64,000 nt of DNA from Kaistia dalseonensis (GTDB lineage: Bacteria > Pseudomonadota > Alphaproteobacteria > Rhizobiales > Kaistiaceae): positions 682,001 through 746,000 of the forward strand of contig NZ_JAUSVO010000002.1 in assembly GCF_030814715.1 (NCBI RefSeq). Direction: 5' to 3'. The position numbers and the translations under genes were made by a program. How positions within the stretch are numbered: position 1 is the first letter of the stretch; each line of letters begins with the position of its first letter. Shown one piece after another: positions 1-64,000 of this stretch. The notes under the pieces are model-generated. The model searched no databases, was not told where the DNA came from, and saw nothing but the letters and a program-made list of their open reading frames with translations.

Positions 1-1867
1 GACCTCGCGCCTCATTGACCGCCCGATTCGTCCGCTCTTCGTCGAAGGCTACAAGAACGACACCCAGGTCGTCGTGACCGTGCTCAGCCACGATCTCGAG
101 AACGATCCGGACATCCTGGCGATGGTCGCTGCCTCCGCAGCCCTCACCATTTCGGGCCTGCCCTTCATGGGCCCGATCGGCGGCGCCCGCGTCGGCTATA
201 TCGACGGCGAATACGTCCTGAACCCGCAGGTCGATAGCCGCGAGAATTCCAAGCTCGATCTCGTCGTCGCCGGCACGCAGGATGCGGTGCTGATGGTCGA
301 GTCCGAGGCGCAGGAACTCTCGGAAGAGATCATGCTCGGCGCCGTCATGTTCGGTCACCGCGGCTTTCAGCCCGTGATCGACGCGATCATCAAGCTGGCC
401 GAGAAGGCCGCCAAGGAGCCGCGCGACGTCGTCACCGAGGACGTCTCGGAAATCGAGAAGGCCGTGCTCGAAATCGCCGAGCAGGACCTGCGCGAAGCCT
501 ACAAGATCACCGTCAAGCAGGATCGCTATGCCGCCGTCGACGCCGCCAAGGCGAAGGTCACGGCTGCGCTGTTCCCCGAAGGCCAGGAGCCCCGCTTCGA
601 CAAGGAGAAGGTCGCCGGCGTCTTCAAGGATCTCCAGGCCAAGATCGTGCGCTGGAACATCCTCGACACGGGCAGCCGTATCGATGGCCGCGACCTGACG
701 ACCGTTCGTCCGATCGTCGCCGAAGTCGGCATTCTGCCGCGCGCCCATGGTTCGTCGCTCTTCACGCGTGGCGAGACGCAGGCTCTGGCCGTCGCGACGC
801 TCGGCACGGGCGATGACGAGCAGTTCGTCGACGCGCTCGAGGGCACCTTCAAGCAGACCTTCATGCTGCACTACAACTTCCCGCCCTATTCGGTCGGTGA
901 GACGGGTCGCATGGGTTCGCCCGGTCGCCGCGAGATCGGCCACGGCAAGCTGGCCTGGCGGGCCATTCACCCGGTCCTGCCGCTGCATCACGACTTCCCC
1001 TACACGATCCGCGTCGTCTCGGAGATCACCGAGTCGAACGGCTCGTCCTCGATGGCCACTGTTTGCGGCACCTCGCTGTCGCTGATGGATGCCGGCGTGC
1101 CGCTGAAGCGGCCGGTGGCGGGCATCGCCATGGGCCTGATCCTCGAAGGCGAGCGCTTCGCCGTCCTCTCCGACATTCTCGGTGACGAGGATCATCTCGG
1201 CGACATGGACTTCAAGGTCGCCGGCACGTCGGAAGGCGTGACCTCGCTGCAGATGGACATCAAGATCGCCGGTATCACCGAGGAGATCATGAAGGTCGCG
1301 CTGGAGCAGGCCAAGGGCGGCCGTGCGCATATCCTCGACGAGATGGCAAAGGCGCTGACCTCGGCGCGTCCGTCGCTCGGCGAGCATGCCCCGCGCATCG
1401 AAGTGATCCAGATCCCGACCGACAAGATCCGTGAAGTGATCGGTTCGGGCGGCAAGGTCATCCGCGAGATCGTGGAGAAGACCGGCGCCAAGATCGACAT
1501 CTCCGATGACGGCACCGTCAAGGTCGCCTCGTCCGACGGCAAGGCGATCACCGCCGCGCTGAACTGGATCCGCGGCATCGCCGCTGAGCCGGAAGTCGGC
1601 GCGATCTACCAGGGCACCGTCGTGAAGGCCGTCGATTTCGGCGCCTTCGTGAACTTCTTCGGCGCCAAGGACGGCCTCGTTCACATCTCGCAGCTCTCCA
1701 ACCAGCGTGTTGCGAAGACGCAGGACGTCGTCAAGGAAGGCGACAAGGTCTGGGTCAAGCTTCTCGGCTTCGACGAGCGCGGCAAGGTTCGCCTCTCGAT
1801 GAAGGTTGTCGACCAGACGACCGGCGAAGAGATCAAGCAGGAGAAGGCGGAAGCCGTCGCCGAGTAA
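1..1867 (+). CDS. pnp: Polyribonucleotide nucleotidyltransferase (PNPase), 5'-truncated by window edge
   Basis: Exoribonuclease that degrades RNA phosphorolytically from the 3' end and can add nucleotides in reverse; part of the RNA degradosome in many bacteria. The reading frame is open from base 2, so the real start lies outside the window; about 621 C-terminal residues are present and roughly 90 N-terminal residues are missing compared with the usual ~710. The frame opens with [13 protein letters not shown], a conserved PNPase block. The second RNase PH core ([16 protein letters not shown], then [21 protein letters not shown]) is followed by a KH domain ([20 protein letters not shown]) and a C-terminal S1 domain ([20 protein letters not shown]). 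The GTG/ATG codons near base 74 are internal. A strong terminator follows at once, so pnp ends its operon here. Confidence 0.98.
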
Positions 1868-1898
1868 TCGGCCGATTTCAGTCTGCTTCGTAGCATCG

Positions 1899-1931
1899 AA
1901 GGCCCGGCGAGTGATCGCCGGGCCTTTTTTC
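1899..1931 (+). terminator. Rho-independent terminator after pnp
   Basis: A perfect 12-bp stem (AAGGCCCGGCGA, loop GTGA, TCGCCGGGCCTT) is followed directly by a run of T, 32 bases after the pnp stop codon. This is a textbook intrinsic terminator. Confidence 0.93.
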
Positions 1932-2038
1932 TTGGATTCGAGATGGCATTGGCCGGCGGCGCGCGGCCGTTGACCGATATCAAGGCCATCACGCGCGTTG
2001 ATCGCGCATGATGCGAAATCGCGTGGCCTTGGGGGCGG

Positions 2039-3157
2039 ATGATGTTGACGAGACGACAATGGTTGGCGGCGGCCGGGGGTGGTGTTGCCGTCGCTGCCGG
2101 TGGCGCCGCAGCGGCCAGCGTCGTCGGCATGGGGACCATGGCGGACTATGAGACCGCCGCATCGATGCAACGCGCGCCATTGCCGATTCCGGCCACAGAA
2201 CGGGAACTCATCCGCTTGGCGACCCTCGCGCCGAACGGCCACAACACCCAGCCATGGCGCTTTCTGCTCGGCGCAAGCCGGATCGAGATCCAGCCGGACT
2301 TCTCAAGGCGGACACCCGTCGTCGATCCGGATGACCACCACCTCTTCGTCAGTCTCGGCTGCGCTGCAGAGACGCTGGCGATCAGCGCTGCAGAGGCCGG
2401 TCGTCCCGGGCAGGTCAGTTTTGATGCGACAGGTGACGGCCGCATGCTGTTCGACTTCGTCGACGCGGCGCCGGCGGAATCATCGCTCTTCGGCGCAATC
2501 ACGAGGCGGCGCTCGACCCGGGCGGAATTCGCCGGCGGCGAAGTCTCGTCGGAGGCGTTGGACGCGCTGGCGGCGGTGTCGAGGCTGCCGGGCGTCGAGT
2601 TGATGCTCGTGACCGATCCGGCCCGGGTCGCGGCCGTCTCGGATCTGGTCGTTGCCGGCAATACCGCGCAAATGGCCGATCCGGCCTTCATTCGTGAACT
2701 GAAGCATTGGCTGCGCTTCAATCCGCGCCAAGCGATGGCAACGGGCGACGGGCTCTTCAGTGCAGCGAGCGGAAATCCGCAATTGCCGACATGGCTCGGC
2801 GGGGTGCTGTTCGATCTGGCGTTCGGTGTCGATGGTGAGAATGAGAAATACAGGCGGCAGATGCGCTCATCCGCCGGTCTCGCCATCTTCGTTTCGGAGA
2901 AGGACGATCCCGCCCATTGGGCGCAGTCTGGCCGCGCGTGCCAGCGCTTCCTGCTGCAGGCAACCGCACTCGGACTGAAGCAGTCCTTCGTCAACCAGGC
3001 CGTCGAAGTGCCGGCCATGCGACGCGAACTGGCATCGCTTCTCGGTCTTGGCGACCGTCGCGCCGATCTCGTCGTCAGGTTTGGCTATGGCCCGGACATG
3101 CCGCGCTCACTGCGCCGCGCCGTGGACGCCGTGATCATCCCTTCGGCGCTGACGTGA
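2039..3157 (+). CDS. Tat-exported nitroreductase-family protein (Acg-like)
   Basis: 372 residues. The N-terminus carries a twin-arginine signal (TRRQWLAAAGG, hydrophobic stretch to about residue 30), so export in folded form with a bound flavin is expected. The motif LAPNGHNTQPWRF at about residues 62-74 and the spaced later blocks (FGAITRRRSTRAEF; RFLLQATALGLKQSFVNQ) match the Acg-type branch of the FMN nitroreductase superfamily. Substrate is unknown; members of this branch often lack classical nitroreductase activity. Two adjacent ATG codons (2039, 2042) follow a G-rich ribosome site. The gene stands alone between the pnp terminator and a hairpin shared with pckA. Confidence 0.8.
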   Translation: MMLTRRQWLAAAGGGVAVAAGGAAAASVVGMGTMADYETAASMQRAPLPIPATERELIRLATLAPNGHNTQPWRFLLGASRIEIQPDFSRRTPVVDPDDHHLFVSLGCAAETLAISAAEAGRPGQVSFDATGDGRMLFDFVDAAPAESSLFGAITRRRSTRAEFAGGEVSSEALDALAAVSRLPGVELMLVTDPARVAAVSDLVVAGNTAQMADPAFIRELKHWLRFNPRQAMATGDGLFSAASGNPQLPTWLGGVLFDLAFGVDGENEKYRRQMRSSAGLAIFVSEKDDPAHWAQSGRACQRFLLQATALGLKQSFVNQAVEVPAMRRELASLLGLGDRRADLVVRFGYGPDMPRSLRRAVDAVIIPSALT

Positions 3158-3158
3158 A

Positions 3159-3193
3159 ATCGCCCCTTTCCGCCTGTCGGGGAAAGGGGCGAT
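3159..3193. terminator. Stem-loop between convergent nitroreductase and pckA genes
   Basis: A 13-bp perfect inverted repeat (ATCGCCCCTTTCC ... GGAAAGGGGCGAT, 9-nt loop) sits between the two convergent stop codons. It has no T-run on the plus strand and only a short one on the minus strand, so it is a likely bidirectional 3'-end structure rather than a classical terminator. Confidence 0.6.
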
Positions 3194-3215
3194 GGCATTA
3201 CGGGAGATCGCTGGA

Positions 3216-4820
<1,605 letters not shown>

Positions 4821-5080
4821 AGGGTCTTCTCCTCTGAGAGGTCCGCGTCGCTCGCAGGACCTCGGCTGGGCTCTTGGCGCATGGCGCCGGATCTGCCGGG
4901 TCTGTCCCGACGGATTAAGCCTAGAGGATCGGAATTCGGAATCGCAAGTCAAACCGTTCCCGATTGCTCGGCCGCGACGACTAAAATCGATTTAGATCGA
5001 AGCAGCCAAGCAACAACGCAATTGAGCCAAATAGTTAGACCGTCAAATAAATGCCGAACGCATTTAGTTTTAGATCAATA
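4821..5080 (-). promoter_or_regulatory. AT-rich upstream region of pckA
   Basis: Non-coding 260 bp between the hugZ-like stop and the pckA start. The block 4981-5040 is 24/60 G+C and 5041-5080 is 13/40, well below the surrounding DNA. It holds a 10-bp perfect palindrome AAATCGATTT (4984-4993) and two copies of TTTAGATC (4992-4999 and 5069-5075 region). I see no convincing -35/-10 pair, so this is called as a control region only by position and composition. Confidence 0.5.
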
Positions 5081-5812
5081 TTAAACGCCAGCCGATCGTG
5101 CGTCCCTGGCGAAGGTCTTCAGGTGGCCTCCCGCGGCTGCAACCGAGGTGGCGCGGGTGGGAAAGGAGAGCCGTGCGCGACCGGCTTTCGAGATCAGGTC
5201 GACCCCGTCGGGATCGCAGCCTGTCATCTTCCAGTCGCTGGCGGGCAGGCCGAGCAGTTTCTCCGCATAGAGGCTGATCGCATCGAGATGGTCGTCGTTC
5301 ATGTGCTCGACGACCATCTTTTCGTTCTCGAGCAGGTCGGCGCTATCGGAAATGTCGACCAGCAGGTCTTCTGGCGCGATCTGCGCGATGCGGCCGAAGC
5401 CGGCGACGAGATGAGAGCCGGTGATCGTCATCAGATAGTGGTTGAAATCCTTGAAGCTCGAATGACCGCCGGGCCCGCCATGCAGCGTGTCATAGCGCCA
5501 GAGGGCGATCGGGTCCTCGGTCCGCTCGATCGTGCCGGTCAGCGTGATACGGGCGCCGGCGAGCGGATTGCCCGTTTCGCCACCCGGCGCCACCAGCAGC
5601 AGCGAGGCGCGGGAATCGTTCTTCAGGTTCTTCGTGTGGACGGCGAGGTCGGAGAGGGCGAAGACGGGGCGGCCGTCCGGCATGGTAGCGACCGTCGCGA
5701 GCGTAACGAACGGATTGCCGTTGGCGTCAAGCGTGCCGAGGCTGCCCGCGATCGCGCCGCGCATGATGGAACGGCCGGTGGCCACCGGGTCAAAGGGCTT
5801 GTCGTCGAGCAT
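5081..5812 (-). CDS. HugZ-family pyridoxamine 5'-phosphate oxidase-like protein with DUF2470 domain
   Basis: 243 residues. The N-terminal ~150 residues form a split-barrel flavin/heme-binding fold of the PNPOx-like type (GTLDANGNPFVTLATVAT, then DLAVHTKNLKNDSRASLLL); the C-terminal part is a DUF2470 domain (HMNDDHLDAISLYA at 170-183). Related HugZ proteins degrade heme or bind it; some members only bind FMN, so the activity here is inferred. The ATG at 5812 is preceded by GAGGCG. The gene stands between pckA and the divergently transcribed chvI. A TGA-N9-TCA sequence, the form of a RirA iron-responsive operator, lies 34-48 bp upstream of the start. Confidence 0.8.
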   Translation of the reverse strand: MLDDKPFDPVATGRSIMRGAIAGSLGTLDANGNPFVTLATVATMPDGRPVFALSDLAVHTKNLKNDSRASLLLVAPGGETGNPLAGARITLTGTIERTEDPIALWRYDTLHGGPGGHSSFKDFNHYLMTITGSHLVAGFGRIAQIAPEDLLVDISDSADLLENEKMVVEHMNDDHLDAISLYAEKLLGLPASDWKMTGCDPDGVDLISKAGRARLSFPTRATSVAAAGGHLKTFARDARSAGV

Positions 5813-5845
5813 GTCATCGCCTCGTCGGAGCTGGAAAATTAAAGA

Positions 5846-5860
5846 TGACTATCACGATCA
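5846..5860. promoter_or_regulatory. Possible iron-responsive operator (TGA-N9-TCA)
   Basis: TGACTATCACGATCA fits the TGA-N9-TCA form described for RirA-type iron-responsive operators of Rhizobiales and sits just upstream of the HugZ-family gene. Only six bases are fixed, so chance matches are common; position is the main support. Confidence 0.3.
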
Positions 5861-5926
5861 ACTTATTCTGTCTTCACCCCCGCATGGCCGTTTTCGGTCC
5901 GCTTCCCAGCCCGCATGTCGGTATGT

Positions 5927-5956
5927 TTGGCATATCCCGCCGAAACCCGATAAGAT
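5927..5956 (+). promoter_or_regulatory. Possible sigma-70 promoter for chvI
   Basis: TTGGCA (5927-5932), an 18-base spacer and TAAGAT (5951-5956), about 130 bp before the chvI start. Moderate match only. Confidence 0.3.
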
Positions 5957-6086
5957 CAGCGCCATATTTTCCGCGTAATCCTGCGACCTTAAGGCGACAG
6001 CCGGTAGAATGCGTGGCGCGCCGACGCGTCGCCGCCACCTGCCGGATGAGAGAAGCGGAACGCCCATAACCGGGAGATGCCATTTC

Positions 6087-6791
6087 ATGCCGACGATTGC
6101 TCTCGTCGACGACGACCGCAACATTCTCGCGTCCGTCTCCATAGCGCTCGAATCGGAGGGGTATCGCGTCCAGACCTATACGGACGGCGCCTCCGCGCTC
6201 GATGGCTTCCAGCAGACGCTGCCGGATCTCGCGATCCTCGACATCAAGATGCCCCGCATGGACGGGATGGAGCTGCTGCGCCGTCTCAGGCAGCGGACCG
6301 ACCTGCCCGTCATTTTCCTGACCTCCAAGGATGACGAGATCGATGAACTCTTCGGCCTCAAGATGGGCGCCGACGATTTCATCAAGAAGCCCTTCTCGCA
6401 GCGCCTGCTGGTCGAGCGGGTCAAGGCCGTGCTCCGCCGCTTCCAGCCGCGCGACGCCTCGCCCACCGCAAAGGTGCCCGATGCGGCCCGCAACCTCGAC
6501 CGCGGCGCGCTTTCGATGGACCAGGAGCGCCATACCTGCACCTGGAATGGCGAAGCCGTGACGCTGACGGTCACCGAATTCCTGATCCTCTACGCGCTCG
6601 CGCAGCGTCCCGGTGTCGTCAAGAGCCGCAACGCGCTGATGGATGCGGCCTATGACGATCAGGTCTATGTGGACGACCGCACCATCGACAGCCATATCAA
6701 GCGGCTCAGGAAGAAGTTCAAAGCGGTCGATGATGATTTCGACATGATCGAGACGCTCTACGGCGTCGGCTACCGCTTCAAGGAGGCCTGA
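6087..6791 (+). CDS. chvI: Two-component response regulator ChvI (OmpR/PhoB family)
   Basis: 234 residues. N-terminal receiver domain with acidic pocket VDDD (8-10), phospho-acceptor Asp52 in [13 protein letters not shown], and conserved Thr/Lys (FLTSKDD; IKKPFS). C-terminal winged-helix DNA-binding domain ending in [10 protein letters not shown] and TLYGVGYRF. ChvI with the sensor ChvG (ExoS) controls envelope, exopolysaccharide, acid response and central carbon genes in Rhizobiales. The ATG at 6087 follows GGGAG; the frame open to 6009 adds non-conserved residues. It is the first gene of a chvI-chvG-hprK unit. Confidence 0.96.
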
Positions 6792-6822
6792 CGCACGCGT
6801 CGGGCGAGGCCGAGTTGAGAGG

Positions 6823-8613
6823 ATGACGATCAGCATCGAGGAGCAGCAGCCGACGCGGAGCTGGGCCCGCCGCACGCGGCTCAGGCACTTGCGACGGCTG
6901 GCCTCGCGCGGCCTGCGTTCGATCGGCATCCACGCCTTTTCGAGCCTGACGCGTCGTATCATCATCCTCAACCTCGCAGCCCTGATCGTCCTCGTCTCGG
7001 GCATCCTCTATCTGAATCAGTTTCGCGCCGGCCTGATCGACGCGCGGCTGGAAAGCCTGCTGACCCAGGGCGAGATCATCGCCGGCGCGATCGCTGCCTC
7101 TGCGACCGTCGAGACGAACAACCTCTCGATCGATCCCGACAAGCTCCTGGAGCTTCAGGCCGGCGAGAGCCTCAACCCGGCCGACAGCGCCATGGAAGGC
7201 CTCGATTTCCCGATCAATCCGGAACGCGTCGCGCCGGTCCTGCGCCGCCTGATCTCGCCGACGCGCACCCGCGCCCGCATCTATGATCGCGATGGCAGCC
7301 TGGTGCTCGATTCGCGCCATCTCTATTCGCGCGGCCAGATCCTGCGCTTCGACCTGCCCTCTCCCACCGATGACGAGCCGGCGCTTTTCGACCGGGTCTG
7401 GGAGTGGATCAAGGTGCGCCTGCAGCGCGACGACCTGCCGATCTACCATGAGCTCGCCGGCGCCAATGGCAAGGGCTATCCCGAGGTCGCGACCGCGCTC
7501 GATGGCGGGCCGTCCTCGATCGTGCGCATCACGGAGCGCGGCGAACTGATCGTCTCCGTCGCCGTGCCGATCCAGCGCTATCGCTCGGTTCTCGGCGTGC
7601 TGCTGCTCTCGACGCAGGGCGGCGATATCGACGCGATCGTGCACAACGAGCGCATGGCGATCGTGCGCGTCTTCCTCGTTTCGGCCGCCGTCGTGGTCGT
7701 GCTGTCGATCCTGCTCGCGAGCACGATCGCGGCGCCGCTCCGTCGTCTCGCCGACGCCGCGGACCGGGTGAAACGCGGTGTCACCTCGCGCCCGCAGATT
7801 CCCGATTTTACATCGCGCCGGGACGAGATCGGCCATCTCTCGCTGGCGCTGCGCGAGATGACGGCGGCGCTGTTCAACAGGATCGAGGCGATCGAGAGCT
7901 TCGCCGCCGATGTCAGTCACGAACTGAAAAATCCGCTGACCTCGCTCAGGAGCGCCGTCGAGACGCTGCCGCTCGCCAAGAGCGCGGCGTCGAAGGCACG
8001 GCTGACGGAGATCATCCAGCACGACGTGCAGCGGCTCAATCGCCTGATCAGTGATATTTCAGATGCTTCGCGACTCGACGCGGAACTCGCGCGCCAGGAT
8101 GCCGTCCCGGTCAATGTCGCCGGCATTATCGAGGCGGTCGTCACCATTGCGCGCGAGACGGCGCCGGCCGACGGGCCGAACATCGTGCTCGATATCGCCA
8201 AGACGGATGAGGACGATGCCTATGTCGTGCTCGGCCATGACAGCCGTCTCGGCCAGGTCTTTACCAACCTGCTCGACAATGCCCGTTCGTTCTGCCGGCC
8301 GGGTGGCACGGTCAGGGTGATGTTGCGGCGCAGCGCCGCTTCGGTCGAAGTCGTCATCGACGATGACGGCCCCGGCATTCGCGCGGAACAGGTCGAGCGC
8401 ATCTTCGAGCGCTTCTATACCGATCGGCCCGAGCAGGAGGCCTTTGGCCAGAATTCCGGCCTCGGCCTTTCTATCTCGAAGCAGATCGTCGAAGCGCATC
8501 GCGGCCGCATCTGGGCGGAGAATCGCATGAAGACGAAGGCCAGCAAGGATGATGGAGCGGTCATCCTCGGGGCGCGTTTCACCGTCCGCCTGCCGGGAGC
8601 ATCGAACGCATGA
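6823..8613 (+). CDS. chvG: Sensor histidine kinase ChvG (ExoS)
   Basis: 596 residues, inner membrane. One membrane segment near residues 46-66 (IIILNLAALIVLVSGILYL), a periplasmic stimulus-sensing region to about 277, a second membrane segment near 280-301, HAMP, then HisKA with the phospho-accepting His366 in DVSHELKNPLTSLRS, and HATPase (NLLDNARSF, DDDGPGI, GLGLSISKQIV). Partner of ChvI immediately upstream. The long cytoplasmic N-terminus (about 45 residues, Arg-rich) is typical of ChvG. Its stop codon overlaps the hprK start (ATGA), indicating translational coupling of the envelope sensor with the PTS kinase. Confidence 0.96.
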   Translation: MTISIEEQQPTRSWARRTRLRHLRRLASRGLRSIGIHAFSSLTRRIIILNLAALIVLVSGILYLNQFRAGLIDARLESLLTQGEIIAGAIAASATVETNNLSIDPDKLLELQAGESLNPADSAMEGLDFPINPERVAPVLRRLISPTRTRARIYDRDGSLVLDSRHLYSRGQILRFDLPSPTDDEPALFDRVWEWIKVRLQRDDLPIYHELAGANGKGYPEVATALDGGPSSIVRITERGELIVSVAVPIQRYRSVLGVLLLSTQGGDIDAIVHNERMAIVRVFLVSAAVVVVLSILLASTIAAPLRRLADAADRVKRGVTSRPQIPDFTSRRDEIGHLSLALREMTAALFNRIEAIESFAADVSHELKNPLTSLRSAVETLPLAKSAASKARLTEIIQHDVQRLNRLISDISDASRLDAELARQDAVPVNVAGIIEAVVTIARETAPADGPNIVLDIAKTDEDDAYVVLGHDSRLGQVFTNLLDNARSFCRPGGTVRVMLRRSAASVEVVIDDDGPGIRAEQVERIFERFYTDRPEQEAFGQNSGLGLSISKQIVEAHRGRIWAENRMKTKASKDDGAVILGARFTVRLPGASNA

Positions 8614-9077
8614 CCGCTATCTCGCTCCCGCCCGCCACGCTTCACGCCAGCGCCGCTCGCGTCGACGGCGCGGGCGTCCTGGTACGGGGTGCTTCGGGGA
8701 GTGGCAAATCCTCGCTGGTGCTCGCCCTGCTGATGGCCGATCGCCTGACGAACCGTTTAATTTCCGACGATCGCCTCATCGTGACCGCCGAGGCCGGCCG
8801 GCTCTATGCCGCGGCGCCGGAGACCATTGCCGGATTGATCGAGATCCGCGGGCAGGGCATTGTGCGGTTGCCCTATGTTTCGCCGGAGCCGATCAGCCTC
8901 GTCGTCGATCTCGAACCGATCGAGCGCTGTCCACGCCTGCCCGGCGCGGAAGACATGGAGACGATCATCGCTGGAGCCGCTCTGCCGCGCCTGATTCTCC
9001 CGATCGGTCAAGCAGATGGCTGGATTCGCGTTCGCGCCGCGCTCGCCAGTTGGGCGGGGAATTTTCATGATCGGTAA
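8610..9077 (+). CDS. hprK: Short HPr kinase/phosphorylase (HprK), alphaproteobacterial type
   Basis: 155 residues, matching only the C-terminal kinase half of Firmicute HprK (about 310 residues); this short form is normal in alphaproteobacteria. P-loop RGASGSGKSSL at residues 26-36, DDRLIVTAE and the HprK signature-like stretch IEIRGQGIVRLPYV are visible. It phosphorylates a serine of HPr and so ties PTS phosphorylation state to the ChvG/ChvI unit, with which it overlaps by 4 bases. The N-terminal regulatory domain is absent. Confidence 0.93.
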   Translation: MTAISLPPATLHASAARVDGAGVLVRGASGSGKSSLVLALLMADRLTNRLISDDRLIVTAEAGRLYAAAPETIAGLIEIRGQGIVRLPYVSPEPISLVVDLEPIERCPRLPGAEDMETIIAGAALPRLILPIGQADGWIRVRAALASWAGNFHDR

Positions 9078-9242
9078 AATTATCGCGATCCCTGTTCCGC
9101 TTTTTTCTTGCGTTGCGGCATTGTTCGGTCAAGATGGCGCCGCTTGGAGGGGCTTGGCCCTTCCGCCGGGGGAACCTGGGTCCGGATCACCACATCGCCT
9201 TATTTTTGGGGCGGTCAAGAGAACAACAGGTATTCAAAGGGC

Positions 9243-9644
9243 ATGATCGGGCTCGTCCTTGTCACCCATGGCCAACTCGCTACCGAGTTTCGTGCCGCCC
9301 TTGAGCATGTGGTCGGCCGTCAAAGCCAGATTGAGACCATTGCGATCGGCCCCGAAGACGACATGGAGCGTCGGCGCCAGGATATTGTCGAGGCGGTTCA
9401 AAGCGTCGACGATGGCAGTGGTGTGATCCTGCTGACCGACATGTTCGGCGGCACCCCTTCCAACCTCGCCATTTCCGTCATGGAAGCCGGCCGGATCGAG
9501 GTCATCGCCGGCGTGAACCTGCCGATGCTGATCAAGCTCGCCAGCGTGCGCGTCGAGAAGCCTTTGGCCGCGGCGATTGCCGGCGCGCAGGAGGCGGGAC
9601 GGAAATATATCAACGTCGCGAGCCAGGTCCTCGCGGGGCAATAG
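9243..9644 (+). CDS. PTS mannose-type EIIA domain protein
   Basis: 133 residues. A free-standing EIIA of the mannose family: MIGLVLVTHGQLA places the phosphorylatable His at residue 9; VILLTDMFGGTPSNLAIS is the family signature. There is no IIB/IIC permease in the window, so the protein is a regulatory end-point of the PTS chain rather than a sugar importer, as generally found in Rhizobiales. The ATG at 9243 follows AAAGG. It precedes the HPr gene by 13 bases. Confidence 0.93.
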   Translation: MIGLVLVTHGQLATEFRAALEHVVGRQSQIETIAIGPEDDMERRRQDIVEAVQSVDDGSGVILLTDMFGGTPSNLAISVMEAGRIEVIAGVNLPMLIKLASVRVEKPLAAAIAGAQEAGRKYINVASQVLAGQ

Positions 9645-9657
9645 GGCGGTCCGCATC

Positions 9658-9945
9658 GTGAGCGCAACCGAGGCCGAGCTTTTCCAGGATCTCCCGATCA
9701 TCAATCGCCGCGGCCTGCATGCGCGCGCCTCGGCGAAGTTCGTGCAATGCGCCGACGCCTTCAACGCGGAGATCACCGTGTCAAAGGACCAGAATACCGT
9801 CGGCGGCACGTCGATCATGGGCTTGATGATGCTCGCGGCCGGCATCGGCTCGTCGATCCGCGTGACCGCGACGGGACCTGAAGCCGAGGCGGCTCTGGCC
9901 GCCATCGCGAAGCTCGTCGGCGATCGCTTCGGCGAGGAAGAATAG
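9658..9945 (+). CDS. HPr phosphocarrier protein of the PTS
   Basis: 95 residues from the GTG at 9658, which follows AGGGCGG at a good distance; the longer frame to 9577 overlaps the EIIA gene and is not conserved. The active His is residue 21 (INRRGLHARASAKF) and the HprK target Ser is residue 52 (GGTSIMGLMMLAAG). Having both sites means HPr can carry phosphate from EI (PtsP, not in this window) and be locked by HprK. Confidence 0.95.
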   Translation: MSATEAELFQDLPIINRRGLHARASAKFVQCADAFNAEITVSKDQNTVGGTSIMGLMMLAAGIGSSIRVTATGPEAEAALAAIAKLVGDRFGEEE

Positions 9946-9976
9946 CGCCGGGTCTCTTTGCCGGCTCCGCCATCAC

Positions 9977-9992
9977 ATAAAGATATCTTTAT
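9977..9992. promoter_or_regulatory. Perfect 16-bp palindrome upstream of ahcY, candidate methionine-cycle operator
   Basis: ATAAAGATATCTTTAT is a perfect inverted repeat ending 8 bases before a good -35 box for ahcY. Methionine-cycle genes in Proteobacteria are commonly controlled by ArsR-family, S-adenosylhomocysteine-responsive regulators (SahR type) that bind AT-rich palindromes of this kind. The assignment to that family is inference. Confidence 0.65.
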
Positions 9993-9999
9993 ATCCTGA

Positions 10000-10028
10000 T
10001 TGCCGGCTCTTTTGGTCTCCGCTATAAG
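10000..10028 (+). promoter_or_regulatory. Sigma-70 promoter of ahcY
   Basis: TTGCCG (10000-10005), a 17-base spacer and TATAAG (10023-10028) lie 33 bases before the ahcY ATG, leaving a short leader with a purine-rich ribosome site. Confidence 0.65.
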
Positions 10029-10060
10029 CGCGACACACAAGGAAACGGAGATCAGGACAG

Positions 10061-11464
10061 ATGGCTGCTGCGCACGATTACGTCGTCAAGGATATCGGGC
10101 TCGCCGATTGGGGCCGCAAGGAACTCGACATCGCCGAGATCGAGATGCCGGGCCTTATGAGCGTCCGCAAGGAATTCGGGCCTTCGCAGCCGTTGAAGGG
10201 CGCACGCATCGCCGGCTCGCTGCACATGACGATTCAGACCGGCGTCCTCATCGAGACGCTGAAGGCGTTGGGTGCCGATGTCCGCTGGGCCTCGTGCAAC
10301 ATCTATTCGACGCAGGACCATGCCGCCGCCGCGATCGCCGATGGCGGCACCCCGGTCTTCGCCATCAAGGGCGAGAGCCTCGAGGATTATTGGGAATACA
10401 CCCACCGCATCTTCGAATGGGCGGATGGCGGCGTTCCCAACATGATCCTCGATGATGGCGGCGACGCCACCGTCCTCGTTCACCTTGGCCTTCGTGCCGA
10501 GAATGGCGATACCGCCTTCCTCGACAAGGCCGAGAACGAGGAGGAGGAAGTCCTCTTCGCCGCGATCAAGCGCCGCCTGAAGCACAAGCCCGGCTGGTAC
10601 ACGACGATCGCCAAGTCGATCCAGGGCGTGACGGAAGAGACGACCACGGGCGTGCATCGCCTCTATGAGATGCAGAAGAAGGGCACGCTGCTCTTCCCGG
10701 CCATCAATGTGAACGACTCGGTCACCAAGTCGAAGTTCGACAATCTCTATGGCTGCCGTGAATCGCTCGTCGACGGCATCCGCCGCGGCACCGATGTCAT
10801 GATGGCCGGCAAGGTCGCCATGGTCGCCGGCTTCGGCGATGTCGGCAAGGGGTCGGCGGCCTCGCTCCGCAATGCCGGTTGCCGTGTCATGGTGTCGGAA
10901 GTCGATCCGATCTGCGCGCTGCAGGCGGCGATGGAAGGCTATGAAGTCGTCACCATGGAAGACGCCGCGCCCCGCGCCGACATCTTCGTCACCGCGACGG
11001 GCAATGTCGACGTCATCACGATCGACCATATCCGCGCGATGAAGGACCGGGCCATCGTCTGCAATATCGGCCATTTCGACAGCGAGATTCAGGTTGCCTC
11101 GCTGCGCAATTACAAGTGGCACAACGTCAAGCCGCAGGTCGACGAGATCGAGTTCCCCGACGGCAAGCGCGTGATCCTGCTCTCGGAGGGTCGTCTGGTG
11201 AATCTCGGCAATGCCATGGGCCATCCGAGCTTCGTCATGTCGGCCTCGTTCACGAATCAGACGCTGGCGCAGATCGAACTCTTCACCAAGCCCGGCCAGT
11301 ACGAGAACAAGGTCTACACCCTGCCGAAGCACCTCGACGAGAAGGTCGCGGCGCTGCATCTCGACAAGATCGGCGTGAAGCTCACCAAGCTCTCGGAGAA
11401 GCAGTCGGCCTATATCGGCGTCGGCGAGGCTGGTCCGTTCAAGCCGGAACATTATCGTTACTGA
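10061..11464 (+). CDS. ahcY: S-adenosylhomocysteine hydrolase
   Basis: 467 residues. Splits S-adenosylhomocysteine into adenosine and homocysteine, removing the inhibitor of methyltransferases. Visible family blocks: [37 protein letters not shown], the NAD-binding loop [12 protein letters not shown] (257-268), the [24 protein letters not shown] block, and the C-terminal Lys/Tyr tail (FKPEHYRY) that reaches the neighbouring subunit's NAD site. Full length for the family. Own promoter and palindromic operator upstream; own terminator downstream, although there are 128 bases between stop and stem. Confidence 0.98.
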
Positions 11465-11592
11465 TCGAAGATTCTGTGGGCAGTGTGCCGCGCGCACTGT
11501 CTACAACCCGTCGTGCCGCCAACGGCGCATAACTCAACATGTTGATCGCTTGCAATCTTAACTGGCGATTAACCATGATTGACTGACAATCC

Positions 11593-11626
11593 AAGGCCAT
11601 GCGGAGCCCCTTCGCATGGCCTTTTT
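11593..11626 (+). terminator. Rho-independent terminator after ahcY
   Basis: An 11-bp perfect stem (AAGGCCATGCG ... CGCATGGCCTT) with a 9-base loop and a T-run. It ends the ahcY unit and separates it from divL. Confidence 0.9.
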
Positions 11627-11756
11627 CTCGTCGTCATCGACTTCACACACGAATCCCCGAACCGTTACATTAGGGTGATTCGCGAGATGCCGGAGTTCGT
11701 AGTCGGCGCCGAGAACGGGTCGATTTCATTACTCAGACGGCGGAAGGGCCTGTTGC

Positions 11757-14264
11757 ATGCTTTGGCATCGCAGGAAATCGGGAGGGATTCGAGCGGGCGG
11801 ACGTCCTCGCTTCCTTGTCCCCGGGCCGCGCATTTCACTTTTCGCCACGACATCCATTGCCGCCATCATTGCCTCCAGCATGCCGGCTGCTGCCGCTGAG
11901 GCGGTGCTGTTCGACGCCAATCGTATCGTGACGGTGAGTGCGCTCGTCGGCGTGCTCGGCTTCTCGCTTCTGAGCGTGATCGCGCTGCTGCGCAGCCGCA
12001 ACCGGGCCGAGCATGACAATCTGGCGCTGCGGCTGCATCTGGCGGACCTCCAGGCCCGCGCCGATCGCGCGGAGGCCCTGGTCAATGCGGATGACCAGCG
12101 CCTCGTCGCCTGGAGCGCGCCGGAAGAACCGCCGCTCGTCGTCGGCCGCCTGCCGAAGCTCTGTGGTGCGCCGGAGGATCGGGCGGCCTTTCTCGCCTTC
12201 GGCACATGGCTCGTTCCCTCCGCGGCGAGCCAGCTCGATGCAGCGCTGGAACGCTTGCGCGGGCAGGGCGAGCCGTTTTCGCTTGCGCTTGAAACCAGCT
12301 CCGGCAATTTCGTCGAAGCGATCGGCCGCACGACGGGCGGTCGCGCGGTTGCGCGCTTCCGTGACCTTTCCGGTGATCGGCTGGCGCTCGCCGAGCTCGA
12401 CAGCCGCCACCGTCGCCTGACGGCTGACGTCCAGGCCATGCGCGAGCTGCTGGAGGCCGCGCCGACGCCGGCCTGGATCCGTGATCGGGACGGCGGGCTC
12501 GACTGGATCAATCCGGCCTTTGCGCGGGCTGTGGAAAGCCAGAATGCCGACGAGGCCAAGGCCCGCGGCCTCGACCTGCTCGATACCGCCGGCCGCGACG
12601 CGATCCGCCAGGATCACATGCGGGCCGCCGTGGTCGCCCGTCGGCTGCCGGCCGTCGTAGCCGGCGCACGCCGCATCTTCGACGTCATCGACGTCGCCTC
12701 CGAATCGGGCAGCGCCGGCATCGCCATCGATGCGACGGAGCTGGAGACCGTACAGGCGCAGATGAAGCGGCTGATCGAGTTTCACGCCCGCACGCTCGAC
12801 CAGCTCGCGACGGCCGTCGCCGTGTTCGGACCCGACCGTCGGCTGCGCTCCTATAATGCAGCGTTCCGCGATCTCTTCGGCCTCGAGGCAACCTTCCTCG
12901 ATACGATGCCGGATGAGAGCGCCGTGCTGGAGCGGATGCGCGCGGCCCGCCGTCTGCCTGAGCAGGCCGATTTCAAGAGCTGGCGCAACGAACTGCTTTC
13001 CGCCTACCAGGCGCTCGATGCGCAGGAGCATTGGTGGCATCTGCCCGATGGGCAGACGCTTCGCGTCCTCGCCAACCCGCATCCGCAGGGTGGCATCACC
13101 TGGATCTACGAGAACGTTACCGAAAAGCTCGATCTCGAAAGCCGCTATAATTCGTTGATCCGCGTTCAGGGCGAAACGCTCGATCACCTCGCGGAGGGCG
13201 TTGCGGTCTTCGGTTCGGATGGACGGCTCCGGCTCGACAATCCGGCCTTCGCCCGCATCTGGAAGCTCGACCAGAAATTCCTCTCGGCGCGTCCCCATAT
13301 CAACGAGATCGAGCGCGCCTGTCGCCGTCTGCATGATCGGCCCGATGCCTGGGCGCGGTTCACGGCGCTGGTCTCCGGTCTCGGCGAGGGTCGCGCCCCG
13401 ACGCGCGGGCGCCTCGAACGGCTCGATGGCCGCGTGGTCGACTACGCAACCATCCCGCTGCCGAACGGGCAGACCATGGTGACCTTCGTCGATGTGACGG
13501 ACACGGTGAAGGTCGAGCGCGTGCTGACCGAGCGCAATGAAGCGCTGGAGGCGGCGGACGGCCTCAAGAATGCCTTCATCCAGCATGTTTCCTATGAGCT
13601 GCGCTCGCCGCTCACCAACATCATCGGCTTCACGCAACTGCTCTCCGACGTGACCATCGGTCCGCTGAACGAGAAGCAGCGCGAATATGCCGGCTACATC
13701 CTCTCGTCGAGCGGTTCGCTTCTCGCCATCGTCAACGACATTCTCGATCTCGCCACGGTCGATGCCGGCATCATCACGCTCGAACTCGGCGAGGTGAATG
13801 TCGCCGAGACGATCGCGGCCGCGACCGAGGGCGTGCGCGATCGGCTGCAGGAGGCGAAGCTCCGCCTCGACACGCGCATATCGGCCGATCTCGGCACGCT
13901 GATCGCCGACGAAAAGCGCGTGCGCCAGATCCTCTACAATCTCTTGTCCAATGCGGTCAGTTTTTCGACGCAGGGCGGGCGGATCGAGCTCAGGGCCACC
14001 CGTCGCGGCGACATGATCGAATTCACCGTGGCCGACCAGGGCCCCGGCATTCCGCCCGAATTCATCGCGGTCGTCTTCGACCGTTTCGAGAGCCGGCCGA
14101 CGGGTTCGGCCCGGGGCGGTGCGGGCCTTGGCCTCGCCATCGTCAAGAGCTTCGTCGAGCTGCACGGCGGCAGCGTGTCGATCGATTCGGAGGAAGGGCG
14201 CGGCACGATCGTGAAGGTGAGCCTTCCCATCAGCCCGACGACGCTGGCGGAAGCGGCGGAATGA
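11757..14264 (+). CDS. divL: Cell-cycle pseudo-histidine-kinase DivL (Tyr in place of phospho-His)
   Basis: 835 residues. Two hydrophobic segments near residues 27-45 and 55-77, then three PAS-like repeats (about 225-320, 340-455, 465-580; two of them share LDxLAxxVAVFGxDxRLR), a dimerisation/phosphotransfer helix and a HATPase domain (LLSNAVSF, DQGPGIP, GAGLGLAIVKSFVELHGG). In the phosphotransfer helix the sequence is QHVSYELRSPLTN: Tyr613 replaces the universal His, the hallmark of DivL. In Caulobacter DivL inhibits or activates CckA, controlling CtrA; location ahcY-divL-tsaE agrees with other Rhizobiales. Start ATG 11757 follows GGAAGGG. The stop overlaps the next start. Confidence 0.92.
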   Translation: MLWHRRKSGGIRAGGRPRFLVPGPRISLFATTSIAAIIASSMPAAAAEAVLFDANRIVTVSALVGVLGFSLLSVIALLRSRNRAEHDNLALRLHLADLQARADRAEALVNADDQRLVAWSAPEEPPLVVGRLPKLCGAPEDRAAFLAFGTWLVPSAASQLDAALERLRGQGEPFSLALETSSGNFVEAIGRTTGGRAVARFRDLSGDRLALAELDSRHRRLTADVQAMRELLEAAPTPAWIRDRDGGLDWINPAFARAVESQNADEAKARGLDLLDTAGRDAIRQDHMRAAVVARRLPAVVAGARRIFDVIDVASESGSAGIAIDATELETVQAQMKRLIEFHARTLDQLATAVAVFGPDRRLRSYNAAFRDLFGLEATFLDTMPDESAVLERMRAARRLPEQADFKSWRNELLSAYQALDAQEHWWHLPDGQTLRVLANPHPQGGITWIYENVTEKLDLESRYNSLIRVQGETLDHLAEGVAVFGSDGRLRLDNPAFARIWKLDQKFLSARPHINEIERACRRLHDRPDAWARFTALVSGLGEGRAPTRGRLERLDGRVVDYATIPLPNGQTMVTFVDVTDTVKVERVLTERNEALEAADGLKNAFIQHVSYELRSPLTNIIGFTQLLSDVTIGPLNEKQREYAGYILSSSGSLLAIVNDILDLATVDAGIITLELGEVNVAETIAAATEGVRDRLQEAKLRLDTRISADLGTLIADEKRVRQILYNLLSNAVSFSTQGGRIELRATRRGDMIEFTVADQGPGIPPEFIAVVFDRFESRPTGSARGGAGLGLAIVKSFVELHGGSVSIDSEEGRGTIVKVSLPISPTTLAEAAE

Positions 14265-15757
14265 GCGAGATGGCCATGCGCATGGTTCTGCCCGATGAGG
14301 CGGCGACGGTGCGCCTTGCCGAAGATATTGCGATCAAGCTCAGGGTCGGCGACGTTGTCGCGCTCCATGGCGATCTCGGCGCGGGCAAGACGACCTTCGC
14401 GCGTGCCCTCATCCGCGCTGTTGCAGGTGACCCCGCTCTTGAGGTGCCCAGCCCGACCTTCACGATTGTCCAGACCTATGCCGCGCGCCTGCCGATCGCC
14501 CATTTCGATCTCTACCGTCTCGGTTCAGCCGATGAACTGGAGGAGATCGGCTTCGATGAAGCCGTCAGCGAGAGTGTGGTGCTGGTCGAATGGCCGGAGC
14601 GCGCCGAAGGCCGCCTGCCGGCTGACCGGCTGGATATCGTCCTCGACCTCTATGAGGATGGCCGTGTCGCCTCCTTGTCCGGCGGCGGCGATTGGGCCAA
14701 GCGGCTGGATCGCACAGAGGCTCTACGGCGATTTCTCGATCGCGTCGGCTGGTTGGATTCGGAGCGGCGCCATCTACAGGGCGACGCATCCAGCCGCACC
14801 TATGAGCGGATCCGGGCACCCGACGGGCCGAGCGCGATCCTGATGGATGCGCCGGAGCAGAATCCGGGCTGGGTCGTGCGCGATGGCCGCAGCTATGACG
14901 CGGTCGCGCATCGGGCAACGAGTATCAGGCCGTTCGTCGCGGTCGGCGAGGCGCTGCGCGCGATCGGCCTCGCGGCGCCGGCCATTCTCGCCGCCGATTT
15001 GCCGGCCGGGATGCTGCTCCTCGAGGATCTGGGCTCGGTCGGCTTGCTGGACGATGGTGCCCCGATCTTCGAGCGCTACGCGCTCGCGACCGAAGTGCTC
15101 GCCCATATTCACGCGGCGCCGCGTCCGGACCGGCTGCCATTGCCGGATGGCGACATCCATCGGGTTCCGCCGTTTGATCGCGATGCCGTTGCCGTCGAGG
15201 TCGAACTGATGCCGCGCTGGTATGCGCCTCTGGTCGACCGGCCGCTGCCGCCCGAGGCAGAGGCAGCGTTCGACCACGTCTGGACCGAGCTCTTCTCCGT
15301 CTTTGACAGCGCCGAAAAGAGCTGGCTGCTTCGCGATTTCCATTCGCCGAACCTGCTCTGGCTCGAGGGGCGCAACGGGCTTCAGCGCATGGGCATCCTC
15401 GACTATCAGGATGCGATGATCGGCCCGAGCGCCTATGACGTCGCTTCGCTCGGACAGGATGTCCGCGTCGATATCGATCCGGGCTTCGAATCGGCGCTCA
15501 AGGCGCATTACGTCGCCACGCGGCTCGCCAACGGTCCTTTCGATGCGGTCGGCTTTGCAGGGGCCTATGCGATTTCCGGCGCGCAGCGCGCGACCAAGAT
15601 CATGGGCGGTTTCGCTCGCCTCGCCAGTTCGGCGGGCAAGCCCCAATATCTTCGTCATATTCCGCGTATAAAGGGCTATCTGAGACGTTGTCTGGAGCAT
15701 CCGGTTCTGTCTGAACTGCGGCTCTGGTATGAGAAATATCTGCCGCTCGAAGATTGA
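14261..15757 (+). CDS. tsaE: Fusion of TsaE (t6A synthesis ATPase) with an AmgK-like sugar kinase
   Basis: 498 residues, two proteins in one. Residues 1 to about 150: TsaE, the ATPase of the TsaBDE complex that makes N6-threonylcarbamoyladenosine in tRNA; P-loop GDLGAGKTTFARAL (37-50), PSPTFTIVQ, HFDLYRL and VLVEWPER are visible. Residues about 170 to 498: an aminoglycoside phosphotransferase-type kinase fold (SSRTYERI; LLLEDLG; catalytic RDFHSPNLLW; metal site ILDYQDAMIGPSAYDVASL), most like AmgK, the anomeric MurNAc/GlcNAc kinase. The next gene is a MurU-like uridylyltransferase, the AmgK partner in peptidoglycan recycling, which supports this reading. The fusion occurs in other Rhizobiales. 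Starts inside divL (ATGA). Confidence 0.88.
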   Translation: MSEMAMRMVLPDEAATVRLAEDIAIKLRVGDVVALHGDLGAGKTTFARALIRAVAGDPALEVPSPTFTIVQTYAARLPIAHFDLYRLGSADELEEIGFDEAVSESVVLVEWPERAEGRLPADRLDIVLDLYEDGRVASLSGGGDWAKRLDRTEALRRFLDRVGWLDSERRHLQGDASSRTYERIRAPDGPSAILMDAPEQNPGWVVRDGRSYDAVAHRATSIRPFVAVGEALRAIGLAAPAILAADLPAGMLLLEDLGSVGLLDDGAPIFERYALATEVLAHIHAAPRPDRLPLPDGDIHRVPPFDRDAVAVEVELMPRWYAPLVDRPLPPEAEAAFDHVWTELFSVFDSAEKSWLLRDFHSPNLLWLEGRNGLQRMGILDYQDAMIGPSAYDVASLGQDVRVDIDPGFESALKAHYVATRLANGPFDAVGFAGAYAISGAQRATKIMGGFARLASSAGKPQYLRHIPRIKGYLRRCLEHPVLSELRLWYEKYLPLED

Positions 15758-15817
15758 ACGGGGCCCTCGCATCCGGCGACCGGGCTGTCCAGCAAGGCGG
15801 ACAGAAACTGTCCGAGA

Positions 15818-16576
15818 ATGATGTCCATGAGTTCTGATCCAATTCCGTTGAAGACCATCGCGAGACCCCGGCACGCCATGATTCTCGCTGCCGGCATCGG
15901 CAAGCGCATGCGCCCTGTGACCGCCACCGTTCCGAAACCGCTGATCGAGGTTGCCGGCCGCCCGCTGATCGACCGGGCGCTTGACCGGCTGATGGTCGCG
16001 GGCGTCGAGGAGGTGGTGGTCAACGTCCACTATCTCGCCGACCTCGTCGAAACCCATGTGAAGAAGCGCAAGACGCCCCGGGTTATCGTCTCCGACGAAC
16101 GATCCGGCCTGCTCGAAACCGGCGGGGGCGTCACCAAGGCGCTGCCGCTGCTCGGCGACAAGCCGTTCTATGTGATGAATTCCGATTCCTTCTGGATCGA
16201 GGGGCCGCGCCCCAATCTCGACTGGCTCGCCGCCGGCTGGGACGACGAGCGCATGGACGCGATCCTGATGCTGGCCCCTACCGTGGCCTCGATCGGCTAT
16301 TCTGGTCCCGGCGATTTCGAGATGGACAAGGAAGGTCGCCTCGCCCGCCGGGTCGAGCGGACGATTGCGCCGTTCGTCTATTCCGGCGCTGCCATCCTGT
16401 CGCCACGACTGTTCGAGGGAGCGCCCGAGGGCTCGTTCTCGCTCAATCTCCTGTTCGACAAGGCGATCGCCGCCGGCCGGCTCTACGGCATTCGCATGGA
16501 CGGCATCTGGCTTCATGTCGGCACGCCCGAGGCGATCCGCGAGGCGGAGCTTTCGGTGGCCGAAAGCGCCGCCTGA
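15818..16576 (+). CDS. murU: MurU-like nucleotidyltransferase (MurNAc-1-phosphate uridylyltransferase)
   Basis: 252 residues. Sugar-phosphate nucleotidyltransferase with the signature MILAAGIGKRMRPVT followed by PKPLIEVAGRPLIDRAL, and later VMNSDSFW with the metal-binding Asp and ETGGGVTKAL. MurU makes UDP-MurNAc from MurNAc-1-phosphate made by AmgK, bypassing de novo synthesis. The kinase domain just upstream makes this more likely than a generic mannose- or glucose-1-phosphate enzyme, but substrate is inferred. Three in-frame ATGs (15818, 15821, 15827) compete; none has a clear ribosome site. Gap to the fusion gene is 60 bases, so the operon probably continues. Confidence 0.8.
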   Translation: MMSMSSDPIPLKTIARPRHAMILAAGIGKRMRPVTATVPKPLIEVAGRPLIDRALDRLMVAGVEEVVVNVHYLADLVETHVKKRKTPRVIVSDERSGLLETGGGVTKALPLLGDKPFYVMNSDSFWIEGPRPNLDWLAAGWDDERMDAILMLAPTVASIGYSGPGDFEMDKEGRLARRVERTIAPFVYSGAAILSPRLFEGAPEGSFSLNLLFDKAIAAGRLYGIRMDGIWLHVGTPEAIREAELSVAESAA

Positions 16577-16596
16577 GGGCGGGATAGCACGAGGCG

Positions 16597-19500
16597 ATGG
16601 ACAGAGGGACACCGCGCGTCTTTTCGATTCTGCCGGGCGCGCCGTTTCTGCCGACGCTGGTCGATGCGCTCTTCACGGGCCGTTTCGGCGCCCTGGCTGA
16701 TCCGGCCGAGGATCCGCTGGCGCTCGCTGAGGTCACGATCTTCCTGCCGACCCGCCGCGCGGCGCGCGTGCTGCATGCGGCTATCCTCGAGCGTGTGGGT
16801 GGCCGCGCCGTCATCCTGCCTTCGATCAGGCCGATCGGCGATGTCGACGAGGAAGACCTTCTGCTCGAGCCGGCCGAGGATCCGGCGGCGCGACTGGTGC
16901 TTCCGCCCGCGATCTCGCAGCTCGACCGCCTGCTGGTCCTGACCCGGCTGACGCTCGCCTGGGGTCGCGCCGTGAAGCGTGACCTGCTGGCGCTTGCGCC
17001 GGATGATCCCTTGCTCGTGCCGGCCTCCGCTGCGGATGCCTTTCATCTCGCCGGAGACCTCGCCCGCCTGATCGACGATATCGAAACGTCGGGCGTCGCC
17101 TGGGACCGCCTCGCGACGCTCGTGCCGGACGATCTCGCGCGCTACTGGCAGATCACGCTCGATTTCCTGAAGATCGTCGGCGAGCAATGGCCCGCTTTCC
17201 TGGCGGAGAGCGGCCTTGCCGATCCGGCGGTGCGCCGCGATTATCTGATCCGGCAAGAGGCGGCCCGGCTTGCCGCTGCGCCGCCAACAGGCCTCGTGAT
17301 CGCCGCCGGCTCGACCGGCTCGATCCCGGCCACTGCGGCGCTGCTCGCCACGATCGCGCGCCTGCCGAATGGCGCCGTCGTTCTTCCCGGTCTTGATACG
17401 ATGCTGGACGATGTCGCCTGGGGCGCGATCGGCGGGCCGGATCAGCCCAAGTCCGCGCCGGGTCATCCGCAATATGGCCTGAGGCAACTGATCGCGACGA
17501 TCGGTGTGGACCGCGCCGACGTCGAGCCGCTTGGGGTCGTGCCGCCCGCCGGCGCGCAACGAGCGCGGCTGATCTCGGAGGCACTGCGGCCGGCCGAGAC
17601 AACCGAAGATTGGGCGAGCGCGCCGCCGGTTCCTCCTTCAGCCAGCGACGGCGTCGGCTTGATCATCGCGCGGACCGAGCAGGAAGAGGCCGTCGCGATC
17701 GCGCTGGCGCTGCGCGAGGCGGTCGAGACCGAGGGATCGACGGCTGCCTTGATCACGCCGGACCGACGACTGGCCGGCCGCGTCGCGATCGAGTTGGCGC
17801 GTTTCGGCCTTTCGAGCGATGATTCCGCCGGCCGGCCGCTGATGACGTCTCCCGCCGGCGTCTTGGCGCGACTGGTCGTGGCCGCAGCGCGATCGAACGG
17901 TGCGCCGCTCGATCTGATGGCGCTCGCCAAGCATCCGCTCGCCCGCTTCGGCCGTCCGCGCGCGCTCTGCAGGCGGGCGATCGAAATTCTGGATCTCGCC
18001 GTCTTTCGCGGGCGGCTTCTGTCTGGAGGCCTCCAGGCCCTGCCGGCAGCGGTGCTGGCGGCAAAGAAGGATGCGATCGATCCAACGCGGCGCCATGTCG
18101 CGCCGGCCGTCCGTGCCCTCTCCGAGGCCGATTGGCAGGCAGCCCAGGATCTGGCGGCGGCCATGGATGAGGCGCTCTCGCCACTCACCACGCTGATGGC
18201 GCAGCGCACGCCGGTTGATGCGGCGACGGCGATCAGGACGCTCGTGACGGCGCTGGAGCGCGTCTCTGCCGACGAGAACGGGCTTGACGATCCGCTCTGG
18301 GAGGCAGAGGCCGGCGACGCGCTCGCGACCCTGCTTGCCGGGCTCATCGGCGATCATGCGGCGGCGCTGGCCATGACGGGCGCCGAGTTCCCGGCCTTTT
18401 TCGATGCGACCATGGCCGGCATATCGGTTTCAGCCCGGCCCGGAGGCGACCCGCGCCTCTTCATCTGGGGCACGCTGGAGGCGCGGCTTCAATCGGTCGA
18501 TCTGGTGGTGCTGGCGGGCCTCGATGAGGGTATCTGGCCGGCCGAGACCCGCACCGACCCGTGGCTGTCGCGTTCCATGCGCACCGATCTCGGCCTCGAA
18601 GCGCCCGAGCGGCGGCTTGGTCTTTCCGCCCATGATTTCGCCGCCGCCTTCGTCGCGCCGAAGGTTCTGCTCACCCGCGCGGAACGACGTGGTGGCACGC
18701 CGACCGTTGCCGCGCGCTGGCTGCAGAGGCTTCTCGCACGGCTGGGCAAGCCGGGGGCCAAGGCGCTGGTCGGGCGTGGATCATGTTATGTCGATTGGGC
18801 ACGCAGCCTCGACCGTCTGGCGACTGTCACCCCGATTGGCCGACCGCGCCCGCAACCGCCGCTCGATGCGCGCCCGAAGCGGCTGTCTGTCACCGAGATC
18901 GAGACCCTGATCCGCGACCCCTATGCGATCTATGCCCGGCATGTCCTGAGGCTCCAGCCGCTCGATCCGGTCGATATCGTGCCGGATGTCGCGCTGCGCG
19001 GCACGTTGATCCACGACGCGCTCGGGCAGTTCATCGAGACATGGCAGGGGCCGTTCGACGCGAATGCGCTGGAAGCCCTCATGGCTGTTGGCAGGACGGT
19101 TTTCGCTCAGGTCGAGCCCTTCCTATCGGTCCATGCCCTCTGGTGGCCGCGCTTTGTCGCGATCGCCCAGTGGTTCATCGGCTGGGAGGCGAGCCGCCAC
19201 GATATTGCTGCGCGGCATGCGGAGATTGGCGGCTCGTGGCCGGTCAATGAGCGTTTTCGTCTGACGGGGCGCGCTGACCGCATCGACCAGCGCCGTGACG
19301 GCACGCTGGAGATCCTCGATTTCAAGACCGGCGTACCACCTTCCGCCAAGCAGCTTTCGACCGGGCTTGCGCCGCAATTGGCGCTCGAAGTCGCCATGGC
19401 GCGGGCGGGCGCCTTCGAGGGTATCCCGGCTGGTGCCTCGGTTGCGGAACTCGGCTGGATCGGGCTCGGCCGCGTCGGCAAGGGCGAGCCATTCGCCTCC

Positions 19501-19701
19501 GCCATCCGCGACCTGCCGGCCGATGCGTTGGGCCAGGAGGCGGCCGAGCGGCTGGTGGCGCTCATCACAGCCTATGCCGATCCAGACCGCGCCTATATCT
19601 CGCGTGCCCGGCCCATGTTCGAGACGCGGTTCGAAAGCCCCTATGATCATCTCGCCCGCGTTCGCGAATGGGCGCTCGGCGTCGGCGAGGACGGCGAATG
19701 A
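16597..19701 (+). CDS. addB: Double-strand break repair protein AddB
   Basis: 1034 residues. Partner of AddA in the RecBCD-like helicase-nuclease that processes double-strand ends for recombination. The N-terminal motor P-loop is degenerate (LPGAPFLPTLVDAL in place of GxxGxGKT), as I know for alphaproteobacterial AddB. The C-terminal nuclease has RLTGRADRIDQ and EILDFKTG, the PD-(D/E)xK active-site motif. I do not see the four-cysteine iron-sulphur cluster of Bacillus AddB. Overlaps addA by 4 bases (ATGA). Confidence 0.95.
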   Translation: MDRGTPRVFSILPGAPFLPTLVDALFTGRFGALADPAEDPLALAEVTIFLPTRRAARVLHAAILERVGGRAVILPSIRPIGDVDEEDLLLEPAEDPAARLVLPPAISQLDRLLVLTRLTLAWGRAVKRDLLALAPDDPLLVPASAADAFHLAGDLARLIDDIETSGVAWDRLATLVPDDLARYWQITLDFLKIVGEQWPAFLAESGLADPAVRRDYLIRQEAARLAAAPPTGLVIAAGSTGSIPATAALLATIARLPNGAVVLPGLDTMLDDVAWGAIGGPDQPKSAPGHPQYGLRQLIATIGVDRADVEPLGVVPPAGAQRARLISEALRPAETTEDWASAPPVPPSASDGVGLIIARTEQEEAVAIALALREAVETEGSTAALITPDRRLAGRVAIELARFGLSSDDSAGRPLMTSPAGVLARLVVAAARSNGAPLDLMALAKHPLARFGRPRALCRRAIEILDLAVFRGRLLSGGLQALPAAVLAAKKDAIDPTRRHVAPAVRALSEADWQAAQDLAAAMDEALSPLTTLMAQRTPVDAATAIRTLVTALERVSADENGLDDPLWEAEAGDALATLLAGLIGDHAAALAMTGAEFPAFFDATMAGISVSARPGGDPRLFIWGTLEARLQSVDLVVLAGLDEGIWPAETRTDPWLSRSMRTDLGLEAPERRLGLSAHDFAAAFVAPKVLLTRAERRGGTPTVAARWLQRLLARLGKPGAKALVGRGSCYVDWARSLDRLATVTPIGRPRPQPPLDARPKRLSVTEIETLIRDPYAIYARHVLRLQPLDPVDIVPDVALRGTLIHDALGQFIETWQGPFDANALEALMAVGRTVFAQVEPFLSVHALWWPRFVAIAQWFIGWEASRHDIAARHAEIGGSWPVNERFRLTGRADRIDQRRDGTLEILDFKTGVPPSAKQLSTGLAPQLALEVAMARAGAFEGIPAGASVAELGWIGLGRVGKGEPFASAIRDLPADALGQEAAERLVALITAYADPDRAYISRARPMFETRFESPYDHLARVREWALGVGEDGE

Positions 19702-22700
19702 GCGCGATCGTCGTCGATGCCCATACGAGAGAGACGCAGGGCAAGGCCACCGACCCGGAGGCATCCGCCTGGGTCTCGGCTAATGCGGGCTCCGGCAAGA
19801 CCTACGTCCTCGCCCGTCGCGTCATCCGGCTTCTGCTCGCCGGTGCCGATCCGGGAGCTATCCTCTGTCTCACCTTCACCAAGGCCGCTGCGGCCGAGAT
19901 GGCGAGCCGCGTCTTCAGCATTCTTGCCGATTGGACGACGCTCGACGATGCCGCACTTGATGCGATCCTCGCGGACTATCAGGGCGCCGCGACGAACGCG
20001 GACATGCGCATTCGCGCGCGACGGCTGTTCGCGCGAGCGCTGGAAACGCCGGGTGGGCTGAAGATCCAGACGATCCATGCCTTCTGTGAGAGGTTGCTGC
20101 ATCAATTTCCCTTCGAGGCCAATGTCGCCGGCTCGTTCGAGGTGCTCGACGACCGCGCGAGCGCGATCCTGACGGAGACGGCGCAGCGCGACGTGATCGC
20201 GCGCGCGGCTTCGGGGCCCGAGACCGAGCTTGGCCGAGCCTTCGCGCGTGTGCTCGATGCAGCCAGCGACCAGGGCATCGAGGCGGCGCTCGCCGCGATC
20301 ATCGGCCAGCGTGACGCGCTGCGGGAATTGACGGCCCGGGCCGGTTCATTCGCCGGAGGCCTCGCCGCGCTTCGCCGTTCGCTGGGGCTGAAGCCGGGTG
20401 AGGATTCCGCTGAGCTCAGGGCGGAGATCGTCTCCGACATGCCGTTCACGGCAGGTGAAATCGCGCAACTCGTCGAAAGGCTCGCGGCAAGCGGTGCCAA
20501 CGACAAGAAGGGCGCGCTGCGGCTGGCGCCGTTCGTGACGGCGGAGACCGTCGCGGACGAGGGCGATGCCTGGCTTTCATTCCTGATGACCGGCGACGGC
20601 AAGAAGATGCGCGAGGTTTCGAGCCTCGCCGCCAAGGCGATCCGTGATGGGTGGCCGGGGCTGGAGGAGCGGCTGCTGGACGAGCGCGAGCGCATTGCGG
20701 ACCTGCTCGACCGGATAGCCGCTGCCGAAGCCTTTGCCGCGACAGAAGCCTTGCTGACCTTGGGCGATGCCGTCGTCGCGGCCTATGAGCGGGCGAAGCA
20801 CGCCCGGGGTGCACTCGATTTTCAGGATCTGGTCGTCAAGACGGCCTATCTGCTGTCGCGGTCCGAGGCGTCGGCCTGGGTCCACTACAAGCTCGATCGC
20901 GGGCTCGAACATATTCTCGTCGATGAGGCGCAGGACACCAGCCCGCGCCAATGGCAGGTCATCACCGGGCTCGCCGAAGAGTTCTTTGCCGGCGTCGCCG
21001 CCCGCGCCACCCCGCGCACCTTCTTCGCTGTGGGCGATGAGAAGCAGTCGATCTATTCGTTCCAGGGTGCCGTACCGGCCTGGTTTGCCCGTCAGCGCGC
21101 GCGGATCGGCCAGCAGGCGGCCGACGTCGAGGCTCGGTTCGACGCGCTTGAACTGAACCTCTCCTTCCGGTCGACCGCCGATGTGCTCGGCGCGGTCGAT
21201 CGTGTTTTCAGCGCGCCGGATGCCCATCGCGGCCTGACGCAGGATCCACAGCCGACGGTGCATGTCGCGGCGCGCCGGGGTGATCCCGGCCGTGTCACGG
21301 TCTGGCCCCTTATCGCGGCCGAGAAGACACCCGAGCCCGAGGATTGGCATACGCCGCTCGACAGGCTGGATGAGAAGAGCCCGGAGGTGCGTCTCGCAGA
21401 GCGGATTGCCCGCACGATCAAGGGCTGGACGGATCGGGGCGAGACGATCGACGCGACCGGCAGGAAGATCCGTCCCGGCAACATATTGATCCTCACGCGC
21501 AAGCGCGGCGCACAGACCGACGCGATCAATCGCGCGCTGAAAGCCGCGGGGCTTGCGGTGGCCGGTGCCGATCGACTCGCGCTCGGCAGCCACATCGCCG
21601 TGCTCGATCTGCTCGCCGTTGCCGACATCGTGCTGCAGCCCCGCGATGATCTGGCGCTCGCCGCGCTCTTGAAGAGCCCGCTGGTCGGCCTCGGCGAAGA
21701 GCAGCTGTTCGACCTCGCGCATGGCCGGAGTGGCACGCTCTGGCGGGCGGTCGCGGACGCCGATGCGCCCGAAATTGCCGCAGCGGCAGCGCTCCTGGCC
21801 GAATGGCGCGACCGGGCCGACTTCATGAGCCCCTATGCCTTCTTCGCCCGCATATTGGGGCCGGATGGCGGCAGGCGGCGTCTCATTGCGCGGCTCGGTC
21901 CCGAGGCGGATGACGTCCTCGACGAGTTCCTGGCGCAAGCGCTGGCGCATGAGCAGACCGAGGTGCCGTCTCTCCAGGGCTTCGCCGCCTGGATGCGGGA
22001 GGCTGCGACCGAGATCAAGCGCGACGCCGATCTCGCTCGTGACGAGATTCGCGTCATGACGGTCCACGGTGCCAAGGGTCTCGAAGCGGAGATTGTCTTT
22101 CTCGTCGATACCGGCTCCAAGCCGGTTCACGCCAGCCATGATCCGAAGATCGTGGCGCTGGCTGATGATCCGGACGACTCGGAGGGCGCGCCGCTGGTCT
22201 GGGTCGCCCCCGGGGCGCGCCGCCCCGCGGCCGTCGAGACGGCGCTCGCAACGCTGCGCGACAAGGCGCGGGAGGAATACAGGCGGCTGCTCTATGTCGG
22301 GCTGACGCGCGCGCGCGACCGCCTGATCGTCTGCGGCACGGCCAAGGCCAATCTGGGTGGCGAGCGGATCTGGCACGATCTCGTCCAGTCGGCTCTCGAG
22401 GTCGACGGTCACAGGGTCGAGGTGACGCTCGGCGATGATGTCTTCGAAAGCCTCGAATGGCGCATCGGTACGACATCGACGGCGGTGCCCGCACTCGAGG
22501 AGCAACCCGAAGTCACAGCCGCCACGGCCCTGCCAGCTTGGCTCGGGCGCCTGCCGCCGGAGCCGGCAAAGGTGATGCGCCGGTTGACGCCGTCGACGGC
22601 TGTCGGCTTTGCCGAAGCCGAGCCGGCATTTCCCCCGGTGACCGCGCTCGATGCCCGGCTCGATCCGATGGCCAAGTCGGCGCTCGATCGGGGACGATTG

Positions 22701-23198
22701 GTGCATCGGCTGCTGCAGGCCTTGCCCGATCATCCACCGGAGGCCCGTCTCGATGTCGCGGTGTCCTATCTCGACGCCGTCGTGCCCGACTGGCCCGCCG
22801 CCATGCGCGAGGCACTCGCCGACAGCGTTCTCGGTGTCATCCATTCTGGTGATTTTGCTCCGCTCTTCGGACCCGGAAGCCGTGCCGAGGTGCCGATCGC
22901 CGGTGTCGTCGAGACGCGCAGCGGACCGGCTTCGGTCTCGGGCCGCATCGACCGGCTCGTCGTGAGCCACGGACGGGTGATGATCGTCGACTACAAAACA
23001 AACCGTCCCGCGCCGACCACGCTGGAGGCGGTGCCGGAAACCTATTTCGCCCAGCTTGCGCTCTACCGCGCCATCCTGCGCGCGCTTTATCCCGACCTTC
23101 CGATCGAGACGGCGCTGCTCTGGACAGAGGTTCCGACGCTGATGCCGATACCGGGCGAATGGCTCGACGAGAGACTCGCGGCCATAGTGGCGGCATGA
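19698..23198 (+). CDS. addA: Double-strand break repair helicase AddA
   Basis: 1166 residues from the ATG at 19698 that overlaps the addB stop; the frame to 19668 is an extension inside addB. UvrD-type superfamily 1 helicase with intact P-loop (WVSANAGSGKTYVLARR), motif Ia (LTFTKAAAAEM), Walker B (ILVDEAQDTSPRQW), GDEKQSIYSFQGA, TVHGAKGLEAEIVFL and LYVGLTRARDRL. C-terminal nuclease domain with SGRIDRLVV and MIVDYKTNRP. It supplies the motor and one of the two nuclease sites of AddAB. Confidence 0.97.
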   Translation: MSAIVVDAHTRETQGKATDPEASAWVSANAGSGKTYVLARRVIRLLLAGADPGAILCLTFTKAAAAEMASRVFSILADWTTLDDAALDAILADYQGAATNADMRIRARRLFARALETPGGLKIQTIHAFCERLLHQFPFEANVAGSFEVLDDRASAILTETAQRDVIARAASGPETELGRAFARVLDAASDQGIEAALAAIIGQRDALRELTARAGSFAGGLAALRRSLGLKPGEDSAELRAEIVSDMPFTAGEIAQLVERLAASGANDKKGALRLAPFVTAETVADEGDAWLSFLMTGDGKKMREVSSLAAKAIRDGWPGLEERLLDERERIADLLDRIAAAEAFAATEALLTLGDAVVAAYERAKHARGALDFQDLVVKTAYLLSRSEASAWVHYKLDRGLEHILVDEAQDTSPRQWQVITGLAEEFFAGVAARATPRTFFAVGDEKQSIYSFQGAVPAWFARQRARIGQQAADVEARFDALELNLSFRSTADVLGAVDRVFSAPDAHRGLTQDPQPTVHVAARRGDPGRVTVWPLIAAEKTPEPEDWHTPLDRLDEKSPEVRLAERIARTIKGWTDRGETIDATGRKIRPGNILILTRKRGAQTDAINRALKAAGLAVAGADRLALGSHIAVLDLLAVADIVLQPRDDLALAALLKSPLVGLGEEQLFDLAHGRSGTLWRAVADADAPEIAAAAALLAEWRDRADFMSPYAFFARILGPDGGRRRLIARLGPEADDVLDEFLAQALAHEQTEVPSLQGFAAWMREAATEIKRDADLARDEIRVMTVHGAKGLEAEIVFLVDTGSKPVHASHDPKIVALADDPDDSEGAPLVWVAPGARRPAAVETALATLRDKAREEYRRLLYVGLTRARDRLIVCGTAKANLGGERIWHDLVQSALEVDGHRVEVTLGDDVFESLEWRIGTTSTAVPALEEQPEVTAATALPAWLGRLPPEPAKVMRRLTPSTAVGFAEAEPAFPPVTALDARLDPMAKSALDRGRLVHRLLQALPDHPPEARLDVAVSYLDAVVPDWPAAMREALADSVLGVIHSGDFAPLFGPGSRAEVPIAGVVETRSGPASVSGRIDRLVVSHGRVMIVDYKTNRPAPTTLEAVPETYFAQLALYRAILRALYPDLPIETALLWTEVPTLMPIPGEWLDERLAAIVAA

Positions 23199-23271
23199 GA
23201 ATCGGCGGTGCCGAATGAGCAACCCATGGTAGATTGCTCCGTCGCGTCAGATCGACGAGCGGAGGGGAAAC

Positions 23272-23742
23272 ATGAGGATAGCTGCCATATTTTGTGCTGC
23301 GCTCTGCGCAGTTCCGGTTGTTGCATCAGCCGGGGAGGTTTCCGTGAAGCGTGGCGCGCTGGTCGCCATCACCGGCGGTTGCCATGACTGCCATTCCTCG
23401 GGCTATGCCGAGAGCGGTGGCAAGATCGACCCGGCCACCGCGCTGAAGGGGGCAGCGGTGGGCTATCAGGGGCCATGGGGTACGACCTACCCCAGCAATC
23501 TGCGCATCCTGGCGGAGAAGCTCTCCGAAAAGGACTTCGTGCATCTCGCGAAGACTTTCCAGGCACGCCCGCCCATGCCCTGGTTCAACGTTAACGCGAT
23601 GGAAGAGAGCGACGTTCGCTCGCTCTATCTGTATATCGCCTCGCTCGGCGAGCCGGGTGATCCGGCGCCGGATTATGTGCCGCCGGGGCAGGAGCCGAAG
23701 ACGCCCTATATCGTCTTCGCGCCGCCGCAGATGCCGAAATAG
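23272..23742 (+). CDS. Exported c-type cytochrome, single heme
   Basis: 156 residues. Signal peptide of about 20 residues (cleavage near VASA/GEV) followed by the heme motif [10 protein letters not shown] (Cys37, Cys40, His41). [12 protein letters not shown] stretch offers Met as the sixth ligand. It is a small periplasmic electron carrier; no oxidase or dehydrogenase gene is adjacent, so its partner is unknown. Preceded by a strong GGAGGGG ribosome site. Possibly co-transcribed with addA (73-base gap) but functionally unrelated. Confidence 0.87.
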
Positions 23743-23771
23743 CTCATCCCCAGGCAGTGACGCGGTCGTGA

Positions 23772-23805
23772 ACCGGTCGGGCTCGGCGAGCCTTGACCGA
23801 CCGGT
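23772..23805. repeat. Inverted repeat between cytochrome c and trxA
   Basis: ACCGGTCGG (23772-23780) and CCGACCGGT (23797-23805) are perfect 9-bp arms with an inner GGCTC-GGC-GAGCC hairpin. The right arm overlaps the -35 box of the trxA promoter. Either a 3' hairpin for the cytochrome gene or an operator for trxA. Confidence 0.55.
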
Positions 23806-23821
23806 AACGCCTACCTACTTT
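23793..23821 (+). promoter_or_regulatory. Sigma-70 promoter of trxA
   Basis: TTGACC, 17-base spacer, TACTTT, about 36 bases before the trxA ATG. Confidence 0.6.
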
Positions 23822-23857
23822 CAGGTCCAACTTCCTGCCACTCAATCGAGGCTTCTC

Positions 23858-24178
23858 ATGGCCACTGCCAAGGTAACGGACTCTTCCTTCGACACCGATG
23901 TTCTGGGCGCTGCCGGCCCGGTCGTCGTGGATTTCTGGGCTGAATGGTGCGGTCCGTGCCGCATGATCGCCCCGGCGCTCGAGGAAATTCAGAGCGAACT
24001 CAACGGCAAGGTGACGATTGCCAAGCTGAACATCGACGAGAATCCCGAGATCGCGGTGCGTTATGGCGTCCGCTCGATCCCGACGCTCATCATGTTCAAG
24101 GATGGCGAGCCGACCTCGATCCAGGTTGGCGCCGCGCCGAAGGGCCGGCTCGCGGAATGGATCAAGAACGGCATCTGA
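23858..24178 (+). CDS. trxA: Thioredoxin 1
   Basis: 106 residues. Cytoplasmic disulfide reductant. Active site [13 protein letters not shown] with Cys31 and Cys34, followed by [28 protein letters not shown] including the conserved cis-Pro. The ATG at 23858 follows GAGG; the longer open frame to 23657 overlaps the cytochrome gene and is not conserved. Own promoter and terminator, so a monocistronic unit. In Rhizobiales trxA commonly lies between addA and folC. Confidence 0.97.
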
Positions 24179-24200
24179 TTCGTTCTGTGTGAGCTTGATG

Positions 24201-24222
24201 CGGGGCCTTCGGGCCCCGTTTT
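24201..24222 (+). terminator. Rho-independent terminator after trxA
   Basis: CGGGGCC-TTCG-GGCCCCG stem with UUCG tetraloop followed by TTTT, 22 bases after the trxA stop. Confidence 0.9.
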
Positions 24223-24244
24223 CATGTCTGCTTGCTGCCGCGGA

Positions 24245-25561
24245 TTATCGCGGCGGCGTGCCGTTCGCCTCCAGCACGGTCCCGGCCAGATAGAGCGAGC
24301 CGCAGATCAGGATCCGTGGCACGACATTGGGCGGCAATGTCCGCTTCATGAGATCGAGAGCCGCCTCGACGCTGCCAACCGGCTCGGCAGTCAGGCCTGC
24401 CTCGATCGCCGCTGCCGCCAGCTCGCCCGGATCGCGCCCGGCATCGGAACTGGCGATCGGCACCGTATAGACGTGGCGCGCCAACCCGGAGAAAGGCTTG
24501 AAGAAGCCGACCGGGTCCTTGGTGATCAGCATGCCCGCGATCAGGTAGAGGGGATGCGAGACCCGCTCTTCCAGATCGGCGACCGCCTCGGAAATGACCG
24601 CGCCAGCCCCGGGATTATGCCCGCCATCGAGCCAGATCTCCGATTCGGCCGGGGCGTGCGCGATGAGCGCGCCGCTGGTCAGGCGCTGCATCCGGGCTGG
24701 CCAGTCGACCGATTGCAGCCCGGCGGCGATGGCCGCCTGCGGCACGTCGAGGCTCGAACGGCGGATCGCGGCGATCGCAGCGCCAGCATTCACATATTGG
24801 TGGCGGCCCGGCAGACGGGGCGCCGGAAGGTCGAGCAGGCCGTCCTCGTCCTGGAACACCAGCCGGCCACGCTCCGGATGGGCGATCCAGTCGCGATTGC
24901 CGACATAAAGAGGTGCACGCAGGCGTGCGGCTTCGCGCTCTATGACATCGAGCACGACCTCGACCTGCGGCGAGGCGACGACGGGACAGCCGCGCTTGAT
25001 GATGCCGGCCTTCTCGCCGGCGATCTCGGTCAGCGTGCTGCCGAGGAACTTCTCATGATCGAGCGAAATCGAGGTGATGACGGAGACATCCGGCCGCTCG
25101 ATGATATTGGTCGCGTCATAGCGCCCGCCGAGGCCGACCTCGAGCAATGTCACATCGGCCGGATGATCGGCGAACAGCTTGAACGCCGCCGCCGTGGTGA
25201 TCTCGAAATGGGTGATCGGGGCGCCGTCATTGACCCGCTCCAGTTCGACCAGCGTCGCCACCAGTTCGTCCTCGGTGACATAGCGTCCACCGCCCGGCTG
25301 GCCGAGGCGAATGCGCTCGTGGAACTTGACCAGATGGGGCGAAGTATAGACATGGACGGTCCGGCCGGAGGCTTCGAGGATCGCGCGGAGGAATGCCGTG
25401 GTCGAGCCCTTGCCGTTGGTGCCGGCGATGTGGATCACCGGGCCGAGCTTTTCCTCCGGATGACCGAGCTTGGCCATGAGCGGCTTCAGCCGGTCGAGGG
25501 AGAGATCGATCTCCTTCGGATGGAGCTTGAAGAGCCGCTCCAGGATCGCGGTACTGTCCAT
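24245..25561 (-). CDS. folC: Bifunctional folylpolyglutamate synthase / dihydrofolate synthase
   Basis: 438 residues. Adds glutamate to dihydropteroate and to folates. ATP-binding loop HIAGTNGKGSTTAFL and the mur-ligase-like TSPHLVKFHERIRL are clear; DGGHNPGAGA is the C-terminal signature. I choose the ATG at 25561 (MDSTAILERLF). A TTG at 25597 gives 12 more residues and has a GGGAGAGG ribosome-like sequence, but that sequence is the arm of an intergenic inverted repeat, so it is weak evidence. Last gene of the trpFBA-accD-folC cluster typical of alphaproteobacteria. Confidence 0.95.
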   Translation of the reverse strand: MDSTAILERLFKLHPKEIDLSLDRLKPLMAKLGHPEEKLGPVIHIAGTNGKGSTTAFLRAILEASGRTVHVYTSPHLVKFHERIRLGQPGGGRYVTEDELVATLVELERVNDGAPITHFEITTAAAFKLFADHPADVTLLEVGLGGRYDATNIIERPDVSVITSISLDHEKFLGSTLTEIAGEKAGIIKRGCPVVASPQVEVVLDVIEREAARLRAPLYVGNRDWIAHPERGRLVFQDEDGLLDLPAPRLPGRHQYVNAGAAIAAIRRSSLDVPQAAIAAGLQSVDWPARMQRLTSGALIAHAPAESEIWLDGGHNPGAGAVISEAVADLEERVSHPLYLIAGMLITKDPVGFFKPFSGLARHVYTVPIASSDAGRDPGELAAAAIEAGLTAEPVGSVEAALDLMKRTLPPNVVPRILICGSLYLAGTVLEANGTPPR

Positions 25562-25606
25562 GGAAAAACCGAATTCGAATCCGGAAAGTGGGAACAATGC
25601 TCTTTA

Positions 25607-25625
25607 CCTCTCCCGCGGGGAGAGG
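25607..25625. repeat. Short inverted repeat in accD-folC gap
   Basis: CCTCTCCC-GCG-GGGAGAGG, perfect 8-bp arms. This GC-rich form resembles dispersed palindromic repeats common between genes in Rhizobiales; dispersal cannot be checked within this window. Confidence 0.5.
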
Positions 25626-25692
25626 TCGACGGCGCTGTCGGCGGGATAGTGCGGAGGGGACGGGTCCCCTTCCTGACCTGTGTCGGGTCCGA

Positions 25693-25712
25693 CCTCGCCA
25701 TCCTTGGCGAGG
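25693..25712. repeat. Hairpin downstream of accD
   Basis: CCTCGCCA-TCCT-TGGCGAGG, perfect 8-bp arms, 38 bases after the accD stop on the minus strand. No T-run; probable RNA 3' structure or attenuator between accD and folC. Confidence 0.45.
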
Positions 25713-25749
25713 ACAGCCGGCGGTGCCGACTCAAGGTCCGATAGGCCGC

Positions 25750-26643
25750 TTACGAGGCCAGCGCGAGCGACTGTTCGGCGCTCGCGGGCAGCGCGACGTT
25801 CGGGCCCAGCAGACTGCAAAGCCGCGCGATCGTCGGGCGCAATTCATGGCGATGGACGACCAGATCGACCATGCCGTGCTCATGCAGATATTCGGCGCGC
25901 TGGAAGCCTTCGGGCAGCTTTTCGCGGATCGTCTGCTCGATCACGCGGGGACCGGCAAAGCCGATCAGCGCGCCGGGCTCCGCGATCTGGATGTCGCCGA
26001 GCATGGCATAGGATGCGGTCACGCCACCGGTCGTGGGATTGGTCAGCACGACGATATAGGGCAGCTTCGCTTCGCGCAGCGCCATGACGCCGAGCGTGGT
26101 GCGCGGCAATTGCATGAGCGAGAGGATGCCCTCCTGCATGCGCGCGCCGCCCGATGCGGCGAACATGACGAAGGGCAGGCGCCGATTGACCGCTGCTTCC
26201 ATGCCGGCGATCACCGCCTCGCCGGCCGCCATGCCGAGCGAGCCGCCCATGAAGTCGAAATCCTGCACGGAGGCGACCAAAGGCACGCCCTCGACGGTTC
26301 CGGCGCCCGTGAGAACGGCGTCCTGCAGGCCGGTCTTGGTCCTGGCGTCCTTGAGGCGATCCGTATAGCGCCGCTCGTCGCGGAACTTGAGCGGATCGAT
26401 CGCGACATCGGGGGAGGCGATCGTCTCGTAGCGGCCTTCATCGAAGAAGAAGGCAAGCCGCTTCGGGGCGCTCATGCGCATGTGGTAGCCGGAATTCGGC
26501 ACCACATAGTGATTGGCTTCGAGATCGCGCAGGAAGACCATTTCGCCGGTCTCCGGATCCTTGATCCAGAGATTCTCGGGAACCTCGCGCTTGTTCAGCA
26601 GGCTTTTGATCTTCGGGCGAACGACGTCGTTGATCCAGTTCAT
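25750..26643 (-). CDS. accD: Acetyl-CoA carboxylase carboxyltransferase subunit beta
   Basis: 297 residues from the ATG at 26643 (AAGGAGAT ribosome site); the longer frame to 26820 runs into trpA. With AccA it transfers the carboxyl group from biotin to acetyl-CoA, first step of fatty-acid synthesis. Core motifs: [59 protein letters not shown]. The N-terminal zinc ribbon has lost its cysteines: the region [13 protein letters not shown] ... [13 protein letters not shown] has none where E. coli has four. Follows trpA by 16 bases. Confidence 0.97.
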
Positions 26644-26659
26644 TCGGATCTCCTTGAAA

Positions 26660-27502
26660 TCAGGCTGCGACCGAGGCGCGCGCCGCGCGCACGCCCGAGG
26701 CAAGCTCGGAGACGAGCGTGACGACCGCCGGGACGGTCGCGCCGGTCGCGCGGCCTTCGCCATCGAGCGAGGCGGCAATGGCCGCGACGATCGCCGATCC
26801 GACGACCACGCCGTCGGCATGGGCGCCGATCGCGGCGGCCTGTTCGGCGCTGCGCACGCCGAAGCCGACCGAAACCGGCAGCTTGGTGTGGCGCTTGATG
26901 CGCTGGACGGCTTCGGCGACGCGTGAATTATCCGGCGCGGCCGAGCCGGTGATGCCGTTGATCGAGACGTAATAGACGAAGCCGGAGGTGTTGGTCAGCA
27001 CCGTCGGCAGGCGCTTGTCGTCGGTCGTCGGCGTGGCAAGGCGGATGAAATTGAGACCGGCGTCGAGCGCGGGAATGCAAAGCTCGTCATCGGCCTCCGG
27101 CGGCAGGTCGACGATGATCAGCCCGTCGACGCCCGCAGCCTTCGCCTCGACGACGAACGCCTCGGAACCATGCGAATAGATCGGGTTGTAATAGCCCATC
27201 AGCACGATCGGCGTCGTGTCGTCGCTCTTGCGGAACGCCCGCACGAGGTTGAGCGTCTTGGCCAGCGTCTGCCCGCCCTTCAGGGCGCGAAGGCCAGCCG
27301 CCTGGATGGCGGGGCCGTCGGCCATCGGGTCGGAAAAGGGCATGCCGAGCTCGATCACGTCGGCGCCGGCTTCCGGCAGGGCCTTGAGCAAAGCGAGCGT
27401 CGTCTCGGGATCAGGGTCGCCGGCGGTCATGAAGGTGACGAGAGCCGGACGGCCCTCGGCCTTGAGCGCGGCAAAACGGCGGTCGATGCGAGTTTCAGTC
27501 AT
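26660..27502 (-). CDS. trpA: Tryptophan synthase alpha subunit
   Basis: 280 residues. Cleaves indole-3-glycerol phosphate to indole and glyceraldehyde-3-phosphate; indole is channelled to TrpB. Catalytic Glu and Asp lie in [44 protein letters not shown] and the phosphate-binding [10 protein letters not shown] are also present. Second-to-third position in trpF-trpB-trpA-accD-folC. Confidence 0.98.
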
Positions 27503-27518
27503 GTGAACGGCCTTCGAC

Positions 27519-28742
27519 CTAGATGTCCATACCGAGCAGCTTGCCCACGGTGTGGACGTCCTTGTCGCCGCGGCCGGAGAGGTTGACGATGATGATCTTG
27601 TCCTTCGACATGCTCGGCGCGATCTTGATCACATGTGCGATGGCATGCGCTGATTCAAGCGCCGGGATGATGCCTTCGGTCCGCGTGCAGACCTTGAAGG
27701 CATCGAGCGCCTCGTCGTCGATGATCGGCACATACTTGACCCGGCCGGTATCGCGCAGCCAGCTGTGCTCCGGGCCGACGCCGGGATAATCGAGGCCGGC
27801 CGAAACCGAATGGCCCTCGAGAATCTGGCCATCGGCATCCTGCAGCAGATAGGTGCGGTTGCCGTGCAGTACGCCCGGGCGGCCGCCGCTCATCGAGGCG
27901 GCATGACCATTCTCGATATCGAGGCCGTGCCCACCCGCCTCGACGCCGATGATTTCGACATCCTGGTCGTCCAGGAAGGGGTGGAAGAGGCCGATCGCGT
28001 TCGAACCGCCGCCGACGGCCGCGACGATCATGTCGGGGAGGCGGCCTTCCTGCTCCAGGATCTGGGCGCGGGCTTCCTTGCCGATCACCGACTGGAAGTC
28101 ACGCACCATCTCCGGATAGGGATGCGGGCCGGCCGCCGTACCGATCAGGTAATAGGTGTCCTCGACATTGGTGACCCAGTCGCGGAGCGCCTCGTTCATG
28201 GCGTCCTTGAGCGTGCCATTGCCGGCGGTCACTGGATTGACCGTGGCGCCGAGCAGCTTCATGCGGAACACGTTGGGCGCCTGCCGCTCGACATCCGTGG
28301 CGCCCATATAGACGACGCAGGGCAGGCCGAAGCGGGCGGAGACCGTCGCTGAGGCGACGCCATGCTGGCCGGCGCCCGTCTCGGCGATGATGCGGGTCTT
28401 GCCCATGCGCTTGGCGAGCAGGATCTGGCCGAGGCAGTTGTTGATCTTGTGGCTGCCGGTGTGGTTCAGGTCCTCGCGCTTGAAGAAGACGCGCGCGCCG
28501 CCGAGATGGTTGGTCAGGCCTTCGGCGAAATAGAGCTTCGACGGCCGGCCGGCGTAGAAATTGGACAGGGCCGACAATTCGGCATGGAAAGCCGGATCGT
28601 ATTTGGCGTCGTCATAGGCCTTTTCGAGCTCCAGGATCAGCGGCATCAGCGTCTCGGCGACGAAGCGGCCGCCATAGATGCCGAAATGGCCCCGCTCGTC
28701 CGGGCCGGTCTTGAAGGAATTGGGCAGCGCGGGAGCGGTCAC
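27519..28742 (-). CDS. trpB: Tryptophan synthase beta subunit
   Basis: 407 residues, PLP enzyme that joins indole and serine to give tryptophan. PLP lysine in [26 protein letters not shown] and the phosphate cup [14 protein letters not shown] are standard. Starts with GTG (28742) overlapping the trpF stop by 4 bases, with AAGGAT as ribosome site inside trpF, so translation is coupled. Confidence 0.98.
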
Positions 28743-29434
28743 GACATGATCCTTTCGCCGGCTTGTTCCCGGCCTTCTTCTGGTGTCTTTGAACTGCCGC
28801 GTGCCGCGGCCGTGAAGGCGCGGATGCGGTCTGGATCCTTGATGCCGGGCGCGCTCTCCACGCCGGACGAGACATCGACGCCCGGCGCACGGGTCAGACG
28901 AACAGCCTCGGCGACATTGCCGGCGTCGAGGCCACCCGAGAGCATATAGGAAAGCGCAGGGTCAAGCGCCTCGAGCAGGCGCCAATCGAACGGTACGCCA
29001 TTGCCGCCGGGGAGCGTCGCGCCCTTGGGGGGCTTTGCGTCGAGCAGCAGCCGATCGGCGACGGAAAAATCAGCGATCGGGGCGAGATCCTCGGCGCTAC
29101 TGATCCCGAGCGCCTTGATGACGCCGAGGCCGAACCGCGACTGCGCGGAAGCAACCTCTGCCGGGGTCTCGGCACCATGGAATTGCAGCCAGTCCGGGCG
29201 GACGGCCTGGACGATCGCTTCGATGCCGGCAACGTCCATATTGACGGTGAGCGCGACGATTTCGGCGCGGCCGCGCACGCGGGCGGCGAGCTCGCGAGCG
29301 CGCTCCACGGTGACGAAGCGCGGGCTTTTCGGAAAGAAGTTGAAGCCGACCATGTCGACGCCGGCATCGAGCGCGGCATCAAGCGTGTCTTCGGTCGAAA
29401 GACCGCAGATCTTCACGATCACGGATTGAGTCAT
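28739..29434 (-). CDS. trpF: Phosphoribosylanthranilate isomerase
   Basis: 231 residues, (beta-alpha)8 barrel that isomerises phosphoribosylanthranilate in tryptophan synthesis. [16 protein letters not shown] carries the catalytic Cys; [17 protein letters not shown] and [13 protein letters not shown] are conserved blocks. ATG at 29434 chosen for homology; in-frame ATGs at 29446 and 29464 are possible. First gene of the trpFBA-accD-folC unit. Confidence 0.96.
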
Positions 29435-29530
29435 GGCATCCTGCATGGGCAAAGGGTTTGGCACGAAAGGACTGCGAAGTCCAACATTGCCCGCCTGTTC
29501 ACCCTGCGTTGCATTTGCGTTGCCGCCTGA

Positions 29531-29878
29531 TCAGGCAGCGTTGCTGCGCACCGTCGGCAGGGTGGTCGCCGGGCTGGCCTTGGTGACGGTCCTGAACTGC
29601 TCGTTCTCACGCCGGACCGTCCTGGCCTCGCGCTTCATCGCGCGCGCCTGGCGACGCCATCGACCCTGGCCTAACCATGTGGCGACCCCACCGATGATCG
29701 TGCCGACTGCGAGAGTCGCGAAGATCAGCACGAAGAGCGGCATGGTCAGCGCCAGCACCGGCGCCTCGCCATTGAACGGATCGAGCGACAGCGTCACGGC
29801 GTGGCGATTGGCGACCGAAAGCGCCACGACGATAATCGCCAGCGGCACGAGGATCAGAATGGCAATCAGCCGTTTCAT
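29531..29878 (-). CDS. LapA-domain (DUF1049) inner-membrane protein
   Basis: 115 residues. Two membrane segments (about 3-23 and 45-68) followed by a basic, partly coiled-coil cytoplasmic tail (QGRWRRQARAMKREARTVRRENEQF). This is the layout of the lipopolysaccharide assembly protein A family. Precise role is unknown in alphaproteobacteria; the gene is typically found beside ihfB, as here. Confidence 0.82.
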   Translation of the reverse strand: MKRLIAILILVPLAIIVVALSVANRHAVTLSLDPFNGEAPVLALTMPLFVLIFATLAVGTIIGGVATWLGQGRWRRQARAMKREARTVRRENEQFRTVTKASPATTLPTVRSNAA

Positions 29879-29945
29879 CGCATGGTCCTGTTCTAGATCG
29901 CCACGTGTCCTGCCGGACGCAAAGGCGATCTATCTCTTTGTCTTC

Positions 29946-29992
29946 GCATCGGATCGACCCGAAAACCGGATTCCACTTTTCGGTCCGATGCT
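29946..29992. repeat. Palindromic intergenic repeat (REP-like)
   Basis: Outer arms GCATCGGA / TCCGATGC and inner arms CGAAAA / TTTTCG surround CCGGATTCCAC. This layout (a CGAAAA...TTTTCG core within GCATC..GATGC ends) is a well-known dispersed intergenic palindrome in Rhizobiales. It lies 3' of ihfB and may fold at the end of its transcript. Confidence 0.65.
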
Positions 29993-30024
29993 CTAGCGAC
30001 CCGGTCCCGGCTCTAGCGCCGAAA

Positions 30025-30306
30025 TCAGGCGTCGTTGAGACGCTCACGCATCTCCTTGCCCGTCTTGAAGAAGGGCACGTATTTTTCCGTCACCTCGACC
30101 TTGGAGCCGGTGCGCGGATTGCGGCCCTGGCGCGCCGGTCGGTTCTTGACCGAAAACGCGCCGAAGCCGCGCAGTTCGACCCGGTCGCCGCGCGCCAGCG
30201 CGTCGATGATCTCGTCGAGGATCGAATTCACGATGTGCTCGACATCCCGCTGATAGAGATGCGGGTTCTGCTCAGCGATTTTCTGTACCAGTTCGGACTT
30301 GATCAC
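30025..30306 (-). CDS. ihfB: Integration host factor subunit beta
   Basis: 93 residues. DNA-bending protein of the HU/IHF family; the DNA-intercalating arm [22 protein letters not shown] (split by the conserved Pro) is present, and the N-terminus [17 protein letters not shown] is IhfB-like. Starts with GTG at 30306 overlapping the sppA stop by 4 bases, with a GGGGGG ribosome site. Confidence 0.96.
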
Positions 30307-31301
30307 CGCTGCAACCCCCCAGCGTCATTCAGAGGGACGGGAGCCTGCCAAACCGACATGAGCCCGTCAAGGTTAAGCCGTGCGGGGATCAGGTCGGAGA
30401 TCCCGCTCGCCCGTACGAATTCGGGAGGGAGCCCGGCCTGGACGGCGAGCCAGGTCACTGCCGCATGCGCGAAGGAGAAGGCGCGCGAGGGCTCTTCCTT
30501 CTTCCAGTCGACGATCGGGAGGCTCGCATTGACGCTCTTGGCCTTGGCGAGCCAGGCGACAGCCTGGTCCTCGCCGCCAATCTCGTCGACGAGGCCTGCG
30601 GCCAGCGCCTGCCGGCCGGAATAGATCCGGCCATCGGCGAGCCGCACGGCCGTCGGGCGATCGAGCTTGCGGCGCTCGGCGACGATATCGACGAACCAGT
30701 CATAGGAATCGCGGATCAGCCCCTCGATCACGGCAGTGGCCTCGGGTGAGGCGGGCGCGAAGGGCGAGGGCGCGGCCTTCAACGGTGACGACTTGATCTC
30801 GGTCAGCTTGATGCCGAGCTTCGCCATCGCCTCGGAAATCTCCGGCGACTGGAACAGCACGCCGATCGAGCCGGTGATCGAACTCCTGTAGGCGACGACA
30901 TGATCCGTCGCGATCGCCGTCATGTAGGCGGCCGAGGCACCGACGGTCTTGATCGAGGCGACGGTCGGCTTCTTGGCGGCGAGCTTGCGGATCGCGTCAT
31001 AGAGCGACTCGCCTCCGACCGTGGCGCCGCCGCCGGAATCGATCGAGACGATGACCCCGCGCACGGCATCGCTGTCGGCGATGCTCTGGATCAAATCGAG
31101 CTCCGCCTGATCCTGCGCGATGAAGCCGTTGATGGAGAGGCGGGCGATATGCGGACGCGAGCGCTCGCCGATCTTGTCGGGGCCGATCGCGATCACGATG
31201 CCGCCGGCGACCGCCGCGACAATGGCGATGAGCCCGAGCACGCGCCAGAAGGAGAGCTTCCGTCGCAGTCGTCGCCGGTCGATGATGTCTTCGGCGTCCA
31301 T
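30303..31301 (-). CDS. sppA: Signal peptide peptidase SppA
   Basis: 332 residues, serine protease of family S49 that degrades cleaved signal peptides at the inner membrane. One N-terminal membrane anchor (residues about 18-40), then [20 protein letters not shown], the nucleophile region [28 protein letters not shown], and the lysine region [13 protein letters not shown]. Single-domain short form. Lies directly upstream of ihfB, a standard alphaproteobacterial order (rpsA-sppA-ihfB-lapA). Confidence 0.93.
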
Positions 31302-31435
31302 GCCGATGGCCTCCGTCTTCGCGTCGATCCAGAACCCGCCCGAGACCCCGCGTCATGGGGTTAGCCGCTTTGGCGGCCGAAATCAAACGCGCAGTCAGCC
31401 AAATGGTTGGCGCGACTTGCGATTTTGAGGCGCGA

Positions 31436-31467
31436 AAAAGAAAACGCCCCGGACCAGCCGGGGCGTT
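31436..31467 (-). terminator. Rho-independent terminator after rpsA
   Basis: On the minus strand, AACGCCCCGG and CCGGGGCGTT form a 10-bp stem followed by a T-rich tract, 32 bases after the rpsA stop. It separates rpsA from sppA. Confidence 0.9.
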
Positions 31468-31498
31468 CTCGATTTACCGCTTCAGCGGGGAGAGGCGA

Positions 31499-33199
31499 TT
31501 ACTCGCCGTCGCCCTGACGCGCCTTGAGCGCTGCGCCGAGGATGTCGCCGAGCGAAGCACCCGAATCCGACGAGCCGAACTGCGCGACCGCTTCCTTCTC
31601 TTCGGCGATTTCAAGCGCCTTGATGGAGACGGCGATCTTGCGGGCCTTCTTGTCGAAGTTGGTGACGCGGGCGTCGACCTTCTCGCCAGCCGCGAAGCGC
31701 TCCGGACGCTGCTCCGACCGATCGCGCGAAAGATCGGCGCGACGGATGAAGGTCGTCAGGTCGCTGTCGACGATCTTGACCTCGAGGCCGCCTTCGGTGA
31801 CCGCGAGGATCTCGCAGGTGACCACGGCGCCCTTGCGGATATCGCCCGAAGCCTCGACGAACGGATCGCCGCCGACCTGCTTGATGCCGAGCGAGATGCG
31901 CTCCTTCTCGATGTCGACGTCGAGAACCTGGGCCTTGACCATGTCACCGCGATTGTACTCGTCGATGACCTGCTCGCCCGGACGGTTCCAGTCGAGATCC
32001 GAAAGATGGACCATGCCGTCCACATCGCCGTCGAGGCCGATGAACAGGCCGAATTCGGTCTTGTTCTTGACTTCGCCTTCGACGATCGAGCCGATCGGAT
32101 ACTTCTCCGAGAAGCTCTCCCACGGATTGGCGAGCGTCTGCTTGAGACCGAGCGAGATGCGGCGCTTGACCGGATCCACCTCGAGGATGACCACTTCGAC
32201 TTCCTGCGAGGTCGAGACGATCTTGCCGGGATGGACGTTCTTCTTGGTCCAGGACATTTCCGAGACGTGGATCAGGCCTTCGATGCCCGGCTCCAGCTCC
32301 ACGAACGCGCCGTAATCGGTGATGTTCGTGACGCGGCCCGAGAACTTGGCGCCGACCGGATACTTCGCCTCGATACCCGACCACGGATCGGCCTCGAGCT
32401 GCTTCATGCCGAGCGAGATACGGTGCGTCTCGTGATTGACGCGGATGATCTGCACGCGGACGGTCTGGCCGATCGAGAGCACCTCGGTCGGATGGTTGAT
32501 GCGGCGCCATGCAATGTCGGTGACATGCAGCAGGCCGTCGATGCCGCCGAGGTCAACGAACGCACCGTAATCGGTAATGTTCTTGACGACGCCCTCGATG
32601 ATCTGACCCTCTTCGAGGCTCTGCACGAGCTCCGAACGCTGCTCGGCGCGGGTCTCTTCAAGAACGGTACGGCGCGAAACGACGATATTGCCGCGGCGCT
32701 TGTCCATCTTGAGGATCTGGAAGGGCTGCGGCGTGTGCATGAGCGGGCCGACGTCGCGCACCGGGCGGATATCGACCTGCGAACGCGGCAGGAAGGCAAC
32801 GGCGCCGTCGAGGTCGACGGTGAAGCCACCCTTGACCTGGTTGAAGATGACGCCCGTGACCTTCTCGTTCTTGTTGAACTGCTCCTCGAGACGGACCCAG
32901 CTCTCTTCGCGGCGCGCCTTGTCGCGCGAGAGAACGGCTTCGCCGAGGGCGTTTTCAACGCGCTCGAGATAAACTTCGACGACGTCGCCAACCTTCAGCG
33001 GCGTGTCCCGGCCGGGGCCGGAGAATTCCTTGAGAGCGACGCGGCCCTCGGTCTTCAGCCCGACGTCGATGACGGCGAGGTCCTTTTCGATCGCGACGAT
33101 CGTACCCTTGACGACGCTGCCTTCGAAGAGGTCTTCGTTCTGGAACGATTCCTCGAGCAGGGCGGCGAAATCGTCACGAGTGGGATTGGTAACTGCCAT
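31499..33199 (-). CDS. rpsA: 30S ribosomal protein S1
   Basis: 566 residues, six S1 RNA-binding repeats; GAFVDLGGIDGLLHVTDIAW and GAFVELEPGIEGLIHVSEMSW are the two best-conserved ones. S1 helps the 30S subunit unfold and bind mRNA leaders. The ATG at 33199 has AGGAG at ideal distance; the frame open to 33217 adds six residues with no support. Follows cmk, the usual order. Confidence 0.98.
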   Translation of the reverse strand: MAVTNPTRDDFAALLEESFQNEDLFEGSVVKGTIVAIEKDLAVIDVGLKTEGRVALKEFSGPGRDTPLKVGDVVEVYLERVENALGEAVLSRDKARREESWVRLEEQFNKNEKVTGVIFNQVKGGFTVDLDGAVAFLPRSQVDIRPVRDVGPLMHTPQPFQILKMDKRRGNIVVSRRTVLEETRAEQRSELVQSLEEGQIIEGVVKNITDYGAFVDLGGIDGLLHVTDIAWRRINHPTEVLSIGQTVRVQIIRVNHETHRISLGMKQLEADPWSGIEAKYPVGAKFSGRVTNITDYGAFVELEPGIEGLIHVSEMSWTKKNVHPGKIVSTSQEVEVVILEVDPVKRRISLGLKQTLANPWESFSEKYPIGSIVEGEVKNKTEFGLFIGLDGDVDGMVHLSDLDWNRPGEQVIDEYNRGDMVKAQVLDVDIEKERISLGIKQVGGDPFVEASGDIRKGAVVTCEILAVTEGGLEVKIVDSDLTTFIRRADLSRDRSEQRPERFAAGEKVDARVTNFDKKARKIAVSIKALEIAEEKEAVAQFGSSDSGASLGDILGAALKARQGDGE

Positions 33200-33403
33200 G
33201 AAAGCTCCTGGTGCCATGTCTGGCGTGCGTCGGCGGTTCGTGTTGCGTTGATCGAAATCCCATCCTGCCCGGCGATAGATAATCGGGGCTGCCGCTTGGG
33301 GCGGACCGACGCTTCCGGATCGGATCTCGATTGCTTGACCAAAGGGACCATGATCGGGCGCGAAAACAGGCGCGCCAGGCGAGGGTCCCTTCAGACTTGG
33401 GCG

Positions 33404-33432
33404 TCTATATAGGGACTCTTCTGGCGCGACAA
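33404..33432 (-). promoter_or_regulatory. Sigma-70 promoter of rpsA
   Basis: On the minus strand TTGTCG (33432-33427), a 17-base spacer and TATAGA (33409-33404). The transcript would start near 33397 and have a leader of about 200 bases before the rpsA ATG. Confidence 0.6.
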
Positions 33433-33480
33433 GGTTAAACGGGCCGGATTCTGCCGTTCCGGAGCCGATTTTGCGCGATT

Positions 33481-35501
<2,021 letters not shown>

Positions 35502-35599
35502 CTACGCTCAGCACGTGGCGCACGATCCGGATGGGCCGTCGGATAGCACGGCGACTGCATCGCCGCCACAGCACACAGAATGCGGCCCGACAATTGCTT

Positions 35600-35628
35600 T
35601 TGACAGAGCCGATCCGAGTCATTATGGG
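35600..35628 (+). promoter_or_regulatory. Sigma-70 promoter of the TIGR02300 gene
   Basis: Consensus -35 TTGACA, 17-base spacer, TATGGG, about 32 bases upstream of the GTG start. Confidence 0.6.
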
Positions 35629-35659
35629 AGGCCGGCTCTTTTAACCGACGAGGCACGAC

Positions 35660-36046
35660 GTGGCGAAAGCGGAACTCGGCACAAAGCGGGTCGACCCGGA
35701 GACGGGCAAGAAGTTCTACGACCTGAACAAGGACCCCATTGTCTCGCCCTTCACGGGACAATCCTACCCTCGCTCCTTCTTCGAGACGGGGCCTGCAAAG
35801 GCGCGCCCGGCTCCGGCGAAGGCGGTCGAGGAAGACGAGGTTGAGGACGAGCTGCCCGAGGGCGCCGAGTTCATCAGCCTGGAAGAGGCCGATGACGATA
35901 CCGCCGGCGGCGTCGTGACGACGGAAGTCGACGACGAGGATGTCGAGATCGTCGACGACGAGGCCGACGTCTTCATCGAGGAAGAGGAAGAGGAAGGCGA
36001 CGACGTGGCCGACATCATCGGCGGCGTCGAGGACGAGGAGCCGTAA
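35660..36046 (+). CDS. TIGR02300-family acidic protein
   Basis: 128 residues, function unknown. The first ~45 residues are the conserved family core (GTKRVDPETGKKFYDLNKDP, SPFTGQSYPRSFF), resembling a small zinc-ribbon-like fold without cysteines. From about residue 55 the chain is dominated by Asp and Glu, with six Glu in a row near residue 108, so it is strongly negative and probably disordered. GTG start with GAGG ribosome site and its own consensus promoter. Family is largely restricted to alphaproteobacteria and usually precedes a tRNA-Ala, as here. Confidence 0.88.
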   Translation: MAKAELGTKRVDPETGKKFYDLNKDPIVSPFTGQSYPRSFFETGPAKARPAPAKAVEEDEVEDELPEGAEFISLEEADDDTAGGVVTTEVDDEDVEIVDDEADVFIEEEEEEGDDVADIIGGVEDEEP

Positions 36047-36088
36047 GGCGGCTATCCACAGGCTCCGATCGAAAACGTCGATTGGCAC

Positions 36089-36117
36089 TTGATTTGAAAA
36101 TGGGCGCGGCATAAGTA
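36089..36117 (+). promoter_or_regulatory. Possible promoter of tRNA-Ala
   Basis: TTGATT, 17-base spacer, TAAGTA, about 44 bases upstream of the tRNA. Weak -10. Confidence 0.4.
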
Positions 36118-36160
36118 TCCGCCGCGCCGGAGGGGTCCCAACTCCTCCGCTGAAGACGGC

Positions 36161-36236
<76 letters not shown>

Positions 36237-36265
36237 GTCTTCCTCAGTGCGCAAGACGATTGAAG

Positions 36266-36290
36266 GGCACCGTGTACGGTGCCTTTTTCT
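36266..36290 (+). terminator. Rho-independent terminator after tRNA-Ala
   Basis: GGCACCG-TGTA-CGGTGCC stem followed by a T-rich tract, 30 bases after the CCA end. Confidence 0.9.
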
Positions 36291-36398
36291 TTTTGCAGCC
36301 TTGCGCGGCCGGCCGGCGGGGTTTCCCGCGAGACCCCACAGCTCAATGTCACGCCAGATGGCTGGCGCGGATTGACCGATCAGCGCGGCATGCCGCGG

Positions 36399-36788
36399 CT
36401 AGGGGTCGATGACCGCGGTTCCCTTCGCGCCATCGTCGCGGGTCCAGGCGATCTTGTCGGGCGCCAGCGAACGGATTTCGAAGCAGAAGCGGCGGCCATT
36501 GTACCAACTGGGCCATTGCTGGCACATCGCGTCGCCCTGGATCCACCAGCGCCCTTCTTCCTTTGGCGCGAGCATCCTTGCCGCTGAAAAGCGCGAAACG
36601 TCGCCCACGACCGTGCCGTCATTGCGATAATGCAGCGGCAGCGCGACGCCGAAGGGCGTGTTGAGCCGAACGACGCGGCCGCGGATCAGTTCCCTGATCT
36701 CGGCGCCGCTCAACTCTCGCGCGGCGGCGGGCTCGATGGCGATGGCGGCGAGCCCGAGGGCGAGGGCGGAGATCGCTTGTGTCCGCAT
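36399..36788 (-). CDS. Small secreted protein of unknown function
   Basis: 129 residues. Signal peptide of about 23 residues (ALALGLAAIAIEPAAA). The mature part has RVVRLNTPFGVALPLHYRNDG and GRWWIQGDAMCQQWPSWYNG, with two Cys that may form one disulfide. The pattern of a glycine/tryptophan-rich 'GRWW...C..W' segment is seen in several small periplasmic rhizobial proteins, but I cannot assign a family. Same strand as and 16 bases downstream of the DUF3833 gene, so probably one operon. Confidence 0.7.
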   Translation of the reverse strand: MRTQAISALALGLAAIAIEPAAARELSGAEIRELIRGRVVRLNTPFGVALPLHYRNDGTVVGDVSRFSAARMLAPKEEGRWWIQGDAMCQQWPSWYNGRRFCFEIRSLAPDKIAWTRDDGAKGTAVIDP

Positions 36789-36804
36789 GATCGGTTCCTC
36801 CTCG

Positions 36805-37311
36805 TCACGGGCGGTGAAACACGACGCGGGTCTTGGCCACAGGGAAGCCGAACTTGGTCACTGAGGCCGTGTTGACCAGCGTCCCGTCGTCCTGGAGCTT
36901 CATCGTATCGTGGAAACGGACGCGGTTCTTCTTCGCCTTGGAATCCAGATCGACGAGATAGCTGAAGCGCGCCGTATCGCCCGTGATCGTCACCTGCGTC
37001 TCGCCGACGACGTCTTCGCGCGTGCCGCTATATTGGCCGGGGCCGGTCTTGCGGAAGCGCCAGGTCTTCCGGTCGCGTTCGCCATCGTCATAGACGAAGT
37101 CCTCGACCAGCGTCAGCGTCTTGCCGTTCCATGTCCCGTGCAGGTCGACCTTGAACCCGCGCTTGACGCCGTTGATGGCGCTGAACCAGCCGACGGCCGA
37201 TGTCCTGCCGGTGAAATAGCCTTCCAGGGTGAAGTCCCGCGCCAGGGCGGACGTCGTCCCTGCGATCAGGGTCATGATGAATCCGATCAGTAAGATCCGT
37301 GCACGGCGCAT
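36805..37311 (-). CDS. DUF3833-family exported protein
   Basis: 168 residues from the ATG at 37311, which has GGGAGG at the right distance. Signal peptide to about residue 24, then LEGYFTGRTSAVGWFSAING, GERDRKTWRFRKTGPGQYSGTREDVVGETQV and SVTKFGFPVAKTRVVFHR: the DUF3833 profile, a lipocalin-like beta barrel predicted in the envelope. No known function. Forms an operon with the small secreted protein downstream. Confidence 0.8.
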   Translation of the reverse strand: MRRARILLIGFIMTLIAGTTSALARDFTLEGYFTGRTSAVGWFSAINGVKRGFKVDLHGTWNGKTLTLVEDFVYDDGERDRKTWRFRKTGPGQYSGTREDVVGETQVTITGDTARFSYLVDLDSKAKKNRVRFHDTMKLQDDGTLVNTASVTKFGFPVAKTRVVFHRP

Positions 37312-37474
37312 GCGACACCTCCCGAAGCCTGATGTGCGTTCGGATTCGATACGGCGCGAGCACGGCTTTGGATCAGCGGACTTGATCCGCCGCATGGTGC
37401 GATCGTCTGATAGGGCTCAGATGCTGTAACAATGCTCCGCGACGGGGGCGCCGACCAGGAATCGAGGACCGCGC

Positions 37475-39367
37475 TTGAACGAGACATTGCTGCACCGGGC
37501 CCTGTTCATCCTGGCGATCGCCGGCCTTGCCGCCGGGCTCGTCCTGTTCCTGACGGGCTCTCCTGTCGGCGCTGATCGCTCGTGGTTTGTCGCCACCGCG
37601 CCGGTCATCGTCGCGCTGCTCTATTCGATGGTGCACGATTTCCTGGTGGGCCGGGTCGGCGTCGATGCGATCGCCTTCGTCGCGATGACAGCGGCGCTCG
37701 CGCTGGGCGAGCCACTCGCCGGCGTCGTCGTCGCAATCATGTATTCCGGCGGCAATCTCCTGGAGGATTACGCCCGCGGCCGTGCCGAGCGCGATCTGAA
37801 GGCGCTGACCGATCGCACGCCGCGCATCGCCCATCGGCGCGAGGACCATCAGGTCCGCGACATTCCCGTCGCCGACGTGGCGATCGGCGATCATCTGCTG
37901 GTCAGGGCCGGCGAGCTCCTGCCCGTGGACGGCAAGATCATCGCCGACGGGGCGCTGATCGACGAATCCGCCGTGACGGGCGAGCCCATACCGGTCAGGC
38001 GCAGCGAAGGTGAGCTCGTGCGCAGCGGCACGGTCAATGCCGGCGAGGCGTTCCAGCTTCGGGCGACCGCGACGGCGGACGAGAGCACCTATGCCGGTAT
38101 TGTCCGCATGGTGCGTGCCGCGCAGACGGCGAAGGCGCCGTTCATCCGCATGGCGGATCGTTTCGCGCTGCTGCTCCTGCCGGCGACGCTGCTCATTGCC
38201 GGCCTCGCCTGGCTCGTCTCGGGCGATCCGGTGCGCGCATTGGCCGTCCTCGTCGTGGCGACGCCCTGTCCGCTGATCCTCGCGGCCCCGGTGGCGCTGA
38301 TCGGCGGCGTCTCGCGCGCGGCGCGGGTGGGCGTGCTGATGAAGGGCGGCGCGGCGCTGGAGGCGCTGGCCCAGGTGCGCACCGTCATCTTCGACAAGAC
38401 GGGCACGCTGACGGAGGGCGGCGCGCGGCTGATCGCGATCGGCGCGGCGCCCGATGTCGATGCGCAGGAGGCGTTCCGTCTCGTCGCGTCGCTGGAACAG
38501 GCCTCGCATCATGTGCTCGCGGCGGCCCTGGTCGAGACCGCGCACGTCAAGGGGACGCCGCTCAGCCACCCGGCGCGGGTCAAGGAATATCGCGGCTCGG
38601 GCCTCGAGGGTGAGGTGGATGGACGTGCCATCCGCGCCGGTTCACGCGCGCTCATCGCCGGGTCGACGGAACTGCCGAGCTGGGCGGAACAGTTCCTCAC
38701 GCCCTTTCACGATCAGCCGATCCTGACGGTCTTCGTCGCGATCGACGGCGTCCCCTCCGCCATCCTCGTCATGGGCGATGCGATCCGGCCGGATGCGCCA
38801 ACCGCGATCGCGAGATTGCGGGCGGCTGGCGTCACTCGCACGCTGATGGTGACGGGCGATGACGACGCGGCGGCGCAGGCGATCGGGTCGGGCCTCGATA
38901 TCGATGCCATCATCGCCGATTGCAGCCCGGCGCAGAAGGTCGAGGCGATCGCGGCCGAGAAGCGGCTGGCGCCGACGATGATGGTCGGCGACGGCATCAA
39001 TGATGCGCCGGCTCTGGCGGCGGCGACCGTCGGCGTCGCAATGGGCGCCCGCGGGGCGACGGCTTCGTCGGAAGCGGCCGATGTGGTCATCCTCGCCGAC
39101 CGGCTGGAACTCGCCGCTGATGCCGTGCTGATCGCCCGCCGGGCAAGGTCGATCGCCCTGCAGAGCATCGTCGTGGGCCTCACTCTGTCCGGCCTGGCGA
39201 TGGTCGCCGCCGCGTTCGGCCTGATCCCGCCCGTCGCCGGCGCGCTGCTGCAGGAGGTCATCGACGTCGCGGTGATCCTGAACGCGCTGCGCGCCCGCAG
39301 CGACGGATGGGGTTCCACCCCGACGGCGGCGCAGGCCTCCGACAAGCGAACCGATCTGGCCGCGTGA
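37475..39367 (+). CDS. Heavy-metal P-type ATPase, TPCP-motif type without HMA domain
   Basis: 630 residues, P1B-type metal transporter in the inner membrane. Three N-terminal membrane segments, actuator motif ESAVTGEPIPV, then TPCPLILAAPVALIGG (TPCP at 263-266) in the ion pathway, phosphorylation motif DKTGT (Asp307), and GDGINDAPALAAATVGVAMG. There is no N-terminal metal-binding domain, and the total is shorter than CopA or ZntA. Metal is not predictable; relatives with TPC motifs are linked to Mn, Zn or Co. Starts with TTG behind CGAGGA; no upstream ATG in frame. Its stop codon abuts the cobF stop. Confidence 0.88.
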   Translation: MNETLLHRALFILAIAGLAAGLVLFLTGSPVGADRSWFVATAPVIVALLYSMVHDFLVGRVGVDAIAFVAMTAALALGEPLAGVVVAIMYSGGNLLEDYARGRAERDLKALTDRTPRIAHRREDHQVRDIPVADVAIGDHLLVRAGELLPVDGKIIADGALIDESAVTGEPIPVRRSEGELVRSGTVNAGEAFQLRATATADESTYAGIVRMVRAAQTAKAPFIRMADRFALLLLPATLLIAGLAWLVSGDPVRALAVLVVATPCPLILAAPVALIGGVSRAARVGVLMKGGAALEALAQVRTVIFDKTGTLTEGGARLIAIGAAPDVDAQEAFRLVASLEQASHHVLAAALVETAHVKGTPLSHPARVKEYRGSGLEGEVDGRAIRAGSRALIAGSTELPSWAEQFLTPFHDQPILTVFVAIDGVPSAILVMGDAIRPDAPTAIARLRAAGVTRTLMVTGDDDAAAQAIGSGLDIDAIIADCSPAQKVEAIAAEKRLAPTMMVGDGINDAPALAAATVGVAMGARGATASSEAADVVILADRLELAADAVLIARRARSIALQSIVVGLTLSGLAMVAAAFGLIPPVAGALLQEVIDVAVILNALRARSDGWGSTPTAAQASDKRTDLAA

Positions 39368-40129
39368 TCAGCCCGATTTCGGCCGGCGCAGCAGATAGGT
39401 GTCCATGATCCAGCCATGCGCCTGCCGCAGCCTCTCGCGCGTGGCCGCGATCTCGTCGGCGACCTCGGCGAGCTTGCCGGCAATGATCGTCTCACCCTCG
39501 GCTCCGAGATAGGCGCCCCAATAGATGTCGAGGTCCTCGGCTGCCAGCCGGGCGAAGGTCTGCTCGCCATCGAGCATGACGACCGCCGTGCCGATATCGG
39601 CCGGCATGCCCTCGGCGAGCTTCCGCCCGGTGGTGATGAGCACCGGCTCGCCGATCATGTTGAGCGGAATGCGATGGCTCGCCGTCAGCGCCTGGATGCT
39701 GCTGATGCCGGGAATGACCTCGTATTCGAGCGCAAACCCGTTGGCGCGGAGCGCGTCGATGATGCGGATCGTGCTGTCATAGAGGCCGGGATCGCCCCAT
39801 ACGAGGAAGGCGCCACACTGGTCCTCGTCGAGCTCGCGCGTCAGCGCCTCGCGATAGCTCGCCTCGATGCGCTCGTGCCAGTCGCGCACCACGCCGAGAT
39901 AGTCGCTGCCGGCGGCCTCGCGCTTCGGCATCGGCACGTCGACGAAGCGATAGTCGCGATCATCGATGAAGCGCTCACAGATCTCCAGGCGCAGTTGCTG
40001 CAGCTCGGCTTTCTCCGCCCCCTTGTTGGGAATGAAGAAGACGTCGGCGCGGTTCAGCGCCTTGATCGCCTGGATGGTGACGAAATCGGGATTGCCGGCG
40101 CCGATGCCGATGATCAGGAGCTTGCGCAT
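39368..40129 (-). CDS. cobF: Precorrin-6A synthase (deacetylating)
   Basis: 253 residues from the ATG at 40129; the frame to 40210 adds an unlikely leader. SAM-dependent methylase of aerobic cobalamin synthesis that methylates C-1 of precorrin-5 and releases acetate. IIGIGAGNPDFVTIQAIKALNRADVFF, WGDPGLYDSTIRI and EVIPGISSIQALTASHRIPLN fit CobF. No other cob gene is in the window; the gene ends exactly where the metal ATPase ends on the other strand. Confidence 0.92.
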   Translation of the reverse strand: MRKLLIIGIGAGNPDFVTIQAIKALNRADVFFIPNKGAEKAELQQLRLEICERFIDDRDYRFVDVPMPKREAAGSDYLGVVRDWHERIEASYREALTRELDEDQCGAFLVWGDPGLYDSTIRIIDALRANGFALEYEVIPGISSIQALTASHRIPLNMIGEPVLITTGRKLAEGMPADIGTAVVMLDGEQTFARLAAEDLDIYWGAYLGAEGETIIAGKLAEVADEIAATRERLRQAHGWIMDTYLLRRPKSG

Positions 40130-40216
40130 GTGGTCGAGGATCCGCGTCTGTCGCGGGCCGGTCGATCCCGGCCGCGCGACAGGCTTAGCGCGCGTCGCGG
40201 GCCGATGCACGCGGCA

Positions 40217-41206
40217 TCAGCCATTGGCGCGGTCGCGCCAGCGATCGAGCCGGTCGATCAGTTCGCCGAAGATGCCCTTGGGGAAGAAGATCACCGAGGC
40301 CATGAAGACCATGCCGAGCACCAGCGGCCAGGTCGCGCCCATCAGGTTGGAGAGGCGGCTTTCGAGGAAGCGCACGGCGACAGCGCCAAGGGCTGCCGCG
40401 ATGAGCGCGTTGCGGCCGCCGAGCGCGACCCAGATCAACACGTCGGCCGAGAGCGAGAAGCCGATCAGCGAGGGTGCGGCAAAGCCGAACTGCACGACGA
40501 AGAAGGCGCCGGCGAGCCCGGCGAGCCCGCCCGACAGCGCAAAGGCCGCGATCTTGAGCTTTGCGACATCATGGCCGAGCGTCCAGAGGCGCAGTTCGTT
40601 CTCGCGCAGCGCCGCGAGCGAGACGCCGAAGCGTGACGCGGAGACGCGCATCATCGCCGCGATTGCGACGGCGAGCAGGGTGAGGCCTATATAATAGATC
40701 GGCAGCGGATCGTAGATCTCGGGACCGTCGCCATTGAGGCCGAGCGTGATCGGCGGCACGCTCATCAGCCCGTTCATCCCACCCAGATAGGACGAGTTGA
40801 TCGCGAGCCGCTCGACGATGACGGCGAGCGCCACCGTGACGATGCCGAGAAAGGCGCCCTTGAGGCCGCGATTGGCGAAGAAGAACCAGCCGACCACCGC
40901 AGCCGCGACGGTGGACAGCACGATCGCCGCCGCAAGACCAACCCACGTCGAGTGCAGCTCCGGCAGGCCCGGCACCATGCCGAGCGTGACGAGGCTCATC
41001 GCATAGGCGCCGATGCCGAAATAGACCGCATGGCCGAGCGAGAGCAGCCCGGCATGGCCCCAGACGAAGCAGAGGCTGACGGCGAAGAGGGCATAGGCGA
41101 AATAGATGCCGAAATCGGCCGCCACCCAGTCCGAGACGATGAAGGGCAGCACCACGAAGAAGATCAGCGCGACGAGGCCGACCAGTGTGGCCGAGGAGAG
41201 CTTCAT
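40217..41206 (-). CDS. ABC importer permease, LivM/UrtC type
   Basis: 329 residues, about 8-10 membrane segments. Branched-chain amide/amino-acid type permease with WGHAGLLSLGHAVYFGIGAYA and the EAA-like region LRENELRLWTLGHDVAKLKIAAF. The ATG at 41206 (MKLSSATL) is 7 bases from GGGAGG; an ATG at 41212 overlaps livH but sits only 1 base from that ribosome site, so 41206 is preferred. Last gene of the five-gene importer operon. Confidence 0.93.
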   Translation of the reverse strand: MKLSSATLVGLVALIFFVVLPFIVSDWVAADFGIYFAYALFAVSLCFVWGHAGLLSLGHAVYFGIGAYAMSLVTLGMVPGLPELHSTWVGLAAAIVLSTVAAAVVGWFFFANRGLKGAFLGIVTVALAVIVERLAINSSYLGGMNGLMSVPPITLGLNGDGPEIYDPLPIYYIGLTLLAVAIAAMMRVSASRFGVSLAALRENELRLWTLGHDVAKLKIAAFALSGGLAGLAGAFFVVQFGFAAPSLIGFSLSADVLIWVALGGRNALIAAALGAVAVRFLESRLSNLMGATWPLVLGMVFMASVIFFPKGIFGELIDRLDRWRDRANG

Positions 41207-41208
41207 CG

Positions 41209-42072
41209 TCATGCCTCCCGCTTGGCGCGCGAGACGAGGCCGTTCGGGAACAGGCGGATCACCAGGATCGCGGCCGTGAAGACGACGAGCTGCGCCCAGA
41301 CAGGCGAGGTGAAGGCCGCCGTCAGGCTGTCGACGGCGCCGACGCCGGCCGCGCCCGCGAGCGGCCCCGAGATCGTGCCGAGACCGCCGACGAGGATCGA
41401 CAGGAAGGCGGGCACCATCCAGCCGAGGCCGGCATTGGGATCGATCGAGATCAGGGGCGCCATGGCGGCGCCGGCAAGGCCCGCCAGACCCGAGCCGAAG
41501 GCGAAGGTGATGCGGTCGAGCCGCCGCGTATCGATGCCGAGGCAGGACGCCATGGTGCGGTTGGCGATGACGGCACGCGCGGCGAGGCCGAAGCGCGTGC
41601 GGAAGAAGACGTAGAAGGTGGCGATGATGGTCACGATGCTGATCGCCATCACGATCAGCCGATAGACCGGATAGGGCGTGCCGAAGAGATCGACGGAACC
41701 GACATCCGGCACGGCGACGGCATGCGATCCGGGACCATAGAGCAGCACCATGCCCTGGCGCAGGAAGAGCGACAGGCCCCAGGTGGCGAGGATTGTGTCG
41801 AGCAGCCGGGCATAGGTTCGTCGGATCAGCAATTCCTCGGCGACGAGCCCGATTCCCGCGACGATGAAGGGCGCGAGGGCGAGCGCCAGGAAGAAGGGCA
41901 GGCCGGCCTCGGTGAGCGCGAGGAGCGCGTAGCAGCCGAGCATAAGGAACTCGCCATGCGCCATGTTGATGACGTTCATGAGCCCGAAGATGATGGCGAG
42001 CCCGAGCGAGACCAGCATCAGCACCAGCACGGCGTTGGAACTGTCGAGCAGGACGATGGCGAGACGTTCCAT
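41209..42072 (-). CDS. ABC importer permease, LivH/UrtB type
   Basis: 287 residues, about 8 membrane segments. SLGLAIIFGLMNVINMAHGE and ILATWGLSLFLRQG are typical of LivH/UrtB. It pairs with the LivM/UrtC permease that follows. Operon order (binding protein, UrtD-like, UrtE-like, UrtB-like, UrtC-like) differs from the usual urtABCDE order. Confidence 0.94.
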   Translation of the reverse strand: MERLAIVLLDSSNAVLVLMLVSLGLAIIFGLMNVINMAHGEFLMLGCYALLALTEAGLPFFLALALAPFIVAGIGLVAEELLIRRTYARLLDTILATWGLSLFLRQGMVLLYGPGSHAVAVPDVGSVDLFGTPYPVYRLIVMAISIVTIIATFYVFFRTRFGLAARAVIANRTMASCLGIDTRRLDRITFAFGSGLAGLAGAAMAPLISIDPNAGLGWMVPAFLSILVGGLGTISGPLAGAAGVGAVDSLTAAFTSPVWAQLVVFTAAILVIRLFPNGLVSRAKREA

Positions 42073-42080
42073 GGCTGTCC

Positions 42081-42785
42081 TCAGAGCGCGAGATAGGGAT
42101 CGACGCGGCGCGGATCGGCCTTGAGCGCCGCGGTGGGCTCCTCGCCGACGACATGGCCGTGATCGACGAAGAGCGCGCGGCTGCAGAGCCGCGTCGCCAT
42201 GTCCAGATTCTGTTCCACGAGGATCAGCCCCATGCCGGTCGCGGCGACGATGCCGGCCAGGATCTGGCCGATCTCGGCGACGATCGAGGGCTGGATACCC
42301 TCCGACGGTTCGTCGAGCAGGAGCAGGCGCGGCTTGGCCATCAGCGTCCGGCCGATGGCGAGCTGCTGTTGCTGCCCGCCCGAGAGCCGCCCGCCGGGCT
42401 CGCGCCGCTTTTCCGCCAGCGCCGGAAAATGGGCATAGACCGCATCGGCATTCTTCGCCGTGAGGTCGCCGAGGAAGAGATTCTCCTCGACGGTCAGATC
42501 GGGGAAGACCTCGCGGCCCTGCGGCACATAGCCGATCCCCGCCCGGGCGATCTCGAAGGGGGCGCGGCGATCGATTCGTTTGCCGGCGAAATAGATCGCT
42601 CCCGCGCTCGGGCGGATCAGCCCCATGATGGTCTTGAGCAAGGTCGTCTTGCCGACGCCGTTGCGCCCAAGCAGGGCCACGGCCTCGCCGGGCGCGATCG
42701 CCAGCGAGATCCCGTCGAGCACGATGCCGCCGCCATAGCCGGCGACCAGCCCCTCGATGACGAGCCCATCCGCGCGATCAGCCAT
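42081..42785 (-). CDS. ABC importer ATPase, LivF/UrtE type
   Basis: 234 residues. Walker A LLGRNGVGKTTLLKTIMG, signature LSGGQQQQLAIGRTLM and Walker B LLLLDEPSEGIQPSIVAEIG. The QQQQ in the signature and EGIQPSI are characteristic of UrtE-like rather than LivF proteins, so the system may carry urea or short amides. Overlaps the UrtD-like gene by 8 bases. Confidence 0.93.
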   Translation of the reverse strand: MADRADGLVIEGLVAGYGGGIVLDGISLAIAPGEAVALLGRNGVGKTTLLKTIMGLIRPSAGAIYFAGKRIDRRAPFEIARAGIGYVPQGREVFPDLTVEENLFLGDLTAKNADAVYAHFPALAEKRREPGGRLSGGQQQQLAIGRTLMAKPRLLLLDEPSEGIQPSIVAEIGQILAGIVAATGMGLILVEQNLDMATRLCSRALFVDHGHVVGEEPTAALKADPRRVDPYLAL

Positions 42786-43530
42786 TCACCGCCCCGAGAT
42801 AGGCTTCGCGCACCAGCGGGTCGCGACGCACCGTGTCATAGTCGCCCGAGGCGACGATGCGGCCGAGCATCATCACGGAAATCGGGCAATCGAGCGCGGC
42901 GACGAAGGCCATGTCGTGCTCGATCACCAGCGCCGCGACATTGGTCTCGCGGCGGATCTCATGGATCAGGCGGACGGTTTCGGTCTTCTCGGTGCGTGTC
43001 ATGCCCGCCGCCGGCTCGTCGAGCAGGATCAGGCGCGGCGCGGTCGAAAGCACCATGGCGAGCTCCAGCCACTGCTTCTCGCCATGTGAGAGCGTCCCGG
43101 CCATGTGACGGCGGTTCTTCGTCAACCCGACCATGTCGAGGAGTTCGGCGGGCGAGGCCACGCTGCGTCCATGCCGGACACCGGCGGCCGCGCGAATATT
43201 GTCCTCAACCGTCATTTCCGGAAACACCGAGGGAACCTGGAACTTCCGCACGATGCCGTCGGCCGCAATTTTGTGCAGCGGCCGCCCGACGATGGATTGC
43301 CCGCGATAGCGGATGTCGCCCGATGAGGGCGGCAGGTAGCCGGTGATCAGGTTGAAGAGCGTGGTCTTGCCACAGCCGTTCGGCCCGATGATGCAGCGCA
43401 TCGCACCCGTATCGAGCACGAGATCGACATGATCGACGGCGCGAACGCCGCCGAAGCTCTTCACCAGCGAAATGATTTCGAGGAAGGGAGCGCCGCCAGA
43501 GGTCGCGTTCCCTTCGGCGGCGTCCTGCAT
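42778..43530 (-). CDS. ABC importer ATPase, LivG/UrtD type
   Basis: 250 residues. Walker A IGPNGCGKTTLFNLITG, FQVPSVFPEMTVEDN, signature LSHGEKQWLELAMVL and DEPAAGMTRTEKTET. LSHGxKQWLE and AGMT are UrtD-like. Note Cys in the Walker A loop (NGCGKT). Starts 3 bases after the binding-protein stop. Confidence 0.93.
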   Translation of the reverse strand: MQDAAEGNATSGGAPFLEIISLVKSFGGVRAVDHVDLVLDTGAMRCIIGPNGCGKTTLFNLITGYLPPSSGDIRYRGQSIVGRPLHKIAADGIVRKFQVPSVFPEMTVEDNIRAAAGVRHGRSVASPAELLDMVGLTKNRRHMAGTLSHGEKQWLELAMVLSTAPRLILLDEPAAGMTRTEKTETVRLIHEIRRETNVAALVIEHDMAFVAALDCPISVMMLGRIVASGDYDTVRRDPLVREAYLGAVNG

Positions 43531-43533
43531 CGC

Positions 43534-44697
43534 TTAGGCGCAGCCGGACTTCGGCGCGATCTGGCCGAGATCGTCGACGACGACCATGCCGTCGCCTTCG
43601 GTCTTGGCCGTGAACATTTCGAGCGTGACGTGATGGTCCTTGCCGACTGTGACCTTGCCGGTCGGGCTGTCGACGACGATGCCTTCAAGGCCGTTGACCA
43701 GCGCCTCGCTGTCGATCGCCCCGGACTTCTCGAAGGCAGCCTTGGCGGCGATCAGCGAGACGTAATGGGTGAAGACATATTGCGAGACCGGCGTATCGGC
43801 GCCCGACTGCTTGCGCACCTTGGCGACGAACTCCTTGGCCGCGTCGGTCTGGATCGCCTGGGTGAACGGAAGCGCCACCCACATGTCCTGCGCCTTGCCC
43901 GCGCCGAAGGCGCCGAGATAGAGCTCGCCGAAGCCGAGGAAGGCGACCTTCACCGTCTTCAGCAGGCCCAGTTCCTCCGCCTGGCGGATGAACGTGATGC
44001 CGTCGGCGCCGGGAAGCGCGAACACCAGCACCTTGGCGCCGGAATCCTGGATGCGGCGGATGACCGGCGCGAAATCCTTGACGCCGAAGGGCGTGAATTC
44101 CTTGCCGGCGACCGTGCCGCCAATACCGCCAATGATCGTGGTGGCCGTCTCGAACATCTTCTGCGGCCAGACATAATCGGCGCCGAAGAGATAGAAGCTC
44201 GAACCGGCCTGATCCTTCATGATCGGCAGGAGCTTCTCGAGTTCCTGGTTCGGAACGGTGTTGAAGGAGAAGAGATAGCGGTCGCAGCCGCCGCCCTCGT
44301 AATTGGTCGCGTAGAGCAGCGGCACCTTGGCGCGCGACAGCGTCGGCATCATGGCGTCGCGATTGTTGGAGGTGATCGGGCCGGAGACGGCGATGACCTT
44401 GTCGCGGCGGATCAGCGAGGTGGTGCGCTCCACCGCGGTCTTGGGATCGGTCTTGTCGTCCTCATAGATGAGCTCGACATTGCGGCCGAGAATGCCGCCG
44501 GCGGCATTGATCTCGGCGGCGGCGAGATCGAGGCCGATCTTGGCCTGGCCGCCGAACAATTCGAGTCCGCCGGAGAATGGCTGGACCACGCCGATCTTGA
44601 TCGGCTCGGCCGCGAGCAGCGCGGGCATGGGCAGCGTGGCGGCAAGCGCGGCACCGGCGCCGGTCTTGAGAAGCGTGCGACGCGTAAGCGACGTCAT
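43534..44697 (-). CDS. ABC importer substrate-binding protein, AmiC/UrtA-like
   Basis: 387 residues from the ATG at 44697 (GAGGGGG ribosome site). Twin-arginine signal MTSLTRRTLLKTG, so likely exported folded. Periplasmic binding protein fold of the Leu/amide type: IKIGVVQPFSGGLELFG, AAAEINAAGGILGR, LLYATNYEGGGCDRYLFSF (matches the AmiC/UrtA ligand-loop pattern), YVWPQKMFETA. Ligand is probably urea, a short amide or a related compound, but branched-chain amino acids are not excluded. No urease or amidase gene is nearby. First gene of the importer operon. Confidence 0.9.
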   Translation of the reverse strand: MTSLTRRTLLKTGAGAALAATLPMPALLAAEPIKIGVVQPFSGGLELFGGQAKIGLDLAAAEINAAGGILGRNVELIYEDDKTDPKTAVERTTSLIRRDKVIAVSGPITSNNRDAMMPTLSRAKVPLLYATNYEGGGCDRYLFSFNTVPNQELEKLLPIMKDQAGSSFYLFGADYVWPQKMFETATTIIGGIGGTVAGKEFTPFGVKDFAPVIRRIQDSGAKVLVFALPGADGITFIRQAEELGLLKTVKVAFLGFGELYLGAFGAGKAQDMWVALPFTQAIQTDAAKEFVAKVRKQSGADTPVSQYVFTHYVSLIAAKAAFEKSGAIDSEALVNGLEGIVVDSPTGKVTVGKDHHVTLEMFTAKTEGDGMVVVDDLGQIAPKSGCA

Positions 44698-44855
44698 TCG
44701 AACCCCCTCTGATCGAAATTCTCTGGAGCGCAAGAGCTGCGCGCGACCGATAAACTCGTTGGCCTACTAATGATTAAGGGAGGCCAAAGCCCTTGCGCAA
44801 CAAGATTCGCGACCGATCGTTCATGCTGCCGATGCGCGACTGGTCCCGTCCGGAG

Positions 44856-44880
44856 GCAACCCACGGCCCGTCCGGTCGTT
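44856..44880 (+). promoter_or_regulatory. Weak candidate EcfG-type promoter of the 55-residue protein
   Basis: GCAAC (one mismatch to GGAAC), 16-base spacer and CGTT, about 35 bases before the ATG at 44915. The spacing fits alphaproteobacterial general-stress sigma EcfG promoters, but the -35 is imperfect. Confidence 0.25.
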
Positions 44881-44914
44881 ATCTCTCGCACGAGATGGCC
44901 GAAGAGGAGAATTC

Positions 44915-45082
44915 ATGACCAGCACCGAGCCCGTCCTGCCCGTCGATCCTCTGGAAAAGCGCCCCTCGCCCGCCGGCCCGCACGACAAGCCCGAACTCAC
45001 CAATCCGGAGCTCACACCCGGTACGGGCGCGCTGCCGGATCGGACGGTCAAGGAGCGCGATGTCGATCCCGGAGCCGGCTAG
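44915..45082 (+). CDS. Small proline-rich protein of unknown function
   Basis: 55 residues (MTSTEPVLPVDPLEKRPS ... VDPGAG), with a strong GAGGAG ribosome site. Rich in Pro, Asp and Glu and with no hydrophobic segment, so probably disordered and cytoplasmic. Small proteins with TPGTGALPD-like and VDPGAG-like ends occur in Rhizobiales; none has a role I know. Lies alone between the divergent importer and the response regulator. The codon use is typical of neighbouring genes, which supports its being real. Confidence 0.68.
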   Translation: MTSTEPVLPVDPLEKRPSPAGPHDKPELTNPELTPGTGALPDRTVKERDVDPGAG

Positions 45083-45263
45083 GACGGCCGAGGGATCGGG
45101 CCAAACCGTGTCGCGAAAGCGCGCGTCGACCCCGCCGTCGACCAAGCCGGCAATGTGCCGCGGGGACCTCCTGGAACGAGATCGTCCCTCGCGTGTTGAG
45201 TGAACCTGACCGGTGGCCAGCCCTTGTGGTCGCCGTGCATTGTGAGTGAGGCAGATACGGCAA

Positions 45264-45638
45264 ATGATACCCCAAAGGCTCCCAAGCGAACCGACCGTGC
45301 TCGTCGTTGAAGACGAGCCGTTCCTTCGGCTGGTGACGGCCGATGCGCTTCAGGATGCCGGTTTTCAGATATTGGAGGCCGGAAATGCCGACGAGGCGTT
45401 GGCCGTGCTGGAGACGAAGCCCCAGATCGATATCCTGCTGACGGATATCGACATGCCGGGTTCGATGGACGGCGTGCGGCTCGCCCATGCCGTGCGCGAT
45501 CGCTGGCCGCCCGTGCGGCTGGTCGTGGTCTCGGGACATCGCCGCCCTCCGGAAGCGGAACTCCCGCGCGGCAGCGTGTTCTTCACCAAGCCCTACGAGA
45601 TCGAAGCCGTCGCCGAGACACTGAAGCGCATGCTCTGA
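45264..45638 (+). CDS. Single-domain response regulator (CheY-like receiver)
   Basis: 124 residues from the ATG at 45264; a GTG at 45246 gives six more. Receiver domain only: VVEDEP acidic pocket, phospho-acceptor Asp in ILLTDIDMPGSMDG, conserved Ser (VVVSGHR) and Lys (FFTKPYEIEAV). No output domain and no kinase nearby, so its kinase and target are unknown. Such receivers in Rhizobiales often sit in general stress or motility signalling. Confidence 0.88.
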   Translation: MIPQRLPSEPTVLVVEDEPFLRLVTADALQDAGFQILEAGNADEALAVLETKPQIDILLTDIDMPGSMDGVRLAHAVRDRWPPVRLVVVSGHRRPPEAELPRGSVFFTKPYEIEAVAETLKRML

Positions 45639-45654
45639 CGCGGGACAGGCAGAA

Positions 45655-45680
45655 GGACGCCGCCCCAGAGGACGGCGTCC
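45655..45680. terminator. Stem-loop between response regulator and SHOCT protein
   Basis: GGACGCCG ... CGGCGTCC, 8-bp perfect arms, 10-base loop, between convergent stops. No T-run; probable shared 3' structure. Confidence 0.5.
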
Positions 45681-45689
45681 GATCGTGGA

Positions 45690-46070
45690 TTACTGCACGA
45701 CCCGTGCGCGCAGGCGGGTGTATTCCTGCTCCGTGATCGAGCCCGAAGCCTTCAACTTGTCGAGCTTCTCGATCTCGTCGGCGACGCTGTAGCCGACAAT
45801 GTGGCGGAGCTGCTCCTGCGCCTGCTTGGCGCGCGATTCATTGCGCTCGGCCATGCCGCGTCCCTGCGTCAGCAGATAGGCGAAGATGCCGATATAGGGC
45901 AGGATGATCAGGAAGATCACCCACAGGACCTTGCCGAAGCCGGACACGTCGTGGCGGCGAAACAGATCACTCGTGACGGTGATCAGCAGCCAGAACCATA
46001 GAATGAAGATGAAGATCGCAAAGATATCTGCGATGAAATTGCTGAAGGTGAAGCCGCCTTCGAAAATCAT
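45690..46070 (-). CDS. Inner-membrane protein with PLDc_N-type membrane pair and C-terminal SHOCT motif
   Basis: 126 residues from the ATG at 46070 (GGGGAAC ribosome site). Two membrane segments, residues about 9-33 and 44-66 (WVIFLIILPYIGIFAYLLTQGRG is the PLDc_N pattern), then a charged linker and a terminal SHOCT motif EIEKLDKLKASGSITEQEYT. SHOCT motifs are thought to mediate oligomerisation. Function unknown. Confidence 0.85.
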   Translation of the reverse strand: MIFEGGFTFSNFIADIFAIFIFILWFWLLITVTSDLFRRHDVSGFGKVLWVIFLIILPYIGIFAYLLTQGRGMAERNESRAKQAQEQLRHIVGYSVADEIEKLDKLKASGSITEQEYTRLRARVVQ

Positions 46071-46269
46071 GATCGTGTTCCCCAATATTGCGCCGTTTCG
46101 AGCGGGTTGATTGCTCGATGCCGCCGGAGTTGGCAGCCGGAACGCAAGTTGTCGATCAATAAGCCAGCTTTGCCCGGTTTCATAGACCGAGGCTTCAACC
46201 AGAAGCGGCATCCGCTCCGCCCCGAAAAGGCTGCACCAAATCTCGACCGATGGCCGGGGCAGAGCACCC

Positions 46270-47253
46270 CTAGTCCGCGCCTTGCCCGGTCAGGCGCTCC
46301 CAATTGCCATGGGCGAAGCCGGCCCTGGCCGGTTCGTCGAGACCGCAAGTCTCCAGAAATCGCCGCGCATCGCCGCCGGGGCGATACTGGTAGGGGAAGT
46401 CGGTGGAGAAGAGCAGACGATCCGCCCCGACGATCGCGGCGGCGCGTTCGAGGTAATGCGGCAGGAACATGCCGCTCGCAGTCACCCAGAGGTTCCGGCG
46501 CAGATAGGTCGCGATCGGCTGGTCCAGCCCGGACACGCGGTCCATGGCGGCGAGGCGCTCGGCATAGAACAGCACCAGTTCGCCCCAATGGCCCAGGATC
46601 ACCTGCAGGCCCGGCATGCGATCGAAGGTGCCGGCCAGAACCAGGCGGATGAACTGAATGCCCGCATCATAGTGCCAACCCAGGCCGAAGGTGGCGAAGG
46701 CCGCGTCGACCACGGGGCCGATGCCCGAATAATAGGCCTCCCTGACAGCCGCCGGGGGTGTGCGCGGATGGAGCAGGATCGGCGCGCCCAAGGACTCGGC
46801 GCAGTGGAGAATCGGCGAGAAAGCAGCATCGTCGAGGTGGCGATCGCCGACCCTCCCGCACAGCATCGTGCCCTTGAAGCCGAGCGTCCGGACGCAGCGC
46901 TCGAGTTCCAGCGCCGCTTCCTCCGGTATCGCTACGGGCAATGTGGCCAGCGCCTGAAAACGGGTCGGATGGCGCGCAACCGCCGCCGCCAGCGCATCAT
47001 TGGTCCGCCGCGCCAGGTCGACGCTCGCCGGCCCGAGATCGTGCAGCATGGGCGTCGTCAGCGATAGCACCTGAACATCGAGCCCCGCTTCGTCCATCAG
47101 GGCCAGCCGGTCATCGGCCAGATCGAGCAAACGCCCTTCGATCTTCCCCGCATGAAACGCCACGCTCGGATCCACCGCGTCCAGCCCGATAGCATGCCAG
47201 GCTGCGCCGATTTCGGTCGTCAGGAAGTGCTCTTCGATACCGATCAGTTTCAT
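46270..47253 (-). CDS. Amidohydrolase-2 family protein (decarboxylase-like)
   Basis: 327 residues from the ATG at 47253 (AGGAGG ribosome site). TIM-barrel metal enzyme: IGIEEHFLT (metal ligands Glu and His), LLHPRTPPAAV, VILGHWGELV and LLFSTDFPYQY (catalytic Asp). The EEHF start resembles gamma-resorcylate and related aromatic acid decarboxylases, but simple hydrolases share it. Divergent from a LysR regulator, which probably controls it. Substrate unknown. Confidence 0.85.
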   Translation of the reverse strand: MKLIGIEEHFLTTEIGAAWHAIGLDAVDPSVAFHAGKIEGRLLDLADDRLALMDEAGLDVQVLSLTTPMLHDLGPASVDLARRTNDALAAAVARHPTRFQALATLPVAIPEEAALELERCVRTLGFKGTMLCGRVGDRHLDDAAFSPILHCAESLGAPILLHPRTPPAAVREAYYSGIGPVVDAAFATFGLGWHYDAGIQFIRLVLAGTFDRMPGLQVILGHWGELVLFYAERLAAMDRVSGLDQPIATYLRRNLWVTASGMFLPHYLERAAAIVGADRLLFSTDFPYQYRPGGDARRFLETCGLDEPARAGFAHGNWERLTGQGAD

Positions 47254-47343
47254 CGGGTCGCCTCCTATGCCGGGAGCACGGTCATCACGTGCGGCGTTCA
47301 TCGCCCATCGGATTGCCCATCACTATGCGCGGTGACGTCGACA

Positions 47344-47394
47344 GGCGCCAGACGCATGGAGCACACAGTGTAGTTGCGCCAGACGCTAGGTCTG
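47344..47394. promoter_or_regulatory. Repeated LysR-type operator between amidohydrolase and lysR
   Basis: An 11-base direct repeat GCGCCAGACGC at 47344-47354 and 47375-47385 (31 bases apart, about three helical turns). The second copy starts the inverted repeat CCAGAC-N5-GTCTGG (47378-47394). This is the arrangement expected for a LysR tetramer. Confidence 0.6.
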
Positions 47395-47421
47395 GAGCAG
47401 GCAATGCGATAGTGTTCGGCC

Positions 47422-48336
47422 ATGGACGATCTGGACCTGAACCTGCTTCCGGCGCTGGATGCGCTGCTTGCCGAAGGGAGCGTGACCGGGGCGGCCCGTC
47501 GCCTCGGATTGAGCGCATCCGCCATGAGCCGCACGCTGGCGCGGCTTCGATCCGCGACAGGTGATCCGCTCCTCGTCCGCGCTGGGCGCGGGCTCGTGCC
47601 GACACCGCGCGCCGCCGAACTGCGCGACCAGGTTCATGAGCTTGCCCGTGACGTCCGCGCGGTCCTGAGCCCGCGGATCGACACGCTCGACCTTGCCTCG
47701 CTCGACCGCCTCTTCACCATCCGGGCGAGCGAAGGGTTCGTGGAACTGTTCTACGCGCCCCTGGTCGCCCGTGTCATCGAGGCTGCGCCGCATGTGCGCC
47801 TGCGCTTCGCGCCCAAGCCGGAAAAGGACCTATTTCGGCTCCGCGATGGGCAGATCGATCTCGAGGTCGGGGTGCTCGGCGCGTCCGCGCCGGAGGTTCG
47901 CACCCGACTTCTCTTCCGCGACGGCTTCATCGGCGCGGCGCGGATCGGACATCCGGTGCTCGCGGGCACCATGACGCCCGAACGCTATGCGGCGTGCCGC
48001 CACGTCGTGGCATCGCGCAAGGGCGCTCTTTCGGGGCCAGTGGACGATGCGCTGGCGGCGCTCGGGCTCAAGCGGGAGGTCGTCGTGATCGTGCCCGGCT
48101 TTCCAGAGGCGCTGCGCATTGCGCGGCAATCGGAGCTGGTCGCGCTGGTGCCGCGCTCCTGCCTCGGCGACCCGCTCGCGCAGGGCGTTATCGGCTTCGC
48201 CCTGCCGGTCCAGACGCCCGAGATTGCGATATCGGCGATGTGGCATCCGCGCATGGACGCCGATCCGGCCCATCGCTGGCTGCGCGAGATCGTCATGGCG
48301 GTGTGCCGGCCGGAGGCGCCGGCGCCGGGCGCCTGA
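47422..48336 (+). CDS. LysR-family transcriptional regulator
   Basis: 304 residues. N-terminal helix-turn-helix DLNLLPALDALLAEGSVTGA followed by ARRLGLSASAMSRTLARLR; C-terminal substrate-binding domain with FVELFYAPLVARVI and HPRMDADPAHRWLREIV, like the NahR/LinR branch that regulates aromatic-compound genes. Divergent from the amidohydrolase and ending 9 bases from nadE. It should control its neighbour and itself. Confidence 0.92.
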   Translation: MDDLDLNLLPALDALLAEGSVTGAARRLGLSASAMSRTLARLRSATGDPLLVRAGRGLVPTPRAAELRDQVHELARDVRAVLSPRIDTLDLASLDRLFTIRASEGFVELFYAPLVARVIEAAPHVRLRFAPKPEKDLFRLRDGQIDLEVGVLGASAPEVRTRLLFRDGFIGAARIGHPVLAGTMTPERYAACRHVVASRKGALSGPVDDALAALGLKREVVVIVPGFPEALRIARQSELVALVPRSCLGDPLAQGVIGFALPVQTPEIAISAMWHPRMDADPAHRWLREIVMAVCRPEAPAPGA

Positions 48337-48345
48337 GGCGAGGGT

Positions 48346-50391
48346 TCAGGCGTCCGGGACGTTGTCGTGCAGCTCCGCCAGCCAGAGCTTGGCATCGCCA
48401 TCCGACGGCGCGCGCCAGTCGCCGCGCGGCGACAGCGAGCCGCCCGACGAGATCTTGGGCCCGTTCGGCAGTGTCGAGCGCTTGAACTGGTTGGTGAAGA
48501 AGCGCTTCAGGAACACGTCCATCCAGTGCTTGATCTCGGCCAGCGTATAGGCGCGCTTGTCGCCTTCCGGCATGTCGACCGGCCAGGCGCCCTTGTCCGC
48601 CGCGCTCCAGGCGTGATGGGAGAGGAAGGCGATCTTGGACGGGCGGAAGCCGTAGCGCGTCAGGTAATAGAGATTGAAGTCCTGCAGCACATAGGGACCG
48701 ACGATCTGCTGGGTCGACTGGATCGTCTTGCCTTCGGTGCGCGGCACCAGCTCCGGCGAGATCTCGGTCGCGAGGATGGAATAGAGCACCTGCGCCGTCT
48801 CGTCGCTCACATCGCCGGATGCGGCGACGAAGCGGATCAGGTGCTGGATCAGCGTCTTCGAGACCGAGGCGTTGACGTTGTAATGCGACATGTGATCGCC
48901 GACGCCATAGGTGCACCAGCCGAGGCCGAGCTCGGACAGATCGCCCGTGCCGACGACGAGGCCGCGATTGAGGTTGGCGAGACGGAAGAGATAATCCGTG
49001 CGCAGGCCCGCCTGCACATTCTCGAACGTCACGTCGTAGATCGGCTCTCCCTTGGCGAAGGGGTGGCCGAGATCGGTCAACATCTGCCGCGCCGTCGGGC
49101 GGATGTCGATTTCCTCGCCGGTCACGCCGAGCGCGTTCATCAGCGCCCAGGCATTGATCTTGGTCTCGTCGGAAGTCGCAAAGCCGGGCAAAGTGTAGGC
49201 GAGCACGTTCTTGCGGTCGATGCCGAGCAGGTCCATGGCGCGGCAGGTGACGATCAGCGCCTGCGTCGAATCAAGGCCGCCCGAAACACCGATCACGGCA
49301 TGCTTCAGTCCCGTCGCCGCGAGCCGCTTGGCGAGCCCCTGGACCTGGATGTTATAGGCCTCGTAGCAATCCTCCCGGAGCCGGGACGGATCGACCGGCA
49401 CATAGGGGAAGCGCTCGACGACCCGGTCGAGCGCGATCGGCCGCTCTGGCGCATCCAGCGTCAGCGACACGATGCGGAAGGGTGGGATGCGCCCCCGCTC
49501 CTCGCGCACGCATTCGCCGAAGGTGTTTACCCGCATGCGCTCCTGGCGCAGCCGGCCGAGATCGACGTCGGCGGTGGCGGCAACCGCGCCGCGCGGGAAG
49601 CGCTCGGTCTCGGCGAGGCGCTCGCCATATTCGAAGATCGCGGCCTGGCCGTCCCAAGCGAGGTCGGTGGTCGATTCACCCGGACCGGCCGCCGAATAGG
49701 CGTAGGCCGCGATCGTGCGCGACGAGTGGCTGGCACAGAGCAGCCGCCGCGTATCGGCCTTGCCAATGGTGATGTTGCTGGCGGAAAGGTTGAGCAGCAC
49801 CTCGGCGCCGGCCAGCGCGGCCCGCGTCGAGGGCGGCAGCGGCACCCAGATGTCCTCGCAGATCTCGACATGGAAGGTGAAGGGTACCGTTCCCGTCGAG
49901 CGGAACATGAGATCGACGCCAAAGGGCACCACGCGCCCCGCAATCGTGATTTCGCCGCCAACTTCGCCGAGGCCGGTCGCGAAATGGCGGCGCTCGTAGA
50001 ATTCGCGGTAGTTCGGCGGATAGCTCTTCGGCACCACGCCGCAGATCTGCCCGCGATGGATCACGACGGCCGTATTGAACAACCGTCCGCCCTGCCTGAG
50101 CGGCGCGCCGACCACGAGCACCGGCAGCAGTTCCTGCGATGCCTCGGCAATGCGGATGAGCGACGCCTCGACCTTTTCGAGCAGGGCATCCTGCAGCACG
50201 AGATCGTCGATCGCATAGGACGAGATGCCGAGCTCGGGATAGAGCATCACGGCCGTGCCGTTGGCGTCGCCCTGCCGCGCCAGCGCCAGCGTCTCCTCGA
50301 CCGCAAAATCGGGATCCGCGACGGAGGCGCGCGGCACGCAGGCGGCGATGCGGATGAAATCATGACTGTAGAGTGAGTTGAATGCCTTCAT
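48346..50391 (-). CDS. nadE: Glutamine-dependent NAD+ synthetase
   Basis: 681 residues, about 680 being usual for the glutaminase-linked form of Mycobacterium type. N-terminal nitrilase-like glutaminase: Glu in MLYPELGISSYAIDDL, Lys in VVPKSYPPNYREFYE, Cys in HVEICEDIWVPL. C-terminal synthetase with PP-loop VSGGLDSTQAL and LSELGLGWCTYGVGDHMSHYNVN. Converts deamido-NAD to NAD using glutamine amide nitrogen. The ATG at 50391 is used for homology (MKAFNSLYSHDFIR); upstream 44 residues in the open frame are not conserved. Confidence 0.96.
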   Translation of the reverse strand: MKAFNSLYSHDFIRIAACVPRASVADPDFAVEETLALARQGDANGTAVMLYPELGISSYAIDDLVLQDALLEKVEASLIRIAEASQELLPVLVVGAPLRQGGRLFNTAVVIHRGQICGVVPKSYPPNYREFYERRHFATGLGEVGGEITIAGRVVPFGVDLMFRSTGTVPFTFHVEICEDIWVPLPPSTRAALAGAEVLLNLSASNITIGKADTRRLLCASHSSRTIAAYAYSAAGPGESTTDLAWDGQAAIFEYGERLAETERFPRGAVAATADVDLGRLRQERMRVNTFGECVREERGRIPPFRIVSLTLDAPERPIALDRVVERFPYVPVDPSRLREDCYEAYNIQVQGLAKRLAATGLKHAVIGVSGGLDSTQALIVTCRAMDLLGIDRKNVLAYTLPGFATSDETKINAWALMNALGVTGEEIDIRPTARQMLTDLGHPFAKGEPIYDVTFENVQAGLRTDYLFRLANLNRGLVVGTGDLSELGLGWCTYGVGDHMSHYNVNASVSKTLIQHLIRFVAASGDVSDETAQVLYSILATEISPELVPRTEGKTIQSTQQIVGPYVLQDFNLYYLTRYGFRPSKIAFLSHHAWSAADKGAWPVDMPEGDKRAYTLAEIKHWMDVFLKRFFTNQFKRSTLPNGPKISSGGSLSPRGDWRAPSDGDAKLWLAELHDNVPDA

Positions 50392-50582
50392 CGCCAAACT
50401 CGATTCTCGTCGTCCTGGAGATTGCGCGCTCGCCTTTGCAAGCCATTCCAAACCCTTACAGTCTTGCGCGGCATTCAGCCAGCGCCGGATGACGATTGCG
50501 TCGCGCGGCAGGCGATCGGCCACAGCGCCGCCTTCTTCGCGGGCGAGTCTCGCCGCTCCAGCCAGCTTTCGGGGGCCCGTTC

Positions 50583-51236
50583 ATGAAGCGTCTCGCCACT
50601 CTCGCAGTCCTTTTCGTCGCGGCCGGCCTCGGTCATGCGGCGGCTGCGGACAAGCCCGTCGATTATGTCTGCCAGGACGGCACCGTCTTCACGATCATCT
50701 TCAAGGGCATGGACGGATCCGGCGATGCCGTGGTGAAGATCAATGGCGATACGATCCCGCTCGCCAACCAGAGACCGGCCTCGGGCATGTGGTACGCCTC
50801 GCCCCGGCACGAGTTCCGCGGCAAGGGCGACGACGCGACCTGGACGATCGGCCGCCGGGCGCCGACCGACTGTCACGCCGTACCCGCCAAGGCCGAGGCC
50901 AAGAGCCCGGCCGGGGCATGGCTGCTGACGGAGATCGGCGGAAAGCCGTCGGTGGCCACCGTCAAGACGCGGATCACGATCGTCAAGGATGGCGCCGTGT
51001 CCGGCACGGGCGGCTGCAACAGGATCTCGACCATGGCGAAGATCGACGGCAGCACGATCACCTTCGAGCCTGCCTCCGCCACGATGATGGCCTGTCCCGA
51101 GCCCGCCATGGCGCAGGAGCAAGCCTTCCTGAAGGCGCTAGGCGCGACCAAGGCGTGGCGCCGCGAGGGCGGGACGCTGATCCTGCTCGATGCAGCCGGC
51201 AAGTCGCTCGCCTCGTTTGCGCCCGTCGCCAAATAG
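50583..51236 (+). CDS. Exported protein with MliC (lysozyme inhibitor) and META domains
   Basis: 217 residues from the ATG at 50583. Signal peptide of about 22 residues (LATLAVLFVAAGLGHAAAA), then an MliC domain (VDYVCQDGTVFTIIF ... MWYASPRHEFRGKGDDATWTI, two Cys), then from about residue 112 a META/HslJ domain (GAWLLTEIGGKPSVATV, VSGTGGCNRISTMAKI, ACPEPAMAQEQAFLKAL). MliC family proteins inhibit C-type lysozyme in the periplasm; META domains are found in envelope and heat-shock HslJ proteins. Joining the two in one chain is unusual in my experience but not unknown. Divergent from nadE. Confidence 0.85.
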   Translation: MKRLATLAVLFVAAGLGHAAAADKPVDYVCQDGTVFTIIFKGMDGSGDAVVKINGDTIPLANQRPASGMWYASPRHEFRGKGDDATWTIGRRAPTDCHAVPAKAEAKSPAGAWLLTEIGGKPSVATVKTRITIVKDGAVSGTGGCNRISTMAKIDGSTITFEPASATMMACPEPAMAQEQAFLKALGATKAWRREGGTLILLDAAGKSLASFAPVAK

Positions 51237-51356
51237 GTCGCGCGTCCCTGGTCGTCGCCCGCGGATTTCCTATGGCGGCGATCGCGAACGGCTGGCACAT
51301 AGACGGCCTTGTCCCCTTGGCCTGCCCGCGCCGGCCAGCCTGCCCGGAGCCTAGCC

Positions 51357-52415
51357 GTGAGCCGTTTCTGGAGTCCGCTCGTCCACCGCCTGACGCCCTA
51401 TGTCGCGGGCGAGCAGCCCGTCGTGCAGGATCTCGTCAAGCTGAACACGAACGAGAACCCCTATGGTCCCTCGCCGCGCGCGATCGCGGCGATCAGGGCC
51501 GAGGCCGGTGACGGGCTGCGGCTCTATCCCGATCCGCACGCGACGATATTGCGCCAGGCGATCGCCGTGGGTCTCGGCGTGCAGGCCGATCAGGTCTTTG
51601 TCGGCAATGGCTCGGACGAAGTGCTGGCGCATGCCTTCCAGGGCCTGCTCAACCATGACGGCCCGCTGCTCTTTCCCGACATCACCTATAGCTTCTATCC
51701 CGTCTATTGCGGCCTCTACGGCATCGCCTATCGCGAGATCCCGATCGACGCCGCCATGCAGGTCGATGTCGATGATTATGCCGGGCCGTGCGGCGCGATC
51801 ATCCTGCCGAACCCCAATGCCCCGACCGGCAGCGCGCTGCCGCTCAGCGCGATCCGCCGGCTGGTGGAAGCGCACCCGGATCAGGTCGTCGTGGTCGACG
51901 AGGCCTATGTCGATTTCGGCGGCGAAAGCGCCGTGCCGCTGGTGGCGGACCATCCGAACCTGCTCGTGATCCAGACCTTTTCGAAGTCGCGCTCGCTGGC
52001 GGGGCTTCGCGTCGGGTTCGCCATCGGCCAGCGGCACCTGATCGAGGCGCTGGAGCGCGTCAAGGACAGCTTCAATTCCTATCCGCTCGACCGCCTCGCC
52101 ATTGTCGGCGCGGTGGCCTCCTATGAGGATACGGGCTGGTTCGAGGAAACACGCGGCCGCGTGATGGCAAGCCGGCAGCGGCTCTTCGAGGCGCTCAATG
52201 AGCTCGGCTTCGAGATCCTGCCGTCGGCGGCCAATTTCGTCTTCGCCCGCCACCCGGCCCATCGCGGCGCCGACCTCGCCAAGGGGCTCCGCGCGCAATC
52301 CGTCATCGTGCGGCATTTCGCGAAGCCGCGGATCGAGGATTTCCTGAGGATCAGCATCGGCACGGACGCGCAGTGCGACCGGCTGATCGCGGCGCTGAAG
52401 ACGCTGGTCGCATAG
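51357..52415 (+). CDS. hisC: HisC-family aminotransferase (histidinol-phosphate aminotransferase-like)
   Basis: 352 residues from the GTG at 51357 (GGAG ribosome site); the longer frame to 51309 is not conserved. PLP enzyme of class [54 protein letters not shown], and the PLP lysine in [19 protein letters not shown]. Histidinol phosphate is the standard substrate; aromatic or other amino acids are possible in genomes with several HisC copies. No other his gene is close. Confidence 0.88.
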
Positions 52416-52463
52416 CGCTCGATCATGTCATCGTTTCACGGGAAACACTGAAATGATCGAGCG
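52416..52463. repeat. Palindromic element with parS-like centre
   Basis: Outer arms CGCTCGATCA (52416-52425) and TGATCGAGCG (52454-52463), inner GTTTC-ACGG-GAAAC (52433-52446). The inner part differs from the ParB site TGTTTCACGTGAAACA at two of 16 bases. Either a dispersed intergenic palindrome or a degenerate parS; the central CACGGG breaks the usual CACGTG core. Confidence 0.6.
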
Positions 52464-52538
52464 ATTTGATGTGGTGCGTTTCCTTCCCGGTCCCACCTTC
52501 GCTCGGAAACGCCCCAAAAGGCTCCGCTCGGCCCTGTG

Positions 52539-53513
<975 letters not shown>

Positions 53514-53570
53514 ATCGGTCTCCTCATCCTTTGGGGGCGCAGGACCGCGCCCGATTGCCGTGAAATTAGT

Positions 53571-54068
53571 TCAGCCAGCCACCTTGGTCGAGATGGCTGC
53601 GCCGGTCGAGCCGAAGCCGCCCGCCCCACGCGTGGTCTCGGCCGAGAACGCGTCGACCACGGCGAAGCTCGGCCGCAGCACGGGAACGAACATCATCTGC
53701 GCGATCCGCTCGCCCGGCATGATCTCGACCGGCGCGGAGCCGGCGGGATTGCGGTTCCAGACGCTGACCATGATCGGGCCGAGATAATCGGCGTCGATCA
53801 GCCCGGTCAGATTGCCGAGCACGAGCCCCTTCTTGTGGCCGAGGCCGGAGCGCGGCAGGATCGTCGCCGCCATGAAGGGGTTGTTCATGAAGAGCGAGAA
53901 GCCCGCCGGCACGAGCACGGCCGGCGCGCCGGCTTCAACGAGAAGCGGCACATCGAGGCAGGCATGAAGGTCGATCGCCGCGGCCATGTCGCTCTGATAG
54001 GCGGGAAGCCCCCATTCCCTGAGGCGGGGATCGAGGATCTTCAGTTCGACGATCGGCTCATGCGGCAC
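53571..54068 (-). CDS. dut: dUTP diphosphatase (trimeric)
   Basis: 165 residues. Hydrolyses dUTP to dUMP, keeping uracil out of DNA. Five family motifs: SDMAAAIDLHA, ILPRSGLGHKKG, NLTGLIDADYLGPIMVSVWN, PGERIAQMMFVPVL and the C-terminal RGAGGFGSTG that closes the active site. GTG start at 54068 with AAGGAG. Common in the Rhizobiales coaBC-dut neighbourhood. Confidence 0.95.
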   Translation of the reverse strand: MPHEPIVELKILDPRLREWGLPAYQSDMAAAIDLHACLDVPLLVEAGAPAVLVPAGFSLFMNNPFMAATILPRSGLGHKKGLVLGNLTGLIDADYLGPIMVSVWNRNPAGSAPVEIMPGERIAQMMFVPVLRPSFAVVDAFSAETTRGAGGFGSTGAAISTKVAG

Positions 54069-54132
54069 GGGAGGCTCCTTCGGGCATATCTGTCCGGAGA
54101 TGCGATCGGCGCGGGAATAAAATCAAGCGCCG

Positions 54133-55170
54133 TCAGGGATATTTCAGATCGCGCGGCACGAAGAGGCCGGTGGGCGGCCGGATCGCACTCGAGAAATCAG
54201 GCGAATCGCCGGCGGCGAGCCCCAGCGCGCTGATCGCGGCACGGCGGCGGAATTCCTCGTAGGAAAGGCCGGTCTGGTAGCCCTGATGGTCGAACACATA
54301 ACTCGGCAGGTGGCCCGAGATCAGGATGCGGTAATCGACCGGCAGGCCCGGATCGAGCGCGCGGATCAGTCGGAAGACCACGGTCGTGCAGTTGGTCGTC
54401 AACGTATTGTAGAATTTCGGCGCCGCGTTCAGCGCATTGCCGGCATCGACATAGGAGAGGAAGAGCGCCCGCATGCCGGCCTTCGGCATGCCGAGCGGAT
54501 AGAGATAGACGTCCTCCTTGCGGACATTGGTCCGCAGATGCACGACATCGCGCTCGTCCGCGGCGACGAGAACCAGGGTGAAGACACGGAAGAACCCGGC
54601 AATGGCCGAGAAGGCCTGCGTCTTTTCGCGCCGGATCTCGGCGGAGAAGGAGACGTGGTCACCATTTTCGAAGCCGAAGGTGACGATCGTGTGGGCGATG
54701 GTCGGGCCGGCCCAATAGGCGAGGATCAGGTCGACGGACTTGATCTGGCTGAGATCATAGGTCCGCGTTTCCCAGCGGGGCGTGAAATCCTCATCGGTGC
54801 GCCAGCCGAAATTGCGGACATTATGCAGCGTGACGATGTCGCCATCGACGGTGCCCGAGACGCTGTGGGCGACATCGGGCGCCCAGTCCCGGTCGTTGGA
54901 GGGCAGGATCGTCGACCACCAGGCGCCGAAGACGAGGACCGCGACGACATAGCAGGCCGATGCCGGCCATTTGCGCCGCGAGAAGGTCAATACGATCACG
55001 GCGATGGCGAAAAGCGCCCATCCGGCAATTGCGATCGTGCGGCCGGCGTCGCCGAACGGCAGCTGGAAATAGAGGCAGAAGCCGATCCAGAGCGCGGAAA
55101 GCGCGATCGCGAACACCAGAAGCACATGGACGAACCCGCGCCCGATTCGCCCAAGCCAGCCGCCCCGCAT
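54133..55170 (-). CDS. DUF4105 (Lnb N-terminal domain) inner-membrane protein
   Basis: 345 residues. Three N-terminal membrane segments (about 12-35, 45-62, 70-90), then a periplasmic DUF4105 domain: NVRNFGWRTDEDFTPRWE, YWAGPTIAHTIVTFGFENG, YNTLTTNCTTVVFRLIRAL with the conserved Asn-Cys. Some DUF4105 proteins have been reported as lipoprotein N-acyltransferases (Lnb), a thiol-type transferase; others are uncharacterised. Whether this member acts on lipoproteins is inference. ATG follows AAGGAG. Confidence 0.85.
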   Translation of the reverse strand: MRGGWLGRIGRGFVHVLLVFAIALSALWIGFCLYFQLPFGDAGRTIAIAGWALFAIAVIVLTFSRRKWPASACYVVAVLVFGAWWSTILPSNDRDWAPDVAHSVSGTVDGDIVTLHNVRNFGWRTDEDFTPRWETRTYDLSQIKSVDLILAYWAGPTIAHTIVTFGFENGDHVSFSAEIRREKTQAFSAIAGFFRVFTLVLVAADERDVVHLRTNVRKEDVYLYPLGMPKAGMRALFLSYVDAGNALNAAPKFYNTLTTNCTTVVFRLIRALDPGLPVDYRILISGHLPSYVFDHQGYQTGLSYEEFRRRAAISALGLAAGDSPDFSSAIRPPTGLFVPRDLKYP

Positions 55171-55268
55171 CCCCGTCTCCTTCGCGCCGCCGCGCAGTCC
55201 CGAACGTCTTCCGGCGAAGACACGCTCGCCATAAGCGTTCTATCTCGTTGCTTTATCGCATTTGAGTC

Positions 55269-55288
55269 GCGTGGATCATGATCCGCGC
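55269..55288. repeat. 20-bp near-perfect palindrome in coaBC/DUF4105 gap
   Basis: GCGTGGATCATGATCCGCGC, nine of ten base pairs match, 13 bases after the coaBC stop and about 100 bases before the DUF4105 start. Possible operator for the DUF4105 gene or 3' hairpin for coaBC. Confidence 0.45.
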
Positions 55289-55301
55289 CGCCCGGAAATG
55301 C

Positions 55302-56519
55302 CTAGCTCTTGCCGATCCGGTCCGCGATCCAGCCGACGAGCCGCGTGCCGACCTCGTCCTTGGGCAGCTTCGGCCAATGCTCGATGCCGTCTTTGGTGAC
55401 GAGATGGACCGTATTCTCGGTCCCGCCCATGACACCCGTACCAGCGGAGACGTCATTGGCGACGATCACGTCGCAGCCCTTGCGCGCGAGCTTCGCCTCG
55501 GCGTTCGCCAGCACGTCGTTCGTCTCGGCCGCGAAGCCGATGACGAGGCCGGGCCGGAGATCGGTCCGGTGGGCAATAGTCGAGAGGATGTCGGGGTTTT
55601 CGCTCATGGCGAGCGGCGGGACTTTGCCGCTGCCGTCCTTCTTGATCTTCAAGGAGGCGGCTTCCGCCGGCCGCCAATCGGCGACGGCAGCCGCGAACAC
55701 CGCAATATCAGCAGGGAGCGCCGCTTCCACGGCGGCGAGCATGTCGCGCGCCGTCTCGATCCGGCGGACGGTGACGCCGGGCGGGTCGGGCAGGCCAACG
55801 GGCCCCGCGACCAGGGTCACCCGGGCTCCCGCGCGCGCCGCCGCCTCGGCAATGGCGAAGCCCTGCCGGCCCGAGGAGCGATTGGCGATATAGCGGACGG
55901 GATCGATCGGCTCATGCGTCGGCCCTGCCGTGACGACGACGTGCCGGCCGGCGAGAGGCTTCTCGGCCGGCGAAAGCAGCGCCTCGGCGGCCGCGACGAT
56001 CGCCAGCGGTTCGGACATGCGCCCCGTTCCGGCCTCGCCGCGCTCTGCCATCTCACCGCGCTCGGGGCCGACAAAATGGATGCCGTCGGCCTGCAGCCGG
56101 GCGACATTGCGCACGGTCGCGGGATTGGCCCACATCAGCGGGTTCATCGCGGGCGCGACCAGCACCGGACGGTTGGTGGCGAGGAGAATGGCGGTTGCCA
56201 GATCGTCGACAAGGCCTGCTGCCATCTTCGCCAGCAGATCGGCGGTGGCGGGCGCGACGATGACGAGATCATGGTCGCGCGCGAGGCGGATATGGCCGAT
56301 ATCGTGCTCGTCCTCGCGATGAAAAAGCGCGGTGAACACCTTGCCGCCTGAAAGCGCGCCGGCCGCGAGCGGCGTCACGAATTCGGTCGCGCCCTCCGTC
56401 ATGACGACACTGACAGCGGCGCCGCGTTCCTTGAGCCGCCGGATCAAGTCGAGCGCCTTGTAGGCGGCGATACCGCCGGACATGACGAGCAGGATGCGGG
56501 TGGAGGAGAGCGATGACAC
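55302..56519 (-). CDS. coaBC: Bifunctional phosphopantothenoylcysteine decarboxylase / phosphopantothenate-cysteine ligase
   Basis: 405 residues; two steps of coenzyme A synthesis. CoaC part: ILLVMSGGIAAYKALDLIRRL, catalytic His in HIRLARDHDLVIVAPATADLL, flavin/substrate loop PAMNPLMWANPATVRN. CoaB part from about 185: VVTAGPTHEPIDPVRYIANRSSGRQGFAIA and the KIKKDGSGKVP region. I place the start at the GTG 56519, just past the toxin gene's stop; neither it nor the GTG at 56534 has a good ribosome site, which suggests coupling to translation of the upstream gene. Confidence 0.95.
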   Translation of the reverse strand: MSSLSSTRILLVMSGGIAAYKALDLIRRLKERGAAVSVVMTEGATEFVTPLAAGALSGGKVFTALFHREDEHDIGHIRLARDHDLVIVAPATADLLAKMAAGLVDDLATAILLATNRPVLVAPAMNPLMWANPATVRNVARLQADGIHFVGPERGEMAERGEAGTGRMSEPLAIVAAAEALLSPAEKPLAGRHVVVTAGPTHEPIDPVRYIANRSSGRQGFAIAEAAARAGARVTLVAGPVGLPDPPGVTVRRIETARDMLAAVEAALPADIAVFAAAVADWRPAEAASLKIKKDGSGKVPPLAMSENPDILSTIAHRTDLRPGLVIGFAAETNDVLANAEAKLARKGCDVIVANDVSAGTGVMGGTENTVHLVTKDGIEHWPKLPKDEVGTRLVGWIADRIGKS

Positions 56520-56521
56520 GT

Positions 56522-56944
56522 TCAGAGAACCCACGGATCGACGACAGCGACGCCGCAATCCTCGAAGTCCCTCACATTGCGCGTCGCAACGCCCATATCG
56601 CATGCCAATGCGATGGCGGCTATCTGCATGTCGAAAGGCGCTATCGAGCGCCCGGCCCGTCGCCGCTCGGAGAGCAGCGGCGCGTAGTACGTTGCGGCCT
56701 GCTCGTCGAAGGGAAAGACGCGGCCCGCGAAGAGCGCGACGACCCGCTCTGCCGCCGCCTTTTTTTCGTTCTTGCGGCGGCCACCCGGCATCAGCTCGAT
56801 GCCCGAGAGCGTTTCGGCCAAGGTGATGCTGGTCGTGAAGGCCTCGGCAACCGTCAGAAAGCCGAACCAGTCAAGCACGGCCTCGGACGCGGCATCCGCA
56901 GGCTTCATGAGTTCCGAAAGTACGTTCGTATCGAGGATGATCAC
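56522..56944 (-). CDS. PIN-domain toxin (VapC/FitB type)
   Basis: 140 residues. Ribonuclease of the PIN family with the acidic triad/tetrad visible: Asp5 (MIILDTNVLSEL), Glu44 (TLAETLSGIE), Asp105 (IAPFDMQIAAIA) and Asp126 (TRNVRDFEDCGVAVV). MIILDTNVLSEL is typical of the FitB branch. GTG start overlapping the antitoxin stop by 4 bases; its stop lies next to the coaBC start. RNA target unknown. Confidence 0.9.
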   Translation of the reverse strand: MIILDTNVLSELMKPADAASEAVLDWFGFLTVAEAFTTSITLAETLSGIELMPGGRRKNEKKAAAERVVALFAGRVFPFDEQAATYYAPLLSERRRAGRSIAPFDMQIAAIALACDMGVATRNVRDFEDCGVAVVDPWVL

Positions 56945-57195
56945 GATTCTAGGTCAAACCGCGGCGGTTCACGGTAGGCTAACCGCTCCGGCAGATCGAG
57001 GTCGACGCCGGCAACGGGGTCGACGATCGCGCGGATGGCGTCGGTGAGATTGTCATTCGGGCGTGCTGCGCCGGGCGTACGGCGCAGGCCTCGAATTTCG
57101 GCGATGCGCATGGCCGCGGTCTTGCCTTGCTGCGGCTTGGGGCCCATCGCCTGGGCCCTGGTGGCCTGCTGCTTTTCAATCGCTGGGCTTGCCAT
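56941..57195 (-). CDS. Probable cognate antitoxin of the PIN toxin
   Basis: 84 residues with GGAGGG ribosome site, overlapping the toxin by 4 bases (GTGA), the typical antitoxin-toxin layout. The N-terminal ~28 residues are Gln/Lys-rich and likely disordered; IRAIVDPVAGVDLDLPERLAYREPPRFDLE at the C-terminal end is the kind of Pro/Glu-rich tail that wraps a PIN toxin. I do not recognise the usual FitA/VapB ribbon-helix-helix or AbrB fold in the middle, so the DNA-binding part, if any, is unassigned. Confidence 0.72.
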   Translation of the reverse strand: MASPAIEKQQATRAQAMGPKPQQGKTAAMRIAEIRGLRRTPGAARPNDNLTDAIRAIVDPVAGVDLDLPERLAYREPPRFDLES

Positions 57196-57255
57196 CGAAC
57201 CCTCCGCTACCGGACGTAGCGTCAGCTTAACGTCGGAGCGGCCGAATTCAAAGAC

Positions 57256-58830
57256 CTACCTGAGGCCGATCCAGGCGAGGAGCGCCGCCACGACCCAGAT
57301 GCCGATGGTCAGCCAGCGGTTTCCGCGTCCCTCGGCCCTGCCGATCGCCTCGACCGTGTCGGGCGAGAGCGTCAGCCCGTTGCGCGTCGCCTGGTCGAGT
57401 TGGGCGGCGATGCGTGCGCCATGCTCCACCATGCCGGGCAGGCGCGTCGCGGCGCGGCCGAAATCGGACAGACCACCGGCGGCCTCCTCGATCTTGCCGG
57501 CCGGTCCGAGATTGCGCTCGATCCATCCGCGCACGACCGGCTCGGAGGCATCCCACATGTCGAAATCGGGATCGAGCGATCGCGCCACGCCCTCGACGAC
57601 GACCATGGTCTTCTGCAGCATCAGAAGCTCGGGCCGGGTCTGCATGTCGAAGAGCTCGGTGATCTCGAAGAGCAGCGTCAGGAGCTTCGCCATCGAGATG
57701 TCGCGGGCCGGCTGGCCATGGATCGGTTCGCCAATGGCGCGCAGCGCCTGGGCGAAATCCTCCGGCGCATGGCGGGCGGGAACATAGCCGGCTTCCATAT
57801 GCACTTCGGCGATGCGCAGATAGTCGCGCTTGATGAAGCCGTAGAGGATTTCGGCGAGGAACCGCCGCTCCGCCTTGCCCAGCCGCCCCATAATGCCGAA
57901 ATCGACCGCGACGACATCGCCCTTGGCGTCGACGAAGAGATTGCCCTGGTGCATGTCGGCATGGAAGAAGCCGTCGCGCATGGCATGGCGCAGGAAGGCC
58001 TGCATCAGGTGCCGCGCCACCAGCTTCGGATCATGGCCGGCCGCGGCGATGCCCGCCGGATCGGAGAGCTTGACGCCGTCGATCCATTCGAGCGTCAACA
58101 CGTCGCGGGCCGTGCGCGCCCAGTCGATGGTGGGCACGCGAAAACCCGGATCGCCCTTTGTCCGCTCCGCCATTTCCGAGAGCGCGGCGGCCTCGAGCCG
58201 CAGGTCCATCTCCATCGAGACGGAGCGGGCGAGGATGTCGACGACGGAAACCGGCTTCAGCCGCCGCGAGGCCGGGTCGAGCTTCTCGACGAGGCCGGCG
58301 CCGGCATAGAAGGTCGAGAGATCGCGGCGGAAACGTCCGCGCACGCCGGGACGCAGGACCTTGACCGCGACGACGCGTACCGTGCCGTCGGCATCCGTGA
58401 CCTCGGCCTTGTGGACCTGGGCGATCGAGGCGGCGGCGATCGGCGGCGAGAAGGCTGAAAAGATCGTGTCGACCGGCCGGCCGAAATTGCGCTCGATCGT
58501 CGCGCGCGCAGCGGCCTCGCCAAAGGGTTCGATTTCATCGCGCAGCTTGCCGAGCGCCTCCGCGACATCATCGCCGACCAGATCGGCACGCGTCGCCAGG
58601 AACTGGCCGAGCTTCACATAGGAGGGGCCGAGGCGGTTGAGCGCATGCGATATCCGCTCGCCGCGATCGGCAACCTGCGCGGAGCGGCGTTCGAACAGGC
58701 GTCCGATGCGGATGCCAAATGCCGCGCCGGGCGGAATGTCGTCAATATCGACGATCGAGAAGGCGCCTTCGCGCGCCAGCACGAATCCGGCCGCCGCGAG
58801 GCGGAAGAGAGCGGCGGGGCCGATTGCCAT
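57256..58830 (-). CDS. ubiB: Ubiquinone biosynthesis protein kinase-like UbiB
   Basis: 524 residues. ABC1/UbiB atypical kinase: LGPSYVKLGQFLATRADLVGD (KxGQ), AAASIAQVHKAEV (A-rich loop), VVAVKVLRPGV, and FFHADMHQGNLFVD with VAVDFGIMGRL. One C-terminal membrane segment (WLTIGIWVVAALLAWI). It supports an early ubiquinone step, possibly as an ATPase that extracts precursors from the membrane. Five bases after ubiE; followed by the TA pair before coaBC. Confidence 0.96.
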   Translation of the reverse strand: MAIGPAALFRLAAAGFVLAREGAFSIVDIDDIPPGAAFGIRIGRLFERRSAQVADRGERISHALNRLGPSYVKLGQFLATRADLVGDDVAEALGKLRDEIEPFGEAAARATIERNFGRPVDTIFSAFSPPIAAASIAQVHKAEVTDADGTVRVVAVKVLRPGVRGRFRRDLSTFYAGAGLVEKLDPASRRLKPVSVVDILARSVSMEMDLRLEAAALSEMAERTKGDPGFRVPTIDWARTARDVLTLEWIDGVKLSDPAGIAAAGHDPKLVARHLMQAFLRHAMRDGFFHADMHQGNLFVDAKGDVVAVDFGIMGRLGKAERRFLAEILYGFIKRDYLRIAEVHMEAGYVPARHAPEDFAQALRAIGEPIHGQPARDISMAKLLTLLFEITELFDMQTRPELLMLQKTMVVVEGVARSLDPDFDMWDASEPVVRGWIERNLGPAGKIEEAAGGLSDFGRAATRLPGMVEHGARIAAQLDQATRNGLTLSPDTVEAIGRAEGRGNRWLTIGIWVVAALLAWIGLR

Positions 58831-58835
58831 CGGTC

Positions 58836-59612
58836 TCAGGTTTTCCAGCCCGAATGCAACGCCGAGATGCCGCCGGTCAGGTTGCGGTAGCTGACCTGCG
58901 AAAAGCCCGCCTGCCGGATCATCTGCGCGAAGCGCTCCTGATGCGGGAAACGGCGGATCGATTCGACCAGATAGCGATAGCTCTCGGCGTCGCCCGCGAC
59001 CGCGCGGCCCATCTGGGGGATCAGGTGGAAGGAATAGAGGTCATAGATCTTGTCGAGGCCGGGCACGTCGACGGAGGAGAATTCGAGGCAGAGAAAACGC
59101 CCGCCCGGCTTCAGGACGCGATAGGCCTCCTTCAGCGCCTGGTCGATGCGGGGCACGTTGCGGATGCCGAAGGCGATCGTGTAGGCGTCGAAACGGCCGC
59201 TTTCGAAGGGCAGCTCTTCAGCATTGCCCTCGACGAAGGTGACGTTGTCGGCGAGGCCGCGCTTCTCCGCGCGTTCGCGGCCGACCTCGAGCATCGAGGT
59301 GTTGATGTCGCAGACGATGGCCTTGGCGTTCTTGTGCGAGCGATCGACGATGCGGAACGAGACATCGCCCGTGCCGCCCGCGACATCCAGCACCTCGAAC
59401 GGCCGGTTCGACGGCGGCGACAACCAGGAGACCATCGCATCCTTCCAGATCCGGTGCAGGCCGCCCGACATCAGATCGTTCATCAGGTCGTAGCGCGACG
59501 CCACCTTGTGGAAGACGGCGTCGACCATGCCCTGCTTGGCGTCGAGCTCGACATCGCGAAAACCGAACGAGGCGCGCTGTTCTGCCTTGTCGGAAACAGT
59601 TTCCGTCGCCAT
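58836..59612 (-). CDS. ubiE: Demethylmenaquinol/2-methoxy-6-polyprenyl-benzoquinol methyltransferase UbiE
   Basis: 258 residues. SAM-dependent C-methyltransferase of ubiquinone (and menaquinone) synthesis. [38 protein letters not shown] (SAM loop), [19 protein letters not shown] and FLCLEFSS are present. ATG 59612 is 9 bases from AAGGAG; a GTG at 59615 is 6 bases from it and is equally possible. First gene of the ubiE-ubiB unit, divergent from mutM. Confidence 0.96.
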
Positions 59613-59724
59613 CACGCCACACTCCTTATATTACGCACGCCAGCATTCATTGCCGCCCTTGATAGACGAAGCGCGGCGATGGCGCCACGGCAGACCAACC
59701 GCATCGTTGACGCATCGAGAACAC

Positions 59725-60585
59725 ATGCCCGAATTGCCCGAAGTCGAAACCGTTCGCCAGGGTCTCGTCCCCGCCATGGAAGGCGCCGTGATCGACGCGC
59801 TGGAACAGAGGCGGCCTGATCTCCGCTTTCCCTTTCCCGCTGGCTTCGCCGAGCGTTTGACGGGCCGGACGATCATCGGCCTCGGGCGACGGGCCAAATA
59901 TCTGCTCGCTGATCTCGACGATGGCGCGCTCCTGATCATGCATCTCGGCATGTCCGGTTCGTTCCGCGTCGAGGACGGAACCATCCAGACGCCCGGCATC
60001 TTCTATCACCCGCGCGACAAGCAGGCGGCGCATGATCATGTCGTCTTCCATCTCTCGAACGGCAAGCGCGTCGTCTATAACGACCCGCGCCGCTTCGGCT
60101 TCATGGATCTGGTCCGGCGCGCCGATATCGCGACCACGCCCCATCTCGCGGGCCTCGGCATCGAGCCTGTTGGCAACGCCTTCGATGGCGTGACGTTGCA
60201 TGGCCTCTTCGCCGGCAAGCGCACGCCCCTCAAGGCCGCGCTGCTCGATCAACGCCTCGTGGCGGGCCTCGGCAACATCTATGTCTGCGAGGCGCTGCAT
60301 ATGGCCGGCCTGTCGCCCGAGCGTGCCGCCGGGACGATCACCGCTGAGGAGGCCGGGCGCCTCGCCACAGCGATCCGCGAGGTGCTCGGCGCGGCGATCG
60401 CGGCCGGCGGCTCCTCGCTGCGCGATCATCGCCAGGCCAATGGCGAACTCGGCTATTTCCAGCATTCCTTCCGCGTCTATGACCGCGAGGGCGAACCATG
60501 CCCCAATCTCGCCTGCTCAGGCGTCGTCACCCGCACCGTCCAATCCGGCCGCTCGACCTTCCACTGCCTGACATGCCAGCGCTGA
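59725..60585 (+). CDS. mutM: Formamidopyrimidine-DNA glycosylase
   Basis: 286 residues (also fpg). Removes 8-oxoguanine and ring-opened purines. N-terminal [13 protein letters not shown] with the catalytic Pro1 after Met removal and Glu2; H2TH region [20 protein letters not shown]; zinc finger [20 protein letters not shown] with Cys at the end (HCLTCQR). ATG 59725 begins exactly at MPELPEVE, where the protein must start; longer frames upstream are false. Confidence 0.97.
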
Positions 60586-60648
60586 GCCGTCTTGAAGCCA
60601 TGCGTCCGCTCGACTACGCCTTGTCCATCACATCGAGCGGAGCGCCTC

Positions 60649-61422
60649 ATGGCCTATGAAACGATCATCGTCGAGACACGGGACGCTGTCGGCCTCATCC
60701 GCCTCGATCGTCCCAAGGCGCTGAACGCGCTGAGCCGGCAGCTCATCGCCGATCTGAACCATGCGCTCGATGGCTTCGAGGCCGATGACGCGATCGGCGC
60801 CATCGTGCTGACGGGATCGGACAAGGCCTTCGCGGCGGGCGCCGACATCACCGAGATGCAACGGCTCTCCTATGTCGACATCTTCATGCACGACTTCGTC
60901 GCCGAGTGGGAGCGGCTGTCGCGCGTCCGCAAGCCGGTCATCGCGGCCGTCGCCGGCTTCGCGCTCGGCGGTGGCTGCGAACTGGCGCTGATGTGCGATC
61001 TGGTCTTCGCCGCCGATACGGCGAAATTCGGCCAGCCGGAGATCACGCTGGGCCTCATTCCCGGCTCCGGCGGAACGCAGCGCCTGACCCGCGCCGTCGG
61101 CAAGGCCAAGGCGATGGACATGGTGCTGACGGGACGGCTGATCGACGCGGCGGAGGCCGAGCGCATCGGTCTCGTCTCGCGCGTCGTGCCGGCGGCGGAG
61201 CTTGTCGAGACGGCTGTCGCCGCCGCCGCGAAGATTGCTGGCCTGTCGCGGCCGGCCGTCCTGATGGCGAAGGAGGCGGTGAGCCGGTCCTTCGAGACGC
61301 CGCTTTCCGACGGAATCCGCACCGAGCGGCGCCTGTTCCATTCGCTTTTCGCGACCGAGGATGCCCATGAAGGCATGGCCGCTTTCCTCGAGAAAAGGCC
61401 ACCGGCGTTCCAAAACCGCTGA
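60649..61422 (+). CDS. Enoyl-CoA hydratase
   Basis: 257 residues. Crotonase family: [36 protein letters not shown] (oxyanion hole), Glu pair in [18 protein letters not shown] and [15 protein letters not shown]. Likely the short-chain hydratase of fatty-acid beta-oxidation (FadB1x/EchA type). Position between fpg and rpsT is the standard Rhizobiales order. ATG 60649 follows GGAG. Confidence 0.95.
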
Positions 61423-61581
61423 AAGCCGCGATCGGACCCGCTTAGCCGATTGACGATCACGCGTGAGGCGACTATAAGCGCCCCTCGAACCGAGGCGGCA
61501 CCAGGCTGCCTCTTCCGTATTGCTGTGGCCGTCGGTCATGAGCGCGGAAATCCAACGAACCGAATTGATCAGGAAGGCCCC

Positions 61582-61848
61582 ATGGCCAATACGCCGTCCG
61601 CCAAGAAGGCTGCCCGCAAGATTGCTCACCGGGCCGATATCAACCGTACGCGCCGCAGCCGCGTCCGCACCTATGTGCGCAAGGTCGAGGAAGCCATCGC
61701 TTCCGGCAATCTCGCAGCTGCCGCCGAAGCATTCAAGAACGCCCAGCCGGAACTGATGCGCGCCGCCCAGAAGGGCGTGCTGCACAAGAACACGGCTTCG
61801 CGGAAGGTCTCGCGTCTCGCGGCCCGCGTTAAGGCGCTCACCGCCTGA
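61582..61848 (+). CDS. rpsT: 30S ribosomal protein S20
   Basis: 88 residues. [20 protein letters not shown] and [19 protein letters not shown] are the family start. A helical protein binding 16S rRNA. ATG 61582 follows AGGAAGG. Own terminator. Confidence 0.98.
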
Positions 61849-61874
61849 TTAATCCTTTCTGGGGATTCGCATTC

Positions 61875-61898
61875 AGCCCGGCTTCGGCCGGGCTTTTT
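61875..61898 (+). terminator. Rho-independent terminator after rpsT
   Basis: AGCCCGGC-TTCG-GCCGGGCT stem with a UUCG tetraloop followed by TTTT. Confidence 0.93.
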
Positions 61899-62502
61899 GT
61901 TATGCGGGTAAGTGCTTGCACGGGCTGATTCAATGTCAGAAATCCCGCTGAAGGCACCGTGGCAGCTTCCGCTGCTTCGCACCTTTTTTCATTGTTTGCC
62001 AATAACTTATGCCTTGGTTGGACATCGCTTACGTCGCGCCATCCGATTCCTCCGGAGTCAAGTGGCCACGTTCAAAAATTTTTCGCCCGCTACGCTTCCG
62101 CACCGCTTTTGCGGCGACGCGAAGTGAAGCCTTTGACTCGCAAGGGTTTAGTCGGAAGGGGCGGCCGATCGGCCGACCCGTCGCCGGTCCGGGGTCGAAT
62201 TATCTCGGTCATGAGGCGTTGCGGGGCACGGGGGGGCTGTGTATTTTCCCCCCATGGAGAAGGCGACGGAAGTTGTCTTCGACCAGTGCGTAGGAGCCGG
62301 TCACGGCTTTGGGAGTGTTTTGTCCCTCCCGCCAGTAAAGAGTGTGACGGCTAGTGCAATCACCGACATTGAGTTTGTTTATTCTGTAGTTTCTACGCGT
62401 ATTTTGTTGCCTTCCATTGAGAGGGCGCTCTCCAGACGCCAGCGTAGAGTTCAATTCTAGCATAGCCCTTACTTTGAATAGTGAGGGCATGAGGGAGATA
62501 CG
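61899..62502. other. 604-bp intergenic region between rpsT and the rhodanese gene
   Basis: No gene I can support: the short open frames here are unlike known proteins and lack good ribosome sites. The middle is richer in A+T than the rest of the window (62341-62400 is 26/60 G+C). It contains a perfect 14-bp palindrome CGGCCGATCGGCCG (62162-62175). I found no clear DnaA box (TTATCCACA or near forms) on either strand. The region may hold promoters for the rhodanese-dnaA pair, a small RNA, or remnants of an inserted element. Confidence 0.55.
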
Positions 62503-62949
62503 ATGTCTCGTTCGCCAGCCGGAAGCTTTGCCGGCGATGTTTCACCGACAGAGGCCTGGGACGGCCTCTCGAGCGAGCCGCAGGCGATGCTGATCGATGT
62601 GCGGACCCGCGCTGAGTGGGGTTACGTGGGCATTGTCGATCTGAGTGCGATCGGGAAGGAGACGCTGCTCGTCGAGTGGCAGAGCTATCCGGCGATGGAG
62701 GTCAATGCCGACTTCGCCGACGTGCTCTCGGCCGAGCTCGAGCGTCGCGGCATAGGCCGCGAGACGGCGCTCTATTTCATCTGCCGGTCTGGTGCCCGCA
62801 GCCTTGCGGCGGCGCGCGCCGTGGCGGCGGCCGGGTTCGATCGGTGTTTCAATATTGCGGGGGGCTTCGAGGGGCCCCTGGATGACGCACGGCACAGAGG
62901 TCTCGTTGACGGCTGGAAAGCCGCGGGCCTGCCGTGGGTTCAATCGTAA
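62503..62949 (+). CDS. Rhodanese-domain protein
   Basis: 148 residues, single rhodanese domain. [20 protein letters not shown] and [16 protein letters not shown] at the start, active-site loop [16 protein letters not shown] (catalytic Cys) and [16 protein letters not shown]. Transfers sulfane sulfur to an unknown acceptor, or acts as a redox/phosphate-type sensor. Strong GAGGGAGA ribosome site. It directly precedes dnaA (29-base gap) and may be co-transcribed with it. Confidence 0.92.
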
Positions 62950-62978
62950 CTAAATTCAAACTGAGAAAAGGGGCTGCG

Positions 62979-64000
62979 ATGCGCGATGACAGGACGGGCG
63001 AATTCGGTTCGGGAGCTTCGGCGTTGCGGGCGATCGCTGTTGACGATGTGTCGTCGATGAGCGGCCGTGCCGATGCCGCGCTCTGGGAGCGGGTTAAGCG
63101 TCGCCTGAGGACGGAACTGGGCGAGGACGTCTTCTCGAGCTGGTTCGCGCGCGTCGAGTTCGAGGATTCTGATGGTGTCACCGTCAACCTGTCGGTGCCC
63201 ACGCGCTTCCTGAAGTCCTGGATCCAGTCGCATTATCTCGAGAAGCTGGTCTCGCTCTGGACGTCGGAGATGGAATCGATCCGCCGCGTCGAGCTGATCG
63301 TGCGCGGCGCCGTGCGTGCTCGCGCGCCGGTCAAGGTCGAGAAGCCCGTGCTGGTCGAGGAGGCGCCTCAGATCGCCCCGACGCTCCTGCCGACGGCTTC
63401 CGCGCCGATCCAGGCGGTTGCCCGCACCGAGGCCGATGGCGCCGGCTCGCCGGTCGATCCGCGCTTCACCTTCGAGACCTTCTGCGAGGGGACGGCGAAC
63501 CGCGTCGCCTATGCGGCGGCGCGCGCCGTCGCCGAGACGCCGGCCGGTCGGCCGACCCCTTATAATCCGCTCTACATCCACGCCGGCGTCGGGCGCGGCA
63601 AGACGCATCTGCTGCATGCGGTCGCGCAGGCGGCCCGCCAGGCCGATCCGAGCCGCAAGGTCGTCTATCTGACGGCCGAGCATTTCATGTTCCGTTTCGT
63701 GGCGGCGCTGAAGAACCAGTCGGCCATCGCCTTCAAGGAAGGCCTGCGCGAGATCGACCTGCTGCTGATCGACGATCTGCAGTTCCTGCAGGGCAAGTCC
63801 GTGCAGCAGGAATTCTGCCACATGCTGAACGCGCTGATCGACGGCGCGCGGCAGGTGGTGGTCGCGGCCGATCGTCCGGCGGCTGATCTCGAAACGCTCG
63901 ACGAGCGCGTTCGCTCGCGCCTTCGTGGCGGCGTGGCGTTCGAAATCGGTGCACCGGATCTCGATCTGCGTCGCCAGATCCTGAAGAGCCGCTATGTGGC
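62979..64000 (+). CDS. dnaA: Chromosomal replication initiator protein DnaA, 3'-truncated by window edge
   Basis: About 340 N-terminal residues are in the window. Starts at the ATG after AAGGGG; domain I contains [22 protein letters not shown], followed by an Ala/Pro-rich linker, then the AAA+ domain with [19 protein letters not shown], Walker A GVGRGKTH (203-210), [18 protein letters not shown], Walker [10 protein letters not shown] (Asp265, Asp266) and [20 protein letters not shown]. It binds DnaA boxes and opens the origin. The DNA-binding domain IV lies outside the window. Usual position after rpsT in Rhizobiales, here with a rhodanese gene and a low-GC gap in between. Confidence 0.97.

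Follow-up and report, generated by a model that had tools for sequence, protein, structure and literature searches.

A probable FitAB-type toxin-antitoxin module in a recurrent slot between ubiB and coaBC of Kaistia dalseonensis, and its relation to RHH-CoaBC fusions

The window, a stretch of 64,000 nucleotides of the Kaistia dalseonensis genome (contig NZ_JAUSVO010000002.1, positions 682,001 to 746,000 of the forward strand), carries between ubiB and coaBC a pair of small genes that is likely to be a type II toxin-antitoxin (TA) module of the FitAB (VapBC) type. In the reading that we favor, the module sits in a recurrent slot and is coupled to coaBC, and the RHH DNA-binding domain of its kind of antitoxin has been captured by CoaBC elsewhere. 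The larger finding is the slot itself, together with the repeated capture of an antitoxin DNA-binding domain by an essential enzyme.

Results

Gene organization of the ubiB-coaBC junction

The description of the locus given in an earlier note, made from the DNA letters alone, was confirmed. The antitoxin ORF, the toxin ORF and coaBC were all located on the minus strand, as were ubiE and ubiB, and the toxin stop and the best coaBC start were indeed 2 bases apart. The features are listed below in the order of transcription, with positions in the window.

58836..59615, minus strand: ubiE (PF01209, 1.1e-89)
57256..58830, minus strand: ubiB (above the NCBIfam cut-off)
57196..57255, minus strand: 60-nt leader from the ubiB stop to the antitoxin start, with the ribosome-site match CGGAGGG
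56941..57195, minus strand: antitoxin ORF, 84 aa, with a FitA-like C-terminal tail and without the FitA-like RHH DNA-binding domain
57052..57195, minus strand: antitoxin residues 1-48, in the place of the RHH (no RHH signal in six frames)
56953..57051, minus strand: antitoxin residues 49-81, conserved tail of the GxDLxLPxR type, probably toxin-binding (alignment with relatives)
56522..56944, minus strand: FitB-like PIN toxin ORF, 140 aa, GTG start (PF01850, FitB match, acidic residues)
56941..56944, minus strand: 4-nt overlap GTGA of antitoxin stop and toxin start (sequence)
56517..56524, minus strand: toxin stop TGA (56524-56522), 2 nt, and coaBC start GTG (56519-56517)
55302..56519, minus strand: coaBC, phosphopantothenoylcysteine decarboxylase/phosphopantothenate-cysteine ligase (above the NCBIfam cut-off; without RHH extension)

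A FitB-like toxin was found directly 5' of coaBC in 18 surveyed genomes with four family codes (f1, 7; f34, 7; f23, 2; f35, 2; six duplicate loci left out), and the toxin-coaBC arrangement of the window is therefore not a chance one.

The toxin, and an antitoxin that keeps its tail and lacks the RHH

The window toxin matched the PIN domain in Pfam (PF01850, 2.6e-12), and the closest solved structure in the PDB was FitB, with 3e-24 over residues 1-139. The acidic residues D5, E44 and D105 were unchanged in all seven aligned toxins from this site. Both the PIN toxin with conserved acidic residues and the antitoxin-first order with overlapping genes are as in FitAB and VapBC, and the toxin would be expected to act as a PIN ribonuclease kept inactive by the C-terminal tail of the antitoxin. 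Neither protein of the window pair had a match in PADLOC.

The earlier note had recognized no fold in the middle part of the antitoxin. The HMM search of the 84-aa protein likewise gave no Pfam match up to E=1, and the missing fold is accounted for by a FitA-like tail combined with loss of the RHH domain. The tail was common to FitA-like relatives, with R71 invariant among 10 aligned sequences, and this resemblance suggests a toxin-binding tail of the FitAB/VapBC kind. A sensitive profile search detected no RHH in any of the six frames of the antitoxin region of the window or of G004, the other occupied genome of the genus (best E 0.5), while G015 and G025 scored 1e-23 to 1e-24 in the same search. 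A frameshifted RHH concealed in the window antitoxin was ruled out by the lack of signal in six frames. The antitoxins at the same site in G015, G019, G060 and G024 carried a FitA-like RHH (PF22513, 2e-14 to 2e-18), and that of G004 did not. The first 48 residues had no known relative except in G004, the two antitoxins being 52% identical in a two-row alignment, chiefly in the tail. The structure model was of low confidence (mean pLDDT 58.7) and showed residues 1-48 as helices only. The window pair may work like FitAB, and is not filed here as a canonical member because its antitoxin has no N-terminal RHH.

Start of coaBC and possible translational coupling

The GTG at 56519 leaves 13 residues ahead of the conserved flavoprotein motif of CoaBC and is the likely start; it is not proven, since further in-frame GTG, TTG and ATG codons lie 13, 37 and 82 nt upstream, within the toxin gene. 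Ribosome-site matches in the window were -10.0 kcal/mol for the antitoxin ATG, -2.9 for the toxin and -3.8 for the coaBC GTG. A sigma-70 consensus scan of window positions 54500-59000, which proves little, gave no promoter match. Among the 17 sites with an assigned coaBC start (G327 left out), the distance from the toxin stop to the coaBC start was -4 nt in 12, and -8, +1, +2, +6 and +10 nt in the rest. In G384, the first CoaBC codons were seen in another frame than the rest, perhaps owing to an assembly error.

The adjacency of stop and start in the window is that found in translationally coupled pairs. The earlier note had stated that coaBC lacked a clear ribosome site and that its translation may now depend on the pair. 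The site was weak in the window as stated, but a weaker coaBC ribosome site as a general mark of occupied junctions was rejected by the comparison of occupied with empty sites (p = 0.12; the window row was scored from a wrong start). As for dependence on the pair, the tight geometry in the 18 genomes fits coupling, while the ribosome sites do not differ significantly. A tie of the window pair to coaBC is plausible.

Occupancy of the junction across genomes

Comparison of the ubiB-coaBC spacing within the genus was in line with the proposal that a TA pair has been inserted. The pair was present at only two of the 13 readable junctions (the window and G004), and the other 11 were empty, with 31-63 nt from the ubiB stop to coaBC. 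G004 showed the same architecture as the window, with a toxin identity of 59% among the matches listed. A profile of seven site toxins matched at least 103 of the 397 genomes of the order at E<=1e-24. In f34, where all 18 genomes were searched, seven were occupied. Two other family surveys covered the best 30 loci by CoaBC similarity out of 81 and 80 genomes, and the rates there are biased; two partial G095 loci were left out of one locus set.

The junction was also compared with its neighbor between ubiE and ubiB, using 76 coaBC places of the 116 genomes with a match. Gaps of more than 400 nt were found in 12 of 75 ubiB-coaBC junctions and in 1 of 104 ubiE-ubiB junctions; in the 74 genomes with both junctions, the counts were 12 and 0, respectively (p = 3e-4). 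Eight of these 12 gaps contained TA genes: six had a FitB-like toxin, one a PIN pair of another kind (G094), and the last a HigBA (G022, L181; PF05015, 3e-13). A HicAB module was identified in the same junction of G498 (L385:839-1464), with HicA at 7.5e-7 for PF07927 and HicB below the cut-off, and a second type of PIN was present at the junction in five genomes. The slot also held a GreA-like gene in G017 (L176; PF01272, 5e-21), followed by an RHH-CoaBC fusion.

Inspection by eye revealed a GreA/GreB-like ORF in the junction of G020 (L179), and in G097 (L194) an ORF resembling GGDEF/EAL that fills the junction on the opposite strand. In G024 (L183), antitoxin, toxin and coaBC lay together while ubiB was on another contig, as if the module moved along with coaBC.

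None of 55 named loci from outside the order (L105-L160 without L131) matched the TA profiles, and the larger gaps there held other genes, as judged from clustering. Of 183 loci that extend 1200 nt or more downstream of coaBC, none matched these profiles there, versus 66 of the same set upstream, a comparison in which the loci are redundant and upstream finds were the source of the profiles. The ubiB-coaBC junction is best read as a recurrent TA slot and not as the trace of a single event.

Fusion of the RHH domain to CoaBC

A FitA-like RHH was found within the CoaBC reading frame at 45 loci, 42 of them distinct (including L085-L100, L104, L131 and L359-L382), and all five fusions tested in Pfam contained PF22513, PF02441 and PF04127. 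On the CoaBC tree, 26 of the 143 genomes carried a fusion (f35, 21; f23, 3; f1, 2), and the distribution of this state needed 12 changes, at least five of them well supported. Seventeen of 80 named loci were fusions, including those of Bradyrhizobium sp. U87765 and LHD-71, Afipia birgiae and A. clevelandensis. Pairwise identity was 0.79 in the RHH and 0.77 in the CoaBC part versus 0.20 in the linker, and the RHH had a median pN/pS of 0.24. The structure model of a fusion (mean 74.5) placed RHH helices at residues 11-24 and 28-41 with moderate confidence and left the linker disordered. A possible internal start (ATG, GTG or TTG) was found in the linker or searched segment of 24 of the 42 fusions, with an ATG in 10, and the other 18 had none. 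RHH and enzyme in one frame, the arrangement of PutA, was thus found in the relatives' fusions and not in the window. The antitoxin has probably been captured repeatedly as a regulator of CoA synthesis, which would act by repression. Repeat-like sequence was seen inserted between ubiB and the start of RHH-CoaBC in L365, L370 and L098.

The palindrome TGATTGCA-N-TGCAATCA was located 5' of the RHH, and 39 of the 42 fusion regions had 10 or more of its 12 core bases. The same threshold was reached by 17 of 22 regions of TA modules with an RHH and by none of 124 RHH-free junctions, where the consensus was derived from these same sequences and identical regions were counted once. An earlier operator test had given 40 of 42 fusion regions and 5 of 124 controls, and palindromy alone (p<=0.05) was found in 23 of 42 fusions versus 6 of 124 controls. 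L365 and L370 were exceptions, having the palindrome further upstream, beyond the inserted sequence. In G270 (L316), the ubiB stop codon itself was seen to be part of the palindromic operator. The region 5' of the antitoxin contained this operator neither in the window nor in G004, the best site in the window leader having 7 of 12 core bases; with the relatives' operator as the model, the palindromic operator that stands 5' of the antitoxin in FitAB is absent here. An inverted repeat of another kind, CGCTAC-5 nt-GTAGCG, was observed in the leader 5' of the window antitoxin (57205-57221).

Origin, replacement and decay of the modules

The 16 toxins from this site clustered in the toxin tree (4 label changes versus 14.8 after shuffling), and a tree constrained to group them as a single clade was worse by 0.64 log-likelihood units (p-AU 0.481), so that the tree neither shows nor rejects a single origin. 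Toxin and CoaBC distances were weakly correlated (r 0.44, p 0.0014; 17 genomes). When FitAB occupancy was mapped onto the CoaBC tree (143 genomes), no fewer than 14 changes were required, of which at least 10 fell on well-supported branches; the tree was limited to one locus per genome and to CoaBC of 330 aa or more, and G502 was scored as "none" despite a remnant. G235 and G373 were 94% identical in CoaBC and 52% identical in their toxins, a divergence that suggests toxin replacement. The earlier note had regarded the pair as inserted and not as ancestral at this place. On this point the results are divided, the fit of one origin speaking for an ancestral pair, and the number of changes and the toxins that look replaced speaking against it.

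Several copies were decayed. G023 had a toxin without its first 50 residues, no antitoxin and a still perfect operator. The antitoxin was kept in G486, where the toxin was a 34-codon mini-ORF overlapping both neighbors. G522 kept antitoxin and operator; its toxin deletion was out of frame, so no relay to coaBC is left there. A C-terminal scrap of the toxin was seen by eye in the gap of G502, and in G426 and G429 an antitoxin was present but the toxin was nearly or entirely gone. The expectation in the earlier note that the TA pair would be hard to lose was not supported, because the slot takes other modules and shows decayed copies (G023, G486 and G522), and most of the genus has no pair.

Discussion

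The window antitoxin no longer has a DNA-binding domain, and the operator of the module is gone as well; the pair is therefore probably transcribed with the ubiE-ubiB operon and not autoregulated in the manner of FitAB. The strong ribosome site of the antitoxin, followed by the weak sites of toxin and coaBC, would set up a chain of reinitiation, in which the ribosomes that translate coaBC have probably just terminated at the end of the toxin gene (termination-reinitiation). In the Hyphomicrobiales, the junction has been taken repeatedly both by this toxin family and by unrelated TA modules, with decay in place, and in many lineages the antitoxin RHH has become part of CoaBC, still behind its former operator; the product is probably a CoA enzyme that represses its own synthesis. 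A broader reading, to which we would give slightly less than an even chance, is that the junction is a workshop for the domestication of TA modules. A module would enter, become tied to CoaBC, have its toxin excised with antitoxin and operator retained (as in G486 and G522) and end as a self-repressing RHH-CoaBC, the window being a side branch that dropped RHH and operator and kept the toxin-CoaBC tie.

Other histories of the locus may be considered. A FitAB module may have entered the junction once, in the ancestor of the families, and undergone many losses, guttings and fusions since; we regard this as possible while leaning against it. The fit of a single clade to the site toxins, their few label changes, the correlation of toxin and CoaBC distances, and the RHH-less antitoxin in both occupied members of the genus agree with it. 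The changes in occupancy, at least 10 of them forced by well-supported branches of the CoaBC tree, and the apparent replacement between G235 and G373 do not. The suggestion that the window holds an ordinary passenger, a FitAB-type module in a permissive junction whose spacing reflects usual operon compactness and next to which coaBC starts independently, appears unlikely. It would explain why the coaBC ribosome site is not significantly weaker at occupied sites, why the slot also takes non-toxin cargo such as the GreA-like genes of G017 and G020, and why occupancy changes often. However, the 4-nt overlap at 12 of the 17 sites with an assigned start compared with 31-63 nt in the 11 empty relatives, the almost uninterrupted ubiE-ubiB junction next to it, and the 26 of 143 genomes in which CoaBC carries an antitoxin domain argue against a mere passenger.

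The view that the window module is simply dying, with the loss of RHH and operator a sign of decay and not of adaptation, seems improbable. The decayed copies in relatives, the antitoxin N-terminus without a relative outside G004 and its low-confidence model are in line with it, but the catalytic acids of the toxin and the antitoxin tail are intact, both frames are open, and G004 maintains the same architecture at a toxin identity of 59%. We thus retain as likely the reading of a FitAB-type module, coupled to coaBC, in a recurrent slot.

The junction offers a natural series at one site, consisting of the empty state, the full module, the gutted module and the RHH-enzyme fusion, and the question of how a selfish TA module becomes a host regulator is therefore directly testable. 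Should the RHH-CoaBC proteins repress the operator that precedes them, CoA synthesis in many Hyphomicrobiales, including Bradyrhizobium, would be under the control of a domesticated antitoxin. In the window, production of an essential enzyme may depend entirely on ribosomes fresh from toxin synthesis. A search of the open-license full-text literature found no paper linking coaBC to toxin-antitoxin systems or to an RHH.

The closest described system, the VapBC-type FitAB from Neisseria gonorrhoeae (PDB 2h1o, 2bsq and 2h1c), shares with the window pair the PIN toxin, the overlapping antitoxin-toxin order and the tail arginine, whereas the window antitoxin has neither RHH nor operator and its module appears tied to coaBC. 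According to the portion of the source available (PMC3384007), Arg64 of VapB and Arg68 of FitAB plug the PIN active site, and the tail arginine of the window antitoxin sits near that position. An RHH joined to a flavoenzyme has its known precedent in PutA (PMC5293562). The relatives' fusions are similar in having an N-terminal RHH on a flavoenzyme, by analogy probably repressing its own gene; they differ in the enzyme, and in an RHH of the antitoxin type at a place where TA modules reside, and the window is not a fusion. Antitoxins have been proposed to become dedicated regulators of host genes (PMC8987985, a review). Capture in the present case differs in that it would be tied to a single, constant site, through fusion or overlap with a biosynthetic gene that is essential.
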